Shown here: positions 1 to 64,000 of the stretch, one piece after another
Layout of the letters: every line of letters begins with the position of its first letter
How positions within the stretch are numbered: position 1 is the first letter of the stretch
IMG/VR virus record: IMGVR_UViG_3300000117_000016
Location: 14,420 to 78,419 of that record
DNA: 64,000 nucleotides
DNA from: a virus
Strand: one strand, 5' to 3'
Notes under the pieces: generated by a model
The model's database searches: none
Told to the model about the DNA's origin: nothing
The model's input: only the letters and a program-made list of their open reading frames with translations
Translations under genes and position numbers: made by a program

Positions 1-164
1 TCTACAACTCTAACTACAAACCTAATGTTTTCAGACCCACATACGCCACACTTAGCTTCTCCAAAAATTTCTTGGATATTTGCTATTTCTTTAAAAAGTT
101 CTTTTTGACCAGCTCCGTCTAATTCAAACTCAAGCTTGTCTCCAACCTTATATTTAGCTTTCAT
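1..164 (-). CDS. Partial hypothetical zinc-ribbon-like protein (3' end outside window)
   Basis: The first 54 codons of a gene read leftward off the window from an ATG at 164. The ATG overlaps the stop of the upstream gene in an ATGA junction, which supports this start. The visible peptide begins MKAKYKVGDKLEFEL and has a CxxC pair (CGVCGS) near residue 40, as in half of a zinc ribbon. A second CxxC would lie beyond the edge. Function not recognised; small zinc-ribbon proteins are common in phage replication operons. Confidence 0.6.
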   Translation of the reverse strand, partial: MKAKYKVGDKLEFELDGAGQKELFKEIANIQEIFGEAKCGVCGSENIRFVVRVV

Positions 165-868
165 CGCCACTCCTCTGTGTAACCTTTAATAAATTCAGGA
201 ACACTATCGGTATCTTGTTGATAACCAGATAGCTGCCTTATAATAGTCACACCTTCTCTATGAGTCAAATTTCTTATGTTATTATTATCTAATTCCATGT
301 GCTCTGCTAAAGTTAAGGCATTAATATCTAGTCGCTTACATAATACATCCATAAAATTGATTTGAGTATCACTAATCTTATTAACATTATCACCATCAAT
401 ATCCGCCACTTCTTCTGCTAGTTCTTCAGCAGCGACAACCTTTCTAAGTCTTAGGCCTCTGCGTAATGCCCTACCTTCAGCTCTTGTTTCTGCTACAGCC
501 ACAGGATGATTTCGAAAAATTTTGTCACAGTTGCCCCAAAACACATCTGCTGCACCATTAACTGTCCTGGTTTTAATTTCTACTGGTGTCTTACTATCAT
601 TTAAAACATAGGTCAGAGAATGGACTACAGTGGCTCTATTGCCGTTTTCTGGGTCTGGAGACTGAGTTACTTCTGAAGTAGAGTTAATAACGGTGCAATT
701 TAGAGCAATTTCAAAAATTCTACGCAAACCATCAGTAGTTGGATTACCCTTAATTTTTTCATCATCTGATAATAATTCTAGTACATAATCAGTCCACCCT
801 ATATCATTAGGTGTTACTTGTGCTTGAGTTTCTGTTTTCTCTTCAACTTGTTTTTTAGCTCTTGGCAT
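161..868 (-). CDS. Putative Rad52/ERF-like single-strand annealing protein
   Basis: 235 aa from ATG at 868. The central part (about residues 75-145) reads as a beta-rich segment followed by VAVAETRAEGRALRRGL. That helix strongly resembles the 'AETRAxGRALR' signature of phage Rad52-like annealing proteins, which promote pairing of complementary ssDNA in recombination-dependent replication. The last 60 residues (ISDTQINFMDVLCKRLDI onward) look like a separate C-terminal module seen at the end of several such proteins. It is the last full gene of a cluster and overlaps its upstream neighbour by one base. The family call rests on one motif and general layout; an unrelated DNA-binding protein is possible. 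Confidence 0.5.
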   Translation of the reverse strand: MPRAKKQVEEKTETQAQVTPNDIGWTDYVLELLSDDEKIKGNPTTDGLRRIFEIALNCTVINSTSEVTQSPDPENGNRATVVHSLTYVLNDSKTPVEIKTRTVNGAADVFWGNCDKIFRNHPVAVAETRAEGRALRRGLRLRKVVAAEELAEEVADIDGDNVNKISDTQINFMDVLCKRLDINALTLAEHMELDNNNIRNLTHREGVTIIRQLSGYQQDTDSVPEFIKGYTEEWR

Positions 869-1662
869 TATTCATCCTTTATAGTAAAAGTCTTATCCTT
901 GCTATTCTTTAAATCTTCTAGTACTTTTTGCAGCTTATCAAAAATTAATTTTGCTCTTGTGGGAGTAAAATCTTTTTGTTGTTGGATTCTTATAAGCTTC
1001 ATTCCTTTACCAATAATCAATCCAGTCTTTTTTCTGTCATATTGTTGATTTCTGGTGAGGGTTTCCTGCCCCCATACTGGCTCAAAGTGGGAAGGTCCGT
1101 CCACCTCTATTGCTGTAGTAAGTTCTGGGAGATAAATGTCAATCTGTAGTTTGGTATTAGACAACACCTGCTCTTTATGAAACTCTACTTTATGGCCATT
1201 GTCAATAAGGTGTTTGAGTAAAAATTTTTCTAGCTTTGATCCTGTCTTACTACTTTCTCTTACTCCAGCTAGTGCTGAGTTTAATATATTGGCTTTTTTA
1301 TTATCTGATAGCTTATCCCAAGATTGCTTAGCTTTTAATTTTCTGTCGGCTAATTCTGCCTCACTAAGGTTGTTCCAAGAATGGTGGATACCTAGTCCTA
1401 TCTTACTTTTTTCTTCTGCTGTTCTTTGCTTTCCTTTTGTGGGGTGTTTATGAGTACCTTTCTTAAGAGCATTGCTTTGAGCCTGACTTTTATCTCTAAT
1501 AGGTATTTTAAACTTATTGGCGTCTCTTCTTATTTTATTAGCATAAGTATTTAGCTGCTTGGCTATAGCTGCAAAACTTAATTTTTCTTTTGTGTACAGT
1601 TTTTCAATAATATTTTTTTGTTCTGTCTCAGACAGTTTGCTGTATTTGGACATAGTCTGCAT
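868..1662 (-). CDS. Homing-type endonuclease, EDxHD/Vsr-like PD-(D/E)XK fold
   Basis: 264 aa. Residues about 5-55 look like an HTH segment that reads (T/S)KEKLSFAAIAKQLN. Residues 70-135 are basic and contain NUMOD-like repeats with conserved W (HHSWNNLSEAELADRK, KQSWDKLSDNKKA). The C-terminal half carries a nuclease core: IDIYLPE, then TAIEVDGPSHFEP, then a downstream KKTGLIIGKGMKLIRI strand. The ExDGxxH arrangement resembles Vsr-related EDxHD homing endonucleases such as I-Bth0305I. ATG at 1662 has AAAGGA only 2-3 nt upstream; an alternative ATG lies at 1653. It overlaps the preceding gene by 35 nt. As a free-standing homing nuclease it may promote its own spread between phages. Confidence 0.7.
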   Translation of the reverse strand: MQTMSKYSKLSETEQKNIIEKLYTKEKLSFAAIAKQLNTYANKIRRDANKFKIPIRDKSQAQSNALKKGTHKHPTKGKQRTAEEKSKIGLGIHHSWNNLSEAELADRKLKAKQSWDKLSDNKKANILNSALAGVRESSKTGSKLEKFLLKHLIDNGHKVEFHKEQVLSNTKLQIDIYLPELTTAIEVDGPSHFEPVWGQETLTRNQQYDRKKTGLIIGKGMKLIRIQQQKDFTPTRAKLIFDKLQKVLEDLKNSKDKTFTIKDE

Positions 1663-2035
1663 ATTCCTTTTGATTTAAAATGTCTGTTAATAACTTGATA
1701 CTGTCTTCTGTTTTGGTTAAATTTACGAACGGTTCTATGCTATAGTGAGATACATTGTTAGCATTATGTCTACATGGGATATCTATACTTATGAATTTAT
1801 TAGAAGGAAATATATGGGCTATATCATATACAGTATTGTCAGATAGTACCAGCTCTTTTGCAGAACACAGGTGCCATGCATGAAAACTAGGAATTTCTGG
1901 GTTTATAAGTATTGTATTGTTATCATAGAATATTTTGGGTTCTGATATTAAATTAGCATCAATTAATGCTGAGTACATACTAAAAACATTACATCTGTTA
2001 TGCAATATTGCTGAATATAGTGACAGATTATACAT
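1628..2035 (-). CDS. Hypothetical protein in small glycan cluster
   Basis: 135 aa from ATG 2035, preceded by a strong GGGAG ribosome site. I do not recognise a family. The protein has no membrane segment and is rich in aromatic and polar residues, with a possible beta-strand core (KIFYDNNTILINPEI, ELVLSDNTVYDIAHIF). It follows directly after a nucleotidyltransferase-like gene (8-nt overlap) and precedes a homing nuclease. It probably belongs to the glycosylation group 1600-6300, but that is inferred only from position. Confidence 0.6.
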   Translation of the reverse strand: MYNLSLYSAILHNRCNVFSMYSALIDANLISEPKIFYDNNTILINPEIPSFHAWHLCSAKELVLSDNTVYDIAHIFPSNKFISIDIPCRHNANNVSHYSIEPFVNLTKTEDSIKLLTDILNQKEYADYVQIQQTV

Positions 2036-2711
2036 AGCTCTCCCTTTTTTTATTAATTTGATGATAGTCTTTCATATTGTTGATTAATGAAATACTGCTG
2101 TTTATGTCTTGATAATAAAATGGCTCGTATTTTGACAATGTATTAATTGTTTCAAATAAATACTTAGATTGCCAGCTATCGTGCCATTGTTGCAAAAAGT
2201 ATTCTATATGATTATTTTGCAAAATATATAAATTTGTAATTTTATTTGGCAAACCAAAGAATATATAATTGATTTTGTCGCTATTAATAGTAGCTCCTAA
2301 GCTTGAATTAAACCTTTTATTAGAATTTATAACAACTACAGATTTTTTAATTCTATATTTTATCTTTGACCAAAATGATTTACCTATAATACAATTTGTA
2401 TTAAAAACTATACATTTCGTATTGGTACAGAAGTCTAACCCTTGTTTTAAGCTTTGCGTTTCATTAGAGTAACTATATATTTCATGGTGTGTAAATTTCA
2501 CTGTTTTGTATTTATCTAGAATTTTTTGCATTTTTTTATTTTCAAATCCACCAACAACTATAATTTCTGCAGTAGGAAATACTGACATGATGTTGATAAC
2601 ATGCTTTTCTATTATGGTTTGTTTTTTATTGGCTGCTAGTAAACTAACGTTACCTATAGATTTCATTCCTTTTGTAGGTAAAGAGCTTACTAGTATAAAT
2701 GATAGGTTCAT
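2028..2711 (-). CDS. Nucleotidyltransferase/GT-A-like protein
   Basis: 227 aa. The N terminus LSFILVSSLPTKGMKSIGN, followed by a lysine-rich stretch, a helix and the AEIIVVGGFENKKMQKIL strand, has the layout of sugar-phosphate nucleotidyltransferases and other GT-A Rossmann-like folds. In those, an N-terminal nucleotide-binding strand is followed by 'K..' and an 'E-I-I-V-V-G' strand. The segment KCIVFNTNCIIGKSFW occupies the place where a DxD metal site normally sits but has NTN instead. It overlaps its neighbours on both sides by 4-8 nt. The fold call is moderate; enzymatic activity is uncertain because the metal-binding acidic motif is not clear. Confidence 0.5.
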   Translation of the reverse strand: MNLSFILVSSLPTKGMKSIGNVSLLAANKKQTIIEKHVINIMSVFPTAEIIVVGGFENKKMQKILDKYKTVKFTHHEIYSYSNETQSLKQGLDFCTNTKCIVFNTNCIIGKSFWSKIKYRIKKSVVVINSNKRFNSSLGATINSDKINYIFFGLPNKITNLYILQNNHIEYFLQQWHDSWQSKYLFETINTLSKYEPFYYQDINSSISLINNMKDYHQINKKRESYV

Positions 2712-3124
2712 GCTGATTTACTACATATAAAAAGGTATTCAAATACGTTTACATATTTTTGTGTCATTACAATATAGTTGTTATGTTCTAGTATGTCTTT
2801 AATATTCTTTGCAGTGTGTAAAAACAGTCTGTTTTTGTAAAGAATGAGCTGTGCTATTTCTATTTTAATTTTATCGAACGTCATTGCAATTGCCAGTTGT
2901 TTTAAATCAGGGGCTTGTATATGTAGCATTCCATTTGGTTTTAATTTATTAAAGATCACCTGTAGCATTTCTGAATGCTGGTCTATAATAATAAAGTCTA
3001 AACAGTCATGTAAATAGATATTATCTATAGAATTTTCTTCTATTTCCCTTACGTCTTGAAAGTATATATTCTGAGCGTTAGGTACTTCTATATTGTCTTT
3101 ATGATATATGCTTATATTATTCAT
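2708..3124 (-). CDS. Truncated methyltransferase-like protein
   Basis: 138 aa. The segment VIFNKLKPNGMLHIQAPDLKQLA (about residues 57-78) matches the post-core 'xxLKPGGxLxIxxPD' strand typical of class I SAM-dependent methyltransferases. DNIYLHDCLDFI corresponds to the preceding acidic/strand region. The N-terminal glycine-rich SAM-binding loop is missing, so the protein is shorter than usual (about 200 aa) and may be a remnant or a non-catalytic partner. It lies between a GT-like gene and an unknown gene in one overlapping operon. Confidence 0.5.
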   Translation of the reverse strand: MNNISIYHKDNIEVPNAQNIYFQDVREIEENSIDNIYLHDCLDFIIIDQHSEMLQVIFNKLKPNGMLHIQAPDLKQLAIAMTFDKIKIEIAQLILYKNRLFLHTAKNIKDILEHNNYIVMTQKYVNVFEYLFICSKSA

Positions 3125-3563
3125 ATTTATATATTAATTTCTTCGTTGTGTCTATAAAGTCTTGCCAAGTGTTTTTATCAGAATCTTCATTTAAAATTAA
3201 CTCATGAATATCCCCCCAAGATTGTTTAATTTGTTTAGAAAATGCAATTTGTTTTACTATAGGAATATTGCTGATCTTTTCTTGAAATTTATTTGAATCT
3301 ATCATATCAGATTTTGGCTCGTGATCAATCAATATTAATGGACATTGATGATATTTTGTAAGTTTAATAATTTTTTCTAAGTGTTTAGTCTTGTCGTTTG
3401 ATATAATTAACTCTGGAGTAAAACTGCCCAAGTATATTTGATCTAAAGCAAATAGGCGCACCCTTAGTGTTTTAAAAAACTCCTCAAACTCTCTGTTATC
3501 ACTAGGTATCCATAGTATATTATTTATAGTATTTGTTTCTCTAGCCAGTAAACTAGAAATCAT
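3117..3563 (-). CDS. Hypothetical protein of glycan cluster
   Basis: 148 aa from ATG 3563. It has alternating strands and helices (NNILWIPSDNREFEEFFKTL, CPLILIDHEPKSDMI) reminiscent of one Rossmann-like lobe of a glycosyltransferase, but no diagnostic motif. It starts next to the end of a GT4 gene and overlaps the next gene by 8 nt, so it is probably co-translated with the glycosyltransferases. Function not known. Confidence 0.55.
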   Translation of the reverse strand: MISSLLARETNTINNILWIPSDNREFEEFFKTLRVRLFALDQIYLGSFTPELIISNDKTKHLEKIIKLTKYHQCPLILIDHEPKSDMIDSNKFQEKISNIPIVKQIAFSKQIKQSWGDIHELILNEDSDKNTWQDFIDTTKKLIYKYE

Positions 3564-4624
3564 AATATATACCTGCTAAAATTCGTGTGGTCAAAAATAC
3601 CTACATCTATCTTGCTTATTTTTTTTTGTTTTTCTGATGCAGATAGTGACAATGCTTTTCTCATTTGTGACTTAATAGATTGTATGTTTGGATTATTCCA
3701 AGTCTCATATATATTCGATATGTTGTGTGTAGAATATTTACATGCAGATAATATATTCTCTGTATTGCTATCTATTAGAAAACCGCTGTCTTTTGTTACA
3801 TAAGAAGAGTTTGCTGTTCCATTTGTAACTATACATAGCTTTTTGTGTATCAGAGCTTCTATGCACGAAGCTGTGGTATACGAACCTTTTGAAACATCTA
3901 TATAACAATCACAATTATTTAATAGTTCATGCATTTTATGTTCTTCTAAATCTCCCACAACAACTATAGGTTCGTTGACAGTCTCACTGTTTTTCTTGGT
4001 TATGCGATAAGCGCTATTCATTAAATTTTTAATTTCTGTCTCATCATGTCCGTTTGTTTTTATTATCAGTCTAGTATTATCTTCTTTGTCAAATTCTGTC
4101 ATGTATGCCACTAGAAGAGATATTAGACTGTCTTTATCATCACTAGATGACATTGTGTAAAAGTTAAATTCTCTATCTGTGTCTAATTTATTTTTGGTTT
4201 TTACATTTATATCAAAAGGTTCAGGCAACACTTTGACTGTTTTAATTACTCCAGACTCTCTCAATGATTTCTCTGCAAAATAAGAATTTACCCATACTTC
4301 GTCCATCATATTTATTTTTTCTATCCAGCCTGTATGATTTAAATTTCTGGATATTATTTTTGGAACACATATGTTGACGCCAAATCTAGCGTTGTATTCA
4401 TAGTAATCAGGTAGAGTGTCTTGTATTACTGCGTCGTAGTAATCGCTTTTATTAAGCTCATCTTCTAATGTTTTACCTTGTATATTAAAGGTTTTTGTTT
4501 GTAAGTATAAAGGTCTAACAGATAGTTTTATATTTTTTATATGTTGTAGTGCTGAGATATATCTTCTAGAAGAGTATCCTAAAGCAGAATCCTCCCTATA
4601 ATGACCTAGATATAAAATATTCAC
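3560..4624 (-). CDS. Glycosyltransferase, GT4-like (GT-B fold)
   Basis: 354 aa, starting at a GTG that overlaps the upstream stop (GTGA). The N terminus MNILYLGHYREDSALGYSS is a GT-B first strand with a loop for acceptor binding. The C-terminal lobe has VVVGDLEEHKMHELLNNCDCYIDVSKGS, then ASCIEALIHKKLCIVTNGT, equivalent to the 'EA..G.PVV' nucleotide-sugar site of GT4 enzymes; here the usual E-x7-E motif is modified. It probably transfers a sugar from a nucleotide donor. It is paired with a second GT4 gene directly upstream. Confidence 0.75.
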   Translation of the reverse strand: MNILYLGHYREDSALGYSSRRYISALQHIKNIKLSVRPLYLQTKTFNIQGKTLEDELNKSDYYDAVIQDTLPDYYEYNARFGVNICVPKIISRNLNHTGWIEKINMMDEVWVNSYFAEKSLRESGVIKTVKVLPEPFDINVKTKNKLDTDREFNFYTMSSSDDKDSLISLLVAYMTEFDKEDNTRLIIKTNGHDETEIKNLMNSAYRITKKNSETVNEPIVVVGDLEEHKMHELLNNCDCYIDVSKGSYTTASCIEALIHKKLCIVTNGTANSSYVTKDSGFLIDSNTENILSACKYSTHNISNIYETWNNPNIQSIKSQMRKALSLSASEKQKKISKIDVGIFDHTNFSRYIL

Positions 4625-6255
4625 GAGTAATTTACTATATAATTAAGAGATTCTGGAAGTGGTGTCCTGCCAGATCTGACTGATTCCCACAAAGTTTGAT
4701 TATTCATATTGTCTTCTAAAATTTTCATGGCTTGCTGGAAATCAAATGGAGCAAGTTTTGTTCCGTCCTGCTGATATCCTAAATCTAAATTCCTAATTAA
4801 TTGTTGAATAGCAGCAGTACTAATCATGTATGGGTTTTTAATTATATTTTTTACTATAAATTGTACTACCCTTCTATTGCTTCCTAAAGGAGGCACCTTG
4901 ATGTCAGGTCTAGGTACTATTTCTGCTGTTTCCCATTTGCCTTGTAATCCTGTAAGTTTTATATTATCAAAAATATCTTCAAAAGTTTTTGCTGTTTTGT
5001 CCCAGTCATATTTTTTGATGCTTTTTTCTCTAACGGATTCCGCTAGTTTCATGCGATTGATGAAACTCATCTTACTTATTTCTTTGTATTTATCTATTAA
5101 AATATCACAACACTTTTTATCATCAGGATAAACTCTATCTGCACCTGTTTCTAATTCTCTAAAGCTACAGCTCAAAGGGACAATATCTGCACCTATGCCT
5201 CTACCTATTTCTGCCATAGCTCCATGGTCTATAGTAACTACAGGAACTCCACACGCAGCTGCTTCTACAGGAGGAATGCCAAACCCTTCGCAGATAGCGT
5301 ATTGTATATACACATCAAAAGCATTAAATATATTAGCAAGCTCTGGTTCTGACAGTCCGTTCGCAACGCTACAGAATCCTGCTGAATTTTTTTTGCAATG
5401 TGGGCATGCAACTGGTGGTTCAGCATATGTTCCAGAAAAGTACTTGCCACAATTTGCACATTTGTAAGAAAAGTATACTAGATTTTCGGCATCATGTTCA
5501 ATAAGTAAAGATGGTAGATCCCAACCGTTCATATCAGGATAACTGGTGTGTAAATAAAGTTTAGCGTTAGGTACAGTCTTAGCAACATTTTTAATAATTT
5601 TAATTAGATTGGGTATCAGTTTGCGTTTTTGATTACGCATTACAGAACCTATGATAAAATCATTAGGGTTAAGTCCCAATTGTGATTTAATTGTATCTTT
5701 AGGCTGACTGCTCACTCTAAATATATCGGTGTTTACTGCATCATTTACTGGTTCTACTAAATTCATAGGGATCTTGGTAGATTTTAAATATTCTACACCC
5801 CATTGGGTGTGTCCAGAAACAGTGTCGGCATTAGAAAAAGTTTGCAGCCATTCTTTTTTTTGTGGATCAGAGTCTATTGTTGGAGCTATCATCCAATGAA
5901 AAAAGGGTCTATATGGAGAATTTTCTGGAAAATTTAACATCCAATAATCTCTTACATCAAAAACAATATCTGGCTTGAAGTCTTGTACTGCAGTTTCAAA
6001 AGCCCAAGCGCCAAATGCATGTTGTGGTTTACTAGAGTATGTCTGAAGCAATTCTTTATCGCTTTGGGGTGGCACAACAGGATATGTTTTCCATGGAAAC
6101 TTATTTTTCATCTCAGGGCTTCTATACGCAGACAGTTCAGCAATTTCGTACTTACCTGTTGCGTATAGTCTAGAAAGAATATTTCTAGTATAATTACCAA
6201 AACCTGAGTCAACATGACTAGATTCTGCACACATAAATATTCTTTTTTTGCCCAT
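4621..6255 (-). CDS. Glycosyltransferase GT4 with inserted zinc ribbon
   Basis: 544 aa from ATG 6255 with AGGAAT upstream. The N-terminal lobe opens with MCAESSHVDSGFGNYTRN. The C-terminal lobe holds FGIPPVEAAACGVPVVTIDHGAMAEI (about residues 325-350), the GT4 donor-binding signature. Between the two lobes' strands, around residues 266-287, there is an extra zinc ribbon: CANC then CPHC. Known GT4 enzymes do not normally carry this, so it may bind a protein or structural partner. A C-terminal extension of about 100 aa follows the core. It forms an overlapping pair with the next GT4 gene. Confidence 0.8.
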   Translation of the reverse strand: MGKKRIFMCAESSHVDSGFGNYTRNILSRLYATGKYEIAELSAYRSPEMKNKFPWKTYPVVPPQSDKELLQTYSSKPQHAFGAWAFETAVQDFKPDIVFDVRDYWMLNFPENSPYRPFFHWMIAPTIDSDPQKKEWLQTFSNADTVSGHTQWGVEYLKSTKIPMNLVEPVNDAVNTDIFRVSSQPKDTIKSQLGLNPNDFIIGSVMRNQKRKLIPNLIKIIKNVAKTVPNAKLYLHTSYPDMNGWDLPSLLIEHDAENLVYFSYKCANCGKYFSGTYAEPPVACPHCKKNSAGFCSVANGLSEPELANIFNAFDVYIQYAICEGFGIPPVEAAACGVPVVTIDHGAMAEIGRGIGADIVPLSCSFRELETGADRVYPDDKKCCDILIDKYKEISKMSFINRMKLAESVREKSIKKYDWDKTAKTFEDIFDNIKLTGLQGKWETAEIVPRPDIKVPPLGSNRRVVQFIVKNIIKNPYMISTAAIQQLIRNLDLGYQQDGTKLAPFDFQQAMKILEDNMNNQTLWESVRSGRTPLPESLNYIVNYS

Positions 6256-6283
6256 GATGATTCCTGATGAGGTTACTTAAAAA

Positions 6284-6673
6284 TTAAAATGCCAGAGACT
6301 CTTTGTCAGCTTGACTCTTTTTGCTAGGACTTCTAGTGATCTTAGCAAAATTACTGACACGAATCTTCATAGTAGATTGCTTGATCTTTTCTCCAGACTC
6401 TAGTTCTTTTTCCCAGCTGTCTTTCCTTAAAGATCCCTCAAGCATGACCAGATCTCCTTTACGGAACGATGATCCGATATTTTCTGCGCCAGTATCCCAC
6501 GCTTCGCAAGGAACAAATGTTGTGACCTGATCGGTCTTACCGTCAGCCTTGGTATATTCCCTAGACACTGCTACGGTAAAATTCACTACAGATGTAGACT
6601 TGCCGTTAGAAGTGTTAATATTACGCAATTCTGGATCTCTAGCTAAATTTCCCTTCAATAAAACTAAATTCAT
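6284..6673 (-). CDS. ssb: Single-stranded DNA-binding protein
   Basis: 129 aa OB-fold protein with MNLVLLKGNLARDPELR at the start and AWDTGAENIGSSFRKGDLVMLEGSL in the second half, both typical of bacterial SSB. It coats ssDNA at the fork. The C-terminal tail is short and basic/serine-rich, ending KESLAF. It keeps a terminal phenylalanine but lacks the acidic DDDIPF tip through which bacterial SSB recruits partners. ATG 6673 is preceded by AAAGGAG, and the gene has its own consensus promoter at 6714-6741, so it is probably expressed independently at high level. Confidence 0.9.
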   Translation of the reverse strand: MNLVLLKGNLARDPELRNINTSNGKSTSVVNFTVAVSREYTKADGKTDQVTTFVPCEAWDTGAENIGSSFRKGDLVMLEGSLRKDSWEKELESGEKIKQSTMKIRVSNFAKITRSPSKKSQADKESLAF

Positions 6674-6713
6674 AGTTTCTCCTTTTTCAAAAAATAAAGT
6701 AACACAATAAGCT

Positions 6714-6741
6714 ATTATATCAAACGTAGATATAATGTCAA
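6714..6741 (-). promoter_or_regulatory. Consensus sigma-70 promoter for ssb
   Basis: On the minus strand the gap holds TTGACA (6736-6741), a 16-bp spacer and TATAAT (6714-6719), a perfect match in both hexamers. It lies 41 bp upstream of the ssb ATG with AAAGGAG between. It would be read by host RNA polymerase with the housekeeping sigma factor. Confidence 0.85.
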
Positions 6742-6742
6742 G

Positions 6743-8320
6743 CTATACCTGCCATACCTTTTTTATTATCATTCCGTCTTTCTTTTTAGACTGTTCTAGC
6801 TTCATCACAGTCGTATTGTCAATAGACAGAAGGTTTTTAAAGGTTTTGAATTCTTCTGGGAAAATCACAGCATCCAAAGAACCTGTGCTATCTGTAACTT
6901 TTACAAATGCCATTTCTTGTCCTGGATTTGCTCCTCTTTTTGTTTTAATAATATTAACGTCTTTTATTTCTATACCAATCATTATATTGTTAGATGATAT
7001 TTTTGATTCTTTGAGTGTTCTACAGTCCGTATTAACAAAATTTAGATCACATTCGTCAATCTTAGAGCAAGATACGGCGATTCCAAGCAGTTGATTTTCT
7101 GTATCTGCTATCCAGGGTATAGTATCCGACAGACTATATGCTGGGTTTTTAACGGAACTCAATATTGACTCTACTGTTTTTTTTCTTCTGGCATTCACTT
7201 TGGTAAGAACACCCTCAATACATTCAGTGATGTTTTTGTATCCTGCTATATTAGTGATTACAAACTCTTTTTCTTTTTTTGTTAAGTTTGTTATTGCGTC
7301 GAAATCGAACAACATTCGTTTTCTGTCTACTTTAAAATAGTCAAAACATCCAACAGATATCATATTCTTAGATGCTGTTTTGTTAATATTGTCTAATACA
7401 ATAAACAATATTTGTAGATAAGAAGCTTTTTCAATGTCTATTTTTATTGTATCTAGTTTCTTAAATACTGAAGCACCAACTCCTTTAATATTGGTTAGTC
7501 CAAAATAAATACATTTGTCTTTTAGTACGAAGTCTTTATTTAATAATTTAAAGTTGGGATTACAAACGTCAATAGCCATTTCTCTACAATTGCTTACTAA
7601 TTCATATATTTCTTTTAGGGGATCTATTTTGTCTTTGGCAAACTTTAAATAAGATACAAAAAATCTAGAAGGGAAATGGGCCTTAACATAGGCAGATAGG
7701 TATGCGTTCATGGCATAACTAACGGCATGACTTTTATTAAAACTATATCTTTGGCTTTTTTCGATCCATCCAAAGATTTCTTCAGCTTCCTCTTCATTAA
7801 CAACATTTGCTTCTTTAGCCCCATTAATAAACTGCCTCTTAACTTGAGCCATCAAGTCAGCTTTTTTCTTACCAATAGCTTTGCGAAGAACATCAGCATC
7901 CTGCAAATTAAAGCCCGCTATTTTTTGAGCGATTTGCATAGCTTGTTCTTGATAAATCATTTCTCCATATGTAGATGACAGTATATCTTTTAAGCTGTCG
8001 TGATAATGGTCTACAGTTTCTAGACCATTCTTTTTATCTATATAATGATTAGAAACATTTTTGCCGTCTCGATAAGCCTCTAAACATCCTGGACGCAGGA
8101 TAGAGATGAGAGCAGAAAGCTGTTCTATATTTTGTGGTTTAAGTTTTTTAGACATGGTCTGACCAAGTCTAGACTCTAGCTGAAAGCAACCTTTTGTGTT
8201 GCCTTCTCCAATTAAATGCCAAGTGGTTTTACAATCTAGGTTTAAATTTTCAAGAGTAAGGTCTAAATCTACCTTACCTTTGTGTTTTTTAAACTTACAA
8301 TCACATCGTCTTTTATTCAT
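6743..8320 (-). CDS. DNA polymerase III alpha subunit, C-terminal part (split DnaE)
   Basis: 525 aa from ATG 8320 (start MNKRRCDCKF), overlapping the exonuclease stop. It begins inside the normal DnaE chain just after the palm: CFQLES near residue 46 and SALISILRPG mark the fingers, MIYQEQAMQIAQKIAGF about 121-137, and SFNKSHAVSYA about 193-203. A helix-hairpin-helix (TNIKGVGASVF) and a C-terminal OB-fold (about 440-525) follow. It contains none of the three catalytic aspartates, which lie in the separate gene at 9233-11083. The two chains must associate to form a polymerase. No intein sequence is visible at the start. The tail seems to end at the OB-fold, without a recognisable tau-binding domain. 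Confidence 0.9.
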   Translation of the reverse strand: MNKRRCDCKFKKHKGKVDLDLTLENLNLDCKTTWHLIGEGNTKGCFQLESRLGQTMSKKLKPQNIEQLSALISILRPGCLEAYRDGKNVSNHYIDKKNGLETVDHYHDSLKDILSSTYGEMIYQEQAMQIAQKIAGFNLQDADVLRKAIGKKKADLMAQVKRQFINGAKEANVVNEEEAEEIFGWIEKSQRYSFNKSHAVSYAMNAYLSAYVKAHFPSRFFVSYLKFAKDKIDPLKEIYELVSNCREMAIDVCNPNFKLLNKDFVLKDKCIYFGLTNIKGVGASVFKKLDTIKIDIEKASYLQILFIVLDNINKTASKNMISVGCFDYFKVDRKRMLFDFDAITNLTKKEKEFVITNIAGYKNITECIEGVLTKVNARRKKTVESILSSVKNPAYSLSDTIPWIADTENQLLGIAVSCSKIDECDLNFVNTDCRTLKESKISSNNIMIGIEIKDVNIIKTKRGANPGQEMAFVKVTDSTGSLDAVIFPEEFKTFKNLLSIDNTTVMKLEQSKKKDGMIIKKVWQV

Positions 8321-9056
8321 CTTTAAAACAATTCTTAAACTGTATCCTTTGTGCAAGGTTCTTGTGTAATTTCAAAAATCTTATTAGTATATTGGCGCAA
8401 TCTGTAACGTCTTTGAATGCGTCGTGAGCATTAGAGGAATCTATTCCCATGTAAGTTCTAATAGAATCTAATGAAATGGATTTAATTTCTGGCACGTACA
8501 TCAGCCATAATCCTATAACATACATTAGGTCAATTCTATCTCTAGGATGAAATATAGACGAGCTTTTTTCTTTTGCATCAAAGTTGTCATACGTTTCACT
8601 CAACCTATCTACAATCTTCATATCAAATTTATTAATATTATATCCACAGGCTATAGGGGCAGTGAATTTACTTTTTTTACTTTTGCCAGATCCTACTAAG
8701 TGATAATTGTCTAGATATCCTACAAATTGTTGCCAAGAATGTTTCTGTTCTGGATATTCCAGCCACTCACTAAGGATTTGACTTTTGTCAACACCCTTAA
8801 CCTTGCCATGCCAATCTAAGATATCAGAATCGGTATACGGATGATTATCTATTGTGACAGCCTTGGACTTCTCTTGTAATTCAAAATTAGCTAATTTAAT
8901 AGGCTTAAGATTTATATTAAATTCAGAGTCCTTAACTATCTCTAACCTGTAGGGGTCAACCATAACGGCAGCAAGTTGAACAGGACTGCATTCATTAGGA
9001 TTGGCCCCATCGGTTTCAAAATCAAATACACATATCTTATTCTTGTTTATGTTCAT
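8313..9056 (-). CDS. DnaQ-like 3'-5' exonuclease (DEDDh), proofreading
   Basis: 247 aa with the DEDDh set: FDFETDG (D12, E14), GYNINKFDMKIVD (D145), and SSNAHDAFKDVTD (H211, D216). It removes mismatched 3' ends. It is encoded between the two halves of the polymerase III alpha subunit and overlaps both neighbours by 8-20 nt, strongly suggesting it is the epsilon-like proofreading partner of that split enzyme. Compared with bacterial epsilon (about 180 aa catalytic domain) it has an insertion of about 40 aa (residues 60-115). Confidence 0.9.
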   Translation of the reverse strand: MNINKNKICVFDFETDGANPNECSPVQLAAVMVDPYRLEIVKDSEFNINLKPIKLANFELQEKSKAVTIDNHPYTDSDILDWHGKVKGVDKSQILSEWLEYPEQKHSWQQFVGYLDNYHLVGSGKSKKSKFTAPIACGYNINKFDMKIVDRLSETYDNFDAKEKSSSIFHPRDRIDLMYVIGLWLMYVPEIKSISLDSIRTYMGIDSSNAHDAFKDVTDCANILIRFLKLHKNLAQRIQFKNCFKDE

Positions 9057-9231
9057 CTTCTATAGTTTCTACTTCCTTATTTCCGTCGATAATTAAATCC
9101 TTGTCACCATCAATAATTGCTGCATTTCTTTTTAGCTTACAGCAACTAATCTTTTGAGGCTGAACTTTTACACACTCTTTACCATCATGCAAGAACTTAG
9201 TACCAATACTCAATCTACCGAACTTAGTCAT
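9037..9231 (-). CDS. Small hypothetical protein in polymerase operon
   Basis: 64 aa from ATG 9231. AAGGAGT about 6 nt upstream selects this start over an upstream in-frame codon. The sequence has RLSIGTKFLHDGKECVKVQPQKISCC, a compact beta structure that may bind nucleic acid or a partner, and an acidic C-terminal tail (EVETIEDEHKQE). It lies immediately after the first polymerase fragment and overlaps the exonuclease by 20 nt. Function not known; it could be a small polymerase accessory factor. Confidence 0.65.
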   Translation of the reverse strand: MTKFGRLSIGTKFLHDGKECVKVQPQKISCCKLKRNAAIIDGDKDLIIDGNKEVETIEDEHKQE

Positions 9232-9232
9232 A

Positions 9233-11083
9233 TTATACTCCTTGTAATAGTGATTGTACACTCATCATTTTATCTAACAGGCCGATACCTAGTATATCAA
9301 ACTTTACTACACCAATTGATTCTAAGTCATTCATCTCTAATCCTGCAATATTTTTTTTGGTTTTAGCGTCGTAGATCATTGGGCAGATTGAGGATAGACT
9401 GCTTTGTGATATCGCTATACCTGCTGCATGTTTTGACTGATTGCATTTAGTTCCTTCTAATCTAATAGCTTGCTCAAATCTTTTTGCAAGTGGGCCGACT
9501 AATTTATCGTCTTTTAAATGACACCAATCTTTAAGTGGCTTTGGGTTGTTTTCTAAAGCCCACTTAATTATAGAGGCATCTTTCATTTCTTGTAATTCGT
9601 CTGCAATCTTAGCTTCATCTGGTATATGTTTTGTGATTTGATTCATTTCTTCAAAAGAAATATTACTATAAACTCTCAATACTTCCTTTAGTGAACCTCT
9701 ACCTTTTAGGGTATTATATGTAATCATTTGAGAGACTTTGTCTTGACCATATGTGTCTTTAATGTAATCAATAATATTTTCTCTTTGATCCATAGGTACG
9801 TCTACATCAATATCTGGCATCGACACTCTACCTCCTGTATTTCTACCAGCATTGTAAAATCTTTCAAAAATTAAGTCATACTTGATAGGGTCTATGGCAG
9901 TAATTCCAATAAGATAGGAAACAAGGCATCCCGCAGCACTACCTCTTCCTGGTCCAGGTAGCCATTTCTGCCTACGGACATGATTGACAATGTCTTGTAC
10001 AATTAAGAAGTAGCTAGACAAATCTGCTCCTTGTAGTACGTCTAACTCGTACTTAATCCTATCCACATATTGAGAATGTAATTCTTTGTCTACATCATTG
10101 GCGATCTTGTCTCTCCACCCATCTCTACAAAGCTGTCTCAAATATTCAGCTGGATCGTATCCTTCTGGACATTTAAAGTCTGGAAGATTTGGTGTTTCTA
10201 AAATATCATAATCTTCACACAAATTGTCTACTAAATTAGTATTATCTATTTCGTCTTCTGTATTTACTTCATTGATTTCTTCATGAGATAAGAGATGATA
10301 ACTATCGGACTTAAAGAAAGAATCTAATCCAAAATTTTCTCCGCTAGATAGTTTGCTGGCAACTTGTGGCAAAGTCATTTTAAGATTACTACATAATAAA
10401 ATTCTTTGATCTACAGCATCGTATCGTTCACAATAATGAGAGTCTATACTAGATATTTTCGGTATCTTATTTAAGCTACAAATATCCCTTAATTTATTGC
10501 CGATAATTTGTTGGTATTCATTCTCTTGATCCATTAGTTGTACTTCGACAAAGAAGTTATCTTTACCAAAAATTTCAGATAGCTCACCTATCTCTTTCTC
10601 TATTTGTGAATCTGAAATAAACTGGCCTTCTTTATGTATTTTATTAGCTAAGTAAGAACCAGGATGTCCACTCATACCAATGATATTACCTTGGGATAGC
10701 TTATCTTTCAATTTTTCTATATCCAATCTAGGCTTGTAATAATAATTATCTGGCTTATTAGATTCTGACACTATCTCAATTAGGTTTTTCCACCCTTTAA
10801 GGTTTTTAGATAACAGAAGCATGTGTGATAGTTTTCTGTTCTCTTTAGACTGTATATTACTGTCCTGATCTGATATATATAATTCAACACCAAGTATAGG
10901 CTTGATATTATTGTGTTTCATGGTTTGAAAAAAATTAATACAACCAGAAATTGATCCATGATCAGTAATGGCACAGCTAGACATATTAAGCTTATGACAT
11001 CTTGAAGCTACATCTTCTGGTTTAGAAAGACCATCCAATAAAGAGTAGTGTGTATGCAAATGCAAAGGCGTATAGTTTTTCAT
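9233..11083 (-). CDS. DNA polymerase III alpha subunit, N-terminal part (split DnaE)
   Basis: 616 aa. An N-terminal PHP domain keeps metal ligands (PLHLHTHYSLL, H8/H10/H12; AITDHGSISG, D41-H42). The palm follows with GPGRGSAAGCLVSYL (about 377-390), MPDIDVDVP (about 422-430, two catalytic Asp) and VVKFDILG near 593 (third catalytic Asp). The chain stops about 15 residues later, at the exact palm/fingers border, and the remainder of the enzyme is a separate gene at 6743-8320. It replicates the phage genome with the adjacent exonuclease. The ATG at 11083 directly follows the stop of the nuclease gene (TGAATG). Confidence 0.92.
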   Translation of the reverse strand: MKNYTPLHLHTHYSLLDGLSKPEDVASRCHKLNMSSCAITDHGSISGCINFFQTMKHNNIKPILGVELYISDQDSNIQSKENRKLSHMLLLSKNLKGWKNLIEIVSESNKPDNYYYKPRLDIEKLKDKLSQGNIIGMSGHPGSYLANKIHKEGQFISDSQIEKEIGELSEIFGKDNFFVEVQLMDQENEYQQIIGNKLRDICSLNKIPKISSIDSHYCERYDAVDQRILLCSNLKMTLPQVASKLSSGENFGLDSFFKSDSYHLLSHEEINEVNTEDEIDNTNLVDNLCEDYDILETPNLPDFKCPEGYDPAEYLRQLCRDGWRDKIANDVDKELHSQYVDRIKYELDVLQGADLSSYFLIVQDIVNHVRRQKWLPGPGRGSAAGCLVSYLIGITAIDPIKYDLIFERFYNAGRNTGGRVSMPDIDVDVPMDQRENIIDYIKDTYGQDKVSQMITYNTLKGRGSLKEVLRVYSNISFEEMNQITKHIPDEAKIADELQEMKDASIIKWALENNPKPLKDWCHLKDDKLVGPLAKRFEQAIRLEGTKCNQSKHAAGIAISQSSLSSICPMIYDAKTKKNIAGLEMNDLESIGVVKFDILGIGLLDKMMSVQSLLQGV

Positions 11084-12115
11084 TCAGTCTGTACTTCCAG
11101 GAGCTTGGTAATATCCTACATGATAGCCGGGTACAGTGTACTCGTCAACCACAGAATCTATTCCATTCATTTCTATATCATGTTTTACTTGTTCACACAT
11201 GGTCATAAATTCTCCTTGCTCACACAACTTACCTTCACGATATTCAATCATTGGGGTTACGTTTGTGCCATTAAAAGAATTTTTACCATAATGACATAAT
11301 TTTTTACATTTCCAACTTTTGCTTAACTGTGGTTTTTTACATTTTTTAATTTTTTCAAATTTTGTCCTAAGCAAATTCTCTGTTGCTATAATATCTGACT
11401 TATCAAAAGTCATACTAAAAGGACCACCATCATTAATAAAATATATTGTTACAATACAGTGTTTAATTTCCGGATATAGTTTTTGTGCAGCATAGAAGTA
11501 GATCATAAGTTGGGGATCTTTTTCTAATTTTTCTTGGGTCTTTTCTTCTCCCGTTGCCCAATTTAACCTACGTCCAGTTTTCCAATCAATAATTTCCAAT
11601 GTGTCATCATTAACTCTAGTAATTAAATCAATAGTACCCTTCATAGCTAGTGTGCCTTTTAAGTCACCATAATCATATTTAGCCCATGGTTTGTCTATAG
11701 TAATATCAAACTGCTGTTCAGGATAAAGAATGTCTCTGTTTCTAGGATCAAACATACCATCAGCATATGTGATGGCTTTGTGGGCCCATTTAAAACAATC
11801 TTTTTTGTCTTTTTCAGACCATTCATGATGGTCAAAATTAGATGTATAGTAATCATATACTTGTGTGCTTAATTCGGTCAGATCGTAATCGGTTACGTCC
11901 ACTTCGCCCACAATATCGTCTATAAAAGTTTTTTCTCCTTTTTGTTTAGTAAACTGTACAAAAGCTAATATTTCTAATATCTTGTGGACTATAGTGCCTT
12001 TGTCTGCTTTTTTATTAGAGGGAGACCTATAGCCTAAAACATAATCAAAAAAGTATTGTTGTTCACACATACAATGAGTATTATATGATGAGCTTCTAAA
12101 GTATGTAATTATAAT
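11084..12115 (-). CDS. RecB/Cas4-family PD-(D/E)XK exonuclease, probable ATT start
   Basis: About 343 aa. Nuclease motifs are GTIVHKILEIL, TLEIIDWKTGRRLNW (D...DWKTG) and KDPQLMIYFYAA (QL-Y), as in the RecB family. The first ATG, at 12070, would cut off conserved residues. The in-frame codons upstream read YFRSSSYNTHC followed by MCEQQYFFDYVLGY, which is the family's N-terminal 'S.S..N....C...Y..DYVLG' motif. The frame is closed by a stop at 12128-12130, and between there and 12070 there is no ATG, GTG or TTG. An ATT at 12115, 8 nt after AAAGGA (12124-12129), is the best start. It probably processes DNA ends in recombination or replication. If ATG 12070 is used, it is a 328-aa protein lacking that motif. 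Confidence 0.85.
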   Translation of the reverse strand: MIITYFRSSSYNTHCMCEQQYFFDYVLGYRSPSNKKADKGTIVHKILEILAFVQFTKQKGEKTFIDDIVGEVDVTDYDLTELSTQVYDYYTSNFDHHEWSEKDKKDCFKWAHKAITYADGMFDPRNRDILYPEQQFDITIDKPWAKYDYGDLKGTLAMKGTIDLITRVNDDTLEIIDWKTGRRLNWATGEEKTQEKLEKDPQLMIYFYAAQKLYPEIKHCIVTIYFINDGGPFSMTFDKSDIIATENLLRTKFEKIKKCKKPQLSKSWKCKKLCHYGKNSFNGTNVTPMIEYREGKLCEQGEFMTMCEQVKHDIEMNGIDSVVDEYTVPGYHVGYYQAPGSTD

Positions 12116-12687
12116 GTTAATATTCCTTTATGTGTGAGAAAGTTTTTAATTATATTATTTTTTTCTTCAATGCTTCCTTCAAGGTTAGCAATAACTAAAT
12201 CAAAATTAGATTGGTCATAGTTACCGTCGTCTAACGCTGTTTCGCTTTCGTGTGTGGATTCATACAGGTTTCTATTAAGTTTTATTACCATACCACCAGC
12301 TTTTTTAACAGCGTCAACCTCGTTAGGAAATCTACAATCTGCTATCATCGCTAGTTTTGGTTTTTCTTTTTCTATTAATCTGATTGTAGCTGATGACCAA
12401 ACATGATTTTGCATTCTTCTAAAAACGTCTGTCCCAACATATTGCAGCACCTCTCTGGCTGTCATTTGTGCATCAGTGCCGGGCCAATAGCAATCCACAG
12501 TTTCATTTTTGTTTTCATCTGTACCATAACATTGTTCTTCTGTTAAGCCTAATATGTTTATACACAGCTGTTTTAAAGGATCTGCAAAGTTATATATTTT
12601 GGTTTCTTGGTTTGGCAAAAGACTTTGAATAAATTCACATGAAGTAGTTTTCCCAGATTGTTTTCTGCCAGCAAACGCTATAATCAT
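12109..12687 (-). CDS. Deoxynucleoside monophosphate kinase
   Basis: 192 aa P-loop kinase: GRKQSGKTT at residues 7-15, then YNFADPLKQLC and the LQYVGTDVFRR helix, IADCRFPNEVDAVKKAGG and SETAL. This matches the T4 gene 1-like dNMP kinase family, which phosphorylates dNMPs for phage DNA synthesis. It overlaps the primase gene (ATGA) and runs into the nuclease gene's translation start. It fits the surrounding nucleotide-supply and replication set. Confidence 0.88.
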   Translation of the reverse strand: MIIAFAGRKQSGKTTSCEFIQSLLPNQETKIYNFADPLKQLCINILGLTEEQCYGTDENKNETVDCYWPGTDAQMTAREVLQYVGTDVFRRMQNHVWSSATIRLIEKEKPKLAMIADCRFPNEVDAVKKAGGMVIKLNRNLYESTHESETALDDGNYDQSNFDLVIANLEGSIEEKNNIIKNFLTHKGILTL

Positions 12688-13844
12688 AAATACTCCTGTA
12701 TGGTTTTCTTGATTTCTGTGTCAATTTGATTAGAAGTCATATCGGCGATATCATTAGCAGATATTTCTATATTATATACATTATATGTACGATTGCAATT
12801 TTTGGAAATATTTTGAGCTGCCTTACGACCAGCATCATCATTGTCCATGATTGTAAATATGCACATTGCTCCACTAGAATCTAGCAGTAGCTTTTGTTGA
12901 TTGCTAAGATTAGTACCAAATATAGCAACACTGTTGTGTATGCCATTCTCTTCTAACTTCCACACATTACCAGGACTTTCTACTAGAATTACATACATAC
13001 TTTTTTTAATATGTTCTTTAGCAAACCAAAAGTTATATAAGTATTCTTGTGTTTTAAATCCACTGTTATGTTTCCACTTAGAACATTTCCATAAGTTTTC
13101 AGCAGAGGGGCATGCGTCGGATGGATCATGAAAGCCTCCACACTTATCACACTTTTCATGTATACTTCTACCAGTACAACCTACCATCGTTTCATAATTC
13201 ATGTCGTAAATAGGCACGACAACTCTGTTGTTCATTTCTCTTTTAGGATTAGAACATAGGCCAACATCATATTTGTCCATAATGTTTTGGCTATACCCTC
13301 TATCTATATAGTATTGAGAGGGAATAGAAAGACTACTTCTCACTGTGTTTCTAGTGACAACAGGCTTGTCAGACTTTTGTGTTGTTTGCATAGATCTCAT
13401 AGCGATATTAAATTTATGCTTACTTTGCTGAGTTCTGTTAATCCTAATATTTTGTAATTTGGTATTTGTAAATTCTTCACAGAATTGTAAGGTTTCTTTA
13501 AAGCTACAGGTTTCGTCACCCGGCTTAGACCAGTTGTATTTTTTGTTAGATAGTAAACCTCTGACAAAACCTATAATGGAAGGCTGAAAAACTTCTTCAC
13601 AATTATGAGTTCTGCATTTCCAATTACCTCTATAAGATTCTCCTTCTGGATATATATTTATCGCAGACGGATTGTCTCCACCGTGTATAGGGCAGCACAT
13701 ACTATAAAATCTACCATTGTCTTTATGATCAATTTCAAAATAATCAAATAAATCTTCTGCCTTGTCGCATAAATTGTCGCAGAGTATTTTTAATTTTTGT
13801 TGTTGATTTTTATTCGAATGGGATTGCTTCTTCACTGTCTTCAT
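12684..13844 (-). CDS. DnaG-type DNA primase
   Basis: 386 aa from ATG 13844; GAGGAG 5 nt upstream supports this start. A zinc-binding N-terminal domain is seen as MCCPIHGGDNPS and KCRTHNCEEVF (CHC2-type). The TOPRIM domain appears as YVILVESPGNVWKLEENGI (glutamate), AIFGTNLSNQQK and IFTIMDNDDAGRKAA (DxD). A second CxxC pair (CDKCGGFHDPSDAC) is inserted between them. It makes RNA primers for the fork and probably works with the DnaB helicase encoded immediately upstream, whose 3' end overlaps this gene by 35 nt. Confidence 0.9.
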   Translation of the reverse strand: MKTVKKQSHSNKNQQQKLKILCDNLCDKAEDLFDYFEIDHKDNGRFYSMCCPIHGGDNPSAINIYPEGESYRGNWKCRTHNCEEVFQPSIIGFVRGLLSNKKYNWSKPGDETCSFKETLQFCEEFTNTKLQNIRINRTQQSKHKFNIAMRSMQTTQKSDKPVVTRNTVRSSLSIPSQYYIDRGYSQNIMDKYDVGLCSNPKREMNNRVVVPIYDMNYETMVGCTGRSIHEKCDKCGGFHDPSDACPSAENLWKCSKWKHNSGFKTQEYLYNFWFAKEHIKKSMYVILVESPGNVWKLEENGIHNSVAIFGTNLSNQQKLLLDSSGAMCIFTIMDNDDAGRKAAQNISKNCNRTYNVYNIEISANDIADMTSNQIDTEIKKTIQEYL

Positions 13845-15258
13845 CAAACTCCTCAATACTATTGGGTTTCTGCATTAGTTCCAATCTGGTTTTACCTTCG
13901 CTAATCTTAGCACACCAACCCTTCATGTTACAATTAATATAATCATTGTCGTCTAATCCTCCTCCATGTCTACTGACCAGAGGTAATAATTTTCTATTTC
14001 CGTTATCTGGACCGTCTTCTGCTATTTCCTCATCTGTCTTACGTTTGAATATAGTGAAGTTGCTACAAAGCCAAATAATTCTATCTGATCCACTAGCGGT
14101 GTCTGTGCTCTCTTTGGTGATACCATCCCTGTTAAGCTGAACAAATGCTACTATAGGGACCTTATACCTAGTAGCAAAGTTATGTAAGGCTGTCATCATG
14201 AATCCTAGAACTTGATATTCTTTCATGTCTTGACTCATGCCTTGGCTGTCCATGAGTTTTAAGTAGTCGTAAAATATTACGCAGTCCTTAGCTGATCCGT
14301 CTTCATTTAGTCCAACTTCTTTAATCAACCATCGTCGCATCAAGGAGATTTGATCTTCAAAAGGTTGTCCAGCAATAGACTTGTGATATATACCCATATC
14401 TTTGAGTTGCTCTGCTGCTTTTTGTATTTTGTTTTTCTTGTTTGGGGATTGAGCAAACTTACCAGTTTCGATACTACTAATATCCACTTCTGTCATCATG
14501 GCTAGTATCCTATTTATGTGATCCTCTTTCATCATTTCTGTATCTAAATTTAGGATTGGTACTTTTGATTTAGAAGCAATATTAAATCCAATATTATCTG
14601 ACAATAAAGTTTTCCCTGTTTTGGGTCTAGCAGCAATTACATTTACTGTGCCTCTACGCAAACCGCCTCCAATAGCCTGATCATAGATAGGGAATCCTGT
14701 AGGTATACCTATTTGATCTATAGGATTATCAATTAATGACTGTATATATTCGTCAACATCCTGACCAACGGTTGTGGGGTGGTTCTCTGTGTCATTAAGA
14801 AGAGAAGAAAAATTAAATATGACGTCTTCTGCAATACCGACAATACTGCCAACGGGTTCGGTTCCTTTTACTTCAGAAACTTTACCTTTAGCTTTGTCTA
14901 GCTGTTCTTCTAAAAGTCTAGCTATTTCTAGCTTTCTAACTTTTGCAGCAAATTTTCTAACATTGTCTAATTCTACAGGGAAGTTTGTGATTGCCTGTAA
15001 GTGTTGAACTTCTTCTTTTTTAGTAACTACTGAAGATAGGTGTAATTCTTCAGCAGCTGAAAAAATAGTAGCTATGTCTAATTTAGTGTTTGGATTTTTC
15101 TCAAAAACATATTTAAAGCATTTGTATAAAACAATATTGCTATCTATGGTAAACGAGCTTTCTTGCAGCAGATCTGCTACATCATAGTAAGCATCTTCAC
15201 CGTAGTTAAATATACCCGACAGAACTGCACGTTCTGCTGACGCATCTGATAATTTCAT
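13810..15258 (-). CDS. dnaB: Replicative DNA helicase, DnaB family
   Basis: 482 aa. An N-terminal helical domain (about 1-105, starting AERAVLSGIFNYGEDAYYDVAD) is followed by a RecA-like ATPase with Walker A AARPKTGKT at about 209-217, VPILNLDTEM, and CVIFYDYLKLMD (Walker B). FVQLNRDG and the RIIWLCSNFTIF strand are typical of the DnaB C-terminal domain. It unwinds the fork as a hexamer and interacts with primase, its downstream neighbour. No separate helicase loader is seen in the window. Confidence 0.92.
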   Translation of the reverse strand: MKLSDASAERAVLSGIFNYGEDAYYDVADLLQESSFTIDSNIVLYKCFKYVFEKNPNTKLDIATIFSAAEELHLSSVVTKKEEVQHLQAITNFPVELDNVRKFAAKVRKLEIARLLEEQLDKAKGKVSEVKGTEPVGSIVGIAEDVIFNFSSLLNDTENHPTTVGQDVDEYIQSLIDNPIDQIGIPTGFPIYDQAIGGGLRRGTVNVIAARPKTGKTLLSDNIGFNIASKSKVPILNLDTEMMKEDHINRILAMMTEVDISSIETGKFAQSPNKKNKIQKAAEQLKDMGIYHKSIAGQPFEDQISLMRRWLIKEVGLNEDGSAKDCVIFYDYLKLMDSQGMSQDMKEYQVLGFMMTALHNFATRYKVPIVAFVQLNRDGITKESTDTASGSDRIIWLCSNFTIFKRKTDEEIAEDGPDNGNRKLLPLVSRHGGGLDDNDYINCNMKGWCAKISEGKTRLELMQKPNSIEEFDEDSEEAIPFE

Positions 15259-15259
15259 T

Positions 15260-15637
15260 TTACCCAGCCATTGTGGAACATTTATTACACTTATAACGAT
15301 CTATAGATTCTATCACCCCTGCATTTACTTCTTCTTTTTTACCACAAACACGACAAGTGACACTTACTGGAGTGTAGTTTCTTGTTCTAGGTACAGGAGG
15401 CTGTTTAGAAACCCTTTTGTCAAACTCAACATCTTCTTTATGCATTGTGAATTCAGCCATTTGCTCAAACTTATTAACTCTTTGTGTTTTTCTGTCTATA
15501 CTTTTAGACTTAATAACAGAGTTGTGAAATTCTGTCTGTGGCTCTGAGACCTCAGCTTCTTCCTCTTCTTTTGGAAGCATAGCAGCAAGCATATTGATCA
15601 TTTGTTTAATTTGCTTGGGACTTAGGTTTTCATCCAT
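15260..15637 (-). CDS. Small acidic protein with C-terminal zinc ribbon
   Basis: 125 aa. The N-terminal half contains MDENLSPKQIKQMINML and a run of glutamates (PKEEEEAEVSEP). The C-terminal half holds a zinc ribbon, CRVCGKKEEVNAG then YKCNKC. It lies one base after the helicase start region and overlaps the next gene by 8 nt, which suggests a role in replication or transcription, but I do not recognise the family. Confidence 0.65.
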   Translation of the reverse strand: MDENLSPKQIKQMINMLAAMLPKEEEEAEVSEPQTEFHNSVIKSKSIDRKTQRVNKFEQMAEFTMHKEDVEFDKRVSKQPPVPRTRNYTPVSVTCRVCGKKEEVNAGVIESIDRYKCNKCSTMAG

Positions 15638-16121
15638 TTTTAATCATCCCCTTTGCTCTTTGTGTAGAAATTAAAATATCTGATAAATTTTTAAGTGTGC
15701 TTGAAAGATAAGTCAACCTATCTGATCTTTGTTTAGCATATTTTTTTATTTGGTTTAGCTTGATTGCTCTTTCGTTGTGCTTGATTGCCTGTAAGGATTT
15801 TTCTACATATCCGTAACCCTTATAATTATTAATTTCGTCAGCTATGGTTTCTTTAATGGTCTCATCAGCCCAATTGTATCTAGCCATTTCTCTATTTAAA
15901 CTTCTCTGTATATGAAAACCAAATTGACCAATCCTATATGCAATCTCAGCACATTCTGTAACAGTAAGTTTTTCTAGAACGTCCCTATTCATAGTAAGAT
16001 ATTCTTGAAGTTCCGCTTCTGGTAAGCTGTCTCCAGCATAGGCTGGAATACCAATACCTTTTTCGTATTCGTCTAATATATTGTCCCAATGCGTTATTTC
16101 TTCTTTAGCTGTTCTGGTCAT
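15630..16121 (-). CDS. Hypothetical all-helical protein
   Basis: 163 aa, mainly alpha-helical (KEEITHWDNILDEYEKGIGIP, TVTECAEIAYRIGQFGFHIQRSL). It has no motif that I can assign. It overlaps both neighbours: the nuclease gene upstream by 17 nt and the zinc-ribbon gene downstream by 8 nt. Position between RecA/Vsr-like nuclease and DnaB suggests a replication or recombination accessory role. Confidence 0.65.
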   Translation of the reverse strand: MTRTAKEEITHWDNILDEYEKGIGIPAYAGDSLPEAELQEYLTMNRDVLEKLTVTECAEIAYRIGQFGFHIQRSLNREMARYNWADETIKETIADEINNYKGYGYVEKSLQAIKHNERAIKLNQIKKYAKQRSDRLTYLSSTLKNLSDILISTQRAKGMIKNG

Positions 16122-16515
16122 TTATTATATCTTTCCATTCCGATATTTTATTATAAGGCAATTCTATAAAACCAATCTCATTTGTCTCACACCAGTTTTT
16201 CTTTTCTCTATCTCTTTTTTTATGTTTTAAAAAATTTAGTTTGTTCTGATGAAAAAACGGAACATACTTATAGTGCTGTTCACCATGAACCTCTATACAA
16301 ATTTTAGCAAGCGGGAGGTAAAAGTCAAGGTACAAAATTTCAGTTCTTCTCAAAGGTATTGGAACTTCCTCTAAAATCTGATAAGTAGGGAAAATATTTT
16401 TTATGACTTCCCTAGCTTGTAAATGTAGTTCAGATTTATTCTGTCTACTACCTTTGGCTATGTGTCCTGTTAATTGCCATTTTTGTAATTTGCCATCTAA
16501 ATCAATAATATCCAT
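16105..16515 (-). CDS. Vsr/EDxHD-like PD-(D/E)XK endonuclease
   Basis: 136 aa. The core reads ILYLDFYLPLAKICIEVHGEQHYKY, giving D (strand 1), ExHGxxH (strand 2), then DREKKNWCETNEIGFIEL. This is the layout of Vsr-like/DUF559-like PD-(D/E)XK nucleases. It directly follows recA (4-base gap), so it may act on recombination intermediates rather than as a homing nuclease. The ATG at 16515 is in good context. Homing nuclease remains an alternative because a related larger enzyme occurs at 868-1662. Confidence 0.7.
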   Translation of the reverse strand: MDIIDLDGKLQKWQLTGHIAKGSRQNKSELHLQAREVIKNIFPTYQILEEVPIPLRRTEILYLDFYLPLAKICIEVHGEQHYKYVPFFHQNKLNFLKHKKRDREKKNWCETNEIGFIELPYNKISEWKDIINDQNS

Positions 16516-16519
16516 ACCA

Positions 16520-17566
16520 TCACATGCCCATCGTATCTTTCACTTGATTCCAAAGAGTGTTATATACTTCTGGATTAGAAGCAATATAATTTCTAGCTTT
16601 TTCTTCACCCTGAAATTTAGGGGTATCTTCTATACAAGAAATAGTATACCAAGCGCCAGCCTGATCCACCAATCCAATATCTTTAGCCAAATTAAATACT
16701 TCCATCGCTCTGTCTATACCTTCACCATACCGTAAGAAGCTTGTAATCTTACCGCCAGGAGGACCTAAAGCCGAACAATTTACCATCCAGTGTATTTTTT
16801 GTCCAATCTGAGTATCTTCTTTGCCTACTTTCCATGGCTCAAAATAAGTAGCTCTTAGTTTAACATCGGTTTGATAAGCAATAGCTTGTCCAGATTTTTC
16901 CTTAAACTCTACATTACCATGACCTGGATTACCCATTAAGTGAGTAATGCCAATAACAACATTTTTATTAACAGGAATTACATTTGCCACTTTTCTGCAA
17001 AATTTAGCCAATAGCTTTGCTCCATCTGCTCTTTGCATTTTACCCATGTCAGCAGTAATTTCAGCTTCTGTGCATAGTGCTGAATAAGAATCTATAATTA
17101 GTACAGATCCTGGTTCTTCATTAATGATTCTTTCTCCGATAGATAAATACTCTTCAGCATGTAGTATCTTACCTTGCTGAGATCCTATGACATGAAACTT
17201 ATCTAAATTCAAACCTGGAATACCTTCTAAATCCCTCTTCTTCAATCTACCTTCTATGTTTAGATAATACACATCTCTACCATCCGCAAACGAACTGTGT
17301 GCATATTCTTTTCTTTGTGCTGTAGCAGCGAAGTCTAAGGATGTTGTTGTCTTGCCACACTTAGGATGTCCGGTGAAAATCATAAAGCTACCTTCTGGGA
17401 CACCACCGTTCAACACAAGGTCTAGACAAGGAGAGACAGGAATAGTTATCAAGTTTTGATCTACCACAGAATTAGCGGACAACATAATCCCATCACCAAA
17501 TTGTTTTTTTACTCCATCTTGGATTTTGTTTTTTGTTGCTGGAGTTTTACTTTTGGTTTTGCTCAT
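16520..17566 (-). CDS. recA: RecA-family recombinase
   Basis: 348 aa. Walker A GHPKCGKT at residues 66-73, the SVLIIDSYSAL Walker B near 155, VVIGITHLMGNPG and a YQTDVKLRA L2-region segment show RecA/UvsX homology. It forms the presynaptic filament and pairs homologous DNA. A short basic N-terminal extension and a C-terminal about 60-aa domain are present. It overlaps the upstream gene by 20 nt and neighbours a nuclease, so recombination-dependent replication is likely, perhaps together with the annealing protein at 161-868 and the RuvB at 62050-62943. Confidence 0.9.
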   Translation of the reverse strand: MSKTKSKTPATKNKIQDGVKKQFGDGIMLSANSVVDQNLITIPVSPCLDLVLNGGVPEGSFMIFTGHPKCGKTTTSLDFAATAQRKEYAHSSFADGRDVYYLNIEGRLKKRDLEGIPGLNLDKFHVIGSQQGKILHAEEYLSIGERIINEEPGSVLIIDSYSALCTEAEITADMGKMQRADGAKLLAKFCRKVANVIPVNKNVVIGITHLMGNPGHGNVEFKEKSGQAIAYQTDVKLRATYFEPWKVGKEDTQIGQKIHWMVNCSALGPPGGKITSFLRYGEGIDRAMEVFNLAKDIGLVDQAGAWYTISCIEDTPKFQGEEKARNYIASNPEVYNTLWNQVKDTMGM

Positions 17567-17972
17567 CGTCTAAATCCTTCAGTTTTGATAAAATGTTTTT
17601 AGTAGTTTTGTGTTTCTTGTAAGTGGACTTATCTCTATCTAAGTCTATTGTAACATCTTTGTTCTGTTTAGACAAGATCTTTTCATGTTTCTGTATTACT
17701 GGTGTCAAAAATTTAGATCTTAGAGAGTAGGTTCTATAGCACTTTCTATCCTTGATAGCTGCTATAATTGCCTTGGCACTATATTTTTTCAAAAGTCTGT
17801 GTGCTGTAAAAATCTGACTTTTATAAAATGACGACCATTCCTTGTTATTCCAAAATCTGTAATGTAAATCTTTTTGTTCAATTCTTGCTTTATTCTCACA
17901 AATTAATTCCGTAATATATTGAGCAGCAGACACTTCCTTGCCGTTCGAATATTTAGAAATGTATTTATTCAC
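17547..17972 (-). CDS. Hypothetical basic protein upstream of recA
   Basis: 141 aa from a GTG start at 17972 inside the previous gene's end (8-nt overlap). It is rich in lysine and helical, with AKAIIAAIKDRKCYRTYSLRSKF and a charged tail (KYKKHKTTKNILSKLKDLD-like). The basic, helical nature suits DNA binding, but no family is recognised. No clear Shine-Dalgarno is seen, so translational coupling is likely. Confidence 0.6.
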   Translation of the reverse strand: MNKYISKYSNGKEVSAAQYITELICENKARIEQKDLHYRFWNNKEWSSFYKSQIFTAHRLLKKYSAKAIIAAIKDRKCYRTYSLRSKFLTPVIQKHEKILSKQNKDVTIDLDRDKSTYKKHKTTKNILSKLKDLDDEQNQK

Positions 17973-18279
17973 GAGCTTTGTTAATAGCGTTCTTGTACTT
18001 GGAGTTGATATTGCTTTGTCTATCGTCAGTCAGTTGAGATGCTGCCTGTGTCATTATAGTAACACTTTTTGTTCTTTTGCCAGAAGTTTCTTGGATAAAA
18101 GAATCAGCCTTACTAGATACCGTTTTAATGTTTGCATTATTGGGACTTTCTACACCAACAATATCTACTACTGTTTGTTCAGACAGATTTAATTCTTTAG
18201 CGATTTGCTTATCTTCCATTTGAATAACTTCCTTCAAATATCGAACAGCATATTCTTTAGTCTTGGATATTTTTGCCAT
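17965..18279 (-). CDS. Small HTH-like protein
   Basis: 104 aa from ATG 18279, which overlaps the previous stop (TAATG); this is more likely than an in-frame codon 33 nt upstream. The N-terminal half reads EYAVRYLKEVIQMEDKQIAKEL and NLSEQTVVDIV, a helix-turn-helix of the sigma/resolvase kind. The rest is polar and probably disordered. It could be a small DNA-binding regulator of the replication genes. Confidence 0.6.
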   Translation of the reverse strand: MAKISKTKEYAVRYLKEVIQMEDKQIAKELNLSEQTVVDIVGVESPNNANIKTVSSKADSFIQETSGKRTKSVTIMTQAASQLTDDRQSNINSKYKNAINKARE

Positions 18280-18650
18280 TATTCCATCTCTCTTTCCGCA
18301 TTTCTTAACCATGCAATATTCTTGGTTTTTAAAAAGTTTGTATATAACTCAAATACTCTAGGGGATACCGATTTAAACTCCCATGCTTTCTTGCCAATTT
18401 TAGACAAGAACTTATTTGATGTTCCTTCTGAATACATGCCGATAGGATTGTATATTTTGCCGTGTGATCCTAGTTTTAAAAAATATCTAGTATTACTACC
18501 TAAAGTAACACTTTTGGCTAGGACATCTCCAGTACCATCCTCTAGCCTTGGAAAATTTTTATTGTCTAAATAATCATGCTGTCCGAATACTGTGTAGTAT
18601 TCATATATCTTGCTATCAGGTTCATGATCATTAATCTGTCTTGTACTCAT
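18279..18650 (-). CDS. Conserved phage hypothetical protein
   Basis: 123 aa from ATG 18650. Conspicuous motifs are NTRYFLKLGSHGKIYNPIG and WEFKSVSPRVFELYTNFL, followed by NIAWLRNAERE. I believe similar sequences recur in uncultured marine phages, but I know no function. The gene lies between an FmdB-like protein and an HTH-like protein in a continuous operon. Confidence 0.65.
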   Translation of the reverse strand: MSTRQINDHEPDSKIYEYYTVFGQHDYLDNKNFPRLEDGTGDVLAKSVTLGSNTRYFLKLGSHGKIYNPIGMYSEGTSNKFLSKIGKKAWEFKSVSPRVFELYTNFLKTKNIAWLRNAEREME

Positions 18651-18651
18651 A

Positions 18652-18999
18652 TTATTTGGGCCAAATCGTTTTTGGCTTCCTTTCTATTCTAGACATTCCA
18701 TCAGGCAAAACAGTGTTAGGGTCTTCCTTACCTCTATTGGAATAGTGTTTTCTTTGTAGTTCAGCTTTATAATCGTCACTAAATTTTTCTGTGTTTCTCT
18801 GAGCCAAGTCTCCTAAGGTTTTTAGTTCAGAGTCACTTTTCTTTACAGAGCTGTTTAAAGTAAGCATATCTTCTTGATAGTCCCTACCACACATTTCCTT
18901 ACAGCTATCACACTTTACCCTATCTTTGTAGTCATTGATATTAGCAAAGAGATCAAATGATTTATTACAGGATTCACAAAAATATGTATATGTTGGCAT
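18652..18999 (-). CDS. FmdB-like zinc-ribbon regulatory protein
   Basis: 115 aa. The N terminus MPTYTYFCESCNKSFDLFANIND followed by KCDSCKEMCGRDY is the FmdB/CxxC-CxxC signature. The remaining 60 residues are polar and possibly disordered. FmdB-type proteins are common small zinc-ribbon proteins in phages and bacteria; their role here is unknown, perhaps DNA or protein binding. Confidence 0.75.
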   Translation of the reverse strand: MPTYTYFCESCNKSFDLFANINDYKDRVKCDSCKEMCGRDYQEDMLTLNSSVKKSDSELKTLGDLAQRNTEKFSDDYKAELQRKHYSNRGKEDPNTVLPDGMSRIERKPKTIWPK

Positions 19000-19000
19000 A

Positions 19001-19567
19001 TTAATTTATAAAATTAGAAACGTATTCCATCCACTCTTCTGGTATGTCTTTTATTGTAAGTAAGTGCTGTGCTATTGGCAAGTATTTTTCACTCTTAGAT
19101 GGAATATATGGTTTTTTTATTAGAGGCATCTTAGCCTGTTGTGGGGTTTTGTCTCCTTTTTTTAAATTACAGCTTAAACATGCGGTGGTTATATTATGCC
19201 ACCCTGTTGCTTTTAAAGAACTATTAGCTGGCCATTTAGACTTGGGTATTACATGGTCATAAGTTAGCTTTCTTGATTTCTTGCCACAATACTGGCATGT
19301 ATAATTATCTCTAATGAATATATTCTTTCTGCAGAATTTTATTTCTTCTTTAAAGAAATTATAAAACTTAGTTAATTTAATTACAGAGGGTATATATATT
19401 TCTTTAGACACAGACTTGACACTATCTTTGTAGTAAGATACAACCTCCACATTGCTTTTGTATCCTTTAGAGCTACCATACCATAGCACCATAGCCTTTT
19501 GCCAAGATATGGTGCATAGTGGTGTGTAGTTACAGTTTATAATTAAACAGTCTTTGTGCTTAGACAT
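19001..19567 (-). CDS. HNH endonuclease
   Basis: 188 aa. The HNH core is IFIRDNYTCQYCGKKSRKLTYDHVIPKSKW, then ITTACLSCNLKKGDK, with two CxxC pairs and the DH dyad. The N-terminal 85 residues (CLIINCNYTPLCTISWQKAMVL) are shared by a subgroup of HNH proteins. It could be a free-standing homing nuclease or a DNA-processing enzyme; its location between phoH and an fmdB-like gene does not decide. Confidence 0.85.
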   Translation of the reverse strand: MSKHKDCLIINCNYTPLCTISWQKAMVLWYGSSKGYKSNVEVVSYYKDSVKSVSKEIYIPSVIKLTKFYNFFKEEIKFCRKNIFIRDNYTCQYCGKKSRKLTYDHVIPKSKWPANSSLKATGWHNITTACLSCNLKKGDKTPQQAKMPLIKKPYIPSKSEKYLPIAQHLLTIKDIPEEWMEYVSNFIN

Positions 19568-19568
19568 T

Positions 19569-20255
19569 TTAAAGCCTATGGACTATCTCTGCTATGATTG
19601 GATTTCTAACAATGTCGGAAATTTCTAAATGAGAAAAACCCACGCCGCTGGCTCCTTGCAACCTGTCTATAATAGATCCAAAACCACCCTTTTGAGTGGC
19701 GTGTAGATCTGATTGGTCTAGATCACCCGTAAGAACCATTTTACTGTTCATACCAATTCTAGTTAATAGCATTTTTAATTGATCATAAGAGGCATTCTGA
19801 CATTCATCTGCTACAATGAAAGCATCATGGAAACTTCTACCTCTCATCAAACCCAAAGGCACGATTTCTATTGCCCTGCCAGATTTCAATTTATGAAAGT
19901 GTTCCATTTTAAGAAAATGATTAACTTCATCAAATAATGGCAATAAGTATGGATGTAGTTTTTCTTCAGCACTACCCGGCAAAAAGCCTAGCTTTTCTCC
20001 TGCTTCGACAACAGGTCTAGTGATAACTATCTTTTGTACCTTATAATCTAACAGATATTCTAGAGCCATACCAACAGCAATATGTGTTTTACCACTACCA
20101 GGAACACCCTGACAGAAGGTAATAGTGCTTTCTGCTACAGTTCTAATATAATCTTTTTGATTTATAGACCTTGGTTTAAGTCTATTTTTAAATCCAACAA
20201 TATGTTCTTCAGGGGCTAACTTATCAGCAGCCTTTTTAATTTTGCGTTTTCTCAA
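19569..20255 (-). CDS. phoH: PhoH-like ATPase, TTG start
   Basis: 228 aa P-loop NTPase with GVPGSGKT (50-57), ITRPVVEAGEKLGFLPG, IVADECQNA and MVLTGDLDQSD, all PhoH family motifs. PhoH is frequent in marine phages and is thought to act in RNA metabolism or phosphate-stress responses. The start is TTG at 20255, with AGAGAGG about 7 nt upstream; no ATG occurs nearby in frame. It follows the ribonucleotide reductase gene by 24 nt. Confidence 0.9.
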   Translation of the reverse strand: MRKRKIKKAADKLAPEEHIVGFKNRLKPRSINQKDYIRTVAESTITFCQGVPGSGKTHIAVGMALEYLLDYKVQKIVITRPVVEAGEKLGFLPGSAEEKLHPYLLPLFDEVNHFLKMEHFHKLKSGRAIEIVPLGLMRGRSFHDAFIVADECQNASYDQLKMLLTRIGMNSKMVLTGDLDQSDLHATQKGGFGSIIDRLQGASGVGFSHLEISDIVRNPIIAEIVHRL

Positions 20256-20279
20256 GGTTGTACCTCTCTAGGAGTAGAA

Positions 20280-22475
20280 CTAAATCAGACATGCGCCGCC
20301 AGCACAGCTAATTTCCTCTATCCCTGTGGTATTGTCCTCTGTCTCCAAAAGCTGTGTATAATCAACTTTACTGAAGCTGTTAAACAAATCTGTATACCTT
20401 TTCCAATTATATACGTCCTTCATACAGTATGTTAAACGCTTTAAATCTTCGTCAAAATATTTTTTAGCAAATCTTTGCATCTTAATGGCGAATAACTTCT
20501 TATCTTCACTGTCTGTATCAGATGCTTGCTCTAAAGTCATATAGTCACATGCAGCCCATAGATTATTATCAAAAGCATTTAGGCCTAACTCAATTAAACC
20601 AGAGCACCATAGCGAAGCGTCACCATATTCTTTAGCTATTTCTTTAGGAGTATATACTGTTGTGAATGGCGCTTGAGGATAATCTTTATCACCGCTTTGT
20701 GGTATAAGACTGATACCTGCAAAAAACTTTCTATTATTATAAATAAATTTTGTTACATCTTCCCACTCTTCAGGTTTTACAGTAACTGTATTACTTACAT
20801 TATGGCTTAAAAATTCTTGAGTACATAAGGATCTGTTTTTACCTGAATGAACCCAGTTTTTTTGAGCGTCTTTAACGACACCTAACATTTCTACAGCAGG
20901 TAGCTGGTTTTTTAATTTCGACCCATCAGGCACTTCAATAGGGAATTTTACGACTTCATCGGTATCATTAGCAGACCATGAAGATTTTTCACAAGCTAAC
21001 GGGTTATAGCTTTTAAAGTGTAGATATGGAGCTTCTAGAATATTAGCTTGAACATGTCTAATGTACCTCTTAGCGTGATGAGGATGGATTCCAGAACTTG
21101 TTCCAAGCATACTACTGCTTGTACCTTCTGGTTTTAAACACGTTACTCTAGCGGCTTGATTGATATTGATTTTTTTAGACAATTCTTTATTAGTATCAAC
21201 AGCAATTTTTGCTCCTTTCTTCAGCACCTTCTCTGTGAGTACAAGATCATGTTTTTCCATAATGCCTGTAAGCGACACTCCAAGAAGTGCTTCACGTTCA
21301 AAAATAGCGTTTGTAATATCTCCTAGATATTCTAGGTTAGTAAACCCTGCTTGCAAAGTACCAATGATTGCAGCAGCTCTACATCTTTCATAAAAATCTT
21401 CTTCGTCTACAACAGATGAGCAGTTAATTGTAGAAAGATTACATCCTTGCCAACCAGACTTACCAGTTTTTTCATCTACAGGCCACATACCTACTTCTAC
21501 ACAAGGATTAAAAGTCATTTCCGTAGAGTCACTCCAAATAAAACCTGGCTCACCAAATTCTTTGACAGAATCCATGAGTGTTTCAAACTGTTCGTATGTA
21601 GTCTCGTCTTTTAATAATAGGGCTGAGTTATTACTTCTTGCTCTTTGCGGATTGTCTACATACCAGTTACCAGTTTTAGCTTTTGCCATCTCTTCATCAT
21701 CTGGACTAAATAACGCTAATGAGGCACTTCTACGAACACCACCAGATAATACAGCATCACTGCTGTGCATAATAATATCATAAGCATCGATTGGTCGAAG
21801 TTTTTTTTGTTTGTTTTCAAGACATTTCTCCAATAATTCTCTAATTTTTTCTAAACCATTTTGTAATGGCTCAAAGCCAGGAGCTTTACCAACACCAGAA
21901 GATAGGGTGGACCCTTTTTCTCTGATGCTAGAATAATCAAAAACAATATACTGGTCTTTATATTCTTTAAATTTATCATCAGAAGGTTTGGTAAAGTATG
22001 AACTAAGTAATACTCCAAGAGCATCTGCCCAGCCTTCAATACTATCTTCTATAACATATTTACACCCTTTTTTAGGTTTTTCTTTTTGTGACAGTGATGG
22101 CAATTTTGCAACGTGATGTTTTTGTACACTAAATCCTGTACCGCTACCACATAATAATAGCCAAAAACATTCTTGAAAAAATCTTAAACGATCACAATAA
22201 GAACTAGTACAGTTATAGATCTTAGCGTGACGCTTTAGAATAGGTTCTCCACCAAACTGTAATGCTCTCTGACTACCTAACACCTTCTTCTTGAGCATTA
22301 AGTCGTAGGCCCAATTAATGTCTTCTGTGACATTTTCATCATCATAGTGAGTATGCATCATGCCTTGCACTCGCTCAACAGCTTCTTTCCAAGTCTCTCT
22401 ACGATTCTTGTCCTCCAACCATCTAGCGTACTTAGAAACGAAAGTATAGTTTTGAAGTTCTTGAAGCGCAGACAT
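20280..22475 (-). CDS. nrdJ: Ribonucleoside-triphosphate reductase, adenosylcobalamin-dependent (class II)
   Basis: 731 aa. Motifs are CGSGTGFSVQ, SGGVRRSASLALF, FNPCVEVGMWP (radical-bearing Cys region), QGCNLSTINC, LKPEGTSSSMLGTSSGIHP and a C-terminal EISCAGGACLI carrying the cysteine pair that is re-reduced by thioredoxin. This is the monomeric class II RTPR type, which converts NTPs to dNTPs with B12. It has a strong AAGGAG site and a promoter candidate at 22576-22603. Together with ThyX, dCMP deaminase and dNMP kinase it supplies precursors for phage DNA. Use of B12 means the host must have or import cobalamin. Confidence 0.93.
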   Translation of the reverse strand: MSALQELQNYTFVSKYARWLEDKNRRETWKEAVERVQGMMHTHYDDENVTEDINWAYDLMLKKKVLGSQRALQFGGEPILKRHAKIYNCTSSYCDRLRFFQECFWLLLCGSGTGFSVQKHHVAKLPSLSQKEKPKKGCKYVIEDSIEGWADALGVLLSSYFTKPSDDKFKEYKDQYIVFDYSSIREKGSTLSSGVGKAPGFEPLQNGLEKIRELLEKCLENKQKKLRPIDAYDIIMHSSDAVLSGGVRRSASLALFSPDDEEMAKAKTGNWYVDNPQRARSNNSALLLKDETTYEQFETLMDSVKEFGEPGFIWSDSTEMTFNPCVEVGMWPVDEKTGKSGWQGCNLSTINCSSVVDEEDFYERCRAAAIIGTLQAGFTNLEYLGDITNAIFEREALLGVSLTGIMEKHDLVLTEKVLKKGAKIAVDTNKELSKKININQAARVTCLKPEGTSSSMLGTSSGIHPHHAKRYIRHVQANILEAPYLHFKSYNPLACEKSSWSANDTDEVVKFPIEVPDGSKLKNQLPAVEMLGVVKDAQKNWVHSGKNRSLCTQEFLSHNVSNTVTVKPEEWEDVTKFIYNNRKFFAGISLIPQSGDKDYPQAPFTTVYTPKEIAKEYGDASLWCSGLIELGLNAFDNNLWAACDYMTLEQASDTDSEDKKLFAIKMQRFAKKYFDEDLKRLTYCMKDVYNWKRYTDLFNSFSKVDYTQLLETEDNTTGIEEISCAGGACLI

Positions 22476-22575
22476 ATCTTCTCCTTAAAATAATTCAGAG
22501 TACAGCGACGGCGAAAGAAATAACATAAAGGCCATCAGCTGGGTAAGTGTTAATAAAATTTACAGTCATGATAGT

Positions 22576-22603
22576 ATTATAGTACACCGGATAGATCTTG
22601 CAA
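22576..22603 (-). promoter_or_regulatory. Sigma-70-type promoter candidate for nrdJ
   Basis: Minus strand: TTGCAA (22598-22603), 16-bp spacer, TATAAT (22576-22581). It overlaps the 3' end of the dCMP deaminase gene and lies about 100 bp upstream of the reductase start. The spacing equals that of the ssb promoter. The 101-base gap also contains a 24-codon ORF without ribosome site. Confidence 0.6.
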
Positions 22604-23044
22604 CCACGAAACATTCGGTTTTATTTTTATAATCTCTATCTTACTTTGTTTAACAAAAAGGTCGAATTTTTTTTGTTCTTTTTCGTTGAATAATTTTGTT
22701 CCGTGGCTGTCCCACATTATTACTTTTTTTATTCCTTCTTGGTGTAGGGCGAGAATACAGTCGTTGCAACACTGACCTGTAATGTATGCAATGCCGTTGT
22801 CTGGGCGTACAACACAATTAGACAAAGCATTGCGTTCTGCATGAATCATCCAATCATATTTTTCTGGACGAGTTTTTGGTAACGATTCATCATCCATACC
22901 TTTAGGAAAACCATTGTATCCAACACCCAGTATTCTGTTGTGCTGATCTGTAATTACACAGCCGTGTTGTGTATGAATATCATGACTGCGTTGCGATGCA
23001 ACTTTTGCAATTCCTAAAAAATAGTCTGTCCAGTTTGGTCTCAT
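22577..23044 (-). CDS. Deoxycytidylate deaminase
   Basis: 155 aa. Zinc site residues are HAERNAL (HxE) and TGQCCNDC (PCxxC equivalent, with the usual Pro replaced by Cys). The N terminus DYFLGIAKVASQRSHD, the GCVITDQHNRILGVGYNGFP block and the NCVVRPDNGIAYIT strand match dCMP deaminase. It converts dCMP to dUMP, the ThyX substrate. It lies immediately upstream of the ribonucleotide reductase. Confidence 0.92.
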   Translation of the reverse strand: MRPNWTDYFLGIAKVASQRSHDIHTQHGCVITDQHNRILGVGYNGFPKGMDDESLPKTRPEKYDWMIHAERNALSNCVVRPDNGIAYITGQCCNDCILALHQEGIKKVIMWDSHGTKLFNEKEQKKFDLFVKQSKIEIIKIKPNVSWLQDLSGVL

Positions 23045-23047
23045 CTT

Positions 23048-24004
23048 TTATCCTATGGGTATCTCAGTTTGGATGTTGGGAAAATCTTTTAAAAACTCTT
23101 CAGGGTTGTTGAAGTTATCTTCTAATGGTTGTTCTTTAGATTGCTTAATTGTTACGTGATCTATTTCTTCTGGTTTTATTGTTATATTTATGCCATTTTG
23201 ATCATAGATGTCTTGAAGGTACTGCAGTTTATTTTTCTGTGCGTGTAATGCTTCGTAATTTATTATGCACTTAGGTCTGTCAAAGTTGTTATATATTTCA
23301 GTAATTTTTTCTTGAGCATTTTTTATTTGATTAAATTTACCTAAATATGCTTCTTTATTCCACGTAATCTTTAGCTTTTTGCATTCTTCTATTCTGTTCA
23401 TATTTTTTTCGTTAGTATCAACATACCATATATTATTTAGGTTTCCTTTAACTTCGCTAATATGCGTCAATAAAGCACTTTTCCTGTGTGGTACTATTAA
23501 AGCATTGCAGTGTTTTAGTACTTTGTTTATGTCTATATTATTGTTAAGTTTGTCTGTTTCTTCTAAAGCTGTTTGACTTAAGAAAATTTTTACTATTGTA
23601 TTTTTATTCACAGCTTTGTTTAAAAACTTTAAACTTACTGTATACAATTCTTCGTTAGATGGTTCGATAAATCTTTCCATCTCTTCAATAAGTTCCTTCA
23701 TAGGTTTTGAGTGATATTCACGAACTAAGCCTGATAAATTTCTAAGTAAAAACTGCTGATGTGCATCAAGCCATCCTGCATACTTATATATATAATTGCT
23801 TTTGTGTGCAGCCATTAATTGTACAATTTTTGTTTTTATGTACATATTCCAGAAAATATGATTGAAAAATTCACCCAAACAAAACCATTCTTTAAAATTT
23901 GAACGAATTGTTGATAGTATGAAATTTGTACCAACTCTACCACAAGCCGACAGCATAACAGCGTTTGTTTTGTTACAGCTTGGAGAAGTGTTCTTTGATT
24001 TCAT
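23048..24004 (-). CDS. Sulfotransferase-like protein
   Basis: 318 aa from ATG 24004 (AAAGG about 8 nt upstream), overlapping the previous gene by about 32 nt. VMLSACGRVGTNFILSTIRSN near the start fits the 5'-phosphosulfate P-loop of Stf0-like sulfotransferases, where 'R.GTn.l' binds PAPS. The middle part (KHCNALIVPHRKSALLTHIS) resembles the 3'-phosphate-binding segment. It would add sulfate to a glycan, which suits the adjoining glycosyltransferases. The homology is weak and rests on the two segments. Confidence 0.5.
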   Translation of the reverse strand: MKSKNTSPSCNKTNAVMLSACGRVGTNFILSTIRSNFKEWFCLGEFFNHIFWNMYIKTKIVQLMAAHKSNYIYKYAGWLDAHQQFLLRNLSGLVREYHSKPMKELIEEMERFIEPSNEELYTVSLKFLNKAVNKNTIVKIFLSQTALEETDKLNNNIDINKVLKHCNALIVPHRKSALLTHISEVKGNLNNIWYVDTNEKNMNRIEECKKLKITWNKEAYLGKFNQIKNAQEKITEIYNNFDRPKCIINYEALHAQKNKLQYLQDIYDQNGINITIKPEEIDHVTIKQSKEQPLEDNFNNPEEFLKDFPNIQTEIPIG

Positions 24005-24824
24005 CAAATTTACCTTTATTGTTTAGTTTATATAGTCCGTTGCTATCAATTTCCAGATCTTTAATATTAAAATCATGAGTAAGTATTTTTTCTCTAGAAT
24101 TATATCCTCTATATTTGTAGTCTCCGTGATATAAATGCTCTATGACACCTTTGCAATAGCCAACATCTACGCCAGAAGATTTGTCTAGATTTTGATAATA
24201 ATTTAAAAAATCTTGTATCAAATTATTAGGCATTGCGAATATCTTGTAATTAACAATATCACCTAACCAAGCATATAATTGCAAGCCGTCATTACTACCC
24301 ATAATATGTTTATCATAAAAGCCATTTGGTAAAAGTGATCTGCGACATCCCCAGGATAGTCCAACAGCCAAGCTGCGTCCTATAGGTTCATTATGATGTA
24401 TGTAAGAGTGTAGTAGCTTGGCATAAGAAAAGCAGTTGAGATTATGATTAAAATGATTGTCTAGTTCTACCACTCTTTCAAACGGTTGACCAAAACACTT
24501 CTCATCTAATAATTTATCTAATTCTGTAAGCCAATCATCATTATGAAATACTACATCTGTATCTACCCATACAATCTTATCTACATTGTCAGACAAAGTT
24601 TCTAAAGCTATATTGAAACATCTTTCCTTTTGCCATAAAAAATTTTCAGGCTTAGCTACAATTTGTATAGCGTCATCTATAAAAAATTGAGATGCGTCTG
24701 TAGCTAATTCTACTGTAATTAGATCATGAGCAAAGTTTTTTCTAAATTTCTCATAGTTAGATTTTCTAACAGGATTATTATTATAATTAAAATATGAGCA
24801 TATTGCTTTAATCATTGAAGTCAT
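23973..24824 (-). CDS. GT-A glycosyltransferase-like protein, paralog 1 of 3
   Basis: 283 aa. The opening MIKAICSYFNYNNNP, FLWQKERCFNIALETL, KIVWVDTDVVF (residues 86-93, DxD metal site) and GSNDGLQLYAWLG show a GT-A type glycosyltransferase. The C-terminal GVIEHLYHGDYKYRGY motif is strikingly shared with two other genes in the window (35805-36650 and 36647-37462). The donor sugar cannot be predicted. It overlaps the sulfotransferase-like gene by about 32 nt and the next upstream gene by 17 nt. Confidence 0.75.
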   Translation of the reverse strand: MTSMIKAICSYFNYNNNPVRKSNYEKFRKNFAHDLITVELATDASQFFIDDAIQIVAKPENFLWQKERCFNIALETLSDNVDKIVWVDTDVVFHNDDWLTELDKLLDEKCFGQPFERVVELDNHFNHNLNCFSYAKLLHSYIHHNEPIGRSLAVGLSWGCRRSLLPNGFYDKHIMGSNDGLQLYAWLGDIVNYKIFAMPNNLIQDFLNYYQNLDKSSGVDVGYCKGVIEHLYHGDYKYRGYNSREKILTHDFNIKDLEIDSNGLYKLNNKGKFDEIKEHFSKL

Positions 24825-25236
24825 GTTCCTGTATACGTTTTTCTATATCAAGATTAAATGCAACCGACTTAACTAAGTTAATATTGAAGTCTCCATCTTC
24901 GTTAGAATCACACACATGCGGATTGTATGTAGTAGTCCTAATAAAATTTACGATCATTTTTAGTAGCCTTTCTTTTTGTTGATGTGCATAGGCTATCTCT
25001 TCAAAAAGGAAAGCTAAAAATTTGTGTATGTCTGCTGTTTTGCATGGTAGCATACCCATATTTATACCATAGCAGACCCAATGAAAATACAGTCTTTCTT
25101 TTTCTGTCACGCTATGTTCTTTACAATAAGGTTGATAAAATTCAGAAACCTCAGGGTATTGTTCTGAGTATGTAACTTCATCAAAAAATTGATTACATTT
25201 ATTCTTTTTATAAAAATCTTTTAGTGTTATTTCCAT
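24808..25236 (-). CDS. Hypothetical protein with a glycosyltransferase-associated repeat motif
   Basis: 142 aa. FFDEVTYSEQYPEV, then FHWVCYGINMGMLP resembles the 'FD..YY...YPDV...HY...GW.EGR' module found at the ends of many bacterial glycosyltransferases. The rest is helical. No catalytic residues are apparent. It lies between a GT-A gene and a methyltransferase gene and probably serves as an accessory or carbohydrate-binding module; that is inference. Confidence 0.55.
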   Translation of the reverse strand: MEITLKDFYKKNKCNQFFDEVTYSEQYPEVSEFYQPYCKEHSVTEKERLYFHWVCYGINMGMLPCKTADIHKFLAFLFEEIAYAHQQKERLLKMIVNFIRTTTYNPHVCDSNEDGDFNINLVKSVAFNLDIEKRIQEHDFND

Positions 25237-25239
25237 AAT

Positions 25240-25878
25240 TTAATTTTTGTAAGCAAAAAACCTATGAAAAGGACAGTCCATAATACCAATAATTCTATCC
25301 ATCAATAACTGTTCAGTAATATCTACCAAAACATTATTATCACATACATCGACAACGCCTTGATATACGTCTTGGTTTCCAGGTATGTCATCAATAACAA
25401 CTACGGTGTCAGTATGAGCGAATTTTTTACAATCATGGACATCTTGGATTAAATCGTCTGTACTATGACCCCCATCAATATGAATTAAATCATATTTTTG
25501 TGTCGGAATATGTTTTTTTATAGTGGTATGACTATTGCCAGCAGTAAATATGCAGTCATAATTCTGTGCTAAATAATCGCAACTACCCTTGGTATAAGGA
25601 TGGCTAAATAAATCAAAACCTAGTACTTTTAATTTTGGATTAGCGTACAAACACAAGCCTACAGAATGTCCTCCATTAATTCCTACTTGAACTAAACTTT
25701 CAGAAACTCTAGACAAATTGTATAAGTTGTTTCTTAGTGAATACTTCTCTGTATCTAAAACAAAATGGCTGGCATGATTGTATAGGCAATTTCCCTCAAA
25801 GTCAGGCAAATATGGTTTTACAGATTTATTTAAGTTTTTGACTATTTCAGAATCAAGAAATTCGTTGTCATTAAGCAT
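25240..25878 (-). CDS. Class I SAM methyltransferase (Methyltransf_24-like)
   Basis: 212 aa. ESLVQVGINGGHSVGL is the SAM-binding glycine loop, VLGFDLFSHP the acidic strand end, and YDLIHIDGGHSTDDLIQD the substrate/metal-side motif seen in macrocin O-methyltransferase-like enzymes. VVVIDDIPG follows. It probably O-methylates a sugar or glycan. It overlaps the next upstream gene by 8 nt in the glycan operon. Confidence 0.8.
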   Translation of the reverse strand: MLNDNEFLDSEIVKNLNKSVKPYLPDFEGNCLYNHASHFVLDTEKYSLRNNLYNLSRVSESLVQVGINGGHSVGLCLYANPKLKVLGFDLFSHPYTKGSCDYLAQNYDCIFTAGNSHTTIKKHIPTQKYDLIHIDGGHSTDDLIQDVHDCKKFAHTDTVVVIDDIPGNQDVYQGVVDVCDNNVLVDITEQLLMDRIIGIMDCPFHRFFAYKN

Positions 25879-26626
25879 TAATTATTTCCTTTGCCATTTC
25901 TAATCTATATTGATTAATTTGATTGTGTGTGTAACCAAGCCTCTCTGCTCTTTTCCACGATGTGCCGTGACCTAAATGATATACTTCCATATTAGGAAAA
26001 CCTGTTTCTTCCGGATCGTAGTGCCTGCAAATCTTGGTATGATGTCTTGAAATATTAAATACTTTCATTATATCAGAAAATGTGTTTTGATGATATACAG
26101 CTTCAAGGAAGTCTTGATCCCCAAAACATCTTCTATTTCTTTCTTCATAATGTTTTTTGCACCAATTAACAATATTATTTTTTTGTTTGATTAAGAATAA
26201 AATATATTTTTCCCAACCATGACTGTCTCCAGAGGCAAAGCATGAACAACATTCGTCTCTCCAATGTACTTTACTACTTATCTTGTGATCAAATCTAAAG
26301 CTTTTATTTATTACATCATAATCAGATATAAAAGAAGGCTCTTGTATTGTGTGGAAAGCAGCTATTTCTCTTTGTGTAGCCAACCAATATCTATGAACTG
26401 GATTTTTTTGTTTTAGTCCTGCACCTCCCCTAACTTCTATATGTACTTCTTGCACTAAGTCCATATATTGATTAAATAGTGATGATTTTTTGGCATCATC
26501 AATAGACAAAATGATAGGATCAAAACCTTGCTTTTTCCAGCTCTCTTCCCACACACCTAGCAAGCTCTCATGCATTTCTTGATCTGGATCATTTAGATTT
26601 TCATAATATGTATATATTTTTGTCAT
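25871..26626 (-). CDS. Putative glycosyltransferase with DYD motif
   Basis: 251 aa. MTKIYTYYENLNDPDQEMHE, LGVWEESWKKQGFDPIIL, HRYWLATQREIAAFHTIQ and FISDYDVINKSF follow the order of a phage/bacterial family whose signature is a tryptophan-rich N terminus and an acidic DxD-like metal site (here DYD). GT32-like capsular glycosyltransferases are related. Substrate unknown. It overlaps both neighbours. Confidence 0.6.
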   Translation of the reverse strand: MTKIYTYYENLNDPDQEMHESLLGVWEESWKKQGFDPIILSIDDAKKSSLFNQYMDLVQEVHIEVRGGAGLKQKNPVHRYWLATQREIAAFHTIQEPSFISDYDVINKSFRFDHKISSKVHWRDECCSCFASGDSHGWEKYILFLIKQKNNIVNWCKKHYEERNRRCFGDQDFLEAVYHQNTFSDIMKVFNISRHHTKICRHYDPEETGFPNMEVYHLGHGTSWKRAERLGYTHNQINQYRLEMAKEIINA

Positions 26627-27816
26627 AGCGTATTGATTTCACAAGGGACATCAAAAATTTTACTAATCCAATAAACAAAACCAGACCCCCAATCATACAC
26701 ACTGTAAGATATATTGCTTTTGCTTTCAGAAAGAATCTTTACATCTAAAGCTGTGTGTAATAATTTTTCATCTTCTATGTCTTGATTTTGAAAATCAGTA
26801 AAAGTAAGGGTAGAAGGAGCATAGGATGTATGAGTGCTCTTTTCGTGTATAATGTGTATCTTTTTGCTCTTGTTGACCTTCTTAAAGTATGCTTTTAAAT
26901 CATTGCAGTCCGACATAATGATTAGATTTTTACACTTACTATCTTTCAAATATTTTTTTGCCATTTTGTAGTATTCACTATAGTCATGATCAAAAGATTT
27001 GTAATTAGGATTTTCTTTAATATACTCTGGCAAATCAGATATTTGCTCGTCTAAGTGAGATACGCTTTTTCTGTCGCCTAGCCTAAAGTGTAAAACATGA
27101 TAGTCTTTTATATTAAGTGTTTGATAAAGATTTTCTACATCTTTATGAAAGTAAATATGAAATTTAAAATATCTTTTGCATTTATCTGTTAGGTCGTAGT
27201 TTTGTAAGAAACATCTAGCATTTCTGTCATAGTGCGGCACAATTAGAACATCATGATAAAATGAAGATATTGCTAGATCTTTTGAACTACTTATGGTCTC
27301 GTTAAGTATCTTTTTCATGTGCATAGACCAATTTTGGGAACCTCTATTGGATTCTGCTTCTACTTCTAAATCTATGGGCTCTGATTGCGTTTCAGGGGCT
27401 GTGGTTAAAATAAACTTACCGATAGGGTGCTGTTTAAAATCAAGGGTTACAGAGGTTTGTGTGTGATGACACAAGTTTTCAAATAGATGGACAGAACCTC
27501 TGAGAAAATCCCCTATACCACCACTAAATCTCTTGGTGTAGCAATTAGTTACACTTTTTAAATTTGATACATTTACAGGATATATACTAGACAGCTCAAA
27601 ATGAGATAAGTCATAATCATCTCTATATAGTTGTAAAATAAAATTATACAAGATATCCATATGGTGTCTTTGTGTAATCACCAATATGGATTTTACCAAC
27701 CATTCATCTAACTGAGACTTATCTTTGCAATAGTCATACTGTAAAAAGTATTCAGCAAAAGATACTAGGTCTCCAGTATTAACAAAGTCATGAAGTATCT
27801 CTTTAGGTTCGGTCAT
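26623..27816 (-). CDS. Fucosyltransferase-like protein
   Basis: 397 aa. The signature is RFSGGIGDFLRGSVHL (about 97-110), equivalent to the 'G.GN.L' loop of O-fucosyltransferase-like GT-B enzymes, and YHVLHFRLGDRKS (243-250), the 'HxRxGD' GDP-fucose-binding motif. LIIMSDCNDLKAYF lies in the C-terminal lobe. It could use GDP-fucose or a related GDP-sugar, and a GDP-mannose epimerase-like gene adjoins. The N-terminal 90 residues are helical and unassigned. Confidence 0.65.
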   Translation of the reverse strand: MTEPKEILHDFVNTGDLVSFAEYFLQYDYCKDKSQLDEWLVKSILVITQRHHMDILYNFILQLYRDDYDLSHFELSSIYPVNVSNLKSVTNCYTKRFSGGIGDFLRGSVHLFENLCHHTQTSVTLDFKQHPIGKFILTTAPETQSEPIDLEVEAESNRGSQNWSMHMKKILNETISSSKDLAISSFYHDVLIVPHYDRNARCFLQNYDLTDKCKRYFKFHIYFHKDVENLYQTLNIKDYHVLHFRLGDRKSVSHLDEQISDLPEYIKENPNYKSFDHDYSEYYKMAKKYLKDSKCKNLIIMSDCNDLKAYFKKVNKSKKIHIIHEKSTHTSYAPSTLTFTDFQNQDIEDEKLLHTALDVKILSESKSNISYSVYDWGSGFVYWISKIFDVPCEINTL

Positions 27817-28777
27817 TTTGTTCCTGTATCCATTTATATGTCTTCTCTAATCCATTATAAAGTGTCATAGAGGGCTGCCAACCTAATTCTTTTTGTAAAA
27901 GTCTATTATCAGAATTTCTACCATTAACGCCTACAGGACCGTCTATATTTTTATACTTAACGTTTTTACCAGAAAGTTTGATAATCATTTCTGCAAACTG
28001 ATTGATGCTCACCATTTCTTCACTGCCAATGTTAACTGGCCCAGTAAAGTTTGATCGTGTTAATCTTAATGTACCTTCTATACATTCATCAATATATAGG
28101 AATGATCGTGTTTGATTACCTGTTCCCCAAATTTCAATAGTACCACCTTCTTCTGCCCTAATAACTTTTCTACACAATGCAGCAGGAGCTTTCTCTCTAC
28201 CTCCATCCCAAGTGCCTTCTGGACCAAATATATTATGATACCTAGCTATGCTTACGTCTAATCCATGATTTCTTTGTAATGCTAAATAAAATCTTTCACT
28301 AAATAGTTTTTCCCATCCATATTCACTATCTGGTGCGGCTGGATATGCAGAATCTTCGCTACATTTTGGGTTGTCTGGATCTTCTTGATTATATGCTGGA
28401 TACATGCAGGCACTACTGCTATAGAATAGTTTACCTATTTTTTTGTTGACAGCTATTGAGCCTATGTTAAGATTAATTTGTGCAGAATTATGCATGATAC
28501 CCGCATCGTTCTCTCCAGTGAAAATATATCCTGCTCCACCCATATCTGCTGCTAGTTGATAAACTTCGTCAAACACTTCTCCATTAGGTAAAGACATTAC
28601 TCTTTCAGCATTTCTAAAATTACACAAATCTCCTAATGCAAAATCATCAGCTTCTGTTGTAGAGAAATCTGGTATCTTTAAATCTGCACCTCTTACCCAA
28701 TATCCATCTGCCTTTAATCTTTTAACAAGGTGCGACCCTATGAATCCACCGGCTCCACACACTAATGCTGTTTTCAT
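27803..28777 (-). CDS. GDP-mannose 3,5-epimerase-like NAD-dependent epimerase
   Basis: 324 aa short-chain-type epimerase. It has CGAGGFIGSHL (residues 7-16, NAD binding), QLAADMGGAGYIF, YSSSACMYPAYN (about 119-130), YGWEKL (Y153, K157 catalytic pair) and RYHNIFGPEGTWDGGREKAPAA. 'AADMGG', 'SSAC.YP' and 'G.W.GGREKAPAA' are hallmarks of GDP-mannose 3,5-epimerase, which makes GDP-L-galactose/gulose. It would supply a sugar nucleotide to the adjacent transferases. Confidence 0.85.
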   Translation of the reverse strand: MKTALVCGAGGFIGSHLVKRLKADGYWVRGADLKIPDFSTTEADDFALGDLCNFRNAERVMSLPNGEVFDEVYQLAADMGGAGYIFTGENDAGIMHNSAQINLNIGSIAVNKKIGKLFYSSSACMYPAYNQEDPDNPKCSEDSAYPAAPDSEYGWEKLFSERFYLALQRNHGLDVSIARYHNIFGPEGTWDGGREKAPAALCRKVIRAEEGGTIEIWGTGNQTRSFLYIDECIEGTLRLTRSNFTGPVNIGSEEMVSINQFAEMIIKLSGKNVKYKNIDGPVGVNGRNSDNRLLQKELGWQPSMTLYNGLEKTYKWIQEQNDRT

Positions 28778-28816
28778 TTTTATTTACTTTCTATAGCTTG
28801 TTATATTTTCTGTTAT

Positions 28817-29203
28817 TTAGTTAAAAATATTAATTATTTCAGGCCAGTTATTTTCAAAACGAATAGCTTTATCATCAATATACGCCATAGCTCTAGGCTT
28901 TTCACTTGTTACATATTTTATATATTTGAGTATTCCGTATTTGTCAAGCCATTCCTCTACTAATTCTTTGCCTGTTTTATTATTTACTAAGGGTCTGTCT
29001 GGTTTAGCTTTAGCTGTAAATATAACTATATCATAGTGTTTTGACAAAGTTTTTATAGCTTCAATTGATCCTTCTATCGGATCGTCATATATTGTCCCAT
29101 CGTGGAAGCCTTTAGAATTTTTGTGTATTACATCATCAAAATCAATAGCTATTTGTTTTGAATGATCTTCTATTGCAAGCTTCTCGTATTCTTTTTTATT
29201 CAT
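28817..29203 (-). CDS. Small HAD-family phosphatase
   Basis: 128 aa. IAIDFDDVIHK at about 18-28 (D21 and D23), IVIFTAKAKP (motif II-like) and AMAYIDDKAIRFEN (motif IV). Length and motif order fit small HAD-superfamily hydrolases of the kind found in sugar biosynthesis (e.g. the role KdsC plays for Kdo-8-phosphate). It sits next to a cytidylyltransferase and an aldolase-like gene, so dephosphorylation of a sugar-acid phosphate is a plausible job; substrate not known. Confidence 0.75.
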   Translation of the reverse strand: MNKKEYEKLAIEDHSKQIAIDFDDVIHKNSKGFHDGTIYDDPIEGSIEAIKTLSKHYDIVIFTAKAKPDRPLVNNKTGKELVEEWLDKYGILKYIKYVTSEKPRAMAYIDDKAIRFENNWPEIINIFN

Positions 29204-29855
29204 CTAAATTCCTTATGTCAAAATAAGAATCTTTACTTTTACTAAAACATAAATCTATATTATTATAAATTTTGTAAGCGCATTCTTCAGGGGTTGGTAG
29301 TTTTGGATACATGTCTTGAAACTTTTTAACGGAAGGCACTTGTTTAAAATCTATTGTCTTTATATAGTCTTGCATTTTGGTTTTTATAACACCAGGAGCC
29401 AAAGATAAAAACTCAATATCTGTACACTCTTGGTTATAACACGAAAGCATTTGCTTAAAGGCAGCTTTACTAGAACAATACAAAGACCAACCAAAATATG
29501 TTTTTATGGCAGCACCTGACGATATGCCTATCACTTTTTTAGCTTTGTTATTTTGTATTAAGTAATCAATAATAATTTTGTTTGACCATACATTAACATC
29601 AAATATTTTTTTATATTCCTTAATGTCTATTTCATTAATTTTTTTAAGATCACCTAACATACCAGCATTTAAAAAAACATATTCAAAATGATCGATATTT
29701 TTGCACACTGTTTTGACATAGGAACTGACTTGAGACAGGTCACTCAGGTCACAGTCTTTTCTATTGATAGTGTATACAGAATGGTTGTTTGAATATATTT
29801 TATATAGTGATTTTCCGAGTCCGGACGTAGTACCTGTGATAAGTATTTTTTTCAT
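29196..29855 (-). CDS. Short-chain dehydrogenase/reductase
   Basis: 219 aa. LITGTTSGLGKSLYKI (NAD(P)-binding), LNAGMLGD (NAG), ISSGAAIKTYFGWSLYCSSKAAF (S, YxxxK) are all present, so the SDR catalytic set is complete. It would oxidise or reduce a hydroxyl/keto group of a sugar or sugar acid. It overlaps its neighbours by 4-8 nt and is part of the glycan precursor set. Confidence 0.88.
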   Translation of the reverse strand: MKKILITGTTSGLGKSLYKIYSNNHSVYTINRKDCDLSDLSQVSSYVKTVCKNIDHFEYVFLNAGMLGDLKKINEIDIKEYKKIFDVNVWSNKIIIDYLIQNNKAKKVIGISSGAAIKTYFGWSLYCSSKAAFKQMLSCYNQECTDIEFLSLAPGVIKTKMQDYIKTIDFKQVPSVKKFQDMYPKLPTPEECAYKIYNNIDLCFSKSKDSYFDIRNLDE

Positions 29856-30796
29856 ACTTTAAAAACCTCAGGGTTAAAATTGTCTTTATCATGTCCTGTA
29901 ATTTGTGAGCATATAGTATCAAATTTGTCTATAGATAAATTCAATTCATTGGCTGTTTTAGCATAGTTATCTGTTAGTCCGTAGGAAGAAGTGATAAGTT
30001 CATGTACTAAAGGTTGGATACTTAATATATTTTTATGTCTAAATATTAAGTCAGATAATTTGGATATGTCAGACTTCTGTATTATATGCTCAAGTTTAAG
30101 GTTACCAGAACCTTTGCCCATTCCACGCACTGATGTGTCTGTGCTATCTATTTTGTTTTTTAATAATTCTTTATAGTTTGTAACAGCTAGTCCCATATGA
30201 TCGTGTAAATGGAATCCCACCTTTTTGCCTCTAGATTTTAATACATCAAATGCTGGCGTAAATCTTGATAAATCTTTGGTTAAATCTAATGACCCATGAG
30301 TATCAGCAAAATATACATAATCAAATGGGAAGTCTATAACTTTGTGGGCTACTTCAATTGCTTCTTCTTGAGTATAGTTTGACGCATTAAAAACATTAAA
30401 GCTAATATTAATTTTACAAAACTCTTTTAGAGCTTTACCAAACGACAGGGCGTTACAGATATCTTCTTTTCTAGAACACAATCTGATCATAGATATTTCT
30501 GATTGATTTACGCTAGGATATTTTTTAACATCATGGCTACAATAATGATAATCTATCATTACGGAAATGTTATTCTTGTTTTGTTTTTGTGATACTTCAC
30601 AGACCTTGTCGTAGTCTAGATTATAGAAAAAATTTTTACTTTTTGAAGTTTGTCCCCAATATCCTAATTCAATTGTTTTTACTTGAGTTAAGCTGCACAT
30701 CAAATTGTAGTATTCTCTAGCAAATTCTATAGGCCAATCGAAATCTACAGCATGACCACCATCTCGTAATGTAACATCTATAATATCAATCACCAT
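29852..30796 (-). CDS. DRE-TIM aldolase/HMG-CoA lyase-like enzyme
   Basis: 314 aa TIM-barrel: IIDVTLRDGGHAVDF (R11, D12), ISVMIDYHYC, FADTHGSLDLTKD and KVGFHLHDHMGLAVTN, which give the metal-binding 'HxHD' site. RGMGKGSGNLKLE is the conserved glycine loop near the C terminus. The DRE-TIM family performs aldol or Claisen condensations, e.g. 4-hydroxy-2-oxovalerate aldolase. Here it may condense a pyruvate-like unit with a sugar aldehyde to make a keto-sugar acid. Confidence 0.8.
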   Translation of the reverse strand: MVIDIIDVTLRDGGHAVDFDWPIEFAREYYNLMCSLTQVKTIELGYWGQTSKSKNFFYNLDYDKVCEVSQKQNKNNISVMIDYHYCSHDVKKYPSVNQSEISMIRLCSRKEDICNALSFGKALKEFCKINISFNVFNASNYTQEEAIEVAHKVIDFPFDYVYFADTHGSLDLTKDLSRFTPAFDVLKSRGKKVGFHLHDHMGLAVTNYKELLKNKIDSTDTSVRGMGKGSGNLKLEHIIQKSDISKLSDLIFRHKNILSIQPLVHELITSSYGLTDNYAKTANELNLSIDKFDTICSQITGHDKDNFNPEVFKV

Positions 30797-31424
30797 ACCA
30801 CCTTCTTGCTAGCTCTAAGTCTTCATGGGTATCTATTTCAATAGACTCTTCAAATGATAGTGGATAAAAGTATGGGTTAGATCCTGTCCTGTTTTTATGT
30901 TCTTTGAATGTTTGTTTGGTAAATATAAAAAAGGCACCATTGCCTAATATTATAGGTTCTAAGTTCTGCGTTTTTTGAATATGTTTCGGATCAAAATTAA
31001 TTGGCTTATTTCTAAAATATGCAAATTCCTTATGCTCTGTGCATGCCTGAACAGTGTCATAGCCCTCACTTAATTTTTTACTAGCTTCCTTCATTGTAGA
31101 AAGCTTTATAAATGGTGATGTTACATGTGGCGTCACAATAATTTCTTTATCATCTACAACATGTTCATCTAAAAATCTATCAATCATTAATAATACAGGA
31201 CTGACACCAAATGTAGCATCTGTTTCCAAAGCAATATGTTCTGGTAATCGCTGATAGGCATTTCTGCATGATCTCAGTATTCTTGGGCTATCTGTATCAA
31301 CAAACACCTCTTCATTTGTAAGTTTGTCTAATAGGTGTAACCACAAAGGCTTGCCTTTTAAAATTACAAAATTTTTATCTGTAACCCTCTCAGACTTGTC
31401 TTTTACAATTACAAAAAACTTCAT
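30786..31424 (-). CDS. CMP-sugar cytidylyltransferase (acylneuraminate/Kdo-type)
   Basis: 212 aa. KSERVTDKNFVILKGKPLWLHLLDKL at the start is the 'R...KN...l.gkPL' nucleotide-binding segment of CMP-sialic acid/CMP-Kdo synthetases. FVDTDSPRIL and ALETDATFGVSP, then IIVTPHVTSPFIKLSTM fit the family. It would activate a keto-sugar acid with CTP. It overlaps the aldolase-like gene by 11 nt. No NeuB-type synthase is seen in the window. Confidence 0.8.
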   Translation of the reverse strand: MKFFVIVKDKSERVTDKNFVILKGKPLWLHLLDKLTNEEVFVDTDSPRILRSCRNAYQRLPEHIALETDATFGVSPVLLMIDRFLDEHVVDDKEIIVTPHVTSPFIKLSTMKEASKKLSEGYDTVQACTEHKEFAYFRNKPINFDPKHIQKTQNLEPIILGNGAFFIFTKQTFKEHKNRTGSNPYFYPLSFEESIEIDTHEDLELARRWYGD

Positions 31425-31425
31425 A

Positions 31426-31875
31426 TTATTCAGCTATAAAAGTGCAAATGATTTTTCTATCTCTAATAGGATCTAGTTCCACAGCAAATATACTTTTCCA
31501 TTTGCCTAGTATTAATTCACCATTATCAACAGGTACTGTTTGAGATGAGTCAAAAAACAAATATCTAATATGAGAATGTCCATTAATTCTTTCGTCTGGC
31601 GGGGTGTCGTTCCTCAATGATATCATATCATGCAAATATTTAGTATTTTTTTGCACACCTTCCGGTTGTTTAGCTATTGGTGCATATGCGTCTAAGAAAA
31701 ATCTAATATCAGCATGGTGCAGAATTTCGTTTTCCGTCATCCAAATAGCTAAGGTGGTATGTGGAGAAAATACATGGATAATACCAGACTTATTCCAATC
31801 TTTTGCAAATTCTTTGATCTGTGGAGTAAGGTTGGTGAATAATTTATCGGTATTTAAAGTGATGTATTTCTTCAT
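31426..31875 (-). CDS. YjbQ/UPF0047-family protein
   Basis: 149 aa. IIHVFSPHTTLAIWMTENEI, NGHSHIRYLFFDSSQTVPV, NGELILGKWKSIFAVELDPIRDRKI are a good match to the YjbQ family (HTT, HxH, 'G.L.LG.WQ.I...E.D..R.R'). The family has been linked to a thiamine-phosphate synthase-like side activity and to phosphatase-like roles, with uncertain physiology. It is unusual inside a phage glycan operon and may act on a sugar phosphate there. Confidence 0.85.
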   Translation of the reverse strand: MKKYITLNTDKLFTNLTPQIKEFAKDWNKSGIIHVFSPHTTLAIWMTENEILHHADIRFFLDAYAPIAKQPEGVQKNTKYLHDMISLRNDTPPDERINGHSHIRYLFFDSSQTVPVDNGELILGKWKSIFAVELDPIRDRKIICTFIAE

Positions 31876-32552
31876 AGTATCTTACAATTTTGTAATATTT
31901 TTATTGCCTCTTCTGTTGGCTCTAAATCATTTGATAGTCTTGATGGCTGTTGATCCAACAGCAAACAAAATGTAGCATCTATGAAGCCTTTGTCGTGTAG
32001 CCATCTTATAATATTGATTTCTGAGTTTTTGTCATGGCAAGATTTATTATTTTCTTCATTTTGAAATATTTTATCTTGTACATAAAATGATTGTCTAACT
32101 TCATTATTTACAGAAAAACCAAACACATATAATTTGTCCTTAGGGAATTTTAGTATATGATTACAAATTGCAGCAATACCTGTTCTGGGCTGTTTTTTAA
32201 AAAGATAAGGACACTTATTCTCCCGTAAAAAACTATTATAGGGACCAGCACGATCTATACTATGTATAATTGTATATTCGTCAATATTAAAATTATCTGT
32301 AAAATTTTTAATATATTCTTCTTTATAGACGGTTTTGTAGTCTTTCATTAAAGACGATCCGCTTTTCTTTCTTTGTACGATATTGGTATATAAATGAGAA
32401 CACAAAACTATAGAGTCTTTTATAGATCCATTATTTCCAGAAGGAATACCCATATTGCATCTAATATTTCTATCAAATATATCAATTAGGCTATTGGCGT
32501 TTAAATTATTGTAAGTCTTGTTGCCTAATATTAAAATTGATTGATTGTTCAT
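31872..32552 (-). CDS. GT29/sialyltransferase-like protein
   Basis: 226 aa. ILILGNKTYNNLNANSLIDIF followed by RNIRCNMGIPSGNNGS resembles the 'GN....G..ID..d.ViR.N' L-motif of GT29 sialyltransferases. PRTGIAAICNHILKFPKDKLYVFGFSV and KSCHDKNSEINIIRWL match the 'STG...L..A' and 'H...E...l' segments around the catalytic His. It is much shorter than animal enzymes but similar to compact bacterial ones. It likely transfers the CMP-activated sugar made by the neighbouring cytidylyltransferase. Confidence 0.6.
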   Translation of the reverse strand: MNNQSILILGNKTYNNLNANSLIDIFDRNIRCNMGIPSGNNGSIKDSIVLCSHLYTNIVQRKKSGSSLMKDYKTVYKEEYIKNFTDNFNIDEYTIIHSIDRAGPYNSFLRENKCPYLFKKQPRTGIAAICNHILKFPKDKLYVFGFSVNNEVRQSFYVQDKIFQNEENNKSCHDKNSEINIIRWLHDKGFIDATFCLLLDQQPSRLSNDLEPTEEAIKILQNCKIL

Positions 32553-32559
32553 AACAATA

Positions 32560-33150
32560 TTATTTTCTTATAAAACTATATATATTTCTACCATTAGAAT
32601 AAAAGATATCATAATTATGGCTAGTGAAAAAATTGATTAATGCAACATCTCTTTGATTATCTCTATTAGTGTTGTAGTCGTGTGTTTCCATGCATATTTG
32701 TTGAACACCCAAACAGTCTTTATAAATATCATATTCAGCACCCTCTATGTCTAGCTTAATTAATGAAGGTTGATATTTTCTAATTAATCCTTTAAGGGAA
32801 ATCGTTTTAACTGTATAGGTTTCTGAACCTACGCTTTTCATATCAGGGTTAATACTATCTGACACATGATTGGGGTTATTGTTTTTATATAAAACTAAAT
32901 CTTTATCATCTAATGTATAAACAGCCTTATTGATGAAAGTAACATAGTTTAGTTTCTTGTCCTGATTATATCTCAAGGCTTTTATTGTAGGATCGACAGC
33001 AATAACTTTGACATCTCTATACAAATGTAAAAATTCACTAAAGCTATAGTCTTCACCTACGCCTAAGTCTAAGATTGTATCATTAGTATTTATAGAGTCT
33101 AAATCTACATAATAACCCCCATAGTGATTGCCTGCTCTTAGTATATTCAT
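32560..33150 (-). CDS. FkbM-family methyltransferase
   Basis: 196 aa. DTILDLGVGEDYSFSEF is the SAM loop, VIAVDPTIKALRYN the acidic strand, and PSLIKLDIEGAEYDIY the FkbM signature ('KiDvEGaE'). The N-terminal NHYGGYYVDLDSIN is typical. It would methylate a sugar or glycan hydroxyl. It starts where the GT4 gene at 33147 ends (ATGA-type overlap). Confidence 0.85.
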   Translation of the reverse strand: MNILRAGNHYGGYYVDLDSINTNDTILDLGVGEDYSFSEFLHLYRDVKVIAVDPTIKALRYNQDKKLNYVTFINKAVYTLDDKDLVLYKNNNPNHVSDSINPDMKSVGSETYTVKTISLKGLIRKYQPSLIKLDIEGAEYDIYKDCLGVQQICMETHDYNTNRDNQRDVALINFFTSHNYDIFYSNGRNIYSFIRK

Positions 33151-34028
33151 TTAATAGCACCTATCTTTGCAACAAATTCTTGCCATTCTCTCTTCCATTT
33201 GTCAAACGGTATAGTCTCTTGTAGCCATCCAATTGGATCATACATATCATAATTATTATAAATTTTTTCTAATTTTTCTTTGATTAATTTAGTATTGGAC
33301 CTATCTTTCCAAGAAATAATTTCACCTATTCTTGGGTCATAATCTCCATCAAACAATCCGGCTTCTGTAGACAAAACCGGAAGTCCACAAGCTATAGCAT
33401 CCATTACTGCATAAGCATTGCCTTCGTGATAAGAAATACACATGTAAATATTATGATTTTGATAGCCGGTTTGTTTATTGTGTTGTCCACATTCTAAATT
33501 GTTGAATGTAAAATTTAAACATTCTGAACGGATATTATTTATAATTTTAGATCCTTTAGACTCCGTTCTCCAATCCCCAACTACAGATCGGCCTTTAGTA
33601 ACAGCCTTATCAGCTTTTGTCTCTACTCCATGCAGTATAACAGTGTCGTCAGTAACTCCATGATGTTCTTTGGCTGCTCTTTCTGTAAATTTAGAAATAC
33701 CCACAAACCAAGTGTTGGGTCTTTTTCCCATACCTTCTTGTTGTTGAACGAATACATCTCCGTCCCAAATAACATTCCTCTTTTTGTGTTCGGCAGCCAT
33801 ACCGTGGTGTACTGCGATTACCTTAAGCGGTTGAGGTATTTCGTTAATAAAACTATGATCAGTTATTATTAATGTTTCATTTATATTTAGTGTAAACCAA
33901 GGAATGTTTGACTGTCTAATTACAGACCGTATACCAGGAAAAGCTTTACGCAGCTCATAATCGAATCTAGCGACACCACCGAAAGATCCTGTTTCATAAT
34001 TGGTGGGGGTATAATGTATAATATTCAT
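33147..34028 (-). CDS. Glycosyltransferase, GT4-like
   Basis: 293 aa. FGGVARFDYELRKAFPG near the N terminus, IAVHHGMAAEHKKRNV, FVGISKFTERAAKEHHGV with VILHGVETK, and YHEGNAYAVMDAIACGLPVLSTEAG are GT4 features. The usual E-x7-E motif is replaced by 'EGNAYAVMDA'. It is shorter than a typical GT4 enzyme (about 350-380 aa). Donor and acceptor unknown. Confidence 0.8.
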   Translation of the reverse strand: MNIIHYTPTNYETGSFGGVARFDYELRKAFPGIRSVIRQSNIPWFTLNINETLIITDHSFINEIPQPLKVIAVHHGMAAEHKKRNVIWDGDVFVQQQEGMGKRPNTWFVGISKFTERAAKEHHGVTDDTVILHGVETKADKAVTKGRSVVGDWRTESKGSKIINNIRSECLNFTFNNLECGQHNKQTGYQNHNIYMCISYHEGNAYAVMDAIACGLPVLSTEAGLFDGDYDPRIGEIISWKDRSNTKLIKEKLEKIYNNYDMYDPIGWLQETIPFDKWKREWQEFVAKIGAIK

Positions 34029-34915
34029 TTTAAAAATTTAGATTTGCATAATGTCCTAATTTTTTCTTTTACGCTATCGTCCCACAAAAATTCCTTTACC
34101 ATTTTATTATATGGCTTATAGTTTTTCCAATTTTGTGCATAGTGGTCTGCGTTGCTATGCTCTCCCCATTCTCCAATATACTGTGCATTCATAGTAAAGG
34201 TGGATATTTTAATAAAATTATTTAAGGCTAGAAACCCACTCATAACACTGTCTTGACTAGTTACTACCTTACTTGGGTCCATGTCGTATTGATCACAGTA
34301 CTCCAATATTTGTTGATGCGGCCTACCCCTATAGTCATCTGGTAGCATAGCATAGTAAGCTTCCATAAAAGGAGCCACAACATCATATGCTCTTTTAAAA
34401 AACCCATATCCCCAAATATGCTCCATTTGCATAAATTTGTTATTATTTCTCTCTTGCTGTTTATCCCAATCGTCGTATCTTGTAAGATAGTCACAATACT
34501 TAAAAACATCTGTGTGTCTATGAATTTCACCAAAACAACTCACCATACTAATATCTTTATCATCCTGGAATTTATCCATTAATAAATTCAACTGTTCTAG
34601 ATAATAGTCATTTAATACTATGTCGTCTTCTATGAATATAGCAGAATCTGCTCTATCAAAAATAAATTCTCTTGCTCTTTTTTGATTAAAAGCAACGCCT
34701 AAGTTGCATTCACTAGCAAAGACTTTGGATTTAGGAAAATGCTTACTAAAAACATCTACACTGTTTTTTACTTTGGGCTTATCATCCGTTAGTATTCTTG
34801 CACCATCTTGAAACAAAAAAACCTCAGCGTCCTTGACTTGAGGCTTTAATGCTTGCAATACTTTATCTAAATAATCTGGACGATTATATGCATATACTAT
34901 TATTGGTCTTGACAT
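34025..34915 (-). CDS. GT-A glycosyltransferase (GNT-I/GT13-like)
   Basis: 296 aa. IIVYAYNRPDYLDKVLQAL opens the nucleotide-binding domain; VFASECNLGVAFNQKRA, AIFIEDDIVLNDYYLE (metal-binding EDD motif, typical of GlcNAc-transferase I-like folds), and HIWGYGFFKRAYDVV follow. It would add a sugar in a glycan assembly pathway. It overlaps the GT4 gene by 4 nt. The acceptor cannot be stated. Confidence 0.75.
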   Translation of the reverse strand: MSRPIIVYAYNRPDYLDKVLQALKPQVKDAEVFLFQDGARILTDDKPKVKNSVDVFSKHFPKSKVFASECNLGVAFNQKRAREFIFDRADSAIFIEDDIVLNDYYLEQLNLLMDKFQDDKDISMVSCFGEIHRHTDVFKYCDYLTRYDDWDKQQERNNNKFMQMEHIWGYGFFKRAYDVVAPFMEAYYAMLPDDYRGRPHQQILEYCDQYDMDPSKVVTSQDSVMSGFLALNNFIKISTFTMNAQYIGEWGEHSNADHYAQNWKNYKPYNKMVKEFLWDDSVKEKIRTLCKSKFLK

Positions 34916-34940
34916 TATAATCCTAGATACTGTAGTGGAG

Positions 34941-35189
34941 TTAACTCTTGGTTAGTTTATTATAAACCAAAAGAGCAACCACGCCACCACCAATTCCCAT
35001 AAAAATTCCCGCAGGCTCTAACGCACTATAAAACCCTAATAAATAAGATACTGCTCCACCGCAATACGATCCAGCAACACCAAGGGCTACAGTTTGGAAA
35101 AACCCTAATTTTTCTTCGCCGGGGACTATACTCTTAGCAATAGACCCTACAAAAATACCGTATACACACCATATTAATAAACTAAACAT
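34941..35189 (-). CDS. GlsB/YeaQ/YmgE-family membrane protein
   Basis: 82 aa, almost entirely hydrophobic, with about three transmembrane helices: FSLLIWCVYGIFVGSIAKSI, FFQTVALGVAGSYCGGAVSYL and GIFMGIGGGVVALLVYN. The glycine-rich pattern is the transglycosylase-associated (GlsB/YeaQ/YmgE) family. It resides in the inner membrane; role in the phage unknown, possibly stabilising the envelope during infection. It begins a cluster of small membrane proteins. Confidence 0.8.
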   Translation of the reverse strand: MFSLLIWCVYGIFVGSIAKSIVPGEEKLGFFQTVALGVAGSYCGGAVSYLLGFYSALEPAGIFMGIGGGVVALLVYNKLTKS

Positions 35190-35568
35190 TACTTACCTCT
35201 ATTAAAGAATGAACTTGTTCGTGACTCAAATCGCTTGCAGCGTCCAATATTTTCTCACACAAAACACTTCCATGTTTTTTATATTCTTCCCTTGGCATAT
35301 TTTGTCGTAATATTTTTTTAAGACGCATTTTGGTATACCATCCACGCCTTACACTTAATGTTTTAATATGACTAGCATAAGCAGTACATTTTTGTTCAGT
35401 ACTAGTCAGCATTTTGAGTTCTGTTTTATTACAATCTTGTATAACTCTGATTAAAGTAAGAAATACCCCAATCAGCATAATAACAGCTATGACACTACCA
35501 AAGTTAGCCTTCGGATCTATGTCAGAATCTATAGCAATTTTTTCTGCAATTGTTTCTAATTCATTCAT
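35182..35568 (-). CDS. Small single-pass membrane protein
   Basis: 128 aa. The transmembrane helix is FGSVIAVIMLIGVFLTLIRVI (about 23-43). A basic cytoplasmic-type segment (VRRGWYTKMRLKKILRQ) and a helical C terminus (DLSHEQVHSLIEV) follow. Orientation would follow the positive-inside rule. No known family. Overlaps the GlsB-like gene by 8 nt. Confidence 0.65.
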   Translation of the reverse strand: MNELETIAEKIAIDSDIDPKANFGSVIAVIMLIGVFLTLIRVIQDCNKTELKMLTSTEQKCTAYASHIKTLSVRRGWYTKMRLKKILRQNMPREEYKKHGSVLCEKILDAASDLSHEQVHSLIEVSNV

Positions 35569-35572
35569 GATA

Positions 35573-35812
35573 TTACTTCGGCCTTATGTTAATATAAAAT
35601 TTACCATCCCTGGCTCCAGTTTTTAAAATACCATCCGATGATACTTGCACTTTAGCTTCAACTGGCGGACCTCCACCTATGACTGTAGGAGCATATCCAG
35701 CAGTATTAGTTCCAGCAATTGGATTATACCCTGCAGTATTATACACTATATTGTCGTCAATATTATTAATAGTCGTTTTTAAAATTTTGTTGAATAGTTC
35801 TCTATTACTCAT
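35573..35812 (-). CDS. Small virion-like protein sharing the NKxLFNKI tag
   Basis: 79 aa. The N terminus MSNRELFNKILKTTINNIDD, followed by DNIVYNTAGY, is nearly the same as those of the proline-rich proteins at 48956-50452 and 50878-52572. After the tag there is a short low-complexity part (AGTNTAGYAPTVIGGGPPVEA) and a beta-like tail. It looks like a minimal member of the same tagged set, so probably a virion or morphogenesis protein. Confidence 0.65.
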   Translation of the reverse strand: MSNRELFNKILKTTINNIDDNIVYNTAGYNPIAGTNTAGYAPTVIGGGPPVEAKVQVSSDGILKTGARDGKFYINIRPK

Positions 35813-36650
35813 CGTCTTTTCTGTCTATAAAATATTGAGCTATATCTTGTTTGAATTTTGGTTTATTGGGCAGTAACTCTATCAGACCTTCCGTAATTTT
35901 TATGTCTGTATCTGGGTCATAGTTGTGGTTGTGTAGTATTTCGTTTTTTTCCCAATACTGTCTGTTGGCAGTATTTCCATGATACAAATGCTCTATACTA
36001 CCTTTAATACACCCAATTTGGCCGTTGACGTTCTCATTATTTTTGAGGGCCCATAATAGGTATTTACGCCTCATTCTTGGGGGTAGGATTAATACTTGCT
36101 GATGATCCCATAACCCTAGCCAAGCTATTAATTGTAAAGCGTCATTATTCCCTAAAACATCACAATCAAACAATCCGTCATCTATTATATTTCTCCTCAT
36201 TGCCCAACTAAAACCTATGGCTGGCCAATCTTGCTTTTCTTCATTAAGATGATCTTGTGCAAAGGATATCTTATTGTGTGTAGAATTAGTAGACTTCTCG
36301 TATACTTGATCGAAACATTGTGCTACAGGATATTGATTTAAAACTTTATCTATGTCTTTTAATATGTTGTTATTATTAAAAATAATATCACAATCTACCC
36401 AAACAATGATGTCTATATTATTGGGTAGGGTATCTATCAAAACATTTAACAGTCTCTCTTTTTGCCAAACTATATTAGAGGTTGTTCCTTTTAGCTTTAT
36501 ACTGTCTTCTATAAAAAAATCCTGATCATCAATGGCGAGTTCTGCTGTATAAATTTTGTGTGGAAAACGTCTACGAAACTCTATATAGTTATTCTTAATC
36601 CTATTAGAGTTTGTAAAATTGAAGTACGAAGTTATAAATGCTGTACTCAC
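35805..36650 (-). CDS. GT-A glycosyltransferase-like protein, paralog 2 of 3
   Basis: 281 aa from GTG 36650 (GTGA overlap with the upstream paralog). It aligns along its length with the gene at 23973-24824: AFITSYFNFTNSNRIK, IVWQKERLLNVLIDTL, IIVWVDCDIIF (84-91, DxD), GNNDALQLIAWLG and GSIEHLYHGNTANRQY. The metal-binding aspartates are retained. It directly follows paralog 3 (36647-37462), so it probably arose by tandem duplication. Role: sugar transfer to an unidentified acceptor. Confidence 0.75.
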   Translation of the reverse strand: MSTAFITSYFNFTNSNRIKNNYIEFRRRFPHKIYTAELAIDDQDFFIEDSIKLKGTTSNIVWQKERLLNVLIDTLPNNIDIIVWVDCDIIFNNNNILKDIDKVLNQYPVAQCFDQVYEKSTNSTHNKISFAQDHLNEEKQDWPAIGFSWAMRRNIIDDGLFDCDVLGNNDALQLIAWLGLWDHQQVLILPPRMRRKYLLWALKNNENVNGQIGCIKGSIEHLYHGNTANRQYWEKNEILHNHNYDPDTDIKITEGLIELLPNKPKFKQDIAQYFIDRKDDE

Positions 36651-37462
36651 AAAATATCTTTAATTTCGTTGTGCAATTCTGCCTTATCGCTAGCCCATTG
36701 CCATAAACCATTACTACCTAATTCAATATCCTCATTAATATCAAACAGATGTTTGTTTAATATATGTGTATAAATTGGGCGTTGACTACTAGTGGTGGTA
36801 ATTTTAATGTCATTTAAATGATTTAATTTATTTTGCACAACCATAAAGTCATTGATAGCTTTGGTTAATAGGGGTAGACTAATATCTTGATGGAAATCAC
36901 GACAAAAACTGTTATTCCAAGCTCCTTGCCAAGTAACAATTTGATGTAATTCATTATTGCCTACAATAGAAAAATCATACAAGCCCTTAGGTAAAACATC
37001 TCTTCTTACAGCCCAAGCCAAATCATACCTACCTATATTAGATATGACAGGATTATTCTTTAGACTATATTCCTCACCTGCCTGTTTGATTTTTGCTAGA
37101 TACCCCAACTGATCATTAACATGGCTAAAAAGTTGGCATATAGGATATTCGTCTAATGCAACTGTTGCCTTTTTGTACCATGACAAATCTTCAAAAATAA
37201 TATTGGGATCTAACCAAGCTATTTGGTCAACAGAAGACTTTAGTGATTCTATACCTATGTTAATTAATCTTTGTGGTTGCCAAAGCATATTAGATTCGTC
37301 GGCAGATATCCTAATAGAATCATCAATCCAAAAATATTGATCGGCAAAAGCAACCTCTACTACAGTCAGAGGAGCGTTAAAGTTATTTTTAAACTCTTGG
37401 AAATCCTGTCTAACTTTGTCAGAATTATTAGGATTAAAATAGTAGGTTATACATCGTAGCAT
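36647..37462 (-). CDS. GT-A glycosyltransferase-like protein, paralog 3 (DxD lost)
   Basis: 271 aa. The fold is conserved with the two paralogs (MLRCITYYFNPNNSD, MLWQPQRLINIGIESL, GNNELHQIVTWQGAW, WAVRRDVLPKGLYDF). The metal site reads IAWLDPNIIF (about 81-90) where the others have DxD, so one aspartate is replaced by Asn. The C-terminal 'EHLYHG' motif is not recognisable either (THILNKHLF). The protein may be inactive or a regulatory partner of paralog 2, which is encoded immediately downstream. Confidence 0.7.
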   Translation of the reverse strand: MLRCITYYFNPNNSDKVRQDFQEFKNNFNAPLTVVEVAFADQYFWIDDSIRISADESNMLWQPQRLINIGIESLKSSVDQIAWLDPNIIFEDLSWYKKATVALDEYPICQLFSHVNDQLGYLAKIKQAGEEYSLKNNPVISNIGRYDLAWAVRRDVLPKGLYDFSIVGNNELHQIVTWQGAWNNSFCRDFHQDISLPLLTKAINDFMVVQNKLNHLNDIKITTTSSQRPIYTHILNKHLFDINEDIELGSNGLWQWASDKAELHNEIKDIL

Positions 37463-37464
37463 GG

Positions 37465-37737
37465 TTATCTATAAATTATATTACTTTTTTGTTTTGATCC
37501 ATCTTCTGGCTCGCAATAATTGCAATCAATTTTCTTAATTCCGTCACCACTAATATACCATCCTTTACCTTTGCAAACAGGACAGTCTTTACGTTTTGGC
37601 TTTTTGATAACTGTATCATTACCGGCAGCAGCTTTTAAAACTGCTCCAGCTAAAGTTACTACAGAAGTGGTGCTGTATTTAGGTGTTGCAGCAAAAGCCA
37701 CAGTCATCATTAATACTACGCAAAATAATTTATTCAT
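37465..37737 (-). CDS. Secreted or membrane-anchored protein with DnaJ-like zinc motif
   Basis: 90 aa. The N terminus MNKLFCVVLMMTVAFAATPKY is a signal peptide with probable cleavage after AFA. KDCPVCKGKGWYISGDGIKKIDCNYC contains paired CxxCxGxG-like motifs as in the DnaJ zinc-finger. It would be exported and bind zinc or a disulfide. No known full-length family. Confidence 0.6.
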   Translation of the reverse strand: MNKLFCVVLMMTVAFAATPKYSTTSVVTLAGAVLKAAAGNDTVIKKPKRKDCPVCKGKGWYISGDGIKKIDCNYCEPEDGSKQKSNIIYR

Positions 37738-37916
37738 TTCTTAAGCCACCTATCTAATAAATCTTTTAATGGCCTTTTGGGTTTTGTAATATGTTTGTCT
37801 GTACTAAATAACTTCATAATACCCAATATAAAATCTGTTAAAATTCTAATTAATTGATTCATAAGAAGCTGATCTATCCAGCCACCCTTATGTTCATCTT
37901 TTTGTTCATCTGTCAT
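37734..37916 (-). CDS. Small amphipathic protein
   Basis: 60 aa, mostly one amphipathic helix (QLLMNQLIRILTDFILGIMKLF) with a basic C terminus (KPKRPLKDLLDRWLKK). It overlaps both neighbours by 4 nt. It could associate with the membrane. It is too short for family assignment. Confidence 0.55.
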   Translation of the reverse strand: MTDEQKDEHKGGWIDQLLMNQLIRILTDFILGIMKLFSTDKHITKPKRPLKDLLDRWLKK

Positions 37917-38839
37917 AGATAACTCTCAAATCCATAGTCAGGAAGTTTTTGTGGTGGAAATCCATTAAAATCACTAAAGGCGTAAGCTCCGTTTTGCCTT
38001 AACATACCAGCCGCTACGTCTGCGTGTATTAAAAAAGAACCATCAGGAATAGGACCCCAATCTGGATGGCCCCCAGAGTTCCATTTACCCCAGCTATTTT
38101 GTACAAGAAAGGCCGGTTCATCGCCCGTATCATCACAGGCTGTCCATGCCATTGCGTGAGCCCATGACCCACTTTTACGAGCGAATCCCTTAGAGCTACG
38201 TTTGTTAGAAAATCCATAACCACTACAGACACTTAAGCCATACCCATTAGCCAGTGCATCTCTGGCTTCTTCTACTGTTCGGATTAATGACACTGTTCTA
38301 ATTTGATGATCGTCTGCTTTTGCTAAAACCTTATCCGGCACTCCACGACCGCCCCAGTTTGTGCCTATCTTACTATTATACTTGCTAAAGTCGCCTACCC
38401 CAGGATAATTCTTACGCACAAGAACACCGCCTGTTTGACTCACAAACGTAGCAGCACGACTACAACTCATACCCTGTCCAGTATGACCTCTAGCTCCGTA
38501 TATTGCTTCTGTAGCACCTCTAGCAAGCCAGCTTTCTTTATCTCCCTTTATATCTATTTCTACAGCTCTAGTTACATCACATCCGTTTCGTGTAGCATGT
38601 GAAACGCAATCGCCTGTAGTCTGTCGTTCTGTGTAGGCATTTTTGTCAAATTTCAACACAGACTTATATGGTGTTGACAGTTTACCCTTACCGCTATTTT
38701 TTATTTTCTTAGCACCGTCTGTAAAGTAGGCATATTTAGATGTAGCAATTAAGTCATCATAGACATGCTGTTCCCAAAGGCACCCACTAAAGCCTTTTTT
38801 GTATTCATTGTATAATTGTTCTGGTGTCATTCTTGCCAT
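37913..38839 (-). CDS. Papain-like cysteine protease (C1 family)
   Basis: 308 aa. Q73 in QTTGDCVSHA gives the oxyanion and nucleophile (C78); H228 is in SWAHAMAWTA and N248 in LVQNSWGKW. These three are the papain catalytic set. The N-terminal 60 residues are probably a short propeptide-like region. There is no signal peptide. It may process virion proteins or degrade host protein; papain-like enzymes are rare in phages. Confidence 0.85.
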   Translation of the reverse strand: MARMTPEQLYNEYKKGFSGCLWEQHVYDDLIATSKYAYFTDGAKKIKNSGKGKLSTPYKSVLKFDKNAYTERQTTGDCVSHATRNGCDVTRAVEIDIKGDKESWLARGATEAIYGARGHTGQGMSCSRAATFVSQTGGVLVRKNYPGVGDFSKYNSKIGTNWGGRGVPDKVLAKADDHQIRTVSLIRTVEEARDALANGYGLSVCSGYGFSNKRSSKGFARKSGSWAHAMAWTACDDTGDEPAFLVQNSWGKWNSGGHPDWGPIPDGSFLIHADVAAGMLRQNGAYAFSDFNGFPPQKLPDYGFESYL

Positions 38840-39339
38840 TATTTACTACCTTGATAGAATGCCCAGCTTAAAGCCCTGAAAGCTTCAGCAGACTTGGATC
38901 TTAAATCATCACTTAACGATACATCATCATCCCCAATAGCAGTAACCACCAAAGACCTAGAGGCTTCTGCAAGGTTAGGGTACTTATCTTTGATATCTAA
39001 TCTCAGCATATTGCCAGCAATAGAATTAACTTGCCTAATAGCATTAGTGTCTTTAACTACTTGATCTTCTCCATCTAGCTCTATTAGTGTTGCTATGTCT
39101 GCATATAAAGAAGATAATTTTAAGGCATCTGATTTTCTAGTAGAATCTTCAGATGATTGCAGTATTTCTTTGATTTCTCTTGCTTTTTCTAGTAGATCGG
39201 TGTCTGAAGGAGCATCTACAACATATGATTCAACAACAGACACATTATCTGAAGGCGTAAAAATATTACCCAAATCTGGCTTAACTAAACCAAACAATAC
39301 TAGAATTGCACCTATCGCTAATAATACTTTATTCTGCAT
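38839..39339 (-). CDS. Single-pass membrane protein
   Basis: 166 aa from ATG 39339 with GGAG 9 nt upstream. The N-terminal VLLAIGAILVLFGLV is a membrane anchor. The remainder is helical and acidic (LEKAREIKEILQSS, ADIATLIELDGEDQVV), so probably a coiled-coil or soluble domain outside the membrane. Overlaps the upstream gene by 11 nt. Function unknown. Confidence 0.6.
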   Translation of the reverse strand: MQNKVLLAIGAILVLFGLVKPDLGNIFTPSDNVSVVESYVVDAPSDTDLLEKAREIKEILQSSEDSTRKSDALKLSSLYADIATLIELDGEDQVVKDTNAIRQVNSIAGNMLRLDIKDKYPNLAEASRSLVVTAIGDDDVSLSDDLRSKSAEAFRALSWAFYQGSK

Positions 39340-39697
39340 CGTCTTGATCTCCACACACTGTTGGGCTTAAATAAGGAAACATAGTATCGGCTACTTCAAC
39401 AGCTCTTTTGCATCCACTTTTTTCTGCTAAATCTCTGGTCTGCTTCCAAGAAACAACCAGATCGAAAAACAGATTTTCAGTCTTAGCATTTTTCACAACA
39501 GATGGTACTTTGACAACTACTGTTGATGAGCCTGTTTTACTTTTAATCTTATCTACCAAATCCATAATAAATTTTTGTACAGGGCTTAGCTGATCCTTAA
39601 ATAGCACCCATATAATTATACCAGCACCAGCATATAAAGCCAAATCCATTGTGCTTAATTTAGAACTAAATTCATTAAAACTTTCTGTAAAATTCAT
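39329..39697 (-). CDS. Single-pass membrane protein
   Basis: 122 aa. LALYAGAGIIIWVLFKD (about 19-35) is the transmembrane helix. The C-terminal half has DLAEKSGCKRAVEVADTMFPYL. It has AGAGGGGTGA-like ribosome site (GAGGGG) upstream. No family recognised; member of the membrane-protein run. Confidence 0.6.
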   Translation of the reverse strand: MNFTESFNEFSSKLSTMDLALYAGAGIIIWVLFKDQLSPVQKFIMDLVDKIKSKTGSSTVVVKVPSVVKNAKTENLFFDLVVSWKQTRDLAEKSGCKRAVEVADTMFPYLSPTVCGDQDDAE

Positions 39698-39698
39698 A

Positions 39699-40091
39699 TC
39701 ACCCCTCTACTTTTTTCTTTATAAATATTCCGGTTTCCCTAAACGTGGTAACTAACGCATCAATGGTTGATCCAACCAATATCATTAAAAATGCTTTTAC
39801 TGATTGATGGAATAAAGGTTCTAAAAAATTAGGAATCATAGGTATGTCTACTGATTTAAAAACCTTATCATAAAAATTAGATATAGCATCTAGCGCTACT
39901 TTCTTCTTTTCTGGACCACTTAGATCTGTGCCAATTTTTTCAATTATCCGGATAATACTAGCTGTAGCTAGTTGTAAAATTTTCCAAGCCTCACCAACAG
40001 CAATCCTTTTGGCGTCATTTAAGGCTTCTTTTATATTCTTTGTTAACTCATCTACTTCACCATAAATTAATTCTTTTTTTTCTTCGCTCAT
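39699..40091 (-). CDS. Membrane-associated helical protein
   Basis: 130 aa. A first helical half (EVDELTKNIKEALNDAKRIAV) is followed by a hydrophobic segment LFHQSVKAFLMILVGSTIDALV (about 93-114). It might insert in the membrane or oligomerise. No known family. Confidence 0.6.
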   Translation of the reverse strand: MSEEKKELIYGEVDELTKNIKEALNDAKRIAVGEAWKILQLATASIIRIIEKIGTDLSGPEKKKVALDAISNFYDKVFKSVDIPMIPNFLEPLFHQSVKAFLMILVGSTIDALVTTFRETGIFIKKKVEG

Positions 40092-40101
40092 TATTATTAC
40101 C

Positions 40102-40563
40102 TTAATGTAGTGTTATGTAGGGTTGTATATCTTTATATGTGGAGCCACCAATACCATTTATATCTATCAGCTGTTCAACGTAATCAAATCCGTCATTTTG
40201 TTCTCTGTATTGCAGAATTTTTTCAGCAGTAGAAGGGCCTATGTGTGGAAGTTGTATTAATTCACCTAGGTTTGCTGTATTTATATTAATTTGATTATAT
40301 TCTTTGTCAACTCCTACATAGTCTTCTAGTTCTCTACGGTGTTGTTCCGAAGCCTTTTGTTTATTCCTGCCCTGTATATATCTGTAGAATATAGCAGTCT
40401 GTCCGCCAATTAGTATGACTGACTCTACAGCATGAGTAACAACCGTAATCAGTGTGTCTTTTGTATCACTTTCTGTAATGATACCAGCTAAGAACAAACC
40501 GCTAAATATAAAGCTTACTAAAGTAAACCAAAATTCACTGGTCTGATATCCTTTAGTTTTCAT
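40102..40563 (-). CDS. Membrane protein with ComEA-like helix-hairpin-helix domain
   Basis: 153 aa. Two transmembrane segments (about 11-30 and 42-60) are followed by a basic linker and a ComEA-type HhH domain at about 92-152: ININTANLGELIQLPHIGP, then AEKILQYREQNDGFDYVEQL and DINGIGGSTY. ComEA binds dsDNA in natural transformation. Here a two-helix anchor would hold the DNA-binding domain at the membrane. It could help phage DNA transit or act as a holin-like anchor; role is inferred. Confidence 0.75.
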   Translation of the reverse strand: MKTKGYQTSEFWFTLVSFIFSGLFLAGIITESDTKDTLITVVTHAVESVILIGGQTAIFYRYIQGRNKQKASEQHRRELEDYVGVDKEYNQININTANLGELIQLPHIGPSTAEKILQYREQNDGFDYVEQLIDINGIGGSTYKDIQPYITLH

Positions 40564-40572
40564 TTATTTACC

Positions 40573-40782
40573 TTATGAGGCTGTGTCCCCAGAATAGTAA
40601 CGAGTATCATCAAATCTATTAGTATATTTTGTTTCTATTTCAGTAGCAACAGGTTGGGTGAGGGGATAGTCGTTACGAGTTCTGTTTGCTTTTACATTAG
40701 CAAAAGTATCTGATCTACTAGGTTGAGTAACAATAGAGCCCTGACGAGCCGTGTTGTCTTGTAATACGTCGGAAGTTGCCAT
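40573..40782 (-). CDS. Small polar protein, virion-like
   Basis: 69 aa, rich in Thr, Ser, Asn and Arg (SIVTQPSRSDTFANVKANRTRNDYPL). No membrane helix. The gap upstream is 48 bases and includes a GTGAGG ribosome site. The composition resembles the short structural candidates at 41856-42380 and 44696-45154. Function not known. Confidence 0.5.
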   Translation of the reverse strand: MATSDVLQDNTARQGSIVTQPSRSDTFANVKANRTRNDYPLTQPVATEIETKYTNRFDDTRYYSGDTAS

Positions 40783-40830
40783 GATAATGCCTCACTGGTT
40801 AATATTTAAAAGCTAGTATAATATACACCA

Positions 40831-41442
40831 CTATGTCTGTATGAAATCCCATCTAGCCATATCTATCGCATAATATTCTTGAATTTGATCAATTTGAGAT
40901 TTAGTTAATACTGGTTTTTCTGCTGTTTTTGATGGGTTGATTCTTTTTAACGGAAAGTCTAAATCCAATAATTCTGCTGCTTTTTCTAGCTGATCATGCA
41001 TTCTAAAATAATGTAGATTTTTAGCATGGAACCTCTCCTGAATTAAAAAGTGTATATTTTTATATATTGGCGTGCAAAAACGGTGATACATTATTCTTTT
41101 GTTGGTGTGTTTTGCTATTTTAAGCACTTTGTCTGTTTCGTTGATCAGGTCTTCTATGATTTCTTCCACTGTAACTATTTGTAGTAATTCTAAAAAAGCT
41201 ACGGATGATTTAAATTTTTCTACGGGATCACGAAATATTTGTATTACCGGCCTGTCAGGATGGAACCTTTTGGGCACTTTGTTATGGTACGCTAGTTGAT
41301 CTGTAGCTAGTCTTTGGGGATTAATCTTCTTCAGAAATTCTGGGTAATATCTTTTGAGTATTGCATAAGCAAAGCTATTGCTGGCACACTTAGGATTAAA
41401 AGCAAGCAGCCAGCTTTCGTTACATATAAAGTATTTACTCAT
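40831..41442 (-). CDS. Sulfotransferase, Sulfotransfer_2-like
   Basis: 203 aa. LAFNPKCASNSFAYAIL (about 13-29) is the PAPS 5'-phosphosulfate loop of the 'heparan-like/Sulfotransfer_2' type, and VIQIFRDPVEKFKSSVAFL is the 3'-phosphate site (FRDP...S). KNLHYFRMHDQLEKAAELL follows. It would sulfate a carbohydrate or other acceptor with PAPS. It is one of two sulfotransferase-like proteins in the window. Confidence 0.7.
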   Translation of the reverse strand: MSKYFICNESWLLAFNPKCASNSFAYAILKRYYPEFLKKINPQRLATDQLAYHNKVPKRFHPDRPVIQIFRDPVEKFKSSVAFLELLQIVTVEEIIEDLINETDKVLKIAKHTNKRIMYHRFCTPIYKNIHFLIQERFHAKNLHYFRMHDQLEKAAELLDLDFPLKRINPSKTAEKPVLTKSQIDQIQEYYAIDMARWDFIQT

Positions 41443-41456
41443 TTATGTTTTGAGAT

Positions 41457-41774
41457 TTAATTCTCTAGTGCTTCAATAGCTTTAGCCAGTGTAGCTATCT
41501 GTATTTTAAGATCATTCATGACCTCTGTATTCTTTTCCAATGCTCTAAACAAGATATTGCTATCTTCTTTATGCGTATTTAATCTTTCCATAATAAACTG
41601 CCTATCTTTAGAATACTGACTTGCTTCTGACTGTGCTGCCAACATTGCTTCTACATCCTTGCGATTCACTAAACCTTTAATGAAAGTTGTCCAGAATCCT
41701 ACCAATGCTATAATAATACTAAGCATAGACATTGTTAGGTTTTCAAAGAAATGACCCACGGTTGGTTCTGCCAT
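41457..41774 (-). CDS. Membrane protein with coiled coil
   Basis: 105 aa from ATG 41774 (GGAG about 7 nt upstream; upstream in-frame codons lack a ribosome site). One transmembrane segment MSMLSIIIALVGFWTTFI (about 15-32) precedes a coiled coil (DRQFIMERLNTHKEDSN, LKIQIATLAKAIEAL). Topology and size resemble a holin or a membrane-anchored structural protein, but no family is clear. Confidence 0.65.
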   Translation of the reverse strand: MAEPTVGHFFENLTMSMLSIIIALVGFWTTFIKGLVNRKDVEAMLAAQSEASQYSKDRQFIMERLNTHKEDSNILFRALEKNTEVMNDLKIQIATLAKAIEALEN

Positions 41775-41855
41775 TTTTATCTCCAAGTAAATATAAAAAA
41801 TAGACCAATAGTTTTTACACCATTGGCCTAATTTAAAACTCAAAAAGCACAAAAA

Positions 41856-42380
41856 TTAAGTAGTCTTAGCTTCGTAATCTACGCTTGATGGATTCTTAGC
41901 ACCAGTTCTGAATGTGAGTTCACCAGCACCACCAGCACCACCATTAACAGCTTGGTCAATAGGTGTGTCGCCAACAGTTGTAGGATTGTATGCTGTAGTC
42001 ACTCCACTAGGAACTGTGCTGAAGTTACTTGTTTGACCGGATATGCCAAACATATTAAAATCACCAGCACGAATACGGGTTGTGGTATCAGCTACCTTTT
42101 GACTAACTAGTTTATGAACAGATACTGTAGAAGGTCTAACTGGTGTTTCATAAAGTTCACCAATACTTACCACAGTATTAAGTGTAGCCCCGCCTAACCC
42201 CAGTGCTCTTACGTCATCAGAAACTGTAGATACTGTTGATCCATGTACATCTACCGTATCATCAGATGATTTTAAGCTTTTAGTTATAGGGCTGTCGCTA
42301 GATGTAGTTCCGGTATTAATAGCAGAACCACCATTATTCACCGTTGTGGTGATTGAGCTATGTGCTTTTCTTGTACTCAT
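41856..42380 (-). CDS. Low-complexity virion-like protein
   Basis: 174 aa, rich in Ser/Thr/Gly, with repeats such as SSDDTVDVHGSTVSTVSDD and TVSVHKLVSQKVAD. No membrane segment. Composition suggests a beta-rich structural protein of the capsid or tail. Name cannot be assigned. Genes 42454-45154 upstream in the same operon have similar features. Confidence 0.55.
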   Translation of the reverse strand: MSTRKAHSSITTTVNNGGSAINTGTTSSDSPITKSLKSSDDTVDVHGSTVSTVSDDVRALGLGGATLNTVVSIGELYETPVRPSTVSVHKLVSQKVADTTTRIRAGDFNMFGISGQTSNFSTVPSGVTTAYNPTTVGDTPIDQAVNGGAGGAGELTFRTGAKNPSSVDYEAKTT

Positions 42381-42453
42381 TATTAATCTCCATGGTTAAA
42401 TAGGCATATATGCAATAGTGCTATACCCCAAAATGGTTGATATTGGCTTAATT

Positions 42454-42981
42454 TTATGAAGGGTATTTATAGCTGGCATTAGAGCCAAAATACCCATCAT
42501 AAGGATTAGCTGTTGTAAACCAAGCTGCTTCTTGTCCAGAAGGAAGCGTGGCCGCATGAAGTATACATTCTGTTTGGTTCTTAATGAATGGCAAAGCTAC
42601 ATATATCGCGTCAGGAGCTACGTCTGCAGCACCATTAGGTGAGGTGCAGCCATCATCTGGACAGGCAGCTTCATACTCAGCATATGTTTTCCAGATTGCT
42701 GGACCATACCAATGGGCAGTATATTCAGATTCAGGATCACTAGGATCTCTACCACTGACAATCCATCCTGGACCTTGATAATCTAAATAATCATCACCAG
42801 TAAGCGAGCCACCAATCTCTCCTGCAGCTCTCCACATTTTTTGTCTACATTCTCCACAAACGCCGCAGTGTTTAGGTTCGCATGTAGCTGAACCACTGAC
42901 AGCGATATCAAAAATTCCCCCAATAGTATCTATGGTTTTTGTTTTAGGTGTTGCTAAGAACGATAAATTTGGTAAAGCCAT
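42454..42981 (-). CDS. Cysteine-containing virion-like protein
   Basis: 175 aa. Four cysteines in a short stretch (CEPKHCGVCGEC, about residues 34-45) and two more pairs (ACPDDGC, ECILHAA) suggest zinc or disulfide structure. Tyr/Trp-rich C terminus (AAWFTTANPYDGYFGSNASYKY) is typical of structural proteins. No known family. The 73-base gap to the next gene holds no clear promoter. Confidence 0.55.
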   Translation of the reverse strand: MALPNLSFLATPKTKTIDTIGGIFDIAVSGSATCEPKHCGVCGECRQKMWRAAGEIGGSLTGDDYLDYQGPGWIVSGRDPSDPESEYTAHWYGPAIWKTYAEYEAACPDDGCTSPNGAADVAPDAIYVALPFIKNQTECILHAATLPSGQEAAWFTTANPYDGYFGSNASYKYPS

Positions 42982-43000
42982 TTTTTATTTAAACCTTTTT

Positions 43001-44677
43001 TCAAGAGGATTCGCCATCACAGAATGTTAAGGTTGTACCTGTACAACCATCTAAACCATCCAAAATAGAATCTTGTGCTTCTTTAGTAAGATCTTTTAAT
43101 CCTGGCATATTACGGGCTTGTTTCTTTGCATTATCAGGCAGCACTATTTTGAGATTTGCTGTTACAACAACAGGCTTTGACCAACTTCCTCCTGTTTTGC
43201 CTGTAGCAGGGCAGCACTCTTGTTCTGGGTTTGTTACCTGTGCTAGTTTGCTTCTAGATATAATAGCTTGTCCACTCGTGCTATCAAATTCTACCCATCC
43301 GGTTTTAGCAAATTCTCCTTCTGCTTTTGGAAATCTGCTTATTATGTCTGTTGCCCCATCGCAGCTTTTGTAATTTACCGTCACATTTTCTACTAAATTA
43401 TTTTTTATTAAATTAAATACACTTGTTCTGATATCTATTAAAGCTTGGTTTTCAGAAAACAATCCTGTTTTTAAGTCTGCTAGTTTATTTTCTGCCTTCT
43501 TTTTTGATTGATCTATAGCATATATGGTCTGCAATATTGCCAACCCTCGTGCTTTACTGTTTTCATATAGAGTAAAATATCCTGAATAAATTTCAGCGAA
43601 TGCTTTGTCTGCAGATCTTTTAAACATGCCTGCTAATTTGTCCATCTTACTTCCAACACGACGACTTGAATCAAACGTTTCTCTAGGTCTTCCTGTAGTA
43701 AATTCTATATCTACTTTTCCTTTGTTACCTTCTCCGGCGGAGTCTTTGGCAAAAAGGAAGTGTGACGCTGGTGCTCCCAGAGCTTTTCTGACTGTCTTAG
43801 TAAATCCTTCTCTATAATTTTCGATCAATTGCTTTTCTTCATCAGTATAGCAATTGAAATTCAATGCAGGAATTGTAGTATTTCCACTACATTCTATTTT
43901 TTGAGAAAAATCAGGTAATGGGTCTGTACTACCAGCACTAGCTGGTACTGAGGGCAAAGTAACACCTAACACCTTCACTATGGTATCAGGACTTGTTGCA
44001 AGCTCATTAAACTTTGTCATTGCCTCTTCGATTTTGCTGGCATCTATGCGCAGAAACGCCACGCTTTTCTTGCTATCTCCAACAATCTGCTCGCTCTTCT
44101 CCTCTGCGGCTCCATATACTGCGTCTTCTAAAGCTTTTGCAAAAGGTCCGTATATTTTATTGTTTATTTCAAATTTCTTATCAGTTCCTTCTTTCCAGCC
44201 AGTAGATGCCGCAAGTACAGAATTAGTTTGTTGCAATCTACTTGCTGTACAGCTGTCAATTTGTGCTTTACGATTATTGGCAGCGGTAAACAAATTGCCT
44301 AAGTATTCAATTCTTTCTTCTAACTCACAACAAACCTTAGCCAGTGTCTTGTGATTGCTACAATCTACACTATCTGGCAGAGTCACACAACCTAATAAAC
44401 TTTTGCCTCCATTAGCACAATTCTGTCCTTGATCGCAAGCATTGTCTCTAAATTGAATTCGTAAATTTTTCTTTGTTTTTACTAGTTGTTTTATAGTCGC
44501 TTCAGCCGCTTGTACAGCTGCCCTTTCCTCCTCACACTGAGTAAAAAAACTACCCACATAGCTTACATTTTTCTTACAAGTTTCAAGTGCAGTCGCTGCT
44601 TGAGCCAACGCTACTTGCGCATTGCCTAGATTTGTTTCATTATTAATAATACTATTTTTAATATCTTCGCAGGACAT
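43001..44677 (-). CDS. Large helical, cysteine-rich structural candidate
   Basis: 558 aa. The first 220 residues are helical coiled coil with regularly spaced cysteines (CEDIKNSI, LETCKKNVSYVGSF, CDQGQNCANGGKSLLGC, CCELEERIEYLGNLF). Later parts include FAKDSAGEGNKGKVDIEF, and a C-terminal VTVNYKSCDGATDII segment that looks beta-rich. It is one of the largest proteins of the structural region. Probably part of a tail, baseplate or internal head protein. No assigned family. Confidence 0.6.
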   Translation of the reverse strand: MSCEDIKNSIINNETNLGNAQVALAQAATALETCKKNVSYVGSFFTQCEEERAAVQAAEATIKQLVKTKKNLRIQFRDNACDQGQNCANGGKSLLGCVTLPDSVDCSNHKTLAKVCCELEERIEYLGNLFTAANNRKAQIDSCTASRLQQTNSVLAASTGWKEGTDKKFEINNKIYGPFAKALEDAVYGAAEEKSEQIVGDSKKSVAFLRIDASKIEEAMTKFNELATSPDTIVKVLGVTLPSVPASAGSTDPLPDFSQKIECSGNTTIPALNFNCYTDEEKQLIENYREGFTKTVRKALGAPASHFLFAKDSAGEGNKGKVDIEFTTGRPRETFDSSRRVGSKMDKLAGMFKRSADKAFAEIYSGYFTLYENSKARGLAILQTIYAIDQSKKKAENKLADLKTGLFSENQALIDIRTSVFNLIKNNLVENVTVNYKSCDGATDIISRFPKAEGEFAKTGWVEFDSTSGQAIISRSKLAQVTNPEQECCPATGKTGGSWSKPVVVTANLKIVLPDNAKKQARNMPGLKDLTKEAQDSILDGLDGCTGTTLTFCDGESS

Positions 44678-44695
44678 ATTATTTTACCTTAAGTT

Positions 44696-45154
44696 TTATT
44701 GTTGTGGAAAATATGTAATAAAGCCGCTAAAGTTACGGGCAGGTATATACTGAGTAGTATCCTCTATTCCAAATGCAGAAAACCCAGGATAATTGTTGTC
44801 CGTTACAGGGGACGACATAGTTTTTGTTTGACTTTGTCCCTTTACTGCAACATCTCTAACTATACTGCCACCACAAATTATAGTGGTACGAGCAGATTTG
44901 TCAGAAGCTCTTGAGTCTCTACCAACTGTAGGGCTAAGGTTTCCTCCAGTAAAATCAAATCCACTAGGCGATGCGGTAAAGTTGGATACCACTACTTCTG
45001 GATTGCCGCCATCACTAAAAGTGCCACTACCTACATTGATGGTAGCCTCGCTTACTACAGCTTTATTTACATCAGTATTTGCAGAATGTGCTGTAGTTAA
45101 TTTAGTAAACTGCTGCAGCGTATAATTGTTAAATCCTAAAGAAAATGTTGCCAT
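44696..45154 (-). CDS. Glycine/serine-rich structural candidate
   Basis: 152 aa. MATFSLGFNNYTLQQFTKL at the start, then TINVGSGTFSDGGNPEVVVSNFTAS and FSGFITYFPQQ at the end. Beta-rich, polar, with no TM. It follows the DeoC-like gene after a 40-base gap containing an inverted repeat. Virion protein is inferred from composition and context. Confidence 0.55.
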   Translation of the reverse strand: MATFSLGFNNYTLQQFTKLTTAHSANTDVNKAVVSEATINVGSGTFSDGGNPEVVVSNFTASPSGFDFTGGNLSPTVGRDSRASDKSARTTIICGGSIVRDVAVKGQSQTKTMSSPVTDNNYPGFSAFGIEDTTQYIPARNFSGFITYFPQQ

Positions 45155-45172
45155 CTTGAAACCCTTAAGTAG

Positions 45173-45206
45173 AATTGTGTAAGCTTACATCAATTTATAC
45201 ACAATT
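45173..45206. repeat. 9-bp inverted repeat in gap before a structural gene
   Basis: AATTGTGTA (45173-45181) and TACACAATT (45198-45206) can form a 9-bp stem with a 16-base loop containing AAGCTT. It overlaps the end of the DeoC-like gene and lies upstream of the ribosome site of the next gene. Could be a small regulatory hairpin or a chance repeat in AT-rich DNA. Confidence 0.4.
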
Positions 45207-45851
45207 AATACTTAAAGTCTGTAAAGTAAGAATATTATTAGTTTTATAGCCATATATATCTGTTTTTTGAATAAGACTGATCTGCTTCTCATTCCAAGCA
45301 TTTCCATTTACAACAACATTAATATAAGGTACTTTCTTTGCGATCATCATAGAAGCTATCAAATTATCTACTATATTATCTAACATATAGTTATTGGAAG
45401 GATAAATAGTATCAATCTGATGTGCTGCAACCATTGTAGTAATTTTGTAAAGCATATATTCTGTATATGTTCTATAATCTATAATATATCTAAGCTCAGC
45501 ATTATGTCTATCACAAAGAGCTTTTTGTTCGTTAATATCTTTTCTAAATTTATCGTACTTTTTATTACACAAGGCGTGATTAGGTGCTACAAGTTCTATT
45601 ATTTTAGCACCGGACTTTAAAGCGTTTTCTGTCTCTACCCTTCTTGATTCTATAGAAGATAGGCCAAAAGGATAGTCTATAACAGTAGAAAGAATAGTCT
45701 GAGAGTCTTTTAGGAGATTCTTGATAGCTCTAAGATAAGACGGCAATACAGACACCACATCGACAGACAGCTTAACTGCCTTGGCAATATTTTGTTTTAC
45801 TTCTATATCGTTGGCTGCTACGTCGTAGTATCCATACTCTAAAATATTCAT
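45195..45851 (-). CDS. Degenerate deoxyribose-phosphate aldolase-like protein
   Basis: 218 aa. The TIM-barrel start matches DeoC: VVSVLPSYLRAIKNLL, ILSTVIDYPFGLSSIESRRVETENALKSGAKIIELV, YDKFRKDI, then RYIIDYRTYTEYMLY. The Schiff-base lysine normally in 'VKTSTG' falls at TIYPSNN, and the acidic residue of 'EIDMV' is shifted to IIELV. The protein is therefore probably not a canonical DERA; it may be a related barrel with another role. It overlaps the ClpP-like gene by 4 nt. Confidence 0.6.
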   Translation of the reverse strand: MNILEYGYYDVAANDIEVKQNIAKAVKLSVDVVSVLPSYLRAIKNLLKDSQTILSTVIDYPFGLSSIESRRVETENALKSGAKIIELVAPNHALCNKKYDKFRKDINEQKALCDRHNAELRYIIDYRTYTEYMLYKITTMVAAHQIDTIYPSNNYMLDNIVDNLIASMMIAKKVPYINVVVNGNAWNEKQISLIQKTDIYGYKTNNILTLQTLSINCV

Positions 45852-46522
45852 AGTGCTATATCTTTAATTGATTTAATATCAGGATGTTTTCTATCTCCTA
45901 ATACACCATCAGCAAACCCATAGTTGACGGCTTCTTCTGCATTAATATACCAATCTCCTTGTTTGAGTTTTGTATTTAAAAAGTTTTTAACTTTAGTTGC
46001 TGTTATTTTATCGCCATACTTATCTTTGAAGAATTGTCCATTTGCACATTGACCAGCATATACGTCTAACATAACGCTACATATATGCTTTTCATAAGCT
46101 ACCCAGTTTTGCACGCTAAGGTATTCGCCGCCAGCATCGGTTGATCCATAATGACTCATAAAATAAGCGTTAGGCATCATTATCCTAGTATCAGCAGCTT
46201 GTAGAATAATACTACTCATGCTTTCTGCTTGACCATAAACCAAAACACTTACATAAGACTTGCAATTAATGATAGCGTCATATATAGCCATACCATCTGA
46301 CCATTCTCCTCCAACACTTTGCATGTGTATTAAAATATGGTTGTGGTTGGTATAGTCCAATGCTCTTATATTTTTAATAAAAGTATTAGCCATTCTATAT
46401 TCTACGCCAGGATTTCCATCATCAGCTACAAAATGATTGTGCAAAAATATCTCTCTTGTTTTCATACTAGATGAATAGTTATGTAGATCAAAAAGTAGAT
46501 CGTTTTGCTCGTTGTTATTCAT
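45848..46522 (-). CDS. ClpP-like serine protease
   Basis: 224 aa. HMQSVGGEWSDGMAIYDAI is the ClpP 'NSPGG' loop; GQAESMSSIILQAADTRIMMPNAYFMSHYG holds the nucleophile serine (about 101-105) and catalytic histidine (about 125). An Asp (CSVMLDVY) can complete the triad. In phages ClpP-like enzymes often act as prohead/scaffold protease, which suits its location next to virion genes. It could alternatively work with host ClpX. Confidence 0.85.
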   Translation of the reverse strand: MNNNEQNDLLFDLHNYSSSMKTREIFLHNHFVADDGNPGVEYRMANTFIKNIRALDYTNHNHILIHMQSVGGEWSDGMAIYDAIINCKSYVSVLVYGQAESMSSIILQAADTRIMMPNAYFMSHYGSTDAGGEYLSVQNWVAYEKHICSVMLDVYAGQCANGQFFKDKYGDKITATKVKNFLNTKLKQGDWYINAEEAVNYGFADGVLGDRKHPDIKSIKDIAL

Positions 46523-46919
46523 GTAGATATATCCCTACTAGTTTATTGACAGTATTCATTACATTTCTATCTACAAAGTTTTTACCTATCGCTATTCTAA
46601 AACGATATCTAGTGAATATATCTAAAATTTCAATACCATCAGTTTGTTCTATGATATTAGATACTTGATTAGTAATATTAAAGTTGGTGTGACCTACCCA
46701 AAAATTAAATACTTTACTAGGTGCGCTATATTCATTATAAGGAATTATGCCCATAGGAGAAGATATTGCATACATTAAATGCTTTTGCACTTCTGCATCT
46801 TGAGATTCCTCATCTTCATCTAAATGATTTTCTTCATTTGCATTTTCTGGCCATACTGGTTCTTCGTAATTTGGCAAATAGGGGTCTGTCCATTTTTCCC
46901 ATATAATTTTATTCTTCAT
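46515..46919 (-). CDS. Hypothetical acidic protein
   Basis: 134 aa from ATG 46919, 11 nt inside the previous gene's end. It begins MKNKIIWEKWTDPYLPNYEEP, has an acidic tract (HLDEDEESQDAEVQ) and a beta-type C-terminal half (NFWVGHTNFNITNQVSNII, YRFRIAIGKNFVDR). No family recognised. Context between sigma factor and ClpP-like protease. Confidence 0.6.
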   Translation of the reverse strand: MKNKIIWEKWTDPYLPNYEEPVWPENANEENHLDEDEESQDAEVQKHLMYAISSPMGIIPYNEYSAPSKVFNFWVGHTNFNITNQVSNIIEQTDGIEILDIFTRYRFRIAIGKNFVDRNVMNTVNKLVGIYLHE

Positions 46920-47262
46920 TTTTATTAATACTATAACTAAAGTCAGAAGGTCTGACAACAGGTATTTCTTTAGATGTTTGTAGTTTGGTTATTGCTTTTA
47001 AGTTGAATAGTGTTTGTCTTATAAATTTTTCAGAATCTTTATCTTCTTGCATGGCATTGGACAATATATCTATAATAGAATCACTATAGCTACCATTATT
47101 TATATTATATAAAAGTGTAGCCAGCATTACGCCAATAGAGTCTTCATCACTAATCCAGTCTATAGTAACGTCAACTTCATTAAAAGGATCTACCTTAAAT
47201 GTGACGGTTACTACAGATTGGTCTTCTAGTTCTAGATTTCTTTTTTTAAAAAAATTAAACAT
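46909..47262 (-). CDS. Hypothetical protein between sigma factor and ClpP region
   Basis: 117 aa. FNFFKKRNLELEDQSVVTVTFK opens a beta-rich part (VDVTIDWISDEDSIGVML), followed by helices (DSEKFIRQTLFNLKAI). I do not know the family. The start is at ATG 47262, immediately after the sigma factor stop. Confidence 0.6.
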   Translation of the reverse strand: MFNFFKKRNLELEDQSVVTVTFKVDPFNEVDVTIDWISDEDSIGVMLATLLYNINNGSYSDSIIDILSNAMQEDKDSEKFIRQTLFNLKAITKLQTSKEIPVVRPSDFSYSINKNEE

Positions 47263-47832
47263 TTATACTAGATTTTTGATATTTTTTAACGCTTTATGTA
47301 TATTTTGCCTAACGGCCTCTCTAGTTATATTAAAGCGTTGTCCTACTTTTTCAAGCGTATACCCTTCAAAGTAATACAACTTGATGAACTCTCTTTGGTT
47401 CTCTGTCACTAAATTAGAGTTTAATATATTATATATATCATTATTAAGAATATCTTCCGATTCTTTTTCTATAGCGATAGCACAAGGGTCCTTTTCCTTA
47501 GAGGGTATAGTATCCTTAATATTGGAAGAATCTTCATCTTTAGCAAAGTCTAATGAGGACTTCTTAGGTGCTTTATATTTTTTGGTAGCATAGGTCTGGA
47601 TTGCCCAAATAGCACATTGGTTTCTATACGAATACCTAGTCTTTTTTTGACCGGTTTTACCAGTTCTGTTTGCATCCCACTTCCAATCTCCTTGCATAAT
47701 TGCACTAGCAACATCAGAGATAGCATCTTCACTCTTCAGCATTTCTTTAGCTAAAGAGCCTCCGAACTTATTGATTGTTTTCTTAGCCAAGTTTAGATAT
47801 ATCTTCAGATCATCAAATTCAACATTTTCCAT
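47263..47832 (-). CDS. RNA polymerase sigma factor, sigma-70-like
   Basis: 189 aa from ATG 47832; AAAGGA about 8 nt upstream. A region 2-like part is SEDAISDVASAIMQGDWKW, then SYRNQCAIWAIQTYATKKY. Region 4 is ENQREFIKLYYFEGYTLEK, VGQRFNITREAVRQNIHKALK with the HTH. It would redirect host RNA polymerase to phage late promoters, which suits its place in the structural region. Late promoters themselves are not obvious to me. Confidence 0.88.
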   Translation of the reverse strand: MENVEFDDLKIYLNLAKKTINKFGGSLAKEMLKSEDAISDVASAIMQGDWKWDANRTGKTGQKKTRYSYRNQCAIWAIQTYATKKYKAPKKSSLDFAKDEDSSNIKDTIPSKEKDPCAIAIEKESEDILNNDIYNILNSNLVTENQREFIKLYYFEGYTLEKVGQRFNITREAVRQNIHKALKNIKNLV

Positions 47833-47859
47833 TATCAAGGTCCTTTGGTTCTAAATTAA

Positions 47860-48279
47860 TTATTTACTTTTCTTCTGAGCCCTTTTCAAAGCTTCTGGTG
47901 ATGGTCTGTCCTTATCTCCAGGTTTGGCTGGTCTATAATTTTTACCTTCACGAAGCTTTTTCTTTCTAATGTTCTCCCACAGACTTGCAGGAGTCATATC
48001 TTCTTTATCGTCATCAGAAGGACTAAACTTTACAAAATCATGAATAGTTGTCATGTAGTCTTCTGTTATAGCAATTTTACCCTGTAACCAACTCTCTGTC
48101 AAGTTGTTTTTAATTTTTTCGTCTTCAAGTGACATAAGTATTGATTGGGCATTTCTCATAATAGAATTTAATGAACCCACACTCATTTCTAAAAAGTCTT
48201 TCTTGTATTCATTTATATCGTCTTCTGCCTTACTTTTTAATTCTTTCTCAACGCCAGATAAAATATCTTTATAACTCAT
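47860..48279 (-). CDS. Conserved phage protein with ENIRKKKLREG motif
   Basis: 139 aa. It is helical and ends SLWENIRKKKLREGKNYRPAK, then GDKDRPSPEALKRAQ. Such 'LW.NI..KR.R' tails are common in tailed-phage head or neck proteins. Role probably structural or scaffold-like. It overlaps the PAP2-like gene by 11 nt. Confidence 0.65.
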   Translation of the reverse strand: MSYKDILSGVEKELKSKAEDDINEYKKDFLEMSVGSLNSIMRNAQSILMSLEDEKIKNNLTESWLQGKIAITEDYMTTIHDFVKFSPSDDDKEDMTPASLWENIRKKKLREGKNYRPAKPGDKDRPSPEALKRAQKKSK

Positions 48280-48955
48280 GACCTACTCCTATATAGTATT
48301 TTTTAATTTCAGGGTAAATAGTGTTAATAATTGTTTTAGCTACAGTATTATCTGAAGGATAATGTACTCCTTGCAATTCTCTAGCCTTACCACAAAGATC
48401 AACCAAGTTAGTAAATTCTTTGGTGTATTGTGGATATTTATCAGATAAGATTTCTGATATTAAAGCGGCATACATTGTGTGTCCGCTGGGATATGCTGGC
48501 GTCTTGTGTGTTTTAGTAATAATTCTATTGATTGAAATATTATAGTGTTCTGCAAGCTGATAGGGTCTGGGTCTATTATAGTAAAATTTTAAATGATCTA
48601 CAATAGCTATGACAGATGTGTAATATACTGTTGTAAAAAATCTTACAGGAAAATCTAGCTCGTATTTACTTATCACTTTTTTAAATATATGCATAGGATC
48701 GTCATCTATACTATAGATTAGATCTAAATCAGCGTTACTTCTGTTCTTTGTAATACTTTGTAGATATTCAAGCTCTTTTTTAGTCTCCTCACTAGAGTTT
48801 TTGCTTGGCCCTGATACTATCTTAAATAAGTCTATATTACCTACCTCTGGAAAATCCATAGAGGTATAGCGAGAGTTTTTATATTCAAAATTATCAACGT
48901 ATATAATTTTGTCTATATTTATCTGGTCGTTTACTTTTTTAATCAGTTTAGTCAT
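48269..48955 (-). CDS. PAP2-like phosphatase (soluble-type acid phosphatase)
   Basis: 228 aa. The PAP2 signature is complete: KFYYNRPRPYQL (123-133), TPAYPSGHTMYAA (PSGH 156-159) and RELQGVHYPSDN (R192, H198, D202). The N-terminal 90 residues are not typical, and I see no strong transmembrane helix. It removes phosphate from lipid or other phosphomonoesters. Its presence among virion genes suggests an action on host envelope lipids or lipid carriers of glycan synthesis, but that is speculative. Confidence 0.85.
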   Translation of the reverse strand: MTKLIKKVNDQINIDKIIYVDNFEYKNSRYTSMDFPEVGNIDLFKIVSGPSKNSSEETKKELEYLQSITKNRSNADLDLIYSIDDDPMHIFKKVISKYELDFPVRFFTTVYYTSVIAIVDHLKFYYNRPRPYQLAEHYNISINRIITKTHKTPAYPSGHTMYAALISEILSDKYPQYTKEFTNLVDLCGKARELQGVHYPSDNTVAKTIINTIYPEIKKYYIGVGHEL

Positions 48956-50452
48956 TTAAGCTGTAAAAGCAGGAGTTATTTTAATTGTAAGATTTTCAAT
49001 AGCTATAGGTGTAACCATAGCAGAGAATACATAAGGAAACTCTAAAAGTGGGTATGAAGCCCATTCTCCACCATCTAAGGGTTCGGCAGATGTGTAAGTG
49101 ATACCTATAGATTTACTATAGTATTTGAATCCATGTTTAACCTGATCGCTGTCTGTAGTTATAGGCATATTGAACTTATTAGGTGGTGCAATTCTTGTAG
49201 CTACAACTATTGTTTGATTATCAGTAGCCCTTTCTACTCTAACAATCAAATTTCCAGTAACACGAATTTGAGGTTGGGCTGGCCCCCAAGTTAATTCTGA
49301 TCTAGATGGATGTACAAGCAACTCTTTGTGAGCAACCGCTCTGTGGTCACTACTAAATAATGTTCTGTGAACCAGAATACTCCATGTTTGGTCCAGCCTA
49401 GATAGCGGCAGCCAATTTACTTGTAATATAGAATTTGGTGTGCCTAATCCTGTGCAAGTATACCCATCAAAAAAATCGTTATCCGCTAATGGAGAGTCTT
49501 TGTAATAAAATGTGTTGCCTCTATTTGTTTTGTACATGTTAGGATTTTGGCTAAAATATGAATTTTCTGGAAAAGACTTAGTCTGTTTTTTGTAGAAAGG
49601 ATCTATATCATTTAATGCACCAAGTCCAGCAACACACCTTCCTTTTTCTAAATTTCTAATAAAAGCAGGAGGAAACTTTTTTATCAAACCAGGGCTATCA
49701 TAAGAATATGTGCCTGCCTTAATCCAACCGTTCCACATTTTGTTAGCTGCACCTGTACCTGTTATTCCGCCATCAATGATTTGGTAGAAATCTGTAGTTA
49801 AACTTATAGGGTTTGTATTTATCGCGCCTGTAGGTGGTGGGTCAGGAGGTACTTTGGGTGGTGGAACAAAAGTGTCGGTAGGAGGATCTGCTTGAGGCGG
49901 AGGACCCGGCGGTTTGTTTGGAGGAAGACTAGGATCTGGTGCTTGCGGTGGTACTGGTTTAAATTGTGGAGGGCCTGGGTTTTGTGGAGGTTTAGGGTTT
50001 CTAGGTATCGTAGGTGTCGGGATTCTGGGTGTAGGTGGTACATGTGGTGGTTGTGGCAGAGGAAAGTCTGGGAAATCTTCATCAAAATTATTTTGTATTC
50101 CTGTGGGAACAGGACTTGGGAACTCAAATACTCCTCCGCAACCCAACTTTATAACTTCAATGGTTGGGACTGTTGGTGTCCAATTTGTAGGAAGAGTGCC
50201 AGTTGGGAACCCTAGGGTCACGACGGGGTCAAGTTCTGAAAAAAAACAATTTATTACTCCTGGTTCCTGGAGTTTTTTTCGACATTCATCGATATCAGAA
50301 GGAGTCTGTGGCGCATATGCCGCAGTTTTATATTTTTCATACAACGCCCTTCGTTCACTTTCAGAAAGAGGCAAACCTTGAAAACTTAACGACATCGCAG
50401 AGAACGTATGCTCTGAGTTCAGTATTTTATTGAATAGTTTTTTATTAGTCAT
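48956..50452 (-). CDS. Proline-rich fibre-like protein, copy B
   Basis: 498 aa. The tag MTNKKLFNKILNSEHTF is followed by a linker (YKTAAYAPQTPSD), a proline-rich tract at about 128-208 (FPLPQPPHVPPTPRIP, LPPNKPPGPPPQADPP), and a C-terminal domain of about 290 aa (FYQIIDGGITGTGAANKMWNGWIKAG). It is paralogous to 50878-52572. The proline tract is probably a rigid spacer between an N-terminal anchor and a C-terminal binding domain, as in tail fibres. Confidence 0.7.
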   Translation of the reverse strand: MTNKKLFNKILNSEHTFSAMSLSFQGLPLSESERRALYEKYKTAAYAPQTPSDIDECRKKLQEPGVINCFFSELDPVVTLGFPTGTLPTNWTPTVPTIEVIKLGCGGVFEFPSPVPTGIQNNFDEDFPDFPLPQPPHVPPTPRIPTPTIPRNPKPPQNPGPPQFKPVPPQAPDPSLPPNKPPGPPPQADPPTDTFVPPPKVPPDPPPTGAINTNPISLTTDFYQIIDGGITGTGAANKMWNGWIKAGTYSYDSPGLIKKFPPAFIRNLEKGRCVAGLGALNDIDPFYKKQTKSFPENSYFSQNPNMYKTNRGNTFYYKDSPLADNDFFDGYTCTGLGTPNSILQVNWLPLSRLDQTWSILVHRTLFSSDHRAVAHKELLVHPSRSELTWGPAQPQIRVTGNLIVRVERATDNQTIVVATRIAPPNKFNMPITTDSDQVKHGFKYYSKSIGITYTSAEPLDGGEWASYPLLEFPYVFSAMVTPIAIENLTIKITPAFTA

Positions 50453-50464
50453 AGTGTTGTATCT

Positions 50465-50863
50465 TTAAAAATTAGTTACATATACTGGAGCAGTGAAGTT
50501 GCCGCTACCATGAATAGCATAATAGAATTCAGGGAATGTGGTACGAAGACCTATGTTATTAAACTGAGGAAAATATAGTTGAGCATCAGTTAACGTATTA
50601 ACTAAAAAGGTTGTGTTAAGTATCGTAGGATGGAAAGCTTTAGGCAAACCAATATTTGGTGTGGGGCTCAATGTGCTGCTTGCTTCTATTCCTTCAATGT
50701 CTGTACCAGTCTTGGCAGAGCGAACGTCTTCTGTTTTTACAATCACAGACCCTGCGTGTACACCCTGTTTTTTTGTTCGCTGCTTAATATGTAGGCCATA
50801 TTTAATTCTTTCACGATTTAAACCGATAAAAAGATTTTTGTCAGGAATTGCTTTGTATATCAT
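50465..50863 (-). CDS. Companion protein of the proline-rich gene, copy B
   Basis: 132 aa from ATG 50863, chosen because the paralog at 52579-52977 starts at the equivalent position. Conserved blocks with the paralog are FIGLNRERIKYGLHIK, QGVHAGSVIV, NTTFLVNTL and HGSGNFTAPVYVTNF at the C terminus. It follows 50878-52572 and precedes 48956-50452, so the pair order is companion-fibre. Likely a virion accessory or chaperone. No family known. Confidence 0.65.
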   Translation of the reverse strand: MIYKAIPDKNLFIGLNRERIKYGLHIKQRTKKQGVHAGSVIVKTEDVRSAKTGTDIEGIEASSTLSPTPNIGLPKAFHPTILNTTFLVNTLTDAQLYFPQFNNIGLRTTFPEFYYAIHGSGNFTAPVYVTNF

Positions 50864-50877
50864 TGTTTTTTCTTTTA

Positions 50878-52572
50878 CTAGGAATACCAAGTCGGGACAG
50901 CGTATGTATTATATCTATTAATTGCGATTGGCAGTATATTATCTGTATTGAACTCTAATACTTTCATCTCCGTACCTATTGGACGGGTTTGGCTTTGAGG
51001 AAAATTACTATCATTTAGAATTTCGATTGTTCTAGAATATTTGAAGTAAGCTGTTTTAATTTCTGCATTAGAAAGTGTTTTATCCTTGCTGGTGTAACCT
51101 ATGAGTTCTGAGGTTCTATAGTGATCTTTTTGGTAATGAGCAATTTTAATTCTTCTACTAGCATCAATCTTTGGGAGCACATAATAGAAAAGAGTGCCTT
51201 CAAAATATACTTTTAGTCGTAATAATCCTTTTTGAAAGTCACCATTAGATTGTCTTAGGGACCTACGACTATAGCCAAATACATGTGTCATCACACGCTG
51301 CGTAAATGCCCGACTATAGTGCTTTCGTTGGGTAAATGACAAAGGTATATAGTTTACATTAAGCTGGGCAATGGATGTGCCCAAACCAATAACGTTATAT
51401 CCATTAGAAAGGTTCCCATCTCTTAATGGAGATCCAACTACATCGCCCCAACTTCCTTCCTCACGAGTGGGGAAAAGAAGTTTTCCAGCACCGGGTACAC
51501 GATATTCATTTATACTATTTCCGGCAAGGTACATGTTGTCTACAGCCGTAGTATAATTAACTTCATTATGAGCATTAAATCCATTAATACATCTTGCTGT
51601 TCTTAAATTTGCTCCATCATCTAATATTGAGCTCTCACCCCTCGTTGGCTCAATTAAATAATCTCCTGGTGCAATCCAACCATGATACATATTGGGTGGC
51701 CTCTTGGAGTCTCTTATACCTATGCTTCTAATACTACTGTAAAAACCACCTGATAATGTTAAAGGGTCTGTAATAGGATCAGGTAGAGTCACAGCAAGAC
51801 TAGTTACTGCATAAACTACGCTTGGAGGCGCAGGCTGATCTGGATCTTGGGGTCTGTCTGGTGATGTTGGTGGATCAAAAGTACCAGTAGGAGGGTCTGC
51901 AGGAGCCGGTGGTGGAGGCGGTTTGTTTGGGGGAAGTTCAGGGTCTGGTTCTGGTGCTGGAGGCTTTGGCTCTGGTGGAGGATCTGGAATTTGTGGAACA
52001 TCTGGTGCTGTAGGCCGTTTTGGGAATGGTGGGTCAACAGGTGGCCGAGGGGTTGGAGCAGGAAAATTTGGACCAAAATCGGTCTCAGGAACAAAAATAT
52101 CTGTAGGAGGCCATCCGCTTAAACCTACACCACATACACCACCTTTATAATCCAACATGTCGTCTACAGTAGGTCTGAACCATTTATCTATTGATGGTCT
52201 ACCAGCCGCTTCCCATGCTAGTCTTCTTGCTTTATCGACAGGATCTTCTGAAACACCTGAAGGATTGTTTTCTGTACCAAAGGTACTTGGGTTTTTTTCA
52301 ATCCAGTAATCTGGTATACTACCTGCTGGACTACCATAAGTAAAATCAGGGTGACCTGACGCCGCAACACATCCTCCATTTTCAACAGCATCAAGCCTTT
52401 CTTCTTTATTAGGGAAAAGACGGTCTTCAGGAGTTTCTTTAGGTCTCAATCCTGGACCATATGATGCCGTGTTATAATCTCTCCCACGCGGCAATTCTGT
52501 CCGCAAACTTGTAAATACAATATTGTCATCTATACCATTAAATATTTTGTTAAATATATCTTTGTTGGTCAT
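50878..52572 (-). CDS. Proline-rich fibre-like protein, copy A
   Basis: 564 aa. The tag MTNKDIFNKIFNGIDDNIVF is followed by a 140-aa segment, a proline-rich tract at about 170-250 (FPAPTPRPPVDPPFPKRP, LPPNKPPPPPAPADPPTG) and a C-terminal domain of about 310 aa ending PTWYS. The C domain shares MYHGWIAPGDYL, CINGFNAHNE, LSNGYNVIGLGTSIAQLNVNYIPLS with copy B (equivalent phrases MWNGWIKAGTYS, CVAGLGALND, DGYTCTGLGTPNSILQVNWLPLS). Probable tail fibre or decoration protein. Confidence 0.7.
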   Translation of the reverse strand: MTNKDIFNKIFNGIDDNIVFTSLRTELPRGRDYNTASYGPGLRPKETPEDRLFPNKEERLDAVENGGCVAASGHPDFTYGSPAGSIPDYWIEKNPSTFGTENNPSGVSEDPVDKARRLAWEAAGRPSIDKWFRPTVDDMLDYKGGVCGVGLSGWPPTDIFVPETDFGPNFPAPTPRPPVDPPFPKRPTAPDVPQIPDPPPEPKPPAPEPDPELPPNKPPPPPAPADPPTGTFDPPTSPDRPQDPDQPAPPSVVYAVTSLAVTLPDPITDPLTLSGGFYSSIRSIGIRDSKRPPNMYHGWIAPGDYLIEPTRGESSILDDGANLRTARCINGFNAHNEVNYTTAVDNMYLAGNSINEYRVPGAGKLLFPTREEGSWGDVVGSPLRDGNLSNGYNVIGLGTSIAQLNVNYIPLSFTQRKHYSRAFTQRVMTHVFGYSRRSLRQSNGDFQKGLLRLKVYFEGTLFYYVLPKIDASRRIKIAHYQKDHYRTSELIGYTSKDKTLSNAEIKTAYFKYSRTIEILNDSNFPQSQTRPIGTEMKVLEFNTDNILPIAINRYNTYAVPTWYS

Positions 52573-52578
52573 GATATT

Positions 52579-52977
52579 CTAAAAATTCGTTATATATATT
52601 GGGGGTGTGAAATTACCACTGCCATGAACTACATCGTAGATTTCTGCAAATGTCGTTTGGTATCCTACATTACCTAAGAGAGGTAAATATAAACCTTCCT
52701 TCATCAATCTATTGACTATGAAGGTTGTATTTACAGAGGCTGGATGATATGCATTTGGTCGTAATGTATTTAGCGGTGGTCTAATAGTGCCTGAAGATTC
52801 TATTTCTGGAATTTCAATGCTATCATCTGCCCTTCTTACGTCTTGGGTCTCTACGACAACAGAACCAGCATTTACACCTTGCTCTTTGGTAAGCTGCTTC
52901 ATGTGTAGGCCGTATTTAATTCTTTCACGGTTTAAACCTAAATAAAAACCGGTACTAGATCTAGCTTTATTGATCAT
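52579..52977 (-). CDS. Companion protein of the proline-rich gene, copy A
   Basis: 132 aa. Same pattern as the companion at 50465-50863: FYLGLNRERIKYGLHMK, QGVNAGSVVV, NTTFIVNRL and HGSGNFTPPIYITNF. The pair (companion plus fibre) occurs twice in tandem, so the whole two-gene unit was duplicated. Function not known. Confidence 0.65.
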   Translation of the reverse strand: MINKARSSTGFYLGLNRERIKYGLHMKQLTKEQGVNAGSVVVETQDVRRADDSIEIPEIESSGTIRPPLNTLRPNAYHPASVNTTFIVNRLMKEGLYLPLLGNVGYQTTFAEIYDVVHGSGNFTPPIYITNF

Positions 52978-53349
52978 CTACCACGCTTTACAAGACCAAT
53001 ATCTTGCCTTCCATTTAGGACCTGGGTTAGAACAATTATGTCTAGCACGAAAACTTTTACGTCTTGCTGGATCAGACTTCTTGATCTTCATATTAGGATC
53101 ACCAAAATTTACTTTGACAACATTGCCTTTTTCGTTTTTTACATATACACTACGTTTTTTTGGTCCGTCAGGAGTTAAGAAGGGTTTATTTAGTTGAACT
53201 TTTCTACCCTGATATTCTGCACCAAGAACTTTACCTTCTTCGTCATATATTTCAGAGGCTTCAATTTCTGAAACATACTCATCCCACTCTTCGTCCCAAT
53301 GGCATTTAGTAGAAAGCAAATTTGCTTTTATTTTTTCTATTAATGACAT
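52978..53349 (-). CDS. Conserved phage protein with RRKSFRARHNC motif
   Basis: 123 aa. The C-terminal signature is NMKIKKSDPARRKSFRARH, CSNPGPKWKARYWSCKAW with two cysteines, and the middle is RKVQLNKPFLTPDGPKKRSVYV. The 'R.SFRARH.C......ARYWSC..W' motif recurs in head or neck region genes of T4-like and other large phages. It is adjacent to virion-like genes. Function in assembly is likely but not established here. Confidence 0.7.
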   Translation of the reverse strand: MSLIEKIKANLLSTKCHWDEEWDEYVSEIEASEIYDEEGKVLGAEYQGRKVQLNKPFLTPDGPKKRSVYVKNEKGNVVKVNFGDPNMKIKKSDPARRKSFRARHNCSNPGPKWKARYWSCKAW

Positions 53350-53388
53350 TATACATATTCCTTTACTGGGTAGGAGTTATATAGTAAC

Positions 53389-54462
53389 TTACACCAATAA
53401 TAGCTCATCATGTACAATTTTAGAGGTATTATTCCACGTTAATGCTGCTGCTGTGTCTAAACCAGCTTTATTTGAACGTACATTATGCTTGTACACATAT
53501 CTCATATGTTCAACAATTTGCTCCATTTGCTTAACCCCTAGCTTTGCCCACTTTCCAGAGCCATCAAACCAGATGCCATCCACAGCAGGCTCTAATTCAT
53601 CTACATCCACCAAAAAACTATTGTCTTGATTACAATATGCTGTGTGAGCAGAATAATTAGTAGCAATCACAGGCTTGTCCATAGCCATAGTTTCAGGTAT
53701 CTCATTGTTCCAGCCTTCTGCTCTAGAGATATAAAGTCCACAGTCAGCTTCATAAATTACAGAAGCTAACTCAGAATGAGTTTTGAGTCTATCGAAGCAT
53801 TTAATCTTATCTCCTAGTTTACTTCCCATGTATAACTCTTGCCATTGCTGTATTTGTGCAGGCTGTAGGAAGGGATTGTGATTGACCATCCATAGCTCCA
53901 CATCATCATCCTTTGTGAAGGCTTCGTTAAATAGATGTACAAGGATGTCGTGACCTTTCCTGACTTCCCATTTGCCTATATTAATAAAACGATATGTAGA
54001 ACTCTCACTCTTAGGAGGCTTTGTACCGATGTTAAATATACTATGGTCTACGCCCAATGGACATATTTTGATTTTAGATTCGTCAATACCATGATTAGTA
54101 ATAATTTTTTTAGACCATTCACAAGTCGTAAATACAACATCAGCATGTTTTAGTCCTGCTACTTCTACTTCTTTTAATTTATCTATTTCAAAAAACGGAA
54201 AGACACCATATTTACCATTACCAACCCTACTAAAAAGATCGTGCATATGCCATATCTTTAGACACGGATCACTTCTAGTATCTCCAGACATAGTGTTGTT
54301 CATGTCTTCCTGCAAAAGTTTTGCGTCATTAGGATTTTCTAGAGATATATCACCTACGGGATAAATAGAAATGTCTGTTTTTTTTCTAATGTTTTTCCAA
54401 ATATTAGTAGAAGTAATACCATATCCAGTTGTATTGTTTATAGGCGCTAAAAAATTAATCAT
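53389..54462 (-). CDS. Glycosyltransferase, GT4-like
   Basis: 357 aa. FLAPINNTTGYGITSTNIWKN is the GT-B N-terminal loop; FTTCEWSKKIITNHGIDESKIKICPLG, INIGKWEVRKGHDILVHLF, LGLYISRAEGWNNEIPETMAMDKPVIATNYSAH contain the GT4 motif (E-x7-E modified as 'EGWNNEIPETMA'). A sugar is transferred from a nucleotide donor. It starts a second accessory gene set (53389-56966). Confidence 0.82.
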   Translation of the reverse strand: MINFLAPINNTTGYGITSTNIWKNIRKKTDISIYPVGDISLENPNDAKLLQEDMNNTMSGDTRSDPCLKIWHMHDLFSRVGNGKYGVFPFFEIDKLKEVEVAGLKHADVVFTTCEWSKKIITNHGIDESKIKICPLGVDHSIFNIGTKPPKSESSTYRFINIGKWEVRKGHDILVHLFNEAFTKDDDVELWMVNHNPFLQPAQIQQWQELYMGSKLGDKIKCFDRLKTHSELASVIYEADCGLYISRAEGWNNEIPETMAMDKPVIATNYSAHTAYCNQDNSFLVDVDELEPAVDGIWFDGSGKWAKLGVKQMEQIVEHMRYVYKHNVRSNKAGLDTAAALTWNNTSKIVHDELLLV

Positions 54463-55493
54463 GAATATATCCTATTGTGAGTATTGTTTACTTTAATAAA
54501 TGTTGTATTCTTCCCCATGTCTTTTAAGTTTTTAGCACCAATGTATGTGCAACAACTTCTCAAACCTCCTAAAATATCTTGAATAGTATGTGAGGTTTTA
54601 CCCTTATATGGTATTGTAACACATTTGCCCTCACTAGTTCTATAATCAGCAACTCCACCACTGTGTTTATCCATAGCCCGTTTGCTGCTCATACCATAAA
54701 ACTGTAATGATTCTTTTTCTTTACCCTTATTATATGTCCAATCTCCTTCACAGCAATCTGTTCCTGCCAACATTCCTCCAAGCATAACAAAGTCTGCATT
54801 ACCACAAAAAGCCTTACATACATCTGCGGGAGTTGTACAGCCTCCATCACTACAAACATGACCACCTACGCTGTGAGCAGCATCAGCACATTCTATAATA
54901 GCAGAAAGTTGAGGGTATCCTATGCCAGTTTTTAATCTAGTGGTACAAACACTTCCTGACCCTATACCTATCTTGACTATATCTACTCCACCATGAAAAA
55001 TTAATTCTTCTGTCATTTCAGGAGTAACAACATTGCCTGCCATAATAATAATATCAGGATACCATTCCCTAATTTTTTTGATTGTAGATACAAATTTTTC
55101 GTTATATCCGTTAGCTACATCAATACATAAATTAGGTTTCTTTTGTAGATTATCGTATACAGTACTTAGTTTTTCTATATCTGATTCAGATATACCCATA
55201 GAATAAAAAGCATACTGTCTGGGAAATTCAAAATGATCTCGTAGCTTTTTGGATTTATAATGTTTGTGTAAACAAGTTATGCAGTCGTAACCTGACAAAA
55301 CTTTGTTCATGCTAATAGAACCTGTCGTGTCCATATTTGCTGCCATAATAGGAACACAATTTAATTCTCTATTAGAATGAGGAAATTTAAATACTCTGTT
55401 TAATTCTACCTGTGATCTACTGGATATATTAGATCTTTTAGGTCTGATTAAAACATCACTAAAATCTAATTTTGTGTCTTCAGATATTTTCAC
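54459..55493 (-). CDS. guaC: GMP reductase-type IMPDH/GMPR enzyme
   Basis: 344 aa from GTG 55493 (GTGA overlap). IGIGSGSVCTTRLKTGIGYPQ holds the active-site Cys, and 'KTGIGYPQ' favours GMP reductase over IMP dehydrogenase. FYGMSSKRAMDKHSGGVADYRTSEGK also fits GMP reductase. TIM-barrel; the CBS domain of IMPDH is absent. It converts GMP to IMP with NADPH, so it would recycle purines for DNA precursors. Uncommon in phages. Confidence 0.85.
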   Translation of the reverse strand: MKISEDTKLDFSDVLIRPKRSNISSRSQVELNRVFKFPHSNRELNCVPIMAANMDTTGSISMNKVLSGYDCITCLHKHYKSKKLRDHFEFPRQYAFYSMGISESDIEKLSTVYDNLQKKPNLCIDVANGYNEKFVSTIKKIREWYPDIIIMAGNVVTPEMTEELIFHGGVDIVKIGIGSGSVCTTRLKTGIGYPQLSAIIECADAAHSVGGHVCSDGGCTTPADVCKAFCGNADFVMLGGMLAGTDCCEGDWTYNKGKEKESLQFYGMSSKRAMDKHSGGVADYRTSEGKCVTIPYKGKTSHTIQDILGGLRSCCTYIGAKNLKDMGKNTTFIKVNNTHNRIYS

Positions 55494-56440
55494 AACTGAA
55501 CCCCAACATACATAACCATAGATGGGTTTGCAAACATATTGAAGTCATTGTTGTTCTTTACAAGAATATCAGCATGAAAAGTTACATGCTCACAATTAGA
55601 TCCATTATACCTACCTGATAAATATTTGTCAGCTTTATATATACAGCAACCCCCAAAGGCACTATTAACTTTAATCGGTGGAGAACCAGGAAGGGGTAGC
55701 CACCATTGGAACCAATACATAAGTCCTCTTGACTGAACATCTGCCCAATGGTTAAGTCTAAACGCCCAAGAGTCGTACCCTGTCAATAATATATCTTTAG
55801 ACTTATATCCTTCAGTAAAATCTACACGTTTAAACAAAAAAGAGAATCCTGCAATAGCATCTACTTTGTTATTAGAAGCCAACCAGCCCATACTGTTTAA
55901 TATGCCATCAACTGATAAATCCATAAAGTCTGTATCAATTACAATAACATAATCAACTTTATCTTGTAGAGATTTTACATAGTCCTGACATTTATTTCTG
56001 GCATGAGCCATATTTTCTGTTCTAACTGTGGACATAGATAAAGGTAAATACGGAGCACCTCTTTCTTCAGACTCTATTGTTGCATTGTCTTTGCCTTCTG
56101 CCCATTGGTTTAAAACCTCTACAGTATTATCTTCTGAATCGTTTTCATATGTATAGAAATATACCTTTTTAAATAAGGGCTCTACATTGTCTGAAAGCAT
56201 TTTTAGATTTCTACTCAAAGCATCTGCTGAATTTCTAGATATACTAACAATAGCGACAGTACTATCGTTCGCTAGCTTTTTACCAGATTCAATCATACTT
56301 AAATACTGAGCATGAAATTCAGTAAGAATATTGTCAATGTGCATCTTTTCAAAAAAAGCCTCGGCACTTTTTTCTTTCGTCAACTTGTGAGCTTGATCTA
56401 AATCTCTGAGTTTCTGTTTATCGGTTATAAAATCAGACAT
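55490..56440 (-). CDS. GT-A glycosyltransferase (Anp1/GT62-like)
   Basis: 316 aa. VAIVSISRNSADALSRNL, KKVYFYTYENDSEDNTVEVLNQWA, ENMAHARNKCQDYVK and YVIVIDTDFMDLS form the pattern of Anp1/CAP59-like transferases, in which 'YENDS.D.T' and 'IDTDF' (DxD) bind the nucleotide sugar. FGGCCIYKADKYL follows. It overlaps its neighbours by 4-8 nt. Role in glycan synthesis is likely; substrate unknown. Confidence 0.75.
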   Translation of the reverse strand: MSDFITDKQKLRDLDQAHKLTKEKSAEAFFEKMHIDNILTEFHAQYLSMIESGKKLANDSTVAIVSISRNSADALSRNLKMLSDNVEPLFKKVYFYTYENDSEDNTVEVLNQWAEGKDNATIESEERGAPYLPLSMSTVRTENMAHARNKCQDYVKSLQDKVDYVIVIDTDFMDLSVDGILNSMGWLASNNKVDAIAGFSFLFKRVDFTEGYKSKDILLTGYDSWAFRLNHWADVQSRGLMYWFQWWLPLPGSPPIKVNSAFGGCCIYKADKYLSGRYNGSNCEHVTFHADILVKNNNDFNMFANPSMVMYVGVQL

Positions 56441-56966
56441 AATTAAAAAAGCACCATCTTTCCGTAAGCTCTAAAGACATATTGTTATTTATATCTGTCA
56501 GATATTCTTGTACCTCTGACCATTCACTGAAAATCATATTGTGAGGAATTGTACCAAATAACCAATCAGGAGTTTTGTTCTTACCTTGAGCGACATGTAT
56601 AATAATAGGCTTCTTTTGTCTATTAGCCCAAAAGATTTCTTCCAGAGTTCCGCATGGATGAGTATCAATATCTAAATTTACTATTAAAAAATCACTGACA
56701 TCTACCATTCTTAGGTCTACACTTCTGATGCCTCTCATTAACTCTGAAAGTTCATCATACTTTCCTGCTTTCTTTAGCTCTCTTTTGTGCCTAACAACAG
56801 AATCGTCTTCTACACCTAAATTAGTGGGTTTTTTAAGAGGATTAAAAACTTCTACACCTAAAGATTCCAAGAAAGGTGTGACGAAATCTCTCCACTGACT
56901 ACCTCTGTCCGGTACTCTGTCTATAGCACCAGCCAAATAACATCTTTGCTTATAAAGTCTTTTCAT
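56433..56966 (-). CDS. Nucleoside 2-deoxyribosyltransferase-like protein
   Basis: 177 aa from ATG 56966. CYLAGAIDRVPDRGSQWRD, SVDLRMVDVSDFLIVNLDIDTHPCGTLEEIFWANRQKKPII fit the nucleoside 2-deoxyribosyltransferase family (SSF52309) with the catalytic Glu in 'GTLEEI'. It would move a deoxyribosyl group between bases, or cleave a nucleotide. The same fold occurs in defence/anti-defence NAD-processing proteins, which is worth noting because the next gene pair includes a macro domain. Confidence 0.8.
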   Translation of the reverse strand: MKRLYKQRCYLAGAIDRVPDRGSQWRDFVTPFLESLGVEVFNPLKKPTNLGVEDDSVVRHKRELKKAGKYDELSELMRGIRSVDLRMVDVSDFLIVNLDIDTHPCGTLEEIFWANRQKKPIIIHVAQGKNKTPDWLFGTIPHNMIFSEWSEVQEYLTDINNNMSLELTERWCFFNYV

Positions 56967-56968
56967 CA

Positions 56969-57130
56969 CTAGTCCATATACAGAAAAACTATATTGTCTT
57001 TAGATGGCTCTGCGGCTGGCAGCTTGCCATCTCTTGTCATCTTAATATTATTCCTACCCTGTTGTATTCCACACCAAGAGCAATACAAAACAACCAATAT
57101 AAAACTTATTTCAAACATTTGTTGGCTCAT
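56969..57130 (-). CDS. Small single-pass membrane protein
   Basis: 53 aa from ATG 57130 (or 49 aa from ATG 57118). FEISFILVVLYCSWCGIQQG is a membrane helix with two cysteines; the rest is polar (MTRDGKLPAAEPSKDNIVF). It lies between the deoxyribosyltransferase-like gene and the macro-domain gene, and the start overlaps the latter. Function unknown. Confidence 0.5.
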   Translation of the reverse strand: MSQQMFEISFILVVLYCSWCGIQQGRNNIKMTRDGKLPAAEPSKDNIVFLYMD

Positions 57131-57638
57131 AAATAAAACACGAGAAATCTCTTGCCCAGATATCATTAATTAAATTACCGATAGTCTTCCAATCCCCTCC
57201 TGCAAATCCCGTTCCGAATTTTGGTGCATGGATTTGTATTTTCTTATCTGTGTTATTAGCTAAAATTTTTGCTTGCGTTCTAATTTGTAGCATACAGGCA
57301 GCTAATGCTCCATAATCTAACATCCTATTATACTTACTTCCGCTGTGTTTGCAATACATATTTGCACAAATAATTTGATTTTTATTCTTATTGATACTCA
57401 CTGGTATGCATTGAATATTTCCTAACTTATTCTTTGTAGAAATATCTATATTATCTTTTACTATAGGGAATTTTTTATATAAAATATTAGAAAATTTAGA
57501 GTTGTTCTTTGTTGTAACACCTATAGCATTTGGTATAATTACCGTAATATCATTAGTGTTATTTACATTTTGTTCAATAACATAAAATATATCTTTTTTA
57601 GACATAAAATACTTATTTTCACTGTGTCTTAACTTCAT
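57111..57638 (-). CDS. Macro-domain protein
   Basis: 175 aa. The ADP-ribose-binding core is DITVIIPNAIGVTTKNNSKF, LDYGALAACMLQIRTQA and IQIHAPKFGTGFAGGDWKTIGNLI, the last being the 'GxGxAGGxW' signature of Poa1p-type macrodomain phosphatases. It may bind or process ADP-ribose or related metabolites. In phages this would suit counteraction of NAD-derived defence signals or tRNA repair. The gene starts at ATG 57638 after the zinc-ribbon gene. Confidence 0.8.
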   Translation of the reverse strand: MKLRHSENKYFMSKKDIFYVIEQNVNNTNDITVIIPNAIGVTTKNNSKFSNILYKKFPIVKDNIDISTKNKLGNIQCIPVSINKNKNQIICANMYCKHSGSKYNRMLDYGALAACMLQIRTQAKILANNTDKKIQIHAPKFGTGFAGGDWKTIGNLINDIWARDFSCFIYEPTNV

Positions 57639-57639
57639 C

Positions 57640-57888
57640 TTACCACTTTCCTAACGGACATTTCTGATCTTGCCACGCCAGCTTATTCATAAATTCTTTT
57701 TTCTTAGATATGTTACATCCACACTCAGAGCATTCCATAATGGGTAAATTTTTAGTGTCAAAAGAATCACAATCGTAACATATCTCAAACCTAGTATTGA
57801 TAGTAAACTGGCTGGCTTTAGGCATACCTTTTGTAGTATGCTTAAATAGAGACACAGCAAAGTTTTTTATCTTTTTAAATATTGTCAT
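57640..57888 (-). CDS. Zinc-ribbon protein with CPLGKW tail
   Basis: 82 aa from ATG 57888 (overlapping the stop of the 59-aa gene, ATGA). FEICYDCDSFD, MECSECGCNISKKKEFMNKLAW and CPLGKW make a pair of zinc-binding CxxC motifs. The tail 'K..KCPLGKW' recurs in many short phage zinc-ribbon proteins. Nucleic-acid or protein binding is likely; function unknown. Confidence 0.7.
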   Translation of the reverse strand: MTIFKKIKNFAVSLFKHTTKGMPKASQFTINTRFEICYDCDSFDTKNLPIMECSECGCNISKKKEFMNKLAWQDQKCPLGKW

Positions 57889-58064
57889 TTGTAATATTGC
57901 TGCCACTCTTCCCACAATTCATCTTGCTGTATATCTATCTTCCTATGTCTAAAATCATGCTTTTGATGTCTAATATTTTTAGACTCAATAACATCTATAT
58001 TCTTCTTCTTGATTCTGACAACCTCTTGTTTTCTTACATTCTTATTTTCTTCGATTTCTTTCAT
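57885..58064 (-). CDS. Short basic protein (59 aa), hypothetical
   Basis: Open frame from ATG 58064 to TGA 57885-57887. It reads MKEIEENKNVRKQEVVRIKKK at the start (without the last base beyond 21) and ends ELWEEWQQYYK. GAGGGAT lies 4-8 nt upstream, and a TTGACT/TATAGA promoter is upstream. The stop overlaps the next gene's ATG (ATGA), the same coupling used across the window, so this is probably a real gene despite its length. It is highly charged and basic and could bind nucleic acid. Function unknown. Confidence 0.7.
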   Translation of the reverse strand: MKEIEENKNVRKQEVVRIKKKNIDVIESKNIRHQKHDFRHRKIDIQQDELWEEWQQYYK

Positions 58065-58082
58065 TTCATCCCTCAGTACTTT

Positions 58083-58111
58083 ATTCTATATCCTTCAGCA
58101 CCAAAAGTCAA
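58083..58111 (-). promoter_or_regulatory. Sigma-70-type promoter before the 59-aa gene
   Basis: Minus strand TTGACT (58106-58111), 16-bp spacer, TATAGA (58084-58089, within TATAGAAT 58083-58090). It lies in the 91-base gap between the subtilisin-like gene and the 59-aa gene, about 20 bp upstream of the ribosome site. It probably starts transcription of the macro-domain/deoxyribosyltransferase group. Confidence 0.6.
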
Positions 58112-58155
58112 GTTCAGTTTAAAATTTATTTGCTTGACAATCGTATGTCTGAGTC

Positions 58156-59070
58156 TTATATATTATGCAGGTGGTGAGGTTTAATAGGGTATAGGATTCC
58201 ATAGCCCTCATATTTCTTTTGTCCTGAATACATTGGATTGGTTAAACTTTTGCAAGTTTGTTTAAAGGCATCAACTAACTCAAATCTATTCAATCTTCTG
58301 CCTGCACAAGACATAGCCAAGGCTGCACAACCAACTGCGAATGGATTACTCATACTTGTACCACTTAGTTTAGCGTATCTGTTATTAGGAACACAACTAA
58401 GTATGTCTTTTCCGGGTGCTAAAAAGTCTAAAGTATTACCGCTGCAACTAAAGTTAGTTCTTTTAAAATCTATATCTATAGCTGCTATACTTATTGTAGA
58501 TGAATATTTAGCAGGATACATAATGTCTGTTGCTGGGCCACTATTTCCTGCTGCACAGAATATAACACAGCCTTTAGAAGAAGCATAACTTACTGCTCTC
58601 TCTAAGTATAAAGAATTTACAGGACTACCTAAACTCATTGTAATTATATCGGCTCCATTATCAGCAGCCCAAATTAATCCTTTACATATACCCTTGAGGC
58701 TACCGGAACCATCATCACCCAATCCTTTTATGGGCATAATTTTAGCTTTTGGTGCTACCCCTACCATGCCTAAATTGTTGTCACTTGCTGCTATTGTACC
58801 GGCTACATGAGTACCATGACAGTTGCGGTCTATAGGTGCTTGTCCTTCTTCTATAAAGTTATAGCCGTCTATTAAATTTCTTTTTAAATCATCGTGGTTA
58901 AGATCACATCCGGTGTCAATGACAGCAATCTTGACACCTTCTCCCATACTATATTTCCAATATTTTTGTATTTCAAATTTCTGAATTTCCCAACCATAAA
59001 ATTGACCTGTCTTTGAGTCTAGACCGAAAACATCTTCTCTAATATATGGAAATAATTTAACTTTTCGCAT
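58156..59070 (-). CDS. Subtilisin-like serine protease (S8)
   Basis: 304 aa. Catalytic residues: D52 (AVIDTGCDLNHDD), H85 (CHGTHVAGTIAA), N176 (CAAGNSGPA), S239 (LSGTSMSNPFAVG). The oxyanion and strand motifs (FLAPGKDILS) are standard. No signal peptide or long propeptide is seen, so it may be cytoplasmic or virion-associated, or exported by another route. Overlaps the trypsin-like gene by 14 nt. Confidence 0.9.
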   Translation of the reverse strand: MRKVKLFPYIREDVFGLDSKTGQFYGWEIQKFEIQKYWKYSMGEGVKIAVIDTGCDLNHDDLKRNLIDGYNFIEEGQAPIDRNCHGTHVAGTIAASDNNLGMVGVAPKAKIMPIKGLGDDGSGSLKGICKGLIWAADNGADIITMSLGSPVNSLYLERAVSYASSKGCVIFCAAGNSGPATDIMYPAKYSSTISIAAIDIDFKRTNFSCSGNTLDFLAPGKDILSCVPNNRYAKLSGTSMSNPFAVGCAALAMSCAGRRLNRFELVDAFKQTCKSLTNPMYSGQKKYEGYGILYPIKPHHLHNI

Positions 59071-59833
59071 CTTTTATAATCTCTTCTAAAAGTTTTTGTG
59101 TTTTAGTTATCCATTCAGCATAATCACTTATTCTTGTACTACACCCAACATCACCAAAATCAGAATCACTTTTACCATCAGTTGCATATACATAAGAATT
59201 TATGCCTGCAATTTTTTTATCTATAAATAAACCACCACCACTATCTCCTGGTGATATTAAAAACTCTAATGTTGTTTTGGGTTCTGTATGAACAGAATAT
59301 GTTAAACAATTATCATTAATAGCATCGATAACATTAGACCCTGCTCGTCTTTTGTTGTCAAAAGTACCTGTAGTATAGCCACTATTAAAGTCACCATGAT
59401 AACCATATCCAGCTAGTCCACAAACTTTACCTTTTTCATTAGTATCAGTATAGAGTTCTGGATAATAATCTAACTTTAAAGGTCTTTGTAATCTAGCTAT
59501 AGCGATATCGTTTTTACCCATAACTTTACTATCGTAATCAATATGAACTGCCACTATTGAACAGGGATATGCTTTACCCTCATATAAAACGTGTTGGCTG
59601 ATAGAGCCTGTGACTACATGAGCAGCGGTTAATATGTAATATTCATTTATAACTACACAGGAGGCTCTGAATTGAGTGTTTAGCTTATCTCCTAGAATAC
59701 CAACAATAGGTAATACACACTCATATTTTTCGCCATATTCTACATATTTTGAGTCTGGTGTTGCTGGGTCAATAGTTCCGCAATAAGCCTGAATAGGCAT
59801 CAGCAATAACAGAGCCAAGACAAGGTATTTCAT
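59057..59833 (-). CDS. Secreted trypsin-like serine protease (S1)
   Basis: 258 aa. The first 18 residues (MKYLVLALLLLMPIQAYC) form a Sec signal peptide. The chymotrypsin triad is H72 (LTAAHVV), D109 (KNDIAIARL) and S198 (PGDSGGG). Cys pairs CVV...CSI and CGLAG..CLTY would make disulfides after export. It probably acts in the host periplasm or outside. It could process envelope or surface proteins, or aid lysis; not typical for phages. Confidence 0.9.
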   Translation of the reverse strand: MKYLVLALLLLMPIQAYCGTIDPATPDSKYVEYGEKYECVLPIVGILGDKLNTQFRASCVVINEYYILTAAHVVTGSISQHVLYEGKAYPCSIVAVHIDYDSKVMGKNDIAIARLQRPLKLDYYPELYTDTNEKGKVCGLAGYGYHGDFNSGYTTGTFDNKRRAGSNVIDAINDNCLTYSVHTEPKTTLEFLISPGDSGGGLFIDKKIAGINSYVYATDGKSDSDFGDVGCSTRISDYAEWITKTQKLLEEIIKDAKS

Positions 59834-59845
59834 ACAATACCCCTT

Positions 59846-60157
59846 TCATTTAAAGGGTTTTCTCTTTACCTTATGATAATACACCTTAGAATCTTCTATT
59901 ACATTTACATTCCAACTTTTATAATTCATAAGATGACCAAAAAGAAAATGGCAATATTTATCGCATAATGTGATAAGATTATCTGGATCAAGTTCTTTTG
60001 ACGGGTCTAAATGTACCGGAACTATGTGATGTACTTCAGGCTTTTTACATGAACCACATGCTTGGCAACAAGGTTGCTTTGCTATATGTTGCTTTCTAAG
60101 TGCTGACCAGCCGGGACTCCTGACAGCATATCTGACTTCTTTTTTAAACGGCCACAT
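59846..60157 (-). CDS. HNH endonuclease
   Basis: 103 aa. HNH core KQPCCQACGSCKKPEVHHIVPVHLDP, then LITLCDKYCHFLFGHL. Tetrahedral Cys ligands are CQAC and CDKYC. Small HNH proteins are used by phages as terminase-associated nickases or homing nucleases; here context (ThyX, proteases) does not decide. Confidence 0.85.
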   Translation of the reverse strand: MWPFKKEVRYAVRSPGWSALRKQHIAKQPCCQACGSCKKPEVHHIVPVHLDPSKELDPDNLITLCDKYCHFLFGHLMNYKSWNVNVIEDSKVYYHKVKRKPFK

Positions 60158-60158
60158 T

Positions 60159-60797
60159 TTACCAACCTAATGCTTGAGATATAATTGGGAATTGCTCCAC
60201 AAAAATATCTTTACACCGATTGGCTATATCCATGTGTTCTTTTTGGGTTCCGTTTGCTGTTCTAAGTTGCATGTAATGCATCCACGACCTCACACTACCA
60301 CTCATATATAAACGGGTGGGGGTAGCTAAGGGTAAAACAAAACGAGCGCATTCTTTGGCTACTCCATCTCTTAGCATATCGTCATATATAGCTTTAGATT
60401 TTGCAAAATGTTGTCTCATCAAAGTATTATATTTAATAATTAATTCTTGAGGTAGATCGTCAATACTATTCTGTCTATTTTTATTATCTTGTGTTCTTAG
60501 TTTAGGTATAGGAATTTCTTCTGTTAAATAACTAGCATCCGCATACCTCTGACTAAACTCTTGGAAAGTAAAACTCCTATGTCTTAATACTTGTGCAGCG
60601 ATACCTCTGCTAGTATTAATCTCAAGAGTCATAAATGCCATTTCAAATATAGACCAGTGTTGATGATCTATACAATACTTTAGTAATTTAGAAATATTCT
60701 CATTGTCTTGATTATTAGGATTGGACACTCTTGCACAATATGCTATATTCTTTTCTGCATCTGGAGTGACACTGACTAGCTTAACTGTTTGATTCAT
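60159..60797 (-). CDS. thyX: FAD-dependent thymidylate synthase
   Basis: 212 aa. VLRHRSFTFQEFSQRYADAS contains the RHR-x7-S ThyX motif, and ARFVLPLATPTRLYMSGSVRSWMHYMQLR is the conserved C-terminal block. It makes dTMP from dUMP using methylene-tetrahydrofolate, NADPH and FAD. It works with dCMP deaminase (22577-23044) and the class II reductase. It overlaps the next upstream gene by 17 nt. Confidence 0.93.
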   Translation of the reverse strand: MNQTVKLVSVTPDAEKNIAYCARVSNPNNQDNENISKLLKYCIDHQHWSIFEMAFMTLEINTSRGIAAQVLRHRSFTFQEFSQRYADASYLTEEIPIPKLRTQDNKNRQNSIDDLPQELIIKYNTLMRQHFAKSKAIYDDMLRDGVAKECARFVLPLATPTRLYMSGSVRSWMHYMQLRTANGTQKEHMDIANRCKDIFVEQFPIISQALGW

Positions 60798-60954
60798 TAT
60801 TGCCTTTCCACCATTTAACTATTCTTTCCCATACAGGTTTAAAAAACCACAGAGCAATATACGCGACAACTGCTTCTATAGCTTTCCCAAATACTGTAGT
60901 CATTGTTATTGACTGTTTTTTAATTGGTTTGTCTTTACCATGCTGATCGTTCAT
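60781..60954 (-). CDS. Small single-pass membrane protein
   Basis: 57 aa from ATG 60954. KAIEAVVAYIALWFFKPVWERIV contains one transmembrane helix; the flanks are basic (QHGKDKPIKKQSI) and end WWKGNNESNS. It overlaps the thyX start and the preceding gene. Function unknown. Confidence 0.55.
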   Translation of the reverse strand: MNDQHGKDKPIKKQSITMTTVFGKAIEAVVAYIALWFFKPVWERIVKWWKGNNESNS

Positions 60955-61198
60955 ATTCAATTTCTTTCTGTAACTGCTCTTGAGCATATCTTTTTTGATG
61001 TTCTATATGCTTGTTATCAGTTATATCATTGTAAATGTTCATAGCTATTTTACTCAAGCTATTTGTAGTACCATGTCTTGCAGGATCATCTAGTAATTTC
61101 CACTCATAATTATAAGGATTAGCTTCATCACCAGATTTCTCTCTGTCAATTTTATAACCCTTATCCTTAGCCCATTTTTTTATATTAGTCCAATTCAT
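60935..61198 (-). CDS. Small charged protein
   Basis: 87 aa. MNWTNIKKWAKDKGYKIDREK followed by YNYEWKLLDDPARHGTTNSLSK, then a helical tail QKRYAQEQLQKEIEYERSAW. No known family. It overlaps its neighbours by 4 and 20 nt. Confidence 0.6.
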   Translation of the reverse strand: MNWTNIKKWAKDKGYKIDREKSGDEANPYNYEWKLLDDPARHGTTNSLSKIAMNIYNDITDNKHIEHQKRYAQEQLQKEIEYERSAW

Positions 61199-61494
61199 TT
61201 TTTATAACTCCTAGTTTCAGGATCATACTCTCGCATATCCTTATCATATCTTTTCCATGCTTCCATGTGTTTAACCGCAATCATTTGCTTTTCTTGTCTC
61301 ATTTGTTGCAGCATTTGATGTTCTATTAATTTATAAAGATCATCTATATGTCCTCTAACCTCATGGCAATTACCTATACCGTCAAGAACTTGAGATATGT
61401 GTTGCCTAACTTCCGGCTGAAAACAAGAATACTTTAAAGGCAGCTTGTCCTTCTTGCTCATCTGTTTATATTCGTCAGGTTGTTTGGAGGTCAT
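61195..61494 (-). CDS. Small helical protein
   Basis: 99 aa. PLKYSCFQPEVRQHISQVLD and HEVRGHIDDLYKLIEHQMLQQ are helical, and the tail is basic. No recognisable domain. It overlaps both neighbours. Confidence 0.6.
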   Translation of the reverse strand: MTSKQPDEYKQMSKKDKLPLKYSCFQPEVRQHISQVLDGIGNCHEVRGHIDDLYKLIEHQMLQQMRQEKQMIAVKHMEAWKRYDKDMREYDPETRSYKK

Positions 61495-61714
61495 TCTTTA
61501 ATCTTTCATAAGACTCTAAGGCATCCTGCAAGCATGTTATGAGTTTAAACAATTCCATGCTTTGTGTATTAGTAATATCTTCAATAGTATCAAATTGATC
61601 TAACATATGTTTAATAATATTATTATAGCCTACTTGACTTGCAAAATCTTTAATCTGATTCTTAACATTAAGGTATTCCAATTCTTTTCTATCATTATCG
61701 GATAATTTAGACAT
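61475..61714 (-). CDS. Small helical protein
   Basis: 79 aa from ATG 61714. The first in-frame codons further upstream lack a good site; AGAAGG lies 3-5 nt upstream of this ATG. Helical throughout (MSKLSDNDRKELEYLNVKN, MLDQFDTIEDITNTQSMELF). Function unknown. Overlaps the next gene. Confidence 0.55.
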   Translation of the reverse strand: MSKLSDNDRKELEYLNVKNQIKDFASQVGYNNIIKHMLDQFDTIEDITNTQSMELFKLITCLQDALESYERLKNDLQTT

Positions 61715-62057
61715 GAACCTTCTTTCCTTTATATAAATAACCACCATTAGATTGGCACACTTCTAGTATCTTGTTAAAATCTCTTTCCAAATTGTATCTA
61801 GCATCTTTAGCTGGAGCATTCCAAGTTGCTGCTTTGTAAATATCCAGCGTATCATTTTCAAGAAATGCGTGAACACTATCACTACCGCTGGTGGTTTTAA
61901 TAATCTTAGTGTACTTCTTATTAATCTTAAACCAGAAGTATGTAGTCTTTTGCTCTTTAGACCATTTCCCATGCTCTTTAGCAAACGCCTTATGCTCTAA
62001 TACTTCGCACCATTCTTCTACAAAATTTAAATACTCATGAATCATAATACTATACAC
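61707..62057 (-). CDS. Hypothetical protein upstream of ruvB-like gene
   Basis: 116 aa from GTG 62057, where AAAGG is about 6 nt upstream; ATG 62045 is too far. FWFKINKKYTKIIKTTSGSDSVHAFLEN and IYKAATWNAPAKDARYNLERDFNKIL suggest an alpha/beta protein. It overlaps the RuvB-like gene's stop by 8 nt. No known family. Confidence 0.6.
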   Translation of the reverse strand: MYSIMIHEYLNFVEEWCEVLEHKAFAKEHGKWSKEQKTTYFWFKINKKYTKIIKTTSGSDSVHAFLENDTLDIYKAATWNAPAKDARYNLERDFNKILEVCQSNGGYLYKGKKVHV

Positions 62058-62943
62058 CGTTTACCTTTCCTAATACTCTACCTCTTTGTGTTCTTCTAAC
62101 GTAACCTTTTCTTATCATATATGGCTCAATACTATTCTCAATAGTTTCCATAGCGATACCTGTAAGACTTGACATAGCTTTTAGACCAAGAGGATTACCT
62201 CTGTTTGACTGTAAAACATTTAAATATTTCTTATCATTTTCATCAAAGCCGTGTTCGTCAATACCCTGCATACCATATATCTTTTCTAGATTTTTTTCTT
62301 GAGGATAAAAAGATGTATAGCTTTTATACCATTGAAGTCTAGCATTTAAAATTCTAGGAGTACCTTTGCTTCTCTGAGCAATATCCAATAAGTCTTGATC
62401 AGATATGTCAATATTCATATTATCACAATTCGACCTTGCTAGTTTTGCTAGGACATCTGGAGTATAAAAAGAAAGATGTTCTTTAATTGTAAAACGATCA
62501 TAGAAAGGTTGGCTTAAACTGCCGCCACTTGTTGTAGCACCTACCATTGTAAAACTGGGAATGTCAATAGTTTCTGGATCGCCTTCAATCACTAAATCCA
62601 TTTTAAAATCTTCCATTACAGGATACAAAAACTCTTCTACTAATTTAGGCAGTCTGTGGATTTCGTCAATAAACAATACTGAATTTAATGTCATGGTCAT
62701 AAGATATGGCAAAATACCTTTTATGTTCCTGACATTTGCGGCATTGACTGTATACATATTGACACCTAACTCTGACGCAATCGCACTTGCTATGGTGGTC
62801 TTGCCGAGGCCGGGAGGCCCGTCTATTAAAACATGAGGCATTGAAGTCTGCGGATTTTTACAACCACATACAGAAATCTTTAGGCGTTCTACTACAGCAT
62901 CTTGACCAATAATATCATCAAACTTCTGTGGTCTTAGATTCAT
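62050..62943 (-). CDS. ruvB: RuvB-like Holliday junction branch migration ATPase
   Basis: 297 aa. NLRPQKFDDIIGQDAVVERL, Walker A IDGPPGLGKTT (42-50), Walker B SVLFIDEIHRL (88-98), MVGATTSGGSLSQPFYDRF (sensor and arginine finger) and the C-terminal winged helix IEPYMIRKGYVRRTQRGRVLG give the RuvB family signature. It drives branch migration in recombination. A RuvA-like domain is encoded in the next gene. Confidence 0.9.
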   Translation of the reverse strand: MNLRPQKFDDIIGQDAVVERLKISVCGCKNPQTSMPHVLIDGPPGLGKTTIASAIASELGVNMYTVNAANVRNIKGILPYLMTMTLNSVLFIDEIHRLPKLVEEFLYPVMEDFKMDLVIEGDPETIDIPSFTMVGATTSGGSLSQPFYDRFTIKEHLSFYTPDVLAKLARSNCDNMNIDISDQDLLDIAQRSKGTPRILNARLQWYKSYTSFYPQEKNLEKIYGMQGIDEHGFDENDKKYLNVLQSNRGNPLGLKAMSSLTGIAMETIENSIEPYMIRKGYVRRTQRGRVLGKVNGV

Positions 62944-63352
62944 CTATCGCTCCAAAATCAAAAACAATCTTCTTAACCAATTCAGACACGCTATCTGTAT
63001 TATACTTGATGTGAGTCTTTTCTGCAAGAGTCCTCGCCTCTTCTTTTTCAAATCCGTAAGAAACTAATGTAATGGCGCATCTTTGGATTATGTCTAAACT
63101 ACTATCGTCTTTTTTAGGTTGTGTCTTAACCTTTTTTGTTTTCTTTGTTTTATTGTCCTTAACAAATTTAAAGTTTATACTATCTATTCTTTTAGGCATA
63201 ATAATAACGTCACAAGAATAGCAAACTATTTTATATTTAGGGGTCTGGTTTTCTTTCAGACTAATCCAATGCTCTGAACCACAATCATGACAAATATATT
63301 TTAAATGAATATCTGCCTCTTTTGGCTTGTCATTTTTTTGAGTTTTTATCAT
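62918..63352 (-). CDS. Zinc-ribbon protein with RuvA domain III-like C terminus
   Basis: 144 aa from ATG 63352 (ATGA overlap). A zinc ribbon near the start has C21/C24 (CHDC) and C44/C47 (CYSC). Residues about 85-134 (LDIIQRCAITLVSYGFEKEEARTLAEKTH, then SVSELVKKIVFDFG) match the small three-helix C-terminal domain III of RuvA, which contacts RuvB. It overlaps the ruvB-like gene by 26 nt, so it probably encodes a RuvB-binding adaptor. Confidence 0.6.
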   Translation of the reverse strand: MIKTQKNDKPKEADIHLKYICHDCGSEHWISLKENQTPKYKIVCYSCDVIIMPKRIDSINFKFVKDNKTKKTKKVKTQPKKDDSSLDIIQRCAITLVSYGFEKEEARTLAEKTHIKYNTDSVSELVKKIVFDFGAIDESKTTEV

Positions 63353-63750
63353 TGGTCTTTTACCCAAAATACAAAGTCATTTTTATCATTATCAAATGCA
63401 GATTCCACTAAACCTTTAGCAACTAAGCCCTTAACGATATTGGATACCATTCTGCGATTCATTTGAATAAGTATTTCATCGTAGTCGTCTTCTTTTATTT
63501 TATAATAAAGATCATCTTTACTAAGAACCCTAACAAGGAATGGCTTAAAGATTGCTCTGCATTCTCCAAAAGGTAATAAAGATTCTATCTCTTTTTCGTC
63601 TTCTTGGTCTGTAGAAGCATCAACCTTTTGCAAGAACTCTGTATCCGTTAAATCATCATTATCTTCATCAAAGTTGTGATAAATAATCTTTCTGCTAAAT
63701 TTGATTAACTTATCTACATTGACTACTTCTAACCATCCGTCTTCTTTCAT
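63349..63750 (-). CDS. Hypothetical protein upstream of the RuvA-like gene
   Basis: 133 aa. Acidic N-terminal half (DNDDLTDTEFLQKVDASTDQEDEKEIESLLPFGE) and a C-terminal half with possible winged-helix character (MNRRMVSNIVKGLVAKGLVESAF). The segment resembles the winged-helix recognition helix. It might bind DNA. It starts at ATG 63750. Confidence 0.6.
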   Translation of the reverse strand: MKEDGWLEVVNVDKLIKFSRKIIYHNFDEDNDDLTDTEFLQKVDASTDQEDEKEIESLLPFGECRAIFKPFLVRVLSKDDLYYKIKEDDYDEILIQMNRRMVSNIVKGLVAKGLVESAFDNDKNDFVFWVKDQ

Positions 63751-63758
63751 AATAAACC

Positions 63759-64000
63759 TCAGTTTAATATACTGTGCAAGTCTTTATAATAACTTGGCTG
63801 TTTTAAATAGTGTGCTGCGTTTGATGATATATGTGCTTTCCACATTGCATTGATTTTATCGCAAACAAAATATTCTTTCTTCCAGATAGCTTCCTCGTAA
63901 TGATTGCTCCCCAGATACATAAAGTATGTTTGCTTTGATGTATCTTGGGGAGTCGAATCACTCACAGGAAATTTTTTAGGTTTAACGACCCAAGTATTTT
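63759..64000 (-). CDS. Partial hypothetical protein running off the window edge
   Basis: The frame stays open from the stop at 63759 to the right edge. The codons upstream of the apparent GTG start (63965) read NTWVVKPKKFPVSDS, so the true start is beyond position 64000. Visible sequence: MYLGSNHYEEAIWKKEYFVCDK, NAMWKAHISSNAAHYLK. No family recognised. Confidence 0.6.
   Translation of the reverse strand, partial: NTWVVKPKKFPVSDSTPQDTSKQTYFMYLGSNHYEEAIWKKEYFVCDKINAMWKAHISSNAAHYLKQPSYYKDLHSILN

Follow-up and report, generated by a model that had tools for sequence, protein, structure and literature searches.

The locus at positions 6743 to 11083 of the window, the whole stretch of 64,000 nt that was analysed (IMGVR_UViG_3300000117_000016, record positions 14,420 to 78,419), probably encodes a C-family (DnaE/Pol III alpha) replicative DNA polymerase made of two chains, with an exonuclease gene lying between the halves. 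The split-polymerase genes sit amid primase, helicase and SSB genes (Pfam), and are arranged as follows.

11084..12070, minus strand: PD-(D/E)XK (Cas4/RecB-like) nuclease, upstream neighbour here and in relatives (Pfam PDDEXK_1)
9233..11083, minus strand: alphaN, PHP and palm/thumb of a C-family DNA polymerase, 616 aa (Pfam, AF2, structure alignment)
9037..9231, minus strand: small ORF of 64 aa between alphaN and the exonuclease (ORF list)
8313..9056, minus strand: DnaQ-like DEDDh 3'-5' exonuclease, 247 aa (Pfam, PHROG)
6743..8320, minus strand: alphaC, fingers, helix-hairpin-helix (HhH) and OB-fold, 525 aa, ATG at 8320 (Pfam, AF2, structure alignment)
8264..8320, minus strand: clade-specific N-terminal extension of alphaC with CxC (MNKRRCDCKF...), seen in relatives
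7727..7747, minus strand: YSFNKSH motif, alphaC 192-198 (sequence and conservation)
6284..6673, minus strand: single-strand DNA-binding protein, downstream neighbour here and in most relatives (Pfam SSB)

The genes are tightly spaced, with 1 nt between the alphaN stop and the ATG of the small ORF, an overlap of 20 nt between the small ORF and the exonuclease, and one of 8 nt between the exonuclease and alphaC. An earlier note on this DNA had given the ORFs, coordinates and domain assignments of the split polymerase as they stand here. It had placed a 64-aa protein and a DnaQ-like exonuclease between the halves, where both ORFs are indeed found, the latter with Pfam and PHROG matches. Its allocation of the PHP domain and all three catalytic Asp to 9233-11083, and of the fingers, HhH and OB-fold to 6743-8320, was likewise borne out by the domain analysis below.

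Pfam matches to PHP (3e-38) and DNA_pol3_alpha (4e-71) identify alphaN, whose AF2 model (pLDDT 91.4) superposes on residues 3-575 of E. coli alpha with Z scores of 35-38; the AF2 input alignment left out three rows from annotated public records. The motifs PDIDVDVP (D424, D426, D428) and KFDILG (D596) are both present, and these Asp are invariant in the relatives' alignment (70/70), the catalytic residues being D426, D428 and D596. The nine PHP metal-ligand positions (H8, H10, D17, H42, E67, H87, H140, D214 and H216) are also invariant, except H8 and H10 in rows with a later start.

The second half, alphaC, matched DNA_pol3_finger (1e-45) and HHH_6 (1e-8). Its OB-fold gave a weak match below the Pfam cut-off and is visible in the AF2 model (pLDDT 90.5), which superposes on E. 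coli alpha 572-1073 (5fku_A, Z 21.6, rmsd 8.6). The alignment ends at E. coli 1073; the C-terminal tau-binding domain, which starts at about residue 1074 in E. coli, is missing, and nothing else is. The template-binding residues of the halves are invariant in the relatives' alignment. The motif CxCx[FW] of the alphaC extension is found in 93 of the 98 relatives, with apparently two losses (L003/L004 and L019/L032/L155). A metal site formed in trans with this CxC was considered and rejected, as its loss is not matched by that of any conserved Cys or His in alphaN, the exonuclease or alphaC.

By sequence, Taq alpha residues 626 and 641 bracket the break, and by structure it lies at about residue 575 of E. 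coli alpha, which is the palm/fingers border. The domain order of PHP, palm with its three Asp, fingers, HhH and OB-fold is kept, spread over two chains, and alphaN and alphaC tile complementarily on solved alpha structures. The halves are complementary, and each is predicted to fold confidently alone. The order alphaN-exonuclease-alphaC and an identical break were found in all 98 related loci that hold both halves, as would be expected from the earlier note, and the clade showed no fused frame. Because break and order are shared by 98/98 loci, chance, a sequencing error or an assembly joint can be set aside as the cause of the split.

Both halves are under strong purifying selection (dN/dS 0.032 and 0.031). 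Among eight records of up to 244 kb, whose completeness as genomes is not established, neither PolA nor PolB was detected and there was one fingers domain; a search for a beta clamp also detected none. Given this low dN/dS and the lack of any other detected polymerase in the eight records, the halves are most naturally read as a non-covalent alphaN/alphaC pair. Outside the clade, most homologues are single-chain, and the split in the clade has a single origin amid them (SH-aLRT 100). One fission of dnaE, at the palm/fingers border, took place in the common ancestor of this large clade of tailed phages, which are uncultured.

The gene between the halves matches Pfam RNase_T and PHROG 192, 'DNA polymerase exonuclease subunit', and its DEDDh residues (D12, E14, D145, H211, D216) are conserved in 70/70 sequences. 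Its C-terminal end is also conserved, with F244 invariant. Gene position and family suggest that it is part of the polymerase complex. It could instead act independently of paired halves, in repair or host DNA turnover, which we consider rather unlikely. UDG, ThyX, MazG and dehydrogenase genes are found in relatives' gaps too, and because other genes can occupy the gap, position alone is no proof of a complex. However, the exonuclease is the sole gene present in every gap (98/98), it usually overlaps or abuts alphaC (median of 29.5 nt between HMM matches over the 98 loci), and its PHROG match is to a polymerase subunit. Bacteroides phage DAC19 was rejected as a cultured relative, its exonuclease homologue being distant and flanked by terminase and ligase genes instead of dnaE halves. 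The 64-aa ORF matched no family in profile searches; it has homologues in many relatives (dN/dS 0.07 against L002) and is absent in L043.

It is quite improbable that the halves are relics, or have taken on separate new jobs, in a phage replicated by the host polymerase. Some phages do use host Pol III, and the polymerase activity of the halves is itself a prediction from sequence. Relics would, however, be hard to square with a dN/dS of this order in both halves, with invariant catalytic and template-binding residues, with the strict co-occurrence of the halves in 98 loci and with neighbours that include primase, helicase and SSB genes.

A split intein could in principle join the halves after translation, as happens with cyanobacterial DnaE and with fractured genes in some phages. 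C-family genes do attract inteins, L102 having an intein-like insert at FNK|SHAV. We nevertheless give this explanation very little credence. The break lies elsewhere than the cyanobacterial intein site, and the YSFNKSH motif adjoining that site is uninterrupted in alphaC. Only 16-40 residues follow KFDxLG in alphaN (98 loci), too few for the N-terminal part of an intein; the residue before the invariant Cys of alphaC is mostly E, D or S, and Asn in just 1/98 loci; and a profile search found no intein-family match. The claims of the earlier note that the break is not at the cyanobacterial site and that neither inner end carries intein residues therefore hold. Splicing of the RNA, a frameshift or ribosome bypass across the gap could also yield one chain but is just as hard to credit. 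Although a bypass-like element is present elsewhere in alphaN of relatives, the gap is filled by genes whose starts and stops overlap, its length in relatives varies from about 0.7 to 4.5 kb, and an Rfam search of the locus gave nothing near significance for introns or ribozymes.

The bypass-like element was observed in 47 distinct relative sequences, where it interrupts the start of alphaN with two hairpins and a stop. A stop codon lies immediately 3' of a Ser (take-off) codon in these 47 sequences, stem-loops lie at and 5' of the take-off codon, and the two hairpins show compensatory changes. The candidate landing codon is Ser in 29/47, ACT in 10 and GCT in 8. The immediate stop and the position of the stem-loops resemble T4 gene 60, making the element a candidate for translational bypass of that kind. 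If so, translation across the 80-nt element of L042 or L055 would yield one protein that contains the peptide PLHVHSHYSLLDG. Some relatives have in-frame stops close to where alphaN starts; stop-codon recoding (TAG=Q) was ruled out for these because they involve three different frames.

For the two-chain polymerase, we propose that both chains are translated from one tightly packed operon and would dock non-covalently along the former palm/fingers interface, rebuilding the enzyme. The DEDDh exonuclease would be the proofreading (epsilon-like) subunit, probably bound like its E. coli counterpart on the PHP side, and the PHP domain, with all nine metal-ligand positions present, may serve as a second nuclease. 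The least certain step is the origin: an invading gene, in the simplest case a homing endonuclease, may have split dnaE, and the exonuclease gene would then have been retained in the gap. This origin rests on one relative (L168), the only one with an HNH endonuclease gene between alphaN and the exonuclease; Pfam and family profile searches found no homing endonuclease in the window's gap. More tentatively, with the chances slightly short of even, a permanent three-gene core of alphaN, exonuclease and alphaC replaces the one-chain Pol III alpha: palm and fingers would be separately translated, PHP and DEDDh may both proofread, the operon would have been hit repeatedly by homing elements, and alphaN would in some members be completed by ribosome bypass.

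A split Pol III alpha as such has already been proposed, in group 2.2 jumbo phages, where two proteins are thought to reconstitute one enzyme (PMC7824862). Those are also large phages; however, theirs is a minimal core that lacks the remaining Pol III domains and is encoded by distant genes alongside a family B polymerase (PMC7824862), whereas the clade described here has the full PHP-to-OB enzyme, adjacent genes, an exonuclease in the gap and no detected PolB or PolA. In the literature searched, we found no description of an exonuclease between the halves. Other essential phage enzymes broken in place into two ORFs are gp43A/B of Aeromonas phages 25 and 44RR and NrdA of Aeh1; the phage 25 gp43A/B proteins co-purify and polymerise, and the split NrdA is active (PMC2988022). 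An intervening homing endonuclease is usual in such genes-in-pieces, though not required, 44RR being without one (PMC2988022). Here too, the gene is uninterrupted in most homologues outside the clade and the fragments are collinear and complementary, but the polymerase family differs from that of gp43A/B and the gap gene is a proofreading-type exonuclease, not a homing endonuclease (with HNH in L168).

In Rossellomorea phage phiT1, dnaE (gp20/gp18, PV767480; halves of 573 and 469 aa with a small ORF between) is broken at the same palm/fingers border, as it is in L122 of IMG/VR, found by an alignment query. The tree places this as a second, separate break, and the gap has no exonuclease; a query of viral_contigs with phiT1 alphaN found no relative. 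Cyanobacterial DnaE is likewise encoded by two genes, but with another break site and with intein halves, absent here. The E. coli Pol III core (alpha-epsilon-theta) also combines a PHP polymerase with a separate DEDDh exonuclease. E. coli alpha, however, is one chain whose PHP is degenerate and whose C-terminus binds tau, while the clade polymerase has two chains, intact PHP ligand positions and no tau domain. In PolC the exonuclease is inserted within the PHP of the same chain; here a gene of its own, following the palm, encodes it. A single catalytic chain is usual for C-family polymerases, although not defining for the fold, and here there are two ORFs.

If the halves reassemble, this would be a replicative polymerase whose catalytic palm and fingers work from different chains, at a border that has been broken twice independently. 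The C-family palm/fingers interface would then be testable by simple mixing, with a natural split replicase available for study, and a large phage group, mostly known through metagenomes, would show how a central enzyme tolerates gene fission. The bypass element, if real, would join T4 gene 60, the best-known case, as a second phage system for this type of recoding, and one rich in natural variants.

The dnaE locus of the window, whose source record is a 79.8 kb virus contig, encodes the C-family Pol III alpha as two gene products, alphaN and alphaC, with an exonuclease between them; domain content and order are as the earlier note described. Based on the window's ORFs and their domain matches, the minus-strand order is PD-(D/E)XK nuclease, alphaN, 64-aa ORF, exonuclease, alphaC and SSB, including:

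9233-11083, minus strand: alphaN, 616 aa; PHP and Pol III palm with every catalytic Asp
9037-9231, minus strand: small ORF, 64 aa
8313-9056, minus strand: exonuclease, 247 aa
6743-8320, minus strand: alphaC, 525 aa; fingers, HhH and OB-fold

Coding overlaps of 20 nt (small ORF/exonuclease) and 8 nt (exonuclease/alphaC) suggest a translationally coupled operon. Elsewhere in the window, a glycosyltransferase (4621-6255) carries a CxxC...CxxC zinc-ribbon-like insertion (CANCGKYF...CPHCKK).

By sequence, the alphaN match to Taq alpha ends at 626 and the alphaC match begins at 641. The AlphaFold2 single-chain models of alphaN (pLDDT 91.4, pTM 0.89) and alphaC (pLDDT 90.5, pTM 0.82) are confident predictions. 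VIA-align placed the alphaN model on E. coli alpha 3-575 (Z 35-38, rmsd 3.3-4.0) and the alphaC model on 572-1073 (5fku_A; Z 21.6, rmsd 8.6, because the domain arrangement differs) and, in 4jom, on 573-911 (Z 21.8, rmsd 3.9). The two chains therefore cover the enzyme between them and meet at the palm/fingers border, with the tau-binding C-terminus of E. coli alpha the sole part missing. The KFDxLG-to-FQLE linker spans ~46 residues in single-chain homologues, whereas the alphaN end and alphaC start sum to ~60 in the window; the surplus is a clade-specific CxC extension of alphaC.

The split is not an error. Related-locus searches covered 8, then 80 IMG/VR loci, then a wider set, plus one contig in a Chitinophagia MAG. 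In the split clade, mostly uncultured phages with contigs reaching 244 kb and alphaN identity down to ~50%, the exonuclease lies between the halves, with the same break, in 98/98 loci holding both (some being overlapping fetches of one contig), so the gene order of the earlier note is shared by relatives. Against the related locus L002, dN/dS was 0.032 for alphaN, 0.031 for alphaC and 0.014 for the exonuclease. Across 70 aligned loci the catalytic Asp, PHP ligand positions and DEDDh residues were invariant, except H8/H10 in later-starting rows. Eight records, possibly incomplete, each held one fingers domain and gave no PolA or PolB match. In one contig only (L067, 8062-8725) the exonuclease frame is in two pieces, through error or a real lesion.

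Could the halves still yield a single chain? It is very unlikely that RNA introns or recoding bridge the gap. Inteins joining alphaN and alphaC, which the earlier note had not seen at either end, are excluded by the chain termini. Among other phage loci, a single-chain DnaE carries an intein-like insert at FNK|SHAV (L102, 3645-4073) that begins with Cys and ends TSN before Ser, and L145 (7217-8503) a similar, longer one, both near the cyanobacterial DnaE intein site. An insert in the PHP region of another single-chain dnaE (L116, 3860-4964), with a LAGLIDADG-like ORF inside, is probably an intron with a homing endonuclease.

The window's own alphaN is uninterrupted and lacks an element found near the alphaN start of relatives. 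In 47 distinct sequences, from a pattern search and loci fetched earlier, alphaN opens as a short frame, M[DG][VM]xxxYxPLHVHS, with a stop directly after, and restarts at [HM][YF]SLLDG in any of three frames. The PHP motif PLHVHS|HYSLLDG is thereby interrupted by two hairpins and a stop, for example in:

L042 5960-6040
L055 5960-6040
L064 5990-6045
L013 5995-6050

Resuming after the codon preceding [HM][YF]SLLDG, 8-12 nt on, would restore the canonical PLHVHS-HYSLLDG length. The element is a candidate programmed translational bypass like that of T4 gene 60. There the take-off codon sits next to a stop, one stem-loop forms at take-off and another 5' of it, and a homing endonuclease is encoded nearby (PMC5009743); the stop and stem-loops have counterparts here, as does the endonuclease in some loci. 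The main alternative is reinitiation downstream; a Shine-Dalgarno-like sequence precedes the first ATG in 45/47 and the second part in none. The landing codon is Ser in 29/47, so take-off/landing matching is incomplete. Codons upstream of the stop vary synonymously (Leu CTN/TTR), with GTCCAT fixed; GTCCATTC lies within the search pattern, so part of its constancy there reflects selection by the search, and it was first noticed in protein-fetched loci, ahead of that search. Both hairpins show pairing with compensatory changes. The second keeps all five basal pairs in 25/26 distinct versions, averaging 4.96 against 4.46 with partners redealt (maximum 4.73 in 500; kinship ignored), and the leader folds at -17.7 against -14.8 kcal/mol with halves swapped, a control that also ignores kinship. 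The candidate bypass element has a patchy distribution on the tree (10 changes), being present in L013 and absent from L010, whose alphaN is 98% identical. An HNH motif lies upstream in 8/44 loci, and HNH endonuclease-like genes (PHROG 374, 3322) directly precede the interrupted start in:

L013 5277-5999
L063 5262-5978

Endonuclease and bypass could possibly form a mobile cassette.

Locus classification placed ~60 single-chain genes outside the split clade, and the split-clade exonuclease family was not found in the fetched flanks of single-chain loci. On a quick 71-row tree, in which some branches are long, the split clade is set apart from the remaining rows by a branch with support 100 and sits on a long stem, phiT1 (a Rossellomorea phage) and L122 form a second, separate pair split at the same palm/fingers border, and two changes are enough to explain the splits. 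Other dnaE breaks, the last three in cultured phages, are:

L093 3989-7271 and L122 254-3632: phiT1 and relative; only a small ORF between (49 and 78 aa)
L089 3983-7390: Jayan; break before the catalytic DxD
L090 3848-7455: BpsS-140; near the PHP/palm border
L254 2489-6242: Weasels2; near the PHP/palm border

The alphaN-alphaC gap is a landing place for genes, holding UDG, ThyX, MazG, dehydrogenase and DUF1559 genes in relatives. In L022 (8740-12386; also an FkbM methyltransferase) and L031 (8740-11370) the exonuclease is separated from alphaC by DUF1559 prepilin-like and ThyX genes, and the DUF1559 genes may point to a Planctomycetes host. In the deep-branching split-clade locus L168, an HNH endonuclease-like gene (7005-7652) lies between alphaN and exonuclease and may hint at how dnaE broke. 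Taken with the landing of genes in the gap, it makes fission by a homing endonuclease plausible.

Working split phage enzymes have published precedents (PMC2988022). The split Pol III alpha proposed in jumbo phages is a minimal form with distant genes and PolB alongside (PMC7824862), and the window's differs in all three respects; the literature searched, which covers few subscription journals, held no description of the present form.

No beta sliding clamp (PF02767) was detected in eight phage records (the window's and seven related), and these phages may borrow the host's clamp or have a diverged one. The halves are conserved and complementary, their active sites are conserved and the exonuclease is a constant neighbour. 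We suggest that alphaN and alphaC dock with each other and that the exonuclease would act as proofreading subunit. Despite this separate DEDDh exonuclease, the window's alphaN retains all nine of nine PHP metal-ligand positions; several are lost in E. coli alpha (PMC3666897). Proofreading in these phages may be dual, through both PHP and DEDDh.

Follow-up and report, generated by a model that had tools for sequence, protein, structure and literature searches.

Macrodomains are common among phages, where they have been proposed to counter mainly soluble ADP-ribose signals (PMC9503650). The closest described type for the protein considered here is that of SCO6735, which takes ADP-ribose off thymidine in DNA and so counteracts DarT; the reaction depends on Asn27 and Gln85, His24 is required for the structure, and the catalytic water is believed to be held by Val25 (PMC9411070). 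DarTG and type II Thoeris, with its macro-domain effector, likewise employ macro domains that act on ADP-ribose derivatives, and T4-like phages encode macro proteins of the Tk.4 family (phrog_335). Nucleotide-active enzymes of the nucleoside deoxyribosyltransferase (NDT) superfamily include DNPH1/RCL, MilB and the phage enzyme DmtZ. GMP reductase, which converts GMP to IMP, is already known from a pelagimyophage group. Phage macrodomains, NDT-fold phage enzymes and phage GMP reductase have thus each been described separately; what is new here is a conserved operon in an uncultured clade that carries all three, a distinct family of deoxyribosyltransferase-fold proteins that has no curated model, and a macrodomain sub-lineage that lacks the active site yet is under selection.

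The locus lies in a window of 64,000 nucleotides, bases 14420-78419 of a virus record totalling 79,778 bases. The minus strand holds most of the longer ORFs of the window, including those for DNA polymerase, primase, DnaB, a UvsX-like protein, ribonucleotide reductase and a head protease. A cluster of five genes had been proposed, and all five ORFs are indeed present, on the minus strand. They encode, in order of reading, a 59-aa charged, Lys/Arg-rich protein (b59, 57885..58064); an 82-aa zinc-ribbon protein with the pattern CxxC...CxxCGC...C (ZnR, 57640..57888; phrog_13558, E 1e-7); a 175-aa macrodomain protein (57111..57638); a predicted small single-TM protein of ~53 aa (about 56969..57130; hydropathy peak 2.2-2.8); and a 177-aa protein of the nucleoside-deoxyribosyltransferase/DNPH1 fold (DRT, 56433..56966). 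The start was refined for the last four, that of DRT being placed at the ATG at 56966. The genes abut or overlap, with junctions ATGA (the overlap between b59 and ZnR) and TAGTGATG. The proposed limit of the cluster at 56433 does not hold, as the run of overlapping genes continues without a break past DRT into three further minus-strand genes: a glycosyltransferase-like gene that overlaps DRT (GT2, 55490..56440; PF11735, E 1e-4, which is below the cut-off), the gene for GMP reductase (GuaC, 54459..55493) and a conserved gene for a group 1 glycosyltransferase (GT4, 53389..54462; PF13692, E 1e-12), which is present at 57 of 76 macro loci.

Purifying selection acts on all five cluster genes. Compared with the related locus L001, dN/dS is 0.15 for b59, 0.04 for ZnR, 0.07 for the macro gene and 0.04 for DRT, and the membrane protein gives 0.20 against L042. 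The b59 protein, which matches no known family in Pfam or PHROGs, is one of a group of charged proteins of 58-79 aa, encoded at ~50 distinct loci, that share a C-terminal EE(L/I)WEDW-like motif. The small membrane protein is confined to the closest relatives of the window, with orthologues in L001, L042, L048 and their duplicates.

Upstream of b59 lies a sigma70-type sequence, TTGACT-17-TAGAAT (58111..58083, minus strand), that matches at 10 of 12 positions. A lone match of this quality is little evidence, because the region is no richer in promoter-like sites than its own shuffles (41 as against 43.3). We nevertheless accept the promoter as real on the strength of a comparative test, since 42 of the 54 distinct intergenic segments that follow the protease gene in relatives carry, at about the same place, a TTGAC..TAnnAT pair with at least 10 of 12 matches; shuffled segments would be expected to give 3.4. 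The original prediction of a TTGACT/TATAGA promoter was therefore right about its existence, but its -10 element was two bases out of register, the correct one being TAGAAT. The promoter is of the host-type sigma70 class, and expression from it may be early. The same phage encodes a sigma region-4 protein (47263-47838).

The block is kept in ~80 related loci of uncultured phages, in the recurring order protease-(promoter)-small charged protein-ZnR-macro-DRT-GMP reductase-GT4. ZnR precedes the macro gene by no more than 200 bp at 68 of 80 testable loci, DRT lies downstream of the macro gene at 69 of 79, on the same strand in all, and GMP reductase follows DRT at 69 of 77; a GMP reductase is encoded in 31 of 32 related records. 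Shared descent, without joint function, may be what explains this conserved gene order. The pairing of DRT with GMP reductase is not obligatory, since DRT also occurs alone, with neither the macro gene nor GMP reductase within 6 kb, in L009, L024, L039 and L050, where it adjoins structural genes; it therefore also functions independently of them. The clade is met repeatedly in IMG/VR, whereas its operon is hardly present in cultured-phage collections; a DNA-level search gave no match among cultured phages.

The macrodomain assignment was borne out. The motif GTGFAGGDW is present, the family profile matches BT1257 (2afc, E 4e-19; also 2fg1) and SCO6735 (5e3b, E 8e-16), and the modelled structure (pLDDT 87.7) superimposes on 2fg1 with Z 20.7 (rmsd 2.1, 149 residues aligned) and on 5e3b with Z 18.2 (rmsd 2.3, 140 aligned), followed by TARG1 (Z 17.4), Poa1p (Z 16.4) and DarG (Z 16.2). 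By both fold and sequence, then, the closest type is the ALC1-like one of SCO6735 and BT1257. The Pfam Macro model PF01661 has no match in the phage's own record or among the Pfam matches of the window protein, but it likewise misses the relatives L026 and L007, which we take to mean that PF01661 is not sensitive enough to detect this branch. Both tblastn, at about 30% identity, and PHROGs place the window protein with the Tk.4 proteins of T4-like phages, a family whose PHROG name is 'phosphatase'; many of the T4-like copies adjoin unrelated genes, such as that for the valyl-tRNA synthetase modifier, and in a tblastn search with DRT none of the Tk.4-bearing T4-like phages was matched, the sole hit being an uncultured 595-kb phage record.

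It is in the active site that the window protein departs from most of its relatives. Most phage members of the family carry the HxCN, NMxxQ and GxGxxGG motifs of SCO6735/BT1257, and the equivalents of His, Asn and Gln are retained together in 69 of 83 phage macro sequences. The window protein, whose gene, unlike those of SCO6735 and BT1257, belongs to a phage operon that also encodes a zinc ribbon, has instead PNAIG and NMYCK, so that the positions of His24, Val25, Asn27 and Gln85 are occupied by Asn37, Ala38, Gly40 and Lys97. In a single-sequence search against solved structures its C-terminal half, with GTGFAGGDW, still aligns and its N-terminal half no longer does. In the tree, nine degenerate sequences of this kind form one group (89/96), but their branches are long, which makes a single origin uncertain. 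Protein identity to the window copy ranges across the family from 27 to 89%. The notion that the window gene is a pseudogene was rejected, as dN/dS of 0.07 against L001 and 0.23 against L042 indicates a gene still in use; the likeliest explanation is that its product binds a ligand without hydrolysing it, or has acquired a new activity.

The deoxyribosyltransferase fold of the downstream protein was likewise confirmed. Its match to PF05014 falls just short of the cut-off (28.1 bits as against 28.8; E 2.4e-6), and a sequence search of the PDB returned nothing significant, just a weak match to blasticidin M, for which reason the assignment was made by comparison of folds: the model (pLDDT 89.6) matches 7o62 with Z 14.7 (rmsd 2.5, 133 residues aligned), CtNDT with Z 13.6 and DNPH1 with Z 12.8. 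A catalytic triad, Y11/D85/E111 in 178-aa numbering, is shared without exception by 40 phage proteins and 18 wider sequences that reach into Planctomycetota. Residues were mapped onto the NDT enzymes by motif spacing, not by coordinate-level superposition, and on this basis the D-E spacing of 26 is the same as for D62/E88 in CtNDT and N77/E103 in phage DmtZ. DRT has the fold and the Tyr-Asp/Asn-Glu pattern of DNPH1/RCL, MilB and DmtZ, but is less than 25% identical to them and has conserved motifs of its own, MDRV.DRG..WR, HPCGT.EEIFWANRQKKP and PDWLFG. Like those three, it is without the 5'-hydroxyl-binding Asp: nucleoside enzymes have this Asp, or an Asn, six residues ahead of the Glu, whereas the window protein has Pro105 there, and the wider family has Pro, Leu, Thr, Met or Ser. 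DmtZ and the nucleotide hydrolases likewise have uncharged residues in the 5'-hydroxyl pocket (PMC12884076), and this resemblance favours a 5'-monophosphate as substrate. Family members are 59-98% identical to the window protein, with 66 invariant residues, and such conservation, set against the 27-89% of the macro proteins, argues for a metabolic over an arms-race role. Its conservation, its pairing with GMP reductase and the missing Asp point to DRT as a 5'-nucleotide N-glycosidase or transferase of purine metabolism. As for its neighbour, the full-length equivalog match to NF003470 (507.6 bits, cut-off 397) led us to drop the name IMP dehydrogenase in favour of GMP reductase; in comparison with GuaC as described by that model, the reductase here is a phage protein whose gene lies in one cluster with that for a DRT-fold enzyme.

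We lean, with about as much doubt as confidence, towards the reading that the operon is nucleotide-metabolism equipment, with DRT and GMP reductase as its core and the macro protein and ZnR as a second, linked unit. The cluster would be the 5' part of the operon, driven by its host-type sigma70 promoter, in an uncultured clade of tailed phages with AT-rich genomes. DRT would cleave or transfer the N-glycosidic bond of a purine 5'-monophosphate, in the manner of DNPH1 and phage DmtZ, with the Glu E111 as nucleophile, aided by Y11 and D85. Against such a substrate stands that the DRT, TIR and SLOG superfamilies belong to one fold class, some members of which cleave NAD+ (PMC9503650). With GMP reductase making IMP from GMP, the two enzymes could together tilt the purine balance of the infected cell from guanine to adenine nucleotides. 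Such a shift would serve a genome of 34% GC, the content being ~32-34% in these phages. In its ancestral form the macro protein would most likely have removed ADP-ribose from DNA (lesions of the DarT type) or from some other ADP-ribose conjugate; in the lineage of the window, with the active-site loop lost, it probably retains ligand binding only, or has a changed activity.

The locus had originally been predicted to be an NAD/ADP-ribose anti-defence island. In such a counter-defence module the macro protein would remove or sequester ADP-ribose marks or signals (DarT-modified DNA or TIR-derived ADP-ribose conjugates) and DRT would degrade or replenish the signal nucleotide, a reading that we consider possible but doubtful. 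The macrodomain is of the ALC1-like type of the DarT-reversing SCO6735, its active residues are intact in most relatives, phage macrodomains are common and have been proposed to be directed at soluble ADP-ribose signals (PMC9503650), and the same family is present, as Tk.4, in T4-like phages. However, the active site is gone from the window's own copy, and the block is conserved, with DRT downstream and ZnR adjacent at most loci, and does not have the variable accessory content expected of an anti-defence island. DRT is, moreover, the most conserved member; it neighbours GMP reductase, and other phages have it on its own. No other NAD/ADP-ribose gene accompanies the block in the 32 phage records, which are fragments: DarT (PF14487) was found in none of them, and neither was NADAR or a NAMPT-type NAD-salvage gene. 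A PADLOC scan of the macro protein, DRT, ZnR and the membrane protein gave nothing significant, the two proteases alone being matched, to generic protease-bearing models. Finally, binding to DarT is the presumed mode of action of AdfA and AdfB, the known anti-DarT factors. What stands of the prediction is that a counter-defence role is plausible for the macro family, and weakest for the copy in the window. Judged from its residues, anti-DarT activity of the family is plausible because most relatives keep those with which SCO6735 removes ADP-ribose from thymidine, and the existence of both intact and active-site-less copies provides a natural comparison for a direct test of the anti-DarT hypothesis.

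Other roles can be imagined for the individual proteins. The PHROG name 'phosphatase' and the resemblance to Poa1p (Z about 16) bring to mind a clean-up step in RNA repair, in which the macro protein, like Poa1p, would dephosphorylate ADP-ribose-1''-phosphate once a Tpt1/KptA 2'-phosphotransferase has acted, but we regard this as highly improbable, given that BT1257 and SCO6735 surpass Poa1p in both sequence and fold and that the window protein is without the catalytic loop; nor was KptA/Tpt1 (PF01885) found in any of the 32 phage records, though these are partial and the partner could be host-encoded. An unlikely role for DRT is in a modified-genome pathway, where, as a phosphodeoxyribosyltransferase like DmtZ, it would produce or clean up a non-canonical deoxynucleotide, and GMP reductase would provide or remove purine precursors. 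This role draws on the very strong conservation of DRT and on DmtZ, also from a phage, sharing its fold, enzyme class and triad pattern; against it, DNA modification is not known in these phages, and no adenylosuccinate synthetase/PurZ-type gene (PF00709) was detected in the 32 fragmentary records. It is tempting, though unlikely to be right, to view the degenerate macro protein as a repurposed non-catalytic binder that pairs with the overlapping membrane protein, itself limited to this sub-lineage, as a split effector resembling that of type II Thoeris or as a decoy for an ADP-ribose signal, and DRT, nearly invariant in phages and some Planctomycetota, as a new class of N-glycosidase with a substrate new to the fold. 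Here, in contrast to type II Thoeris and DarTG, the macro protein stands by itself, has no PADLOC match and is neighboured by a small membrane protein encoded as a gene apart, and no DarT was found in the 32 related records. To return to the role in nucleotide metabolism that we favour, a conserved N-glycosidase-fold enzyme encoded together with GMP reductase amounts to a specific and testable claim about remodelling of the host purine pool.

Directly upstream of the cluster (56433-58111, minus strand) lie two adjoining protease genes, a subtilase (58156-59070) and a trypsin-like protease whose N-terminus resembles a signal peptide (59057-59833), and among 72 related loci that carry the macrodomain gene the trypsin-like protease is found in 51 and the subtilase in 40. 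Within the operon itself, many related loci have an additional gene between those for the small charged protein and the zinc ribbon, encoding an 86-aa-class protein (MKYLEEL.PG..F...) that is absent from the window; it was seen in L005, L006 and L025, among others. In the L142 record (G029:C1:103615-104742), the GMP reductase reading frame is broken by TGA and TAA stop codons, both in frame. Downstream, a 123-aa protein (52978-53349) gave no match in Pfam or NCBIfam and is retained in 51 of 62 loci at 52-96% identity, some of which encode a much longer version.

The gene for the protein of the nucleoside-deoxyribosyltransferase/DNPH1 fold also occurs outside this arrangement. At four loci (L009, L024, L039 and L050) it stands alone and divergent from a structural-gene block, and neither the macrodomain gene nor GMP reductase was found within 6 kb of it. 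Relatives of the protein also occur in MAGs (L063-L064, L069-L078): those closely related come from bins named as Chitinophagia and Flavobacteriales, on what appear to be phage contigs, and the distant ones, of 270-290 aa, from Planctomycetota and others. These bin names (Chitinophagia, Flavobacteriales, Planctomycetota) are weak indicators of the host. The operon promoter is of a type that differs from the usual Bacteroidota promoter.

Elsewhere in the window, at 6743-11083, an exonuclease-subunit-like ORF (8313-9056) lies between the two pieces (9233-11083 and 6743-8356) of a split DNA polymerase III-alpha-like gene. A Sigma-70 region 4 protein (47263-47838) is encoded next to the head protease genes, with matches in 41 of the 62 related loci.
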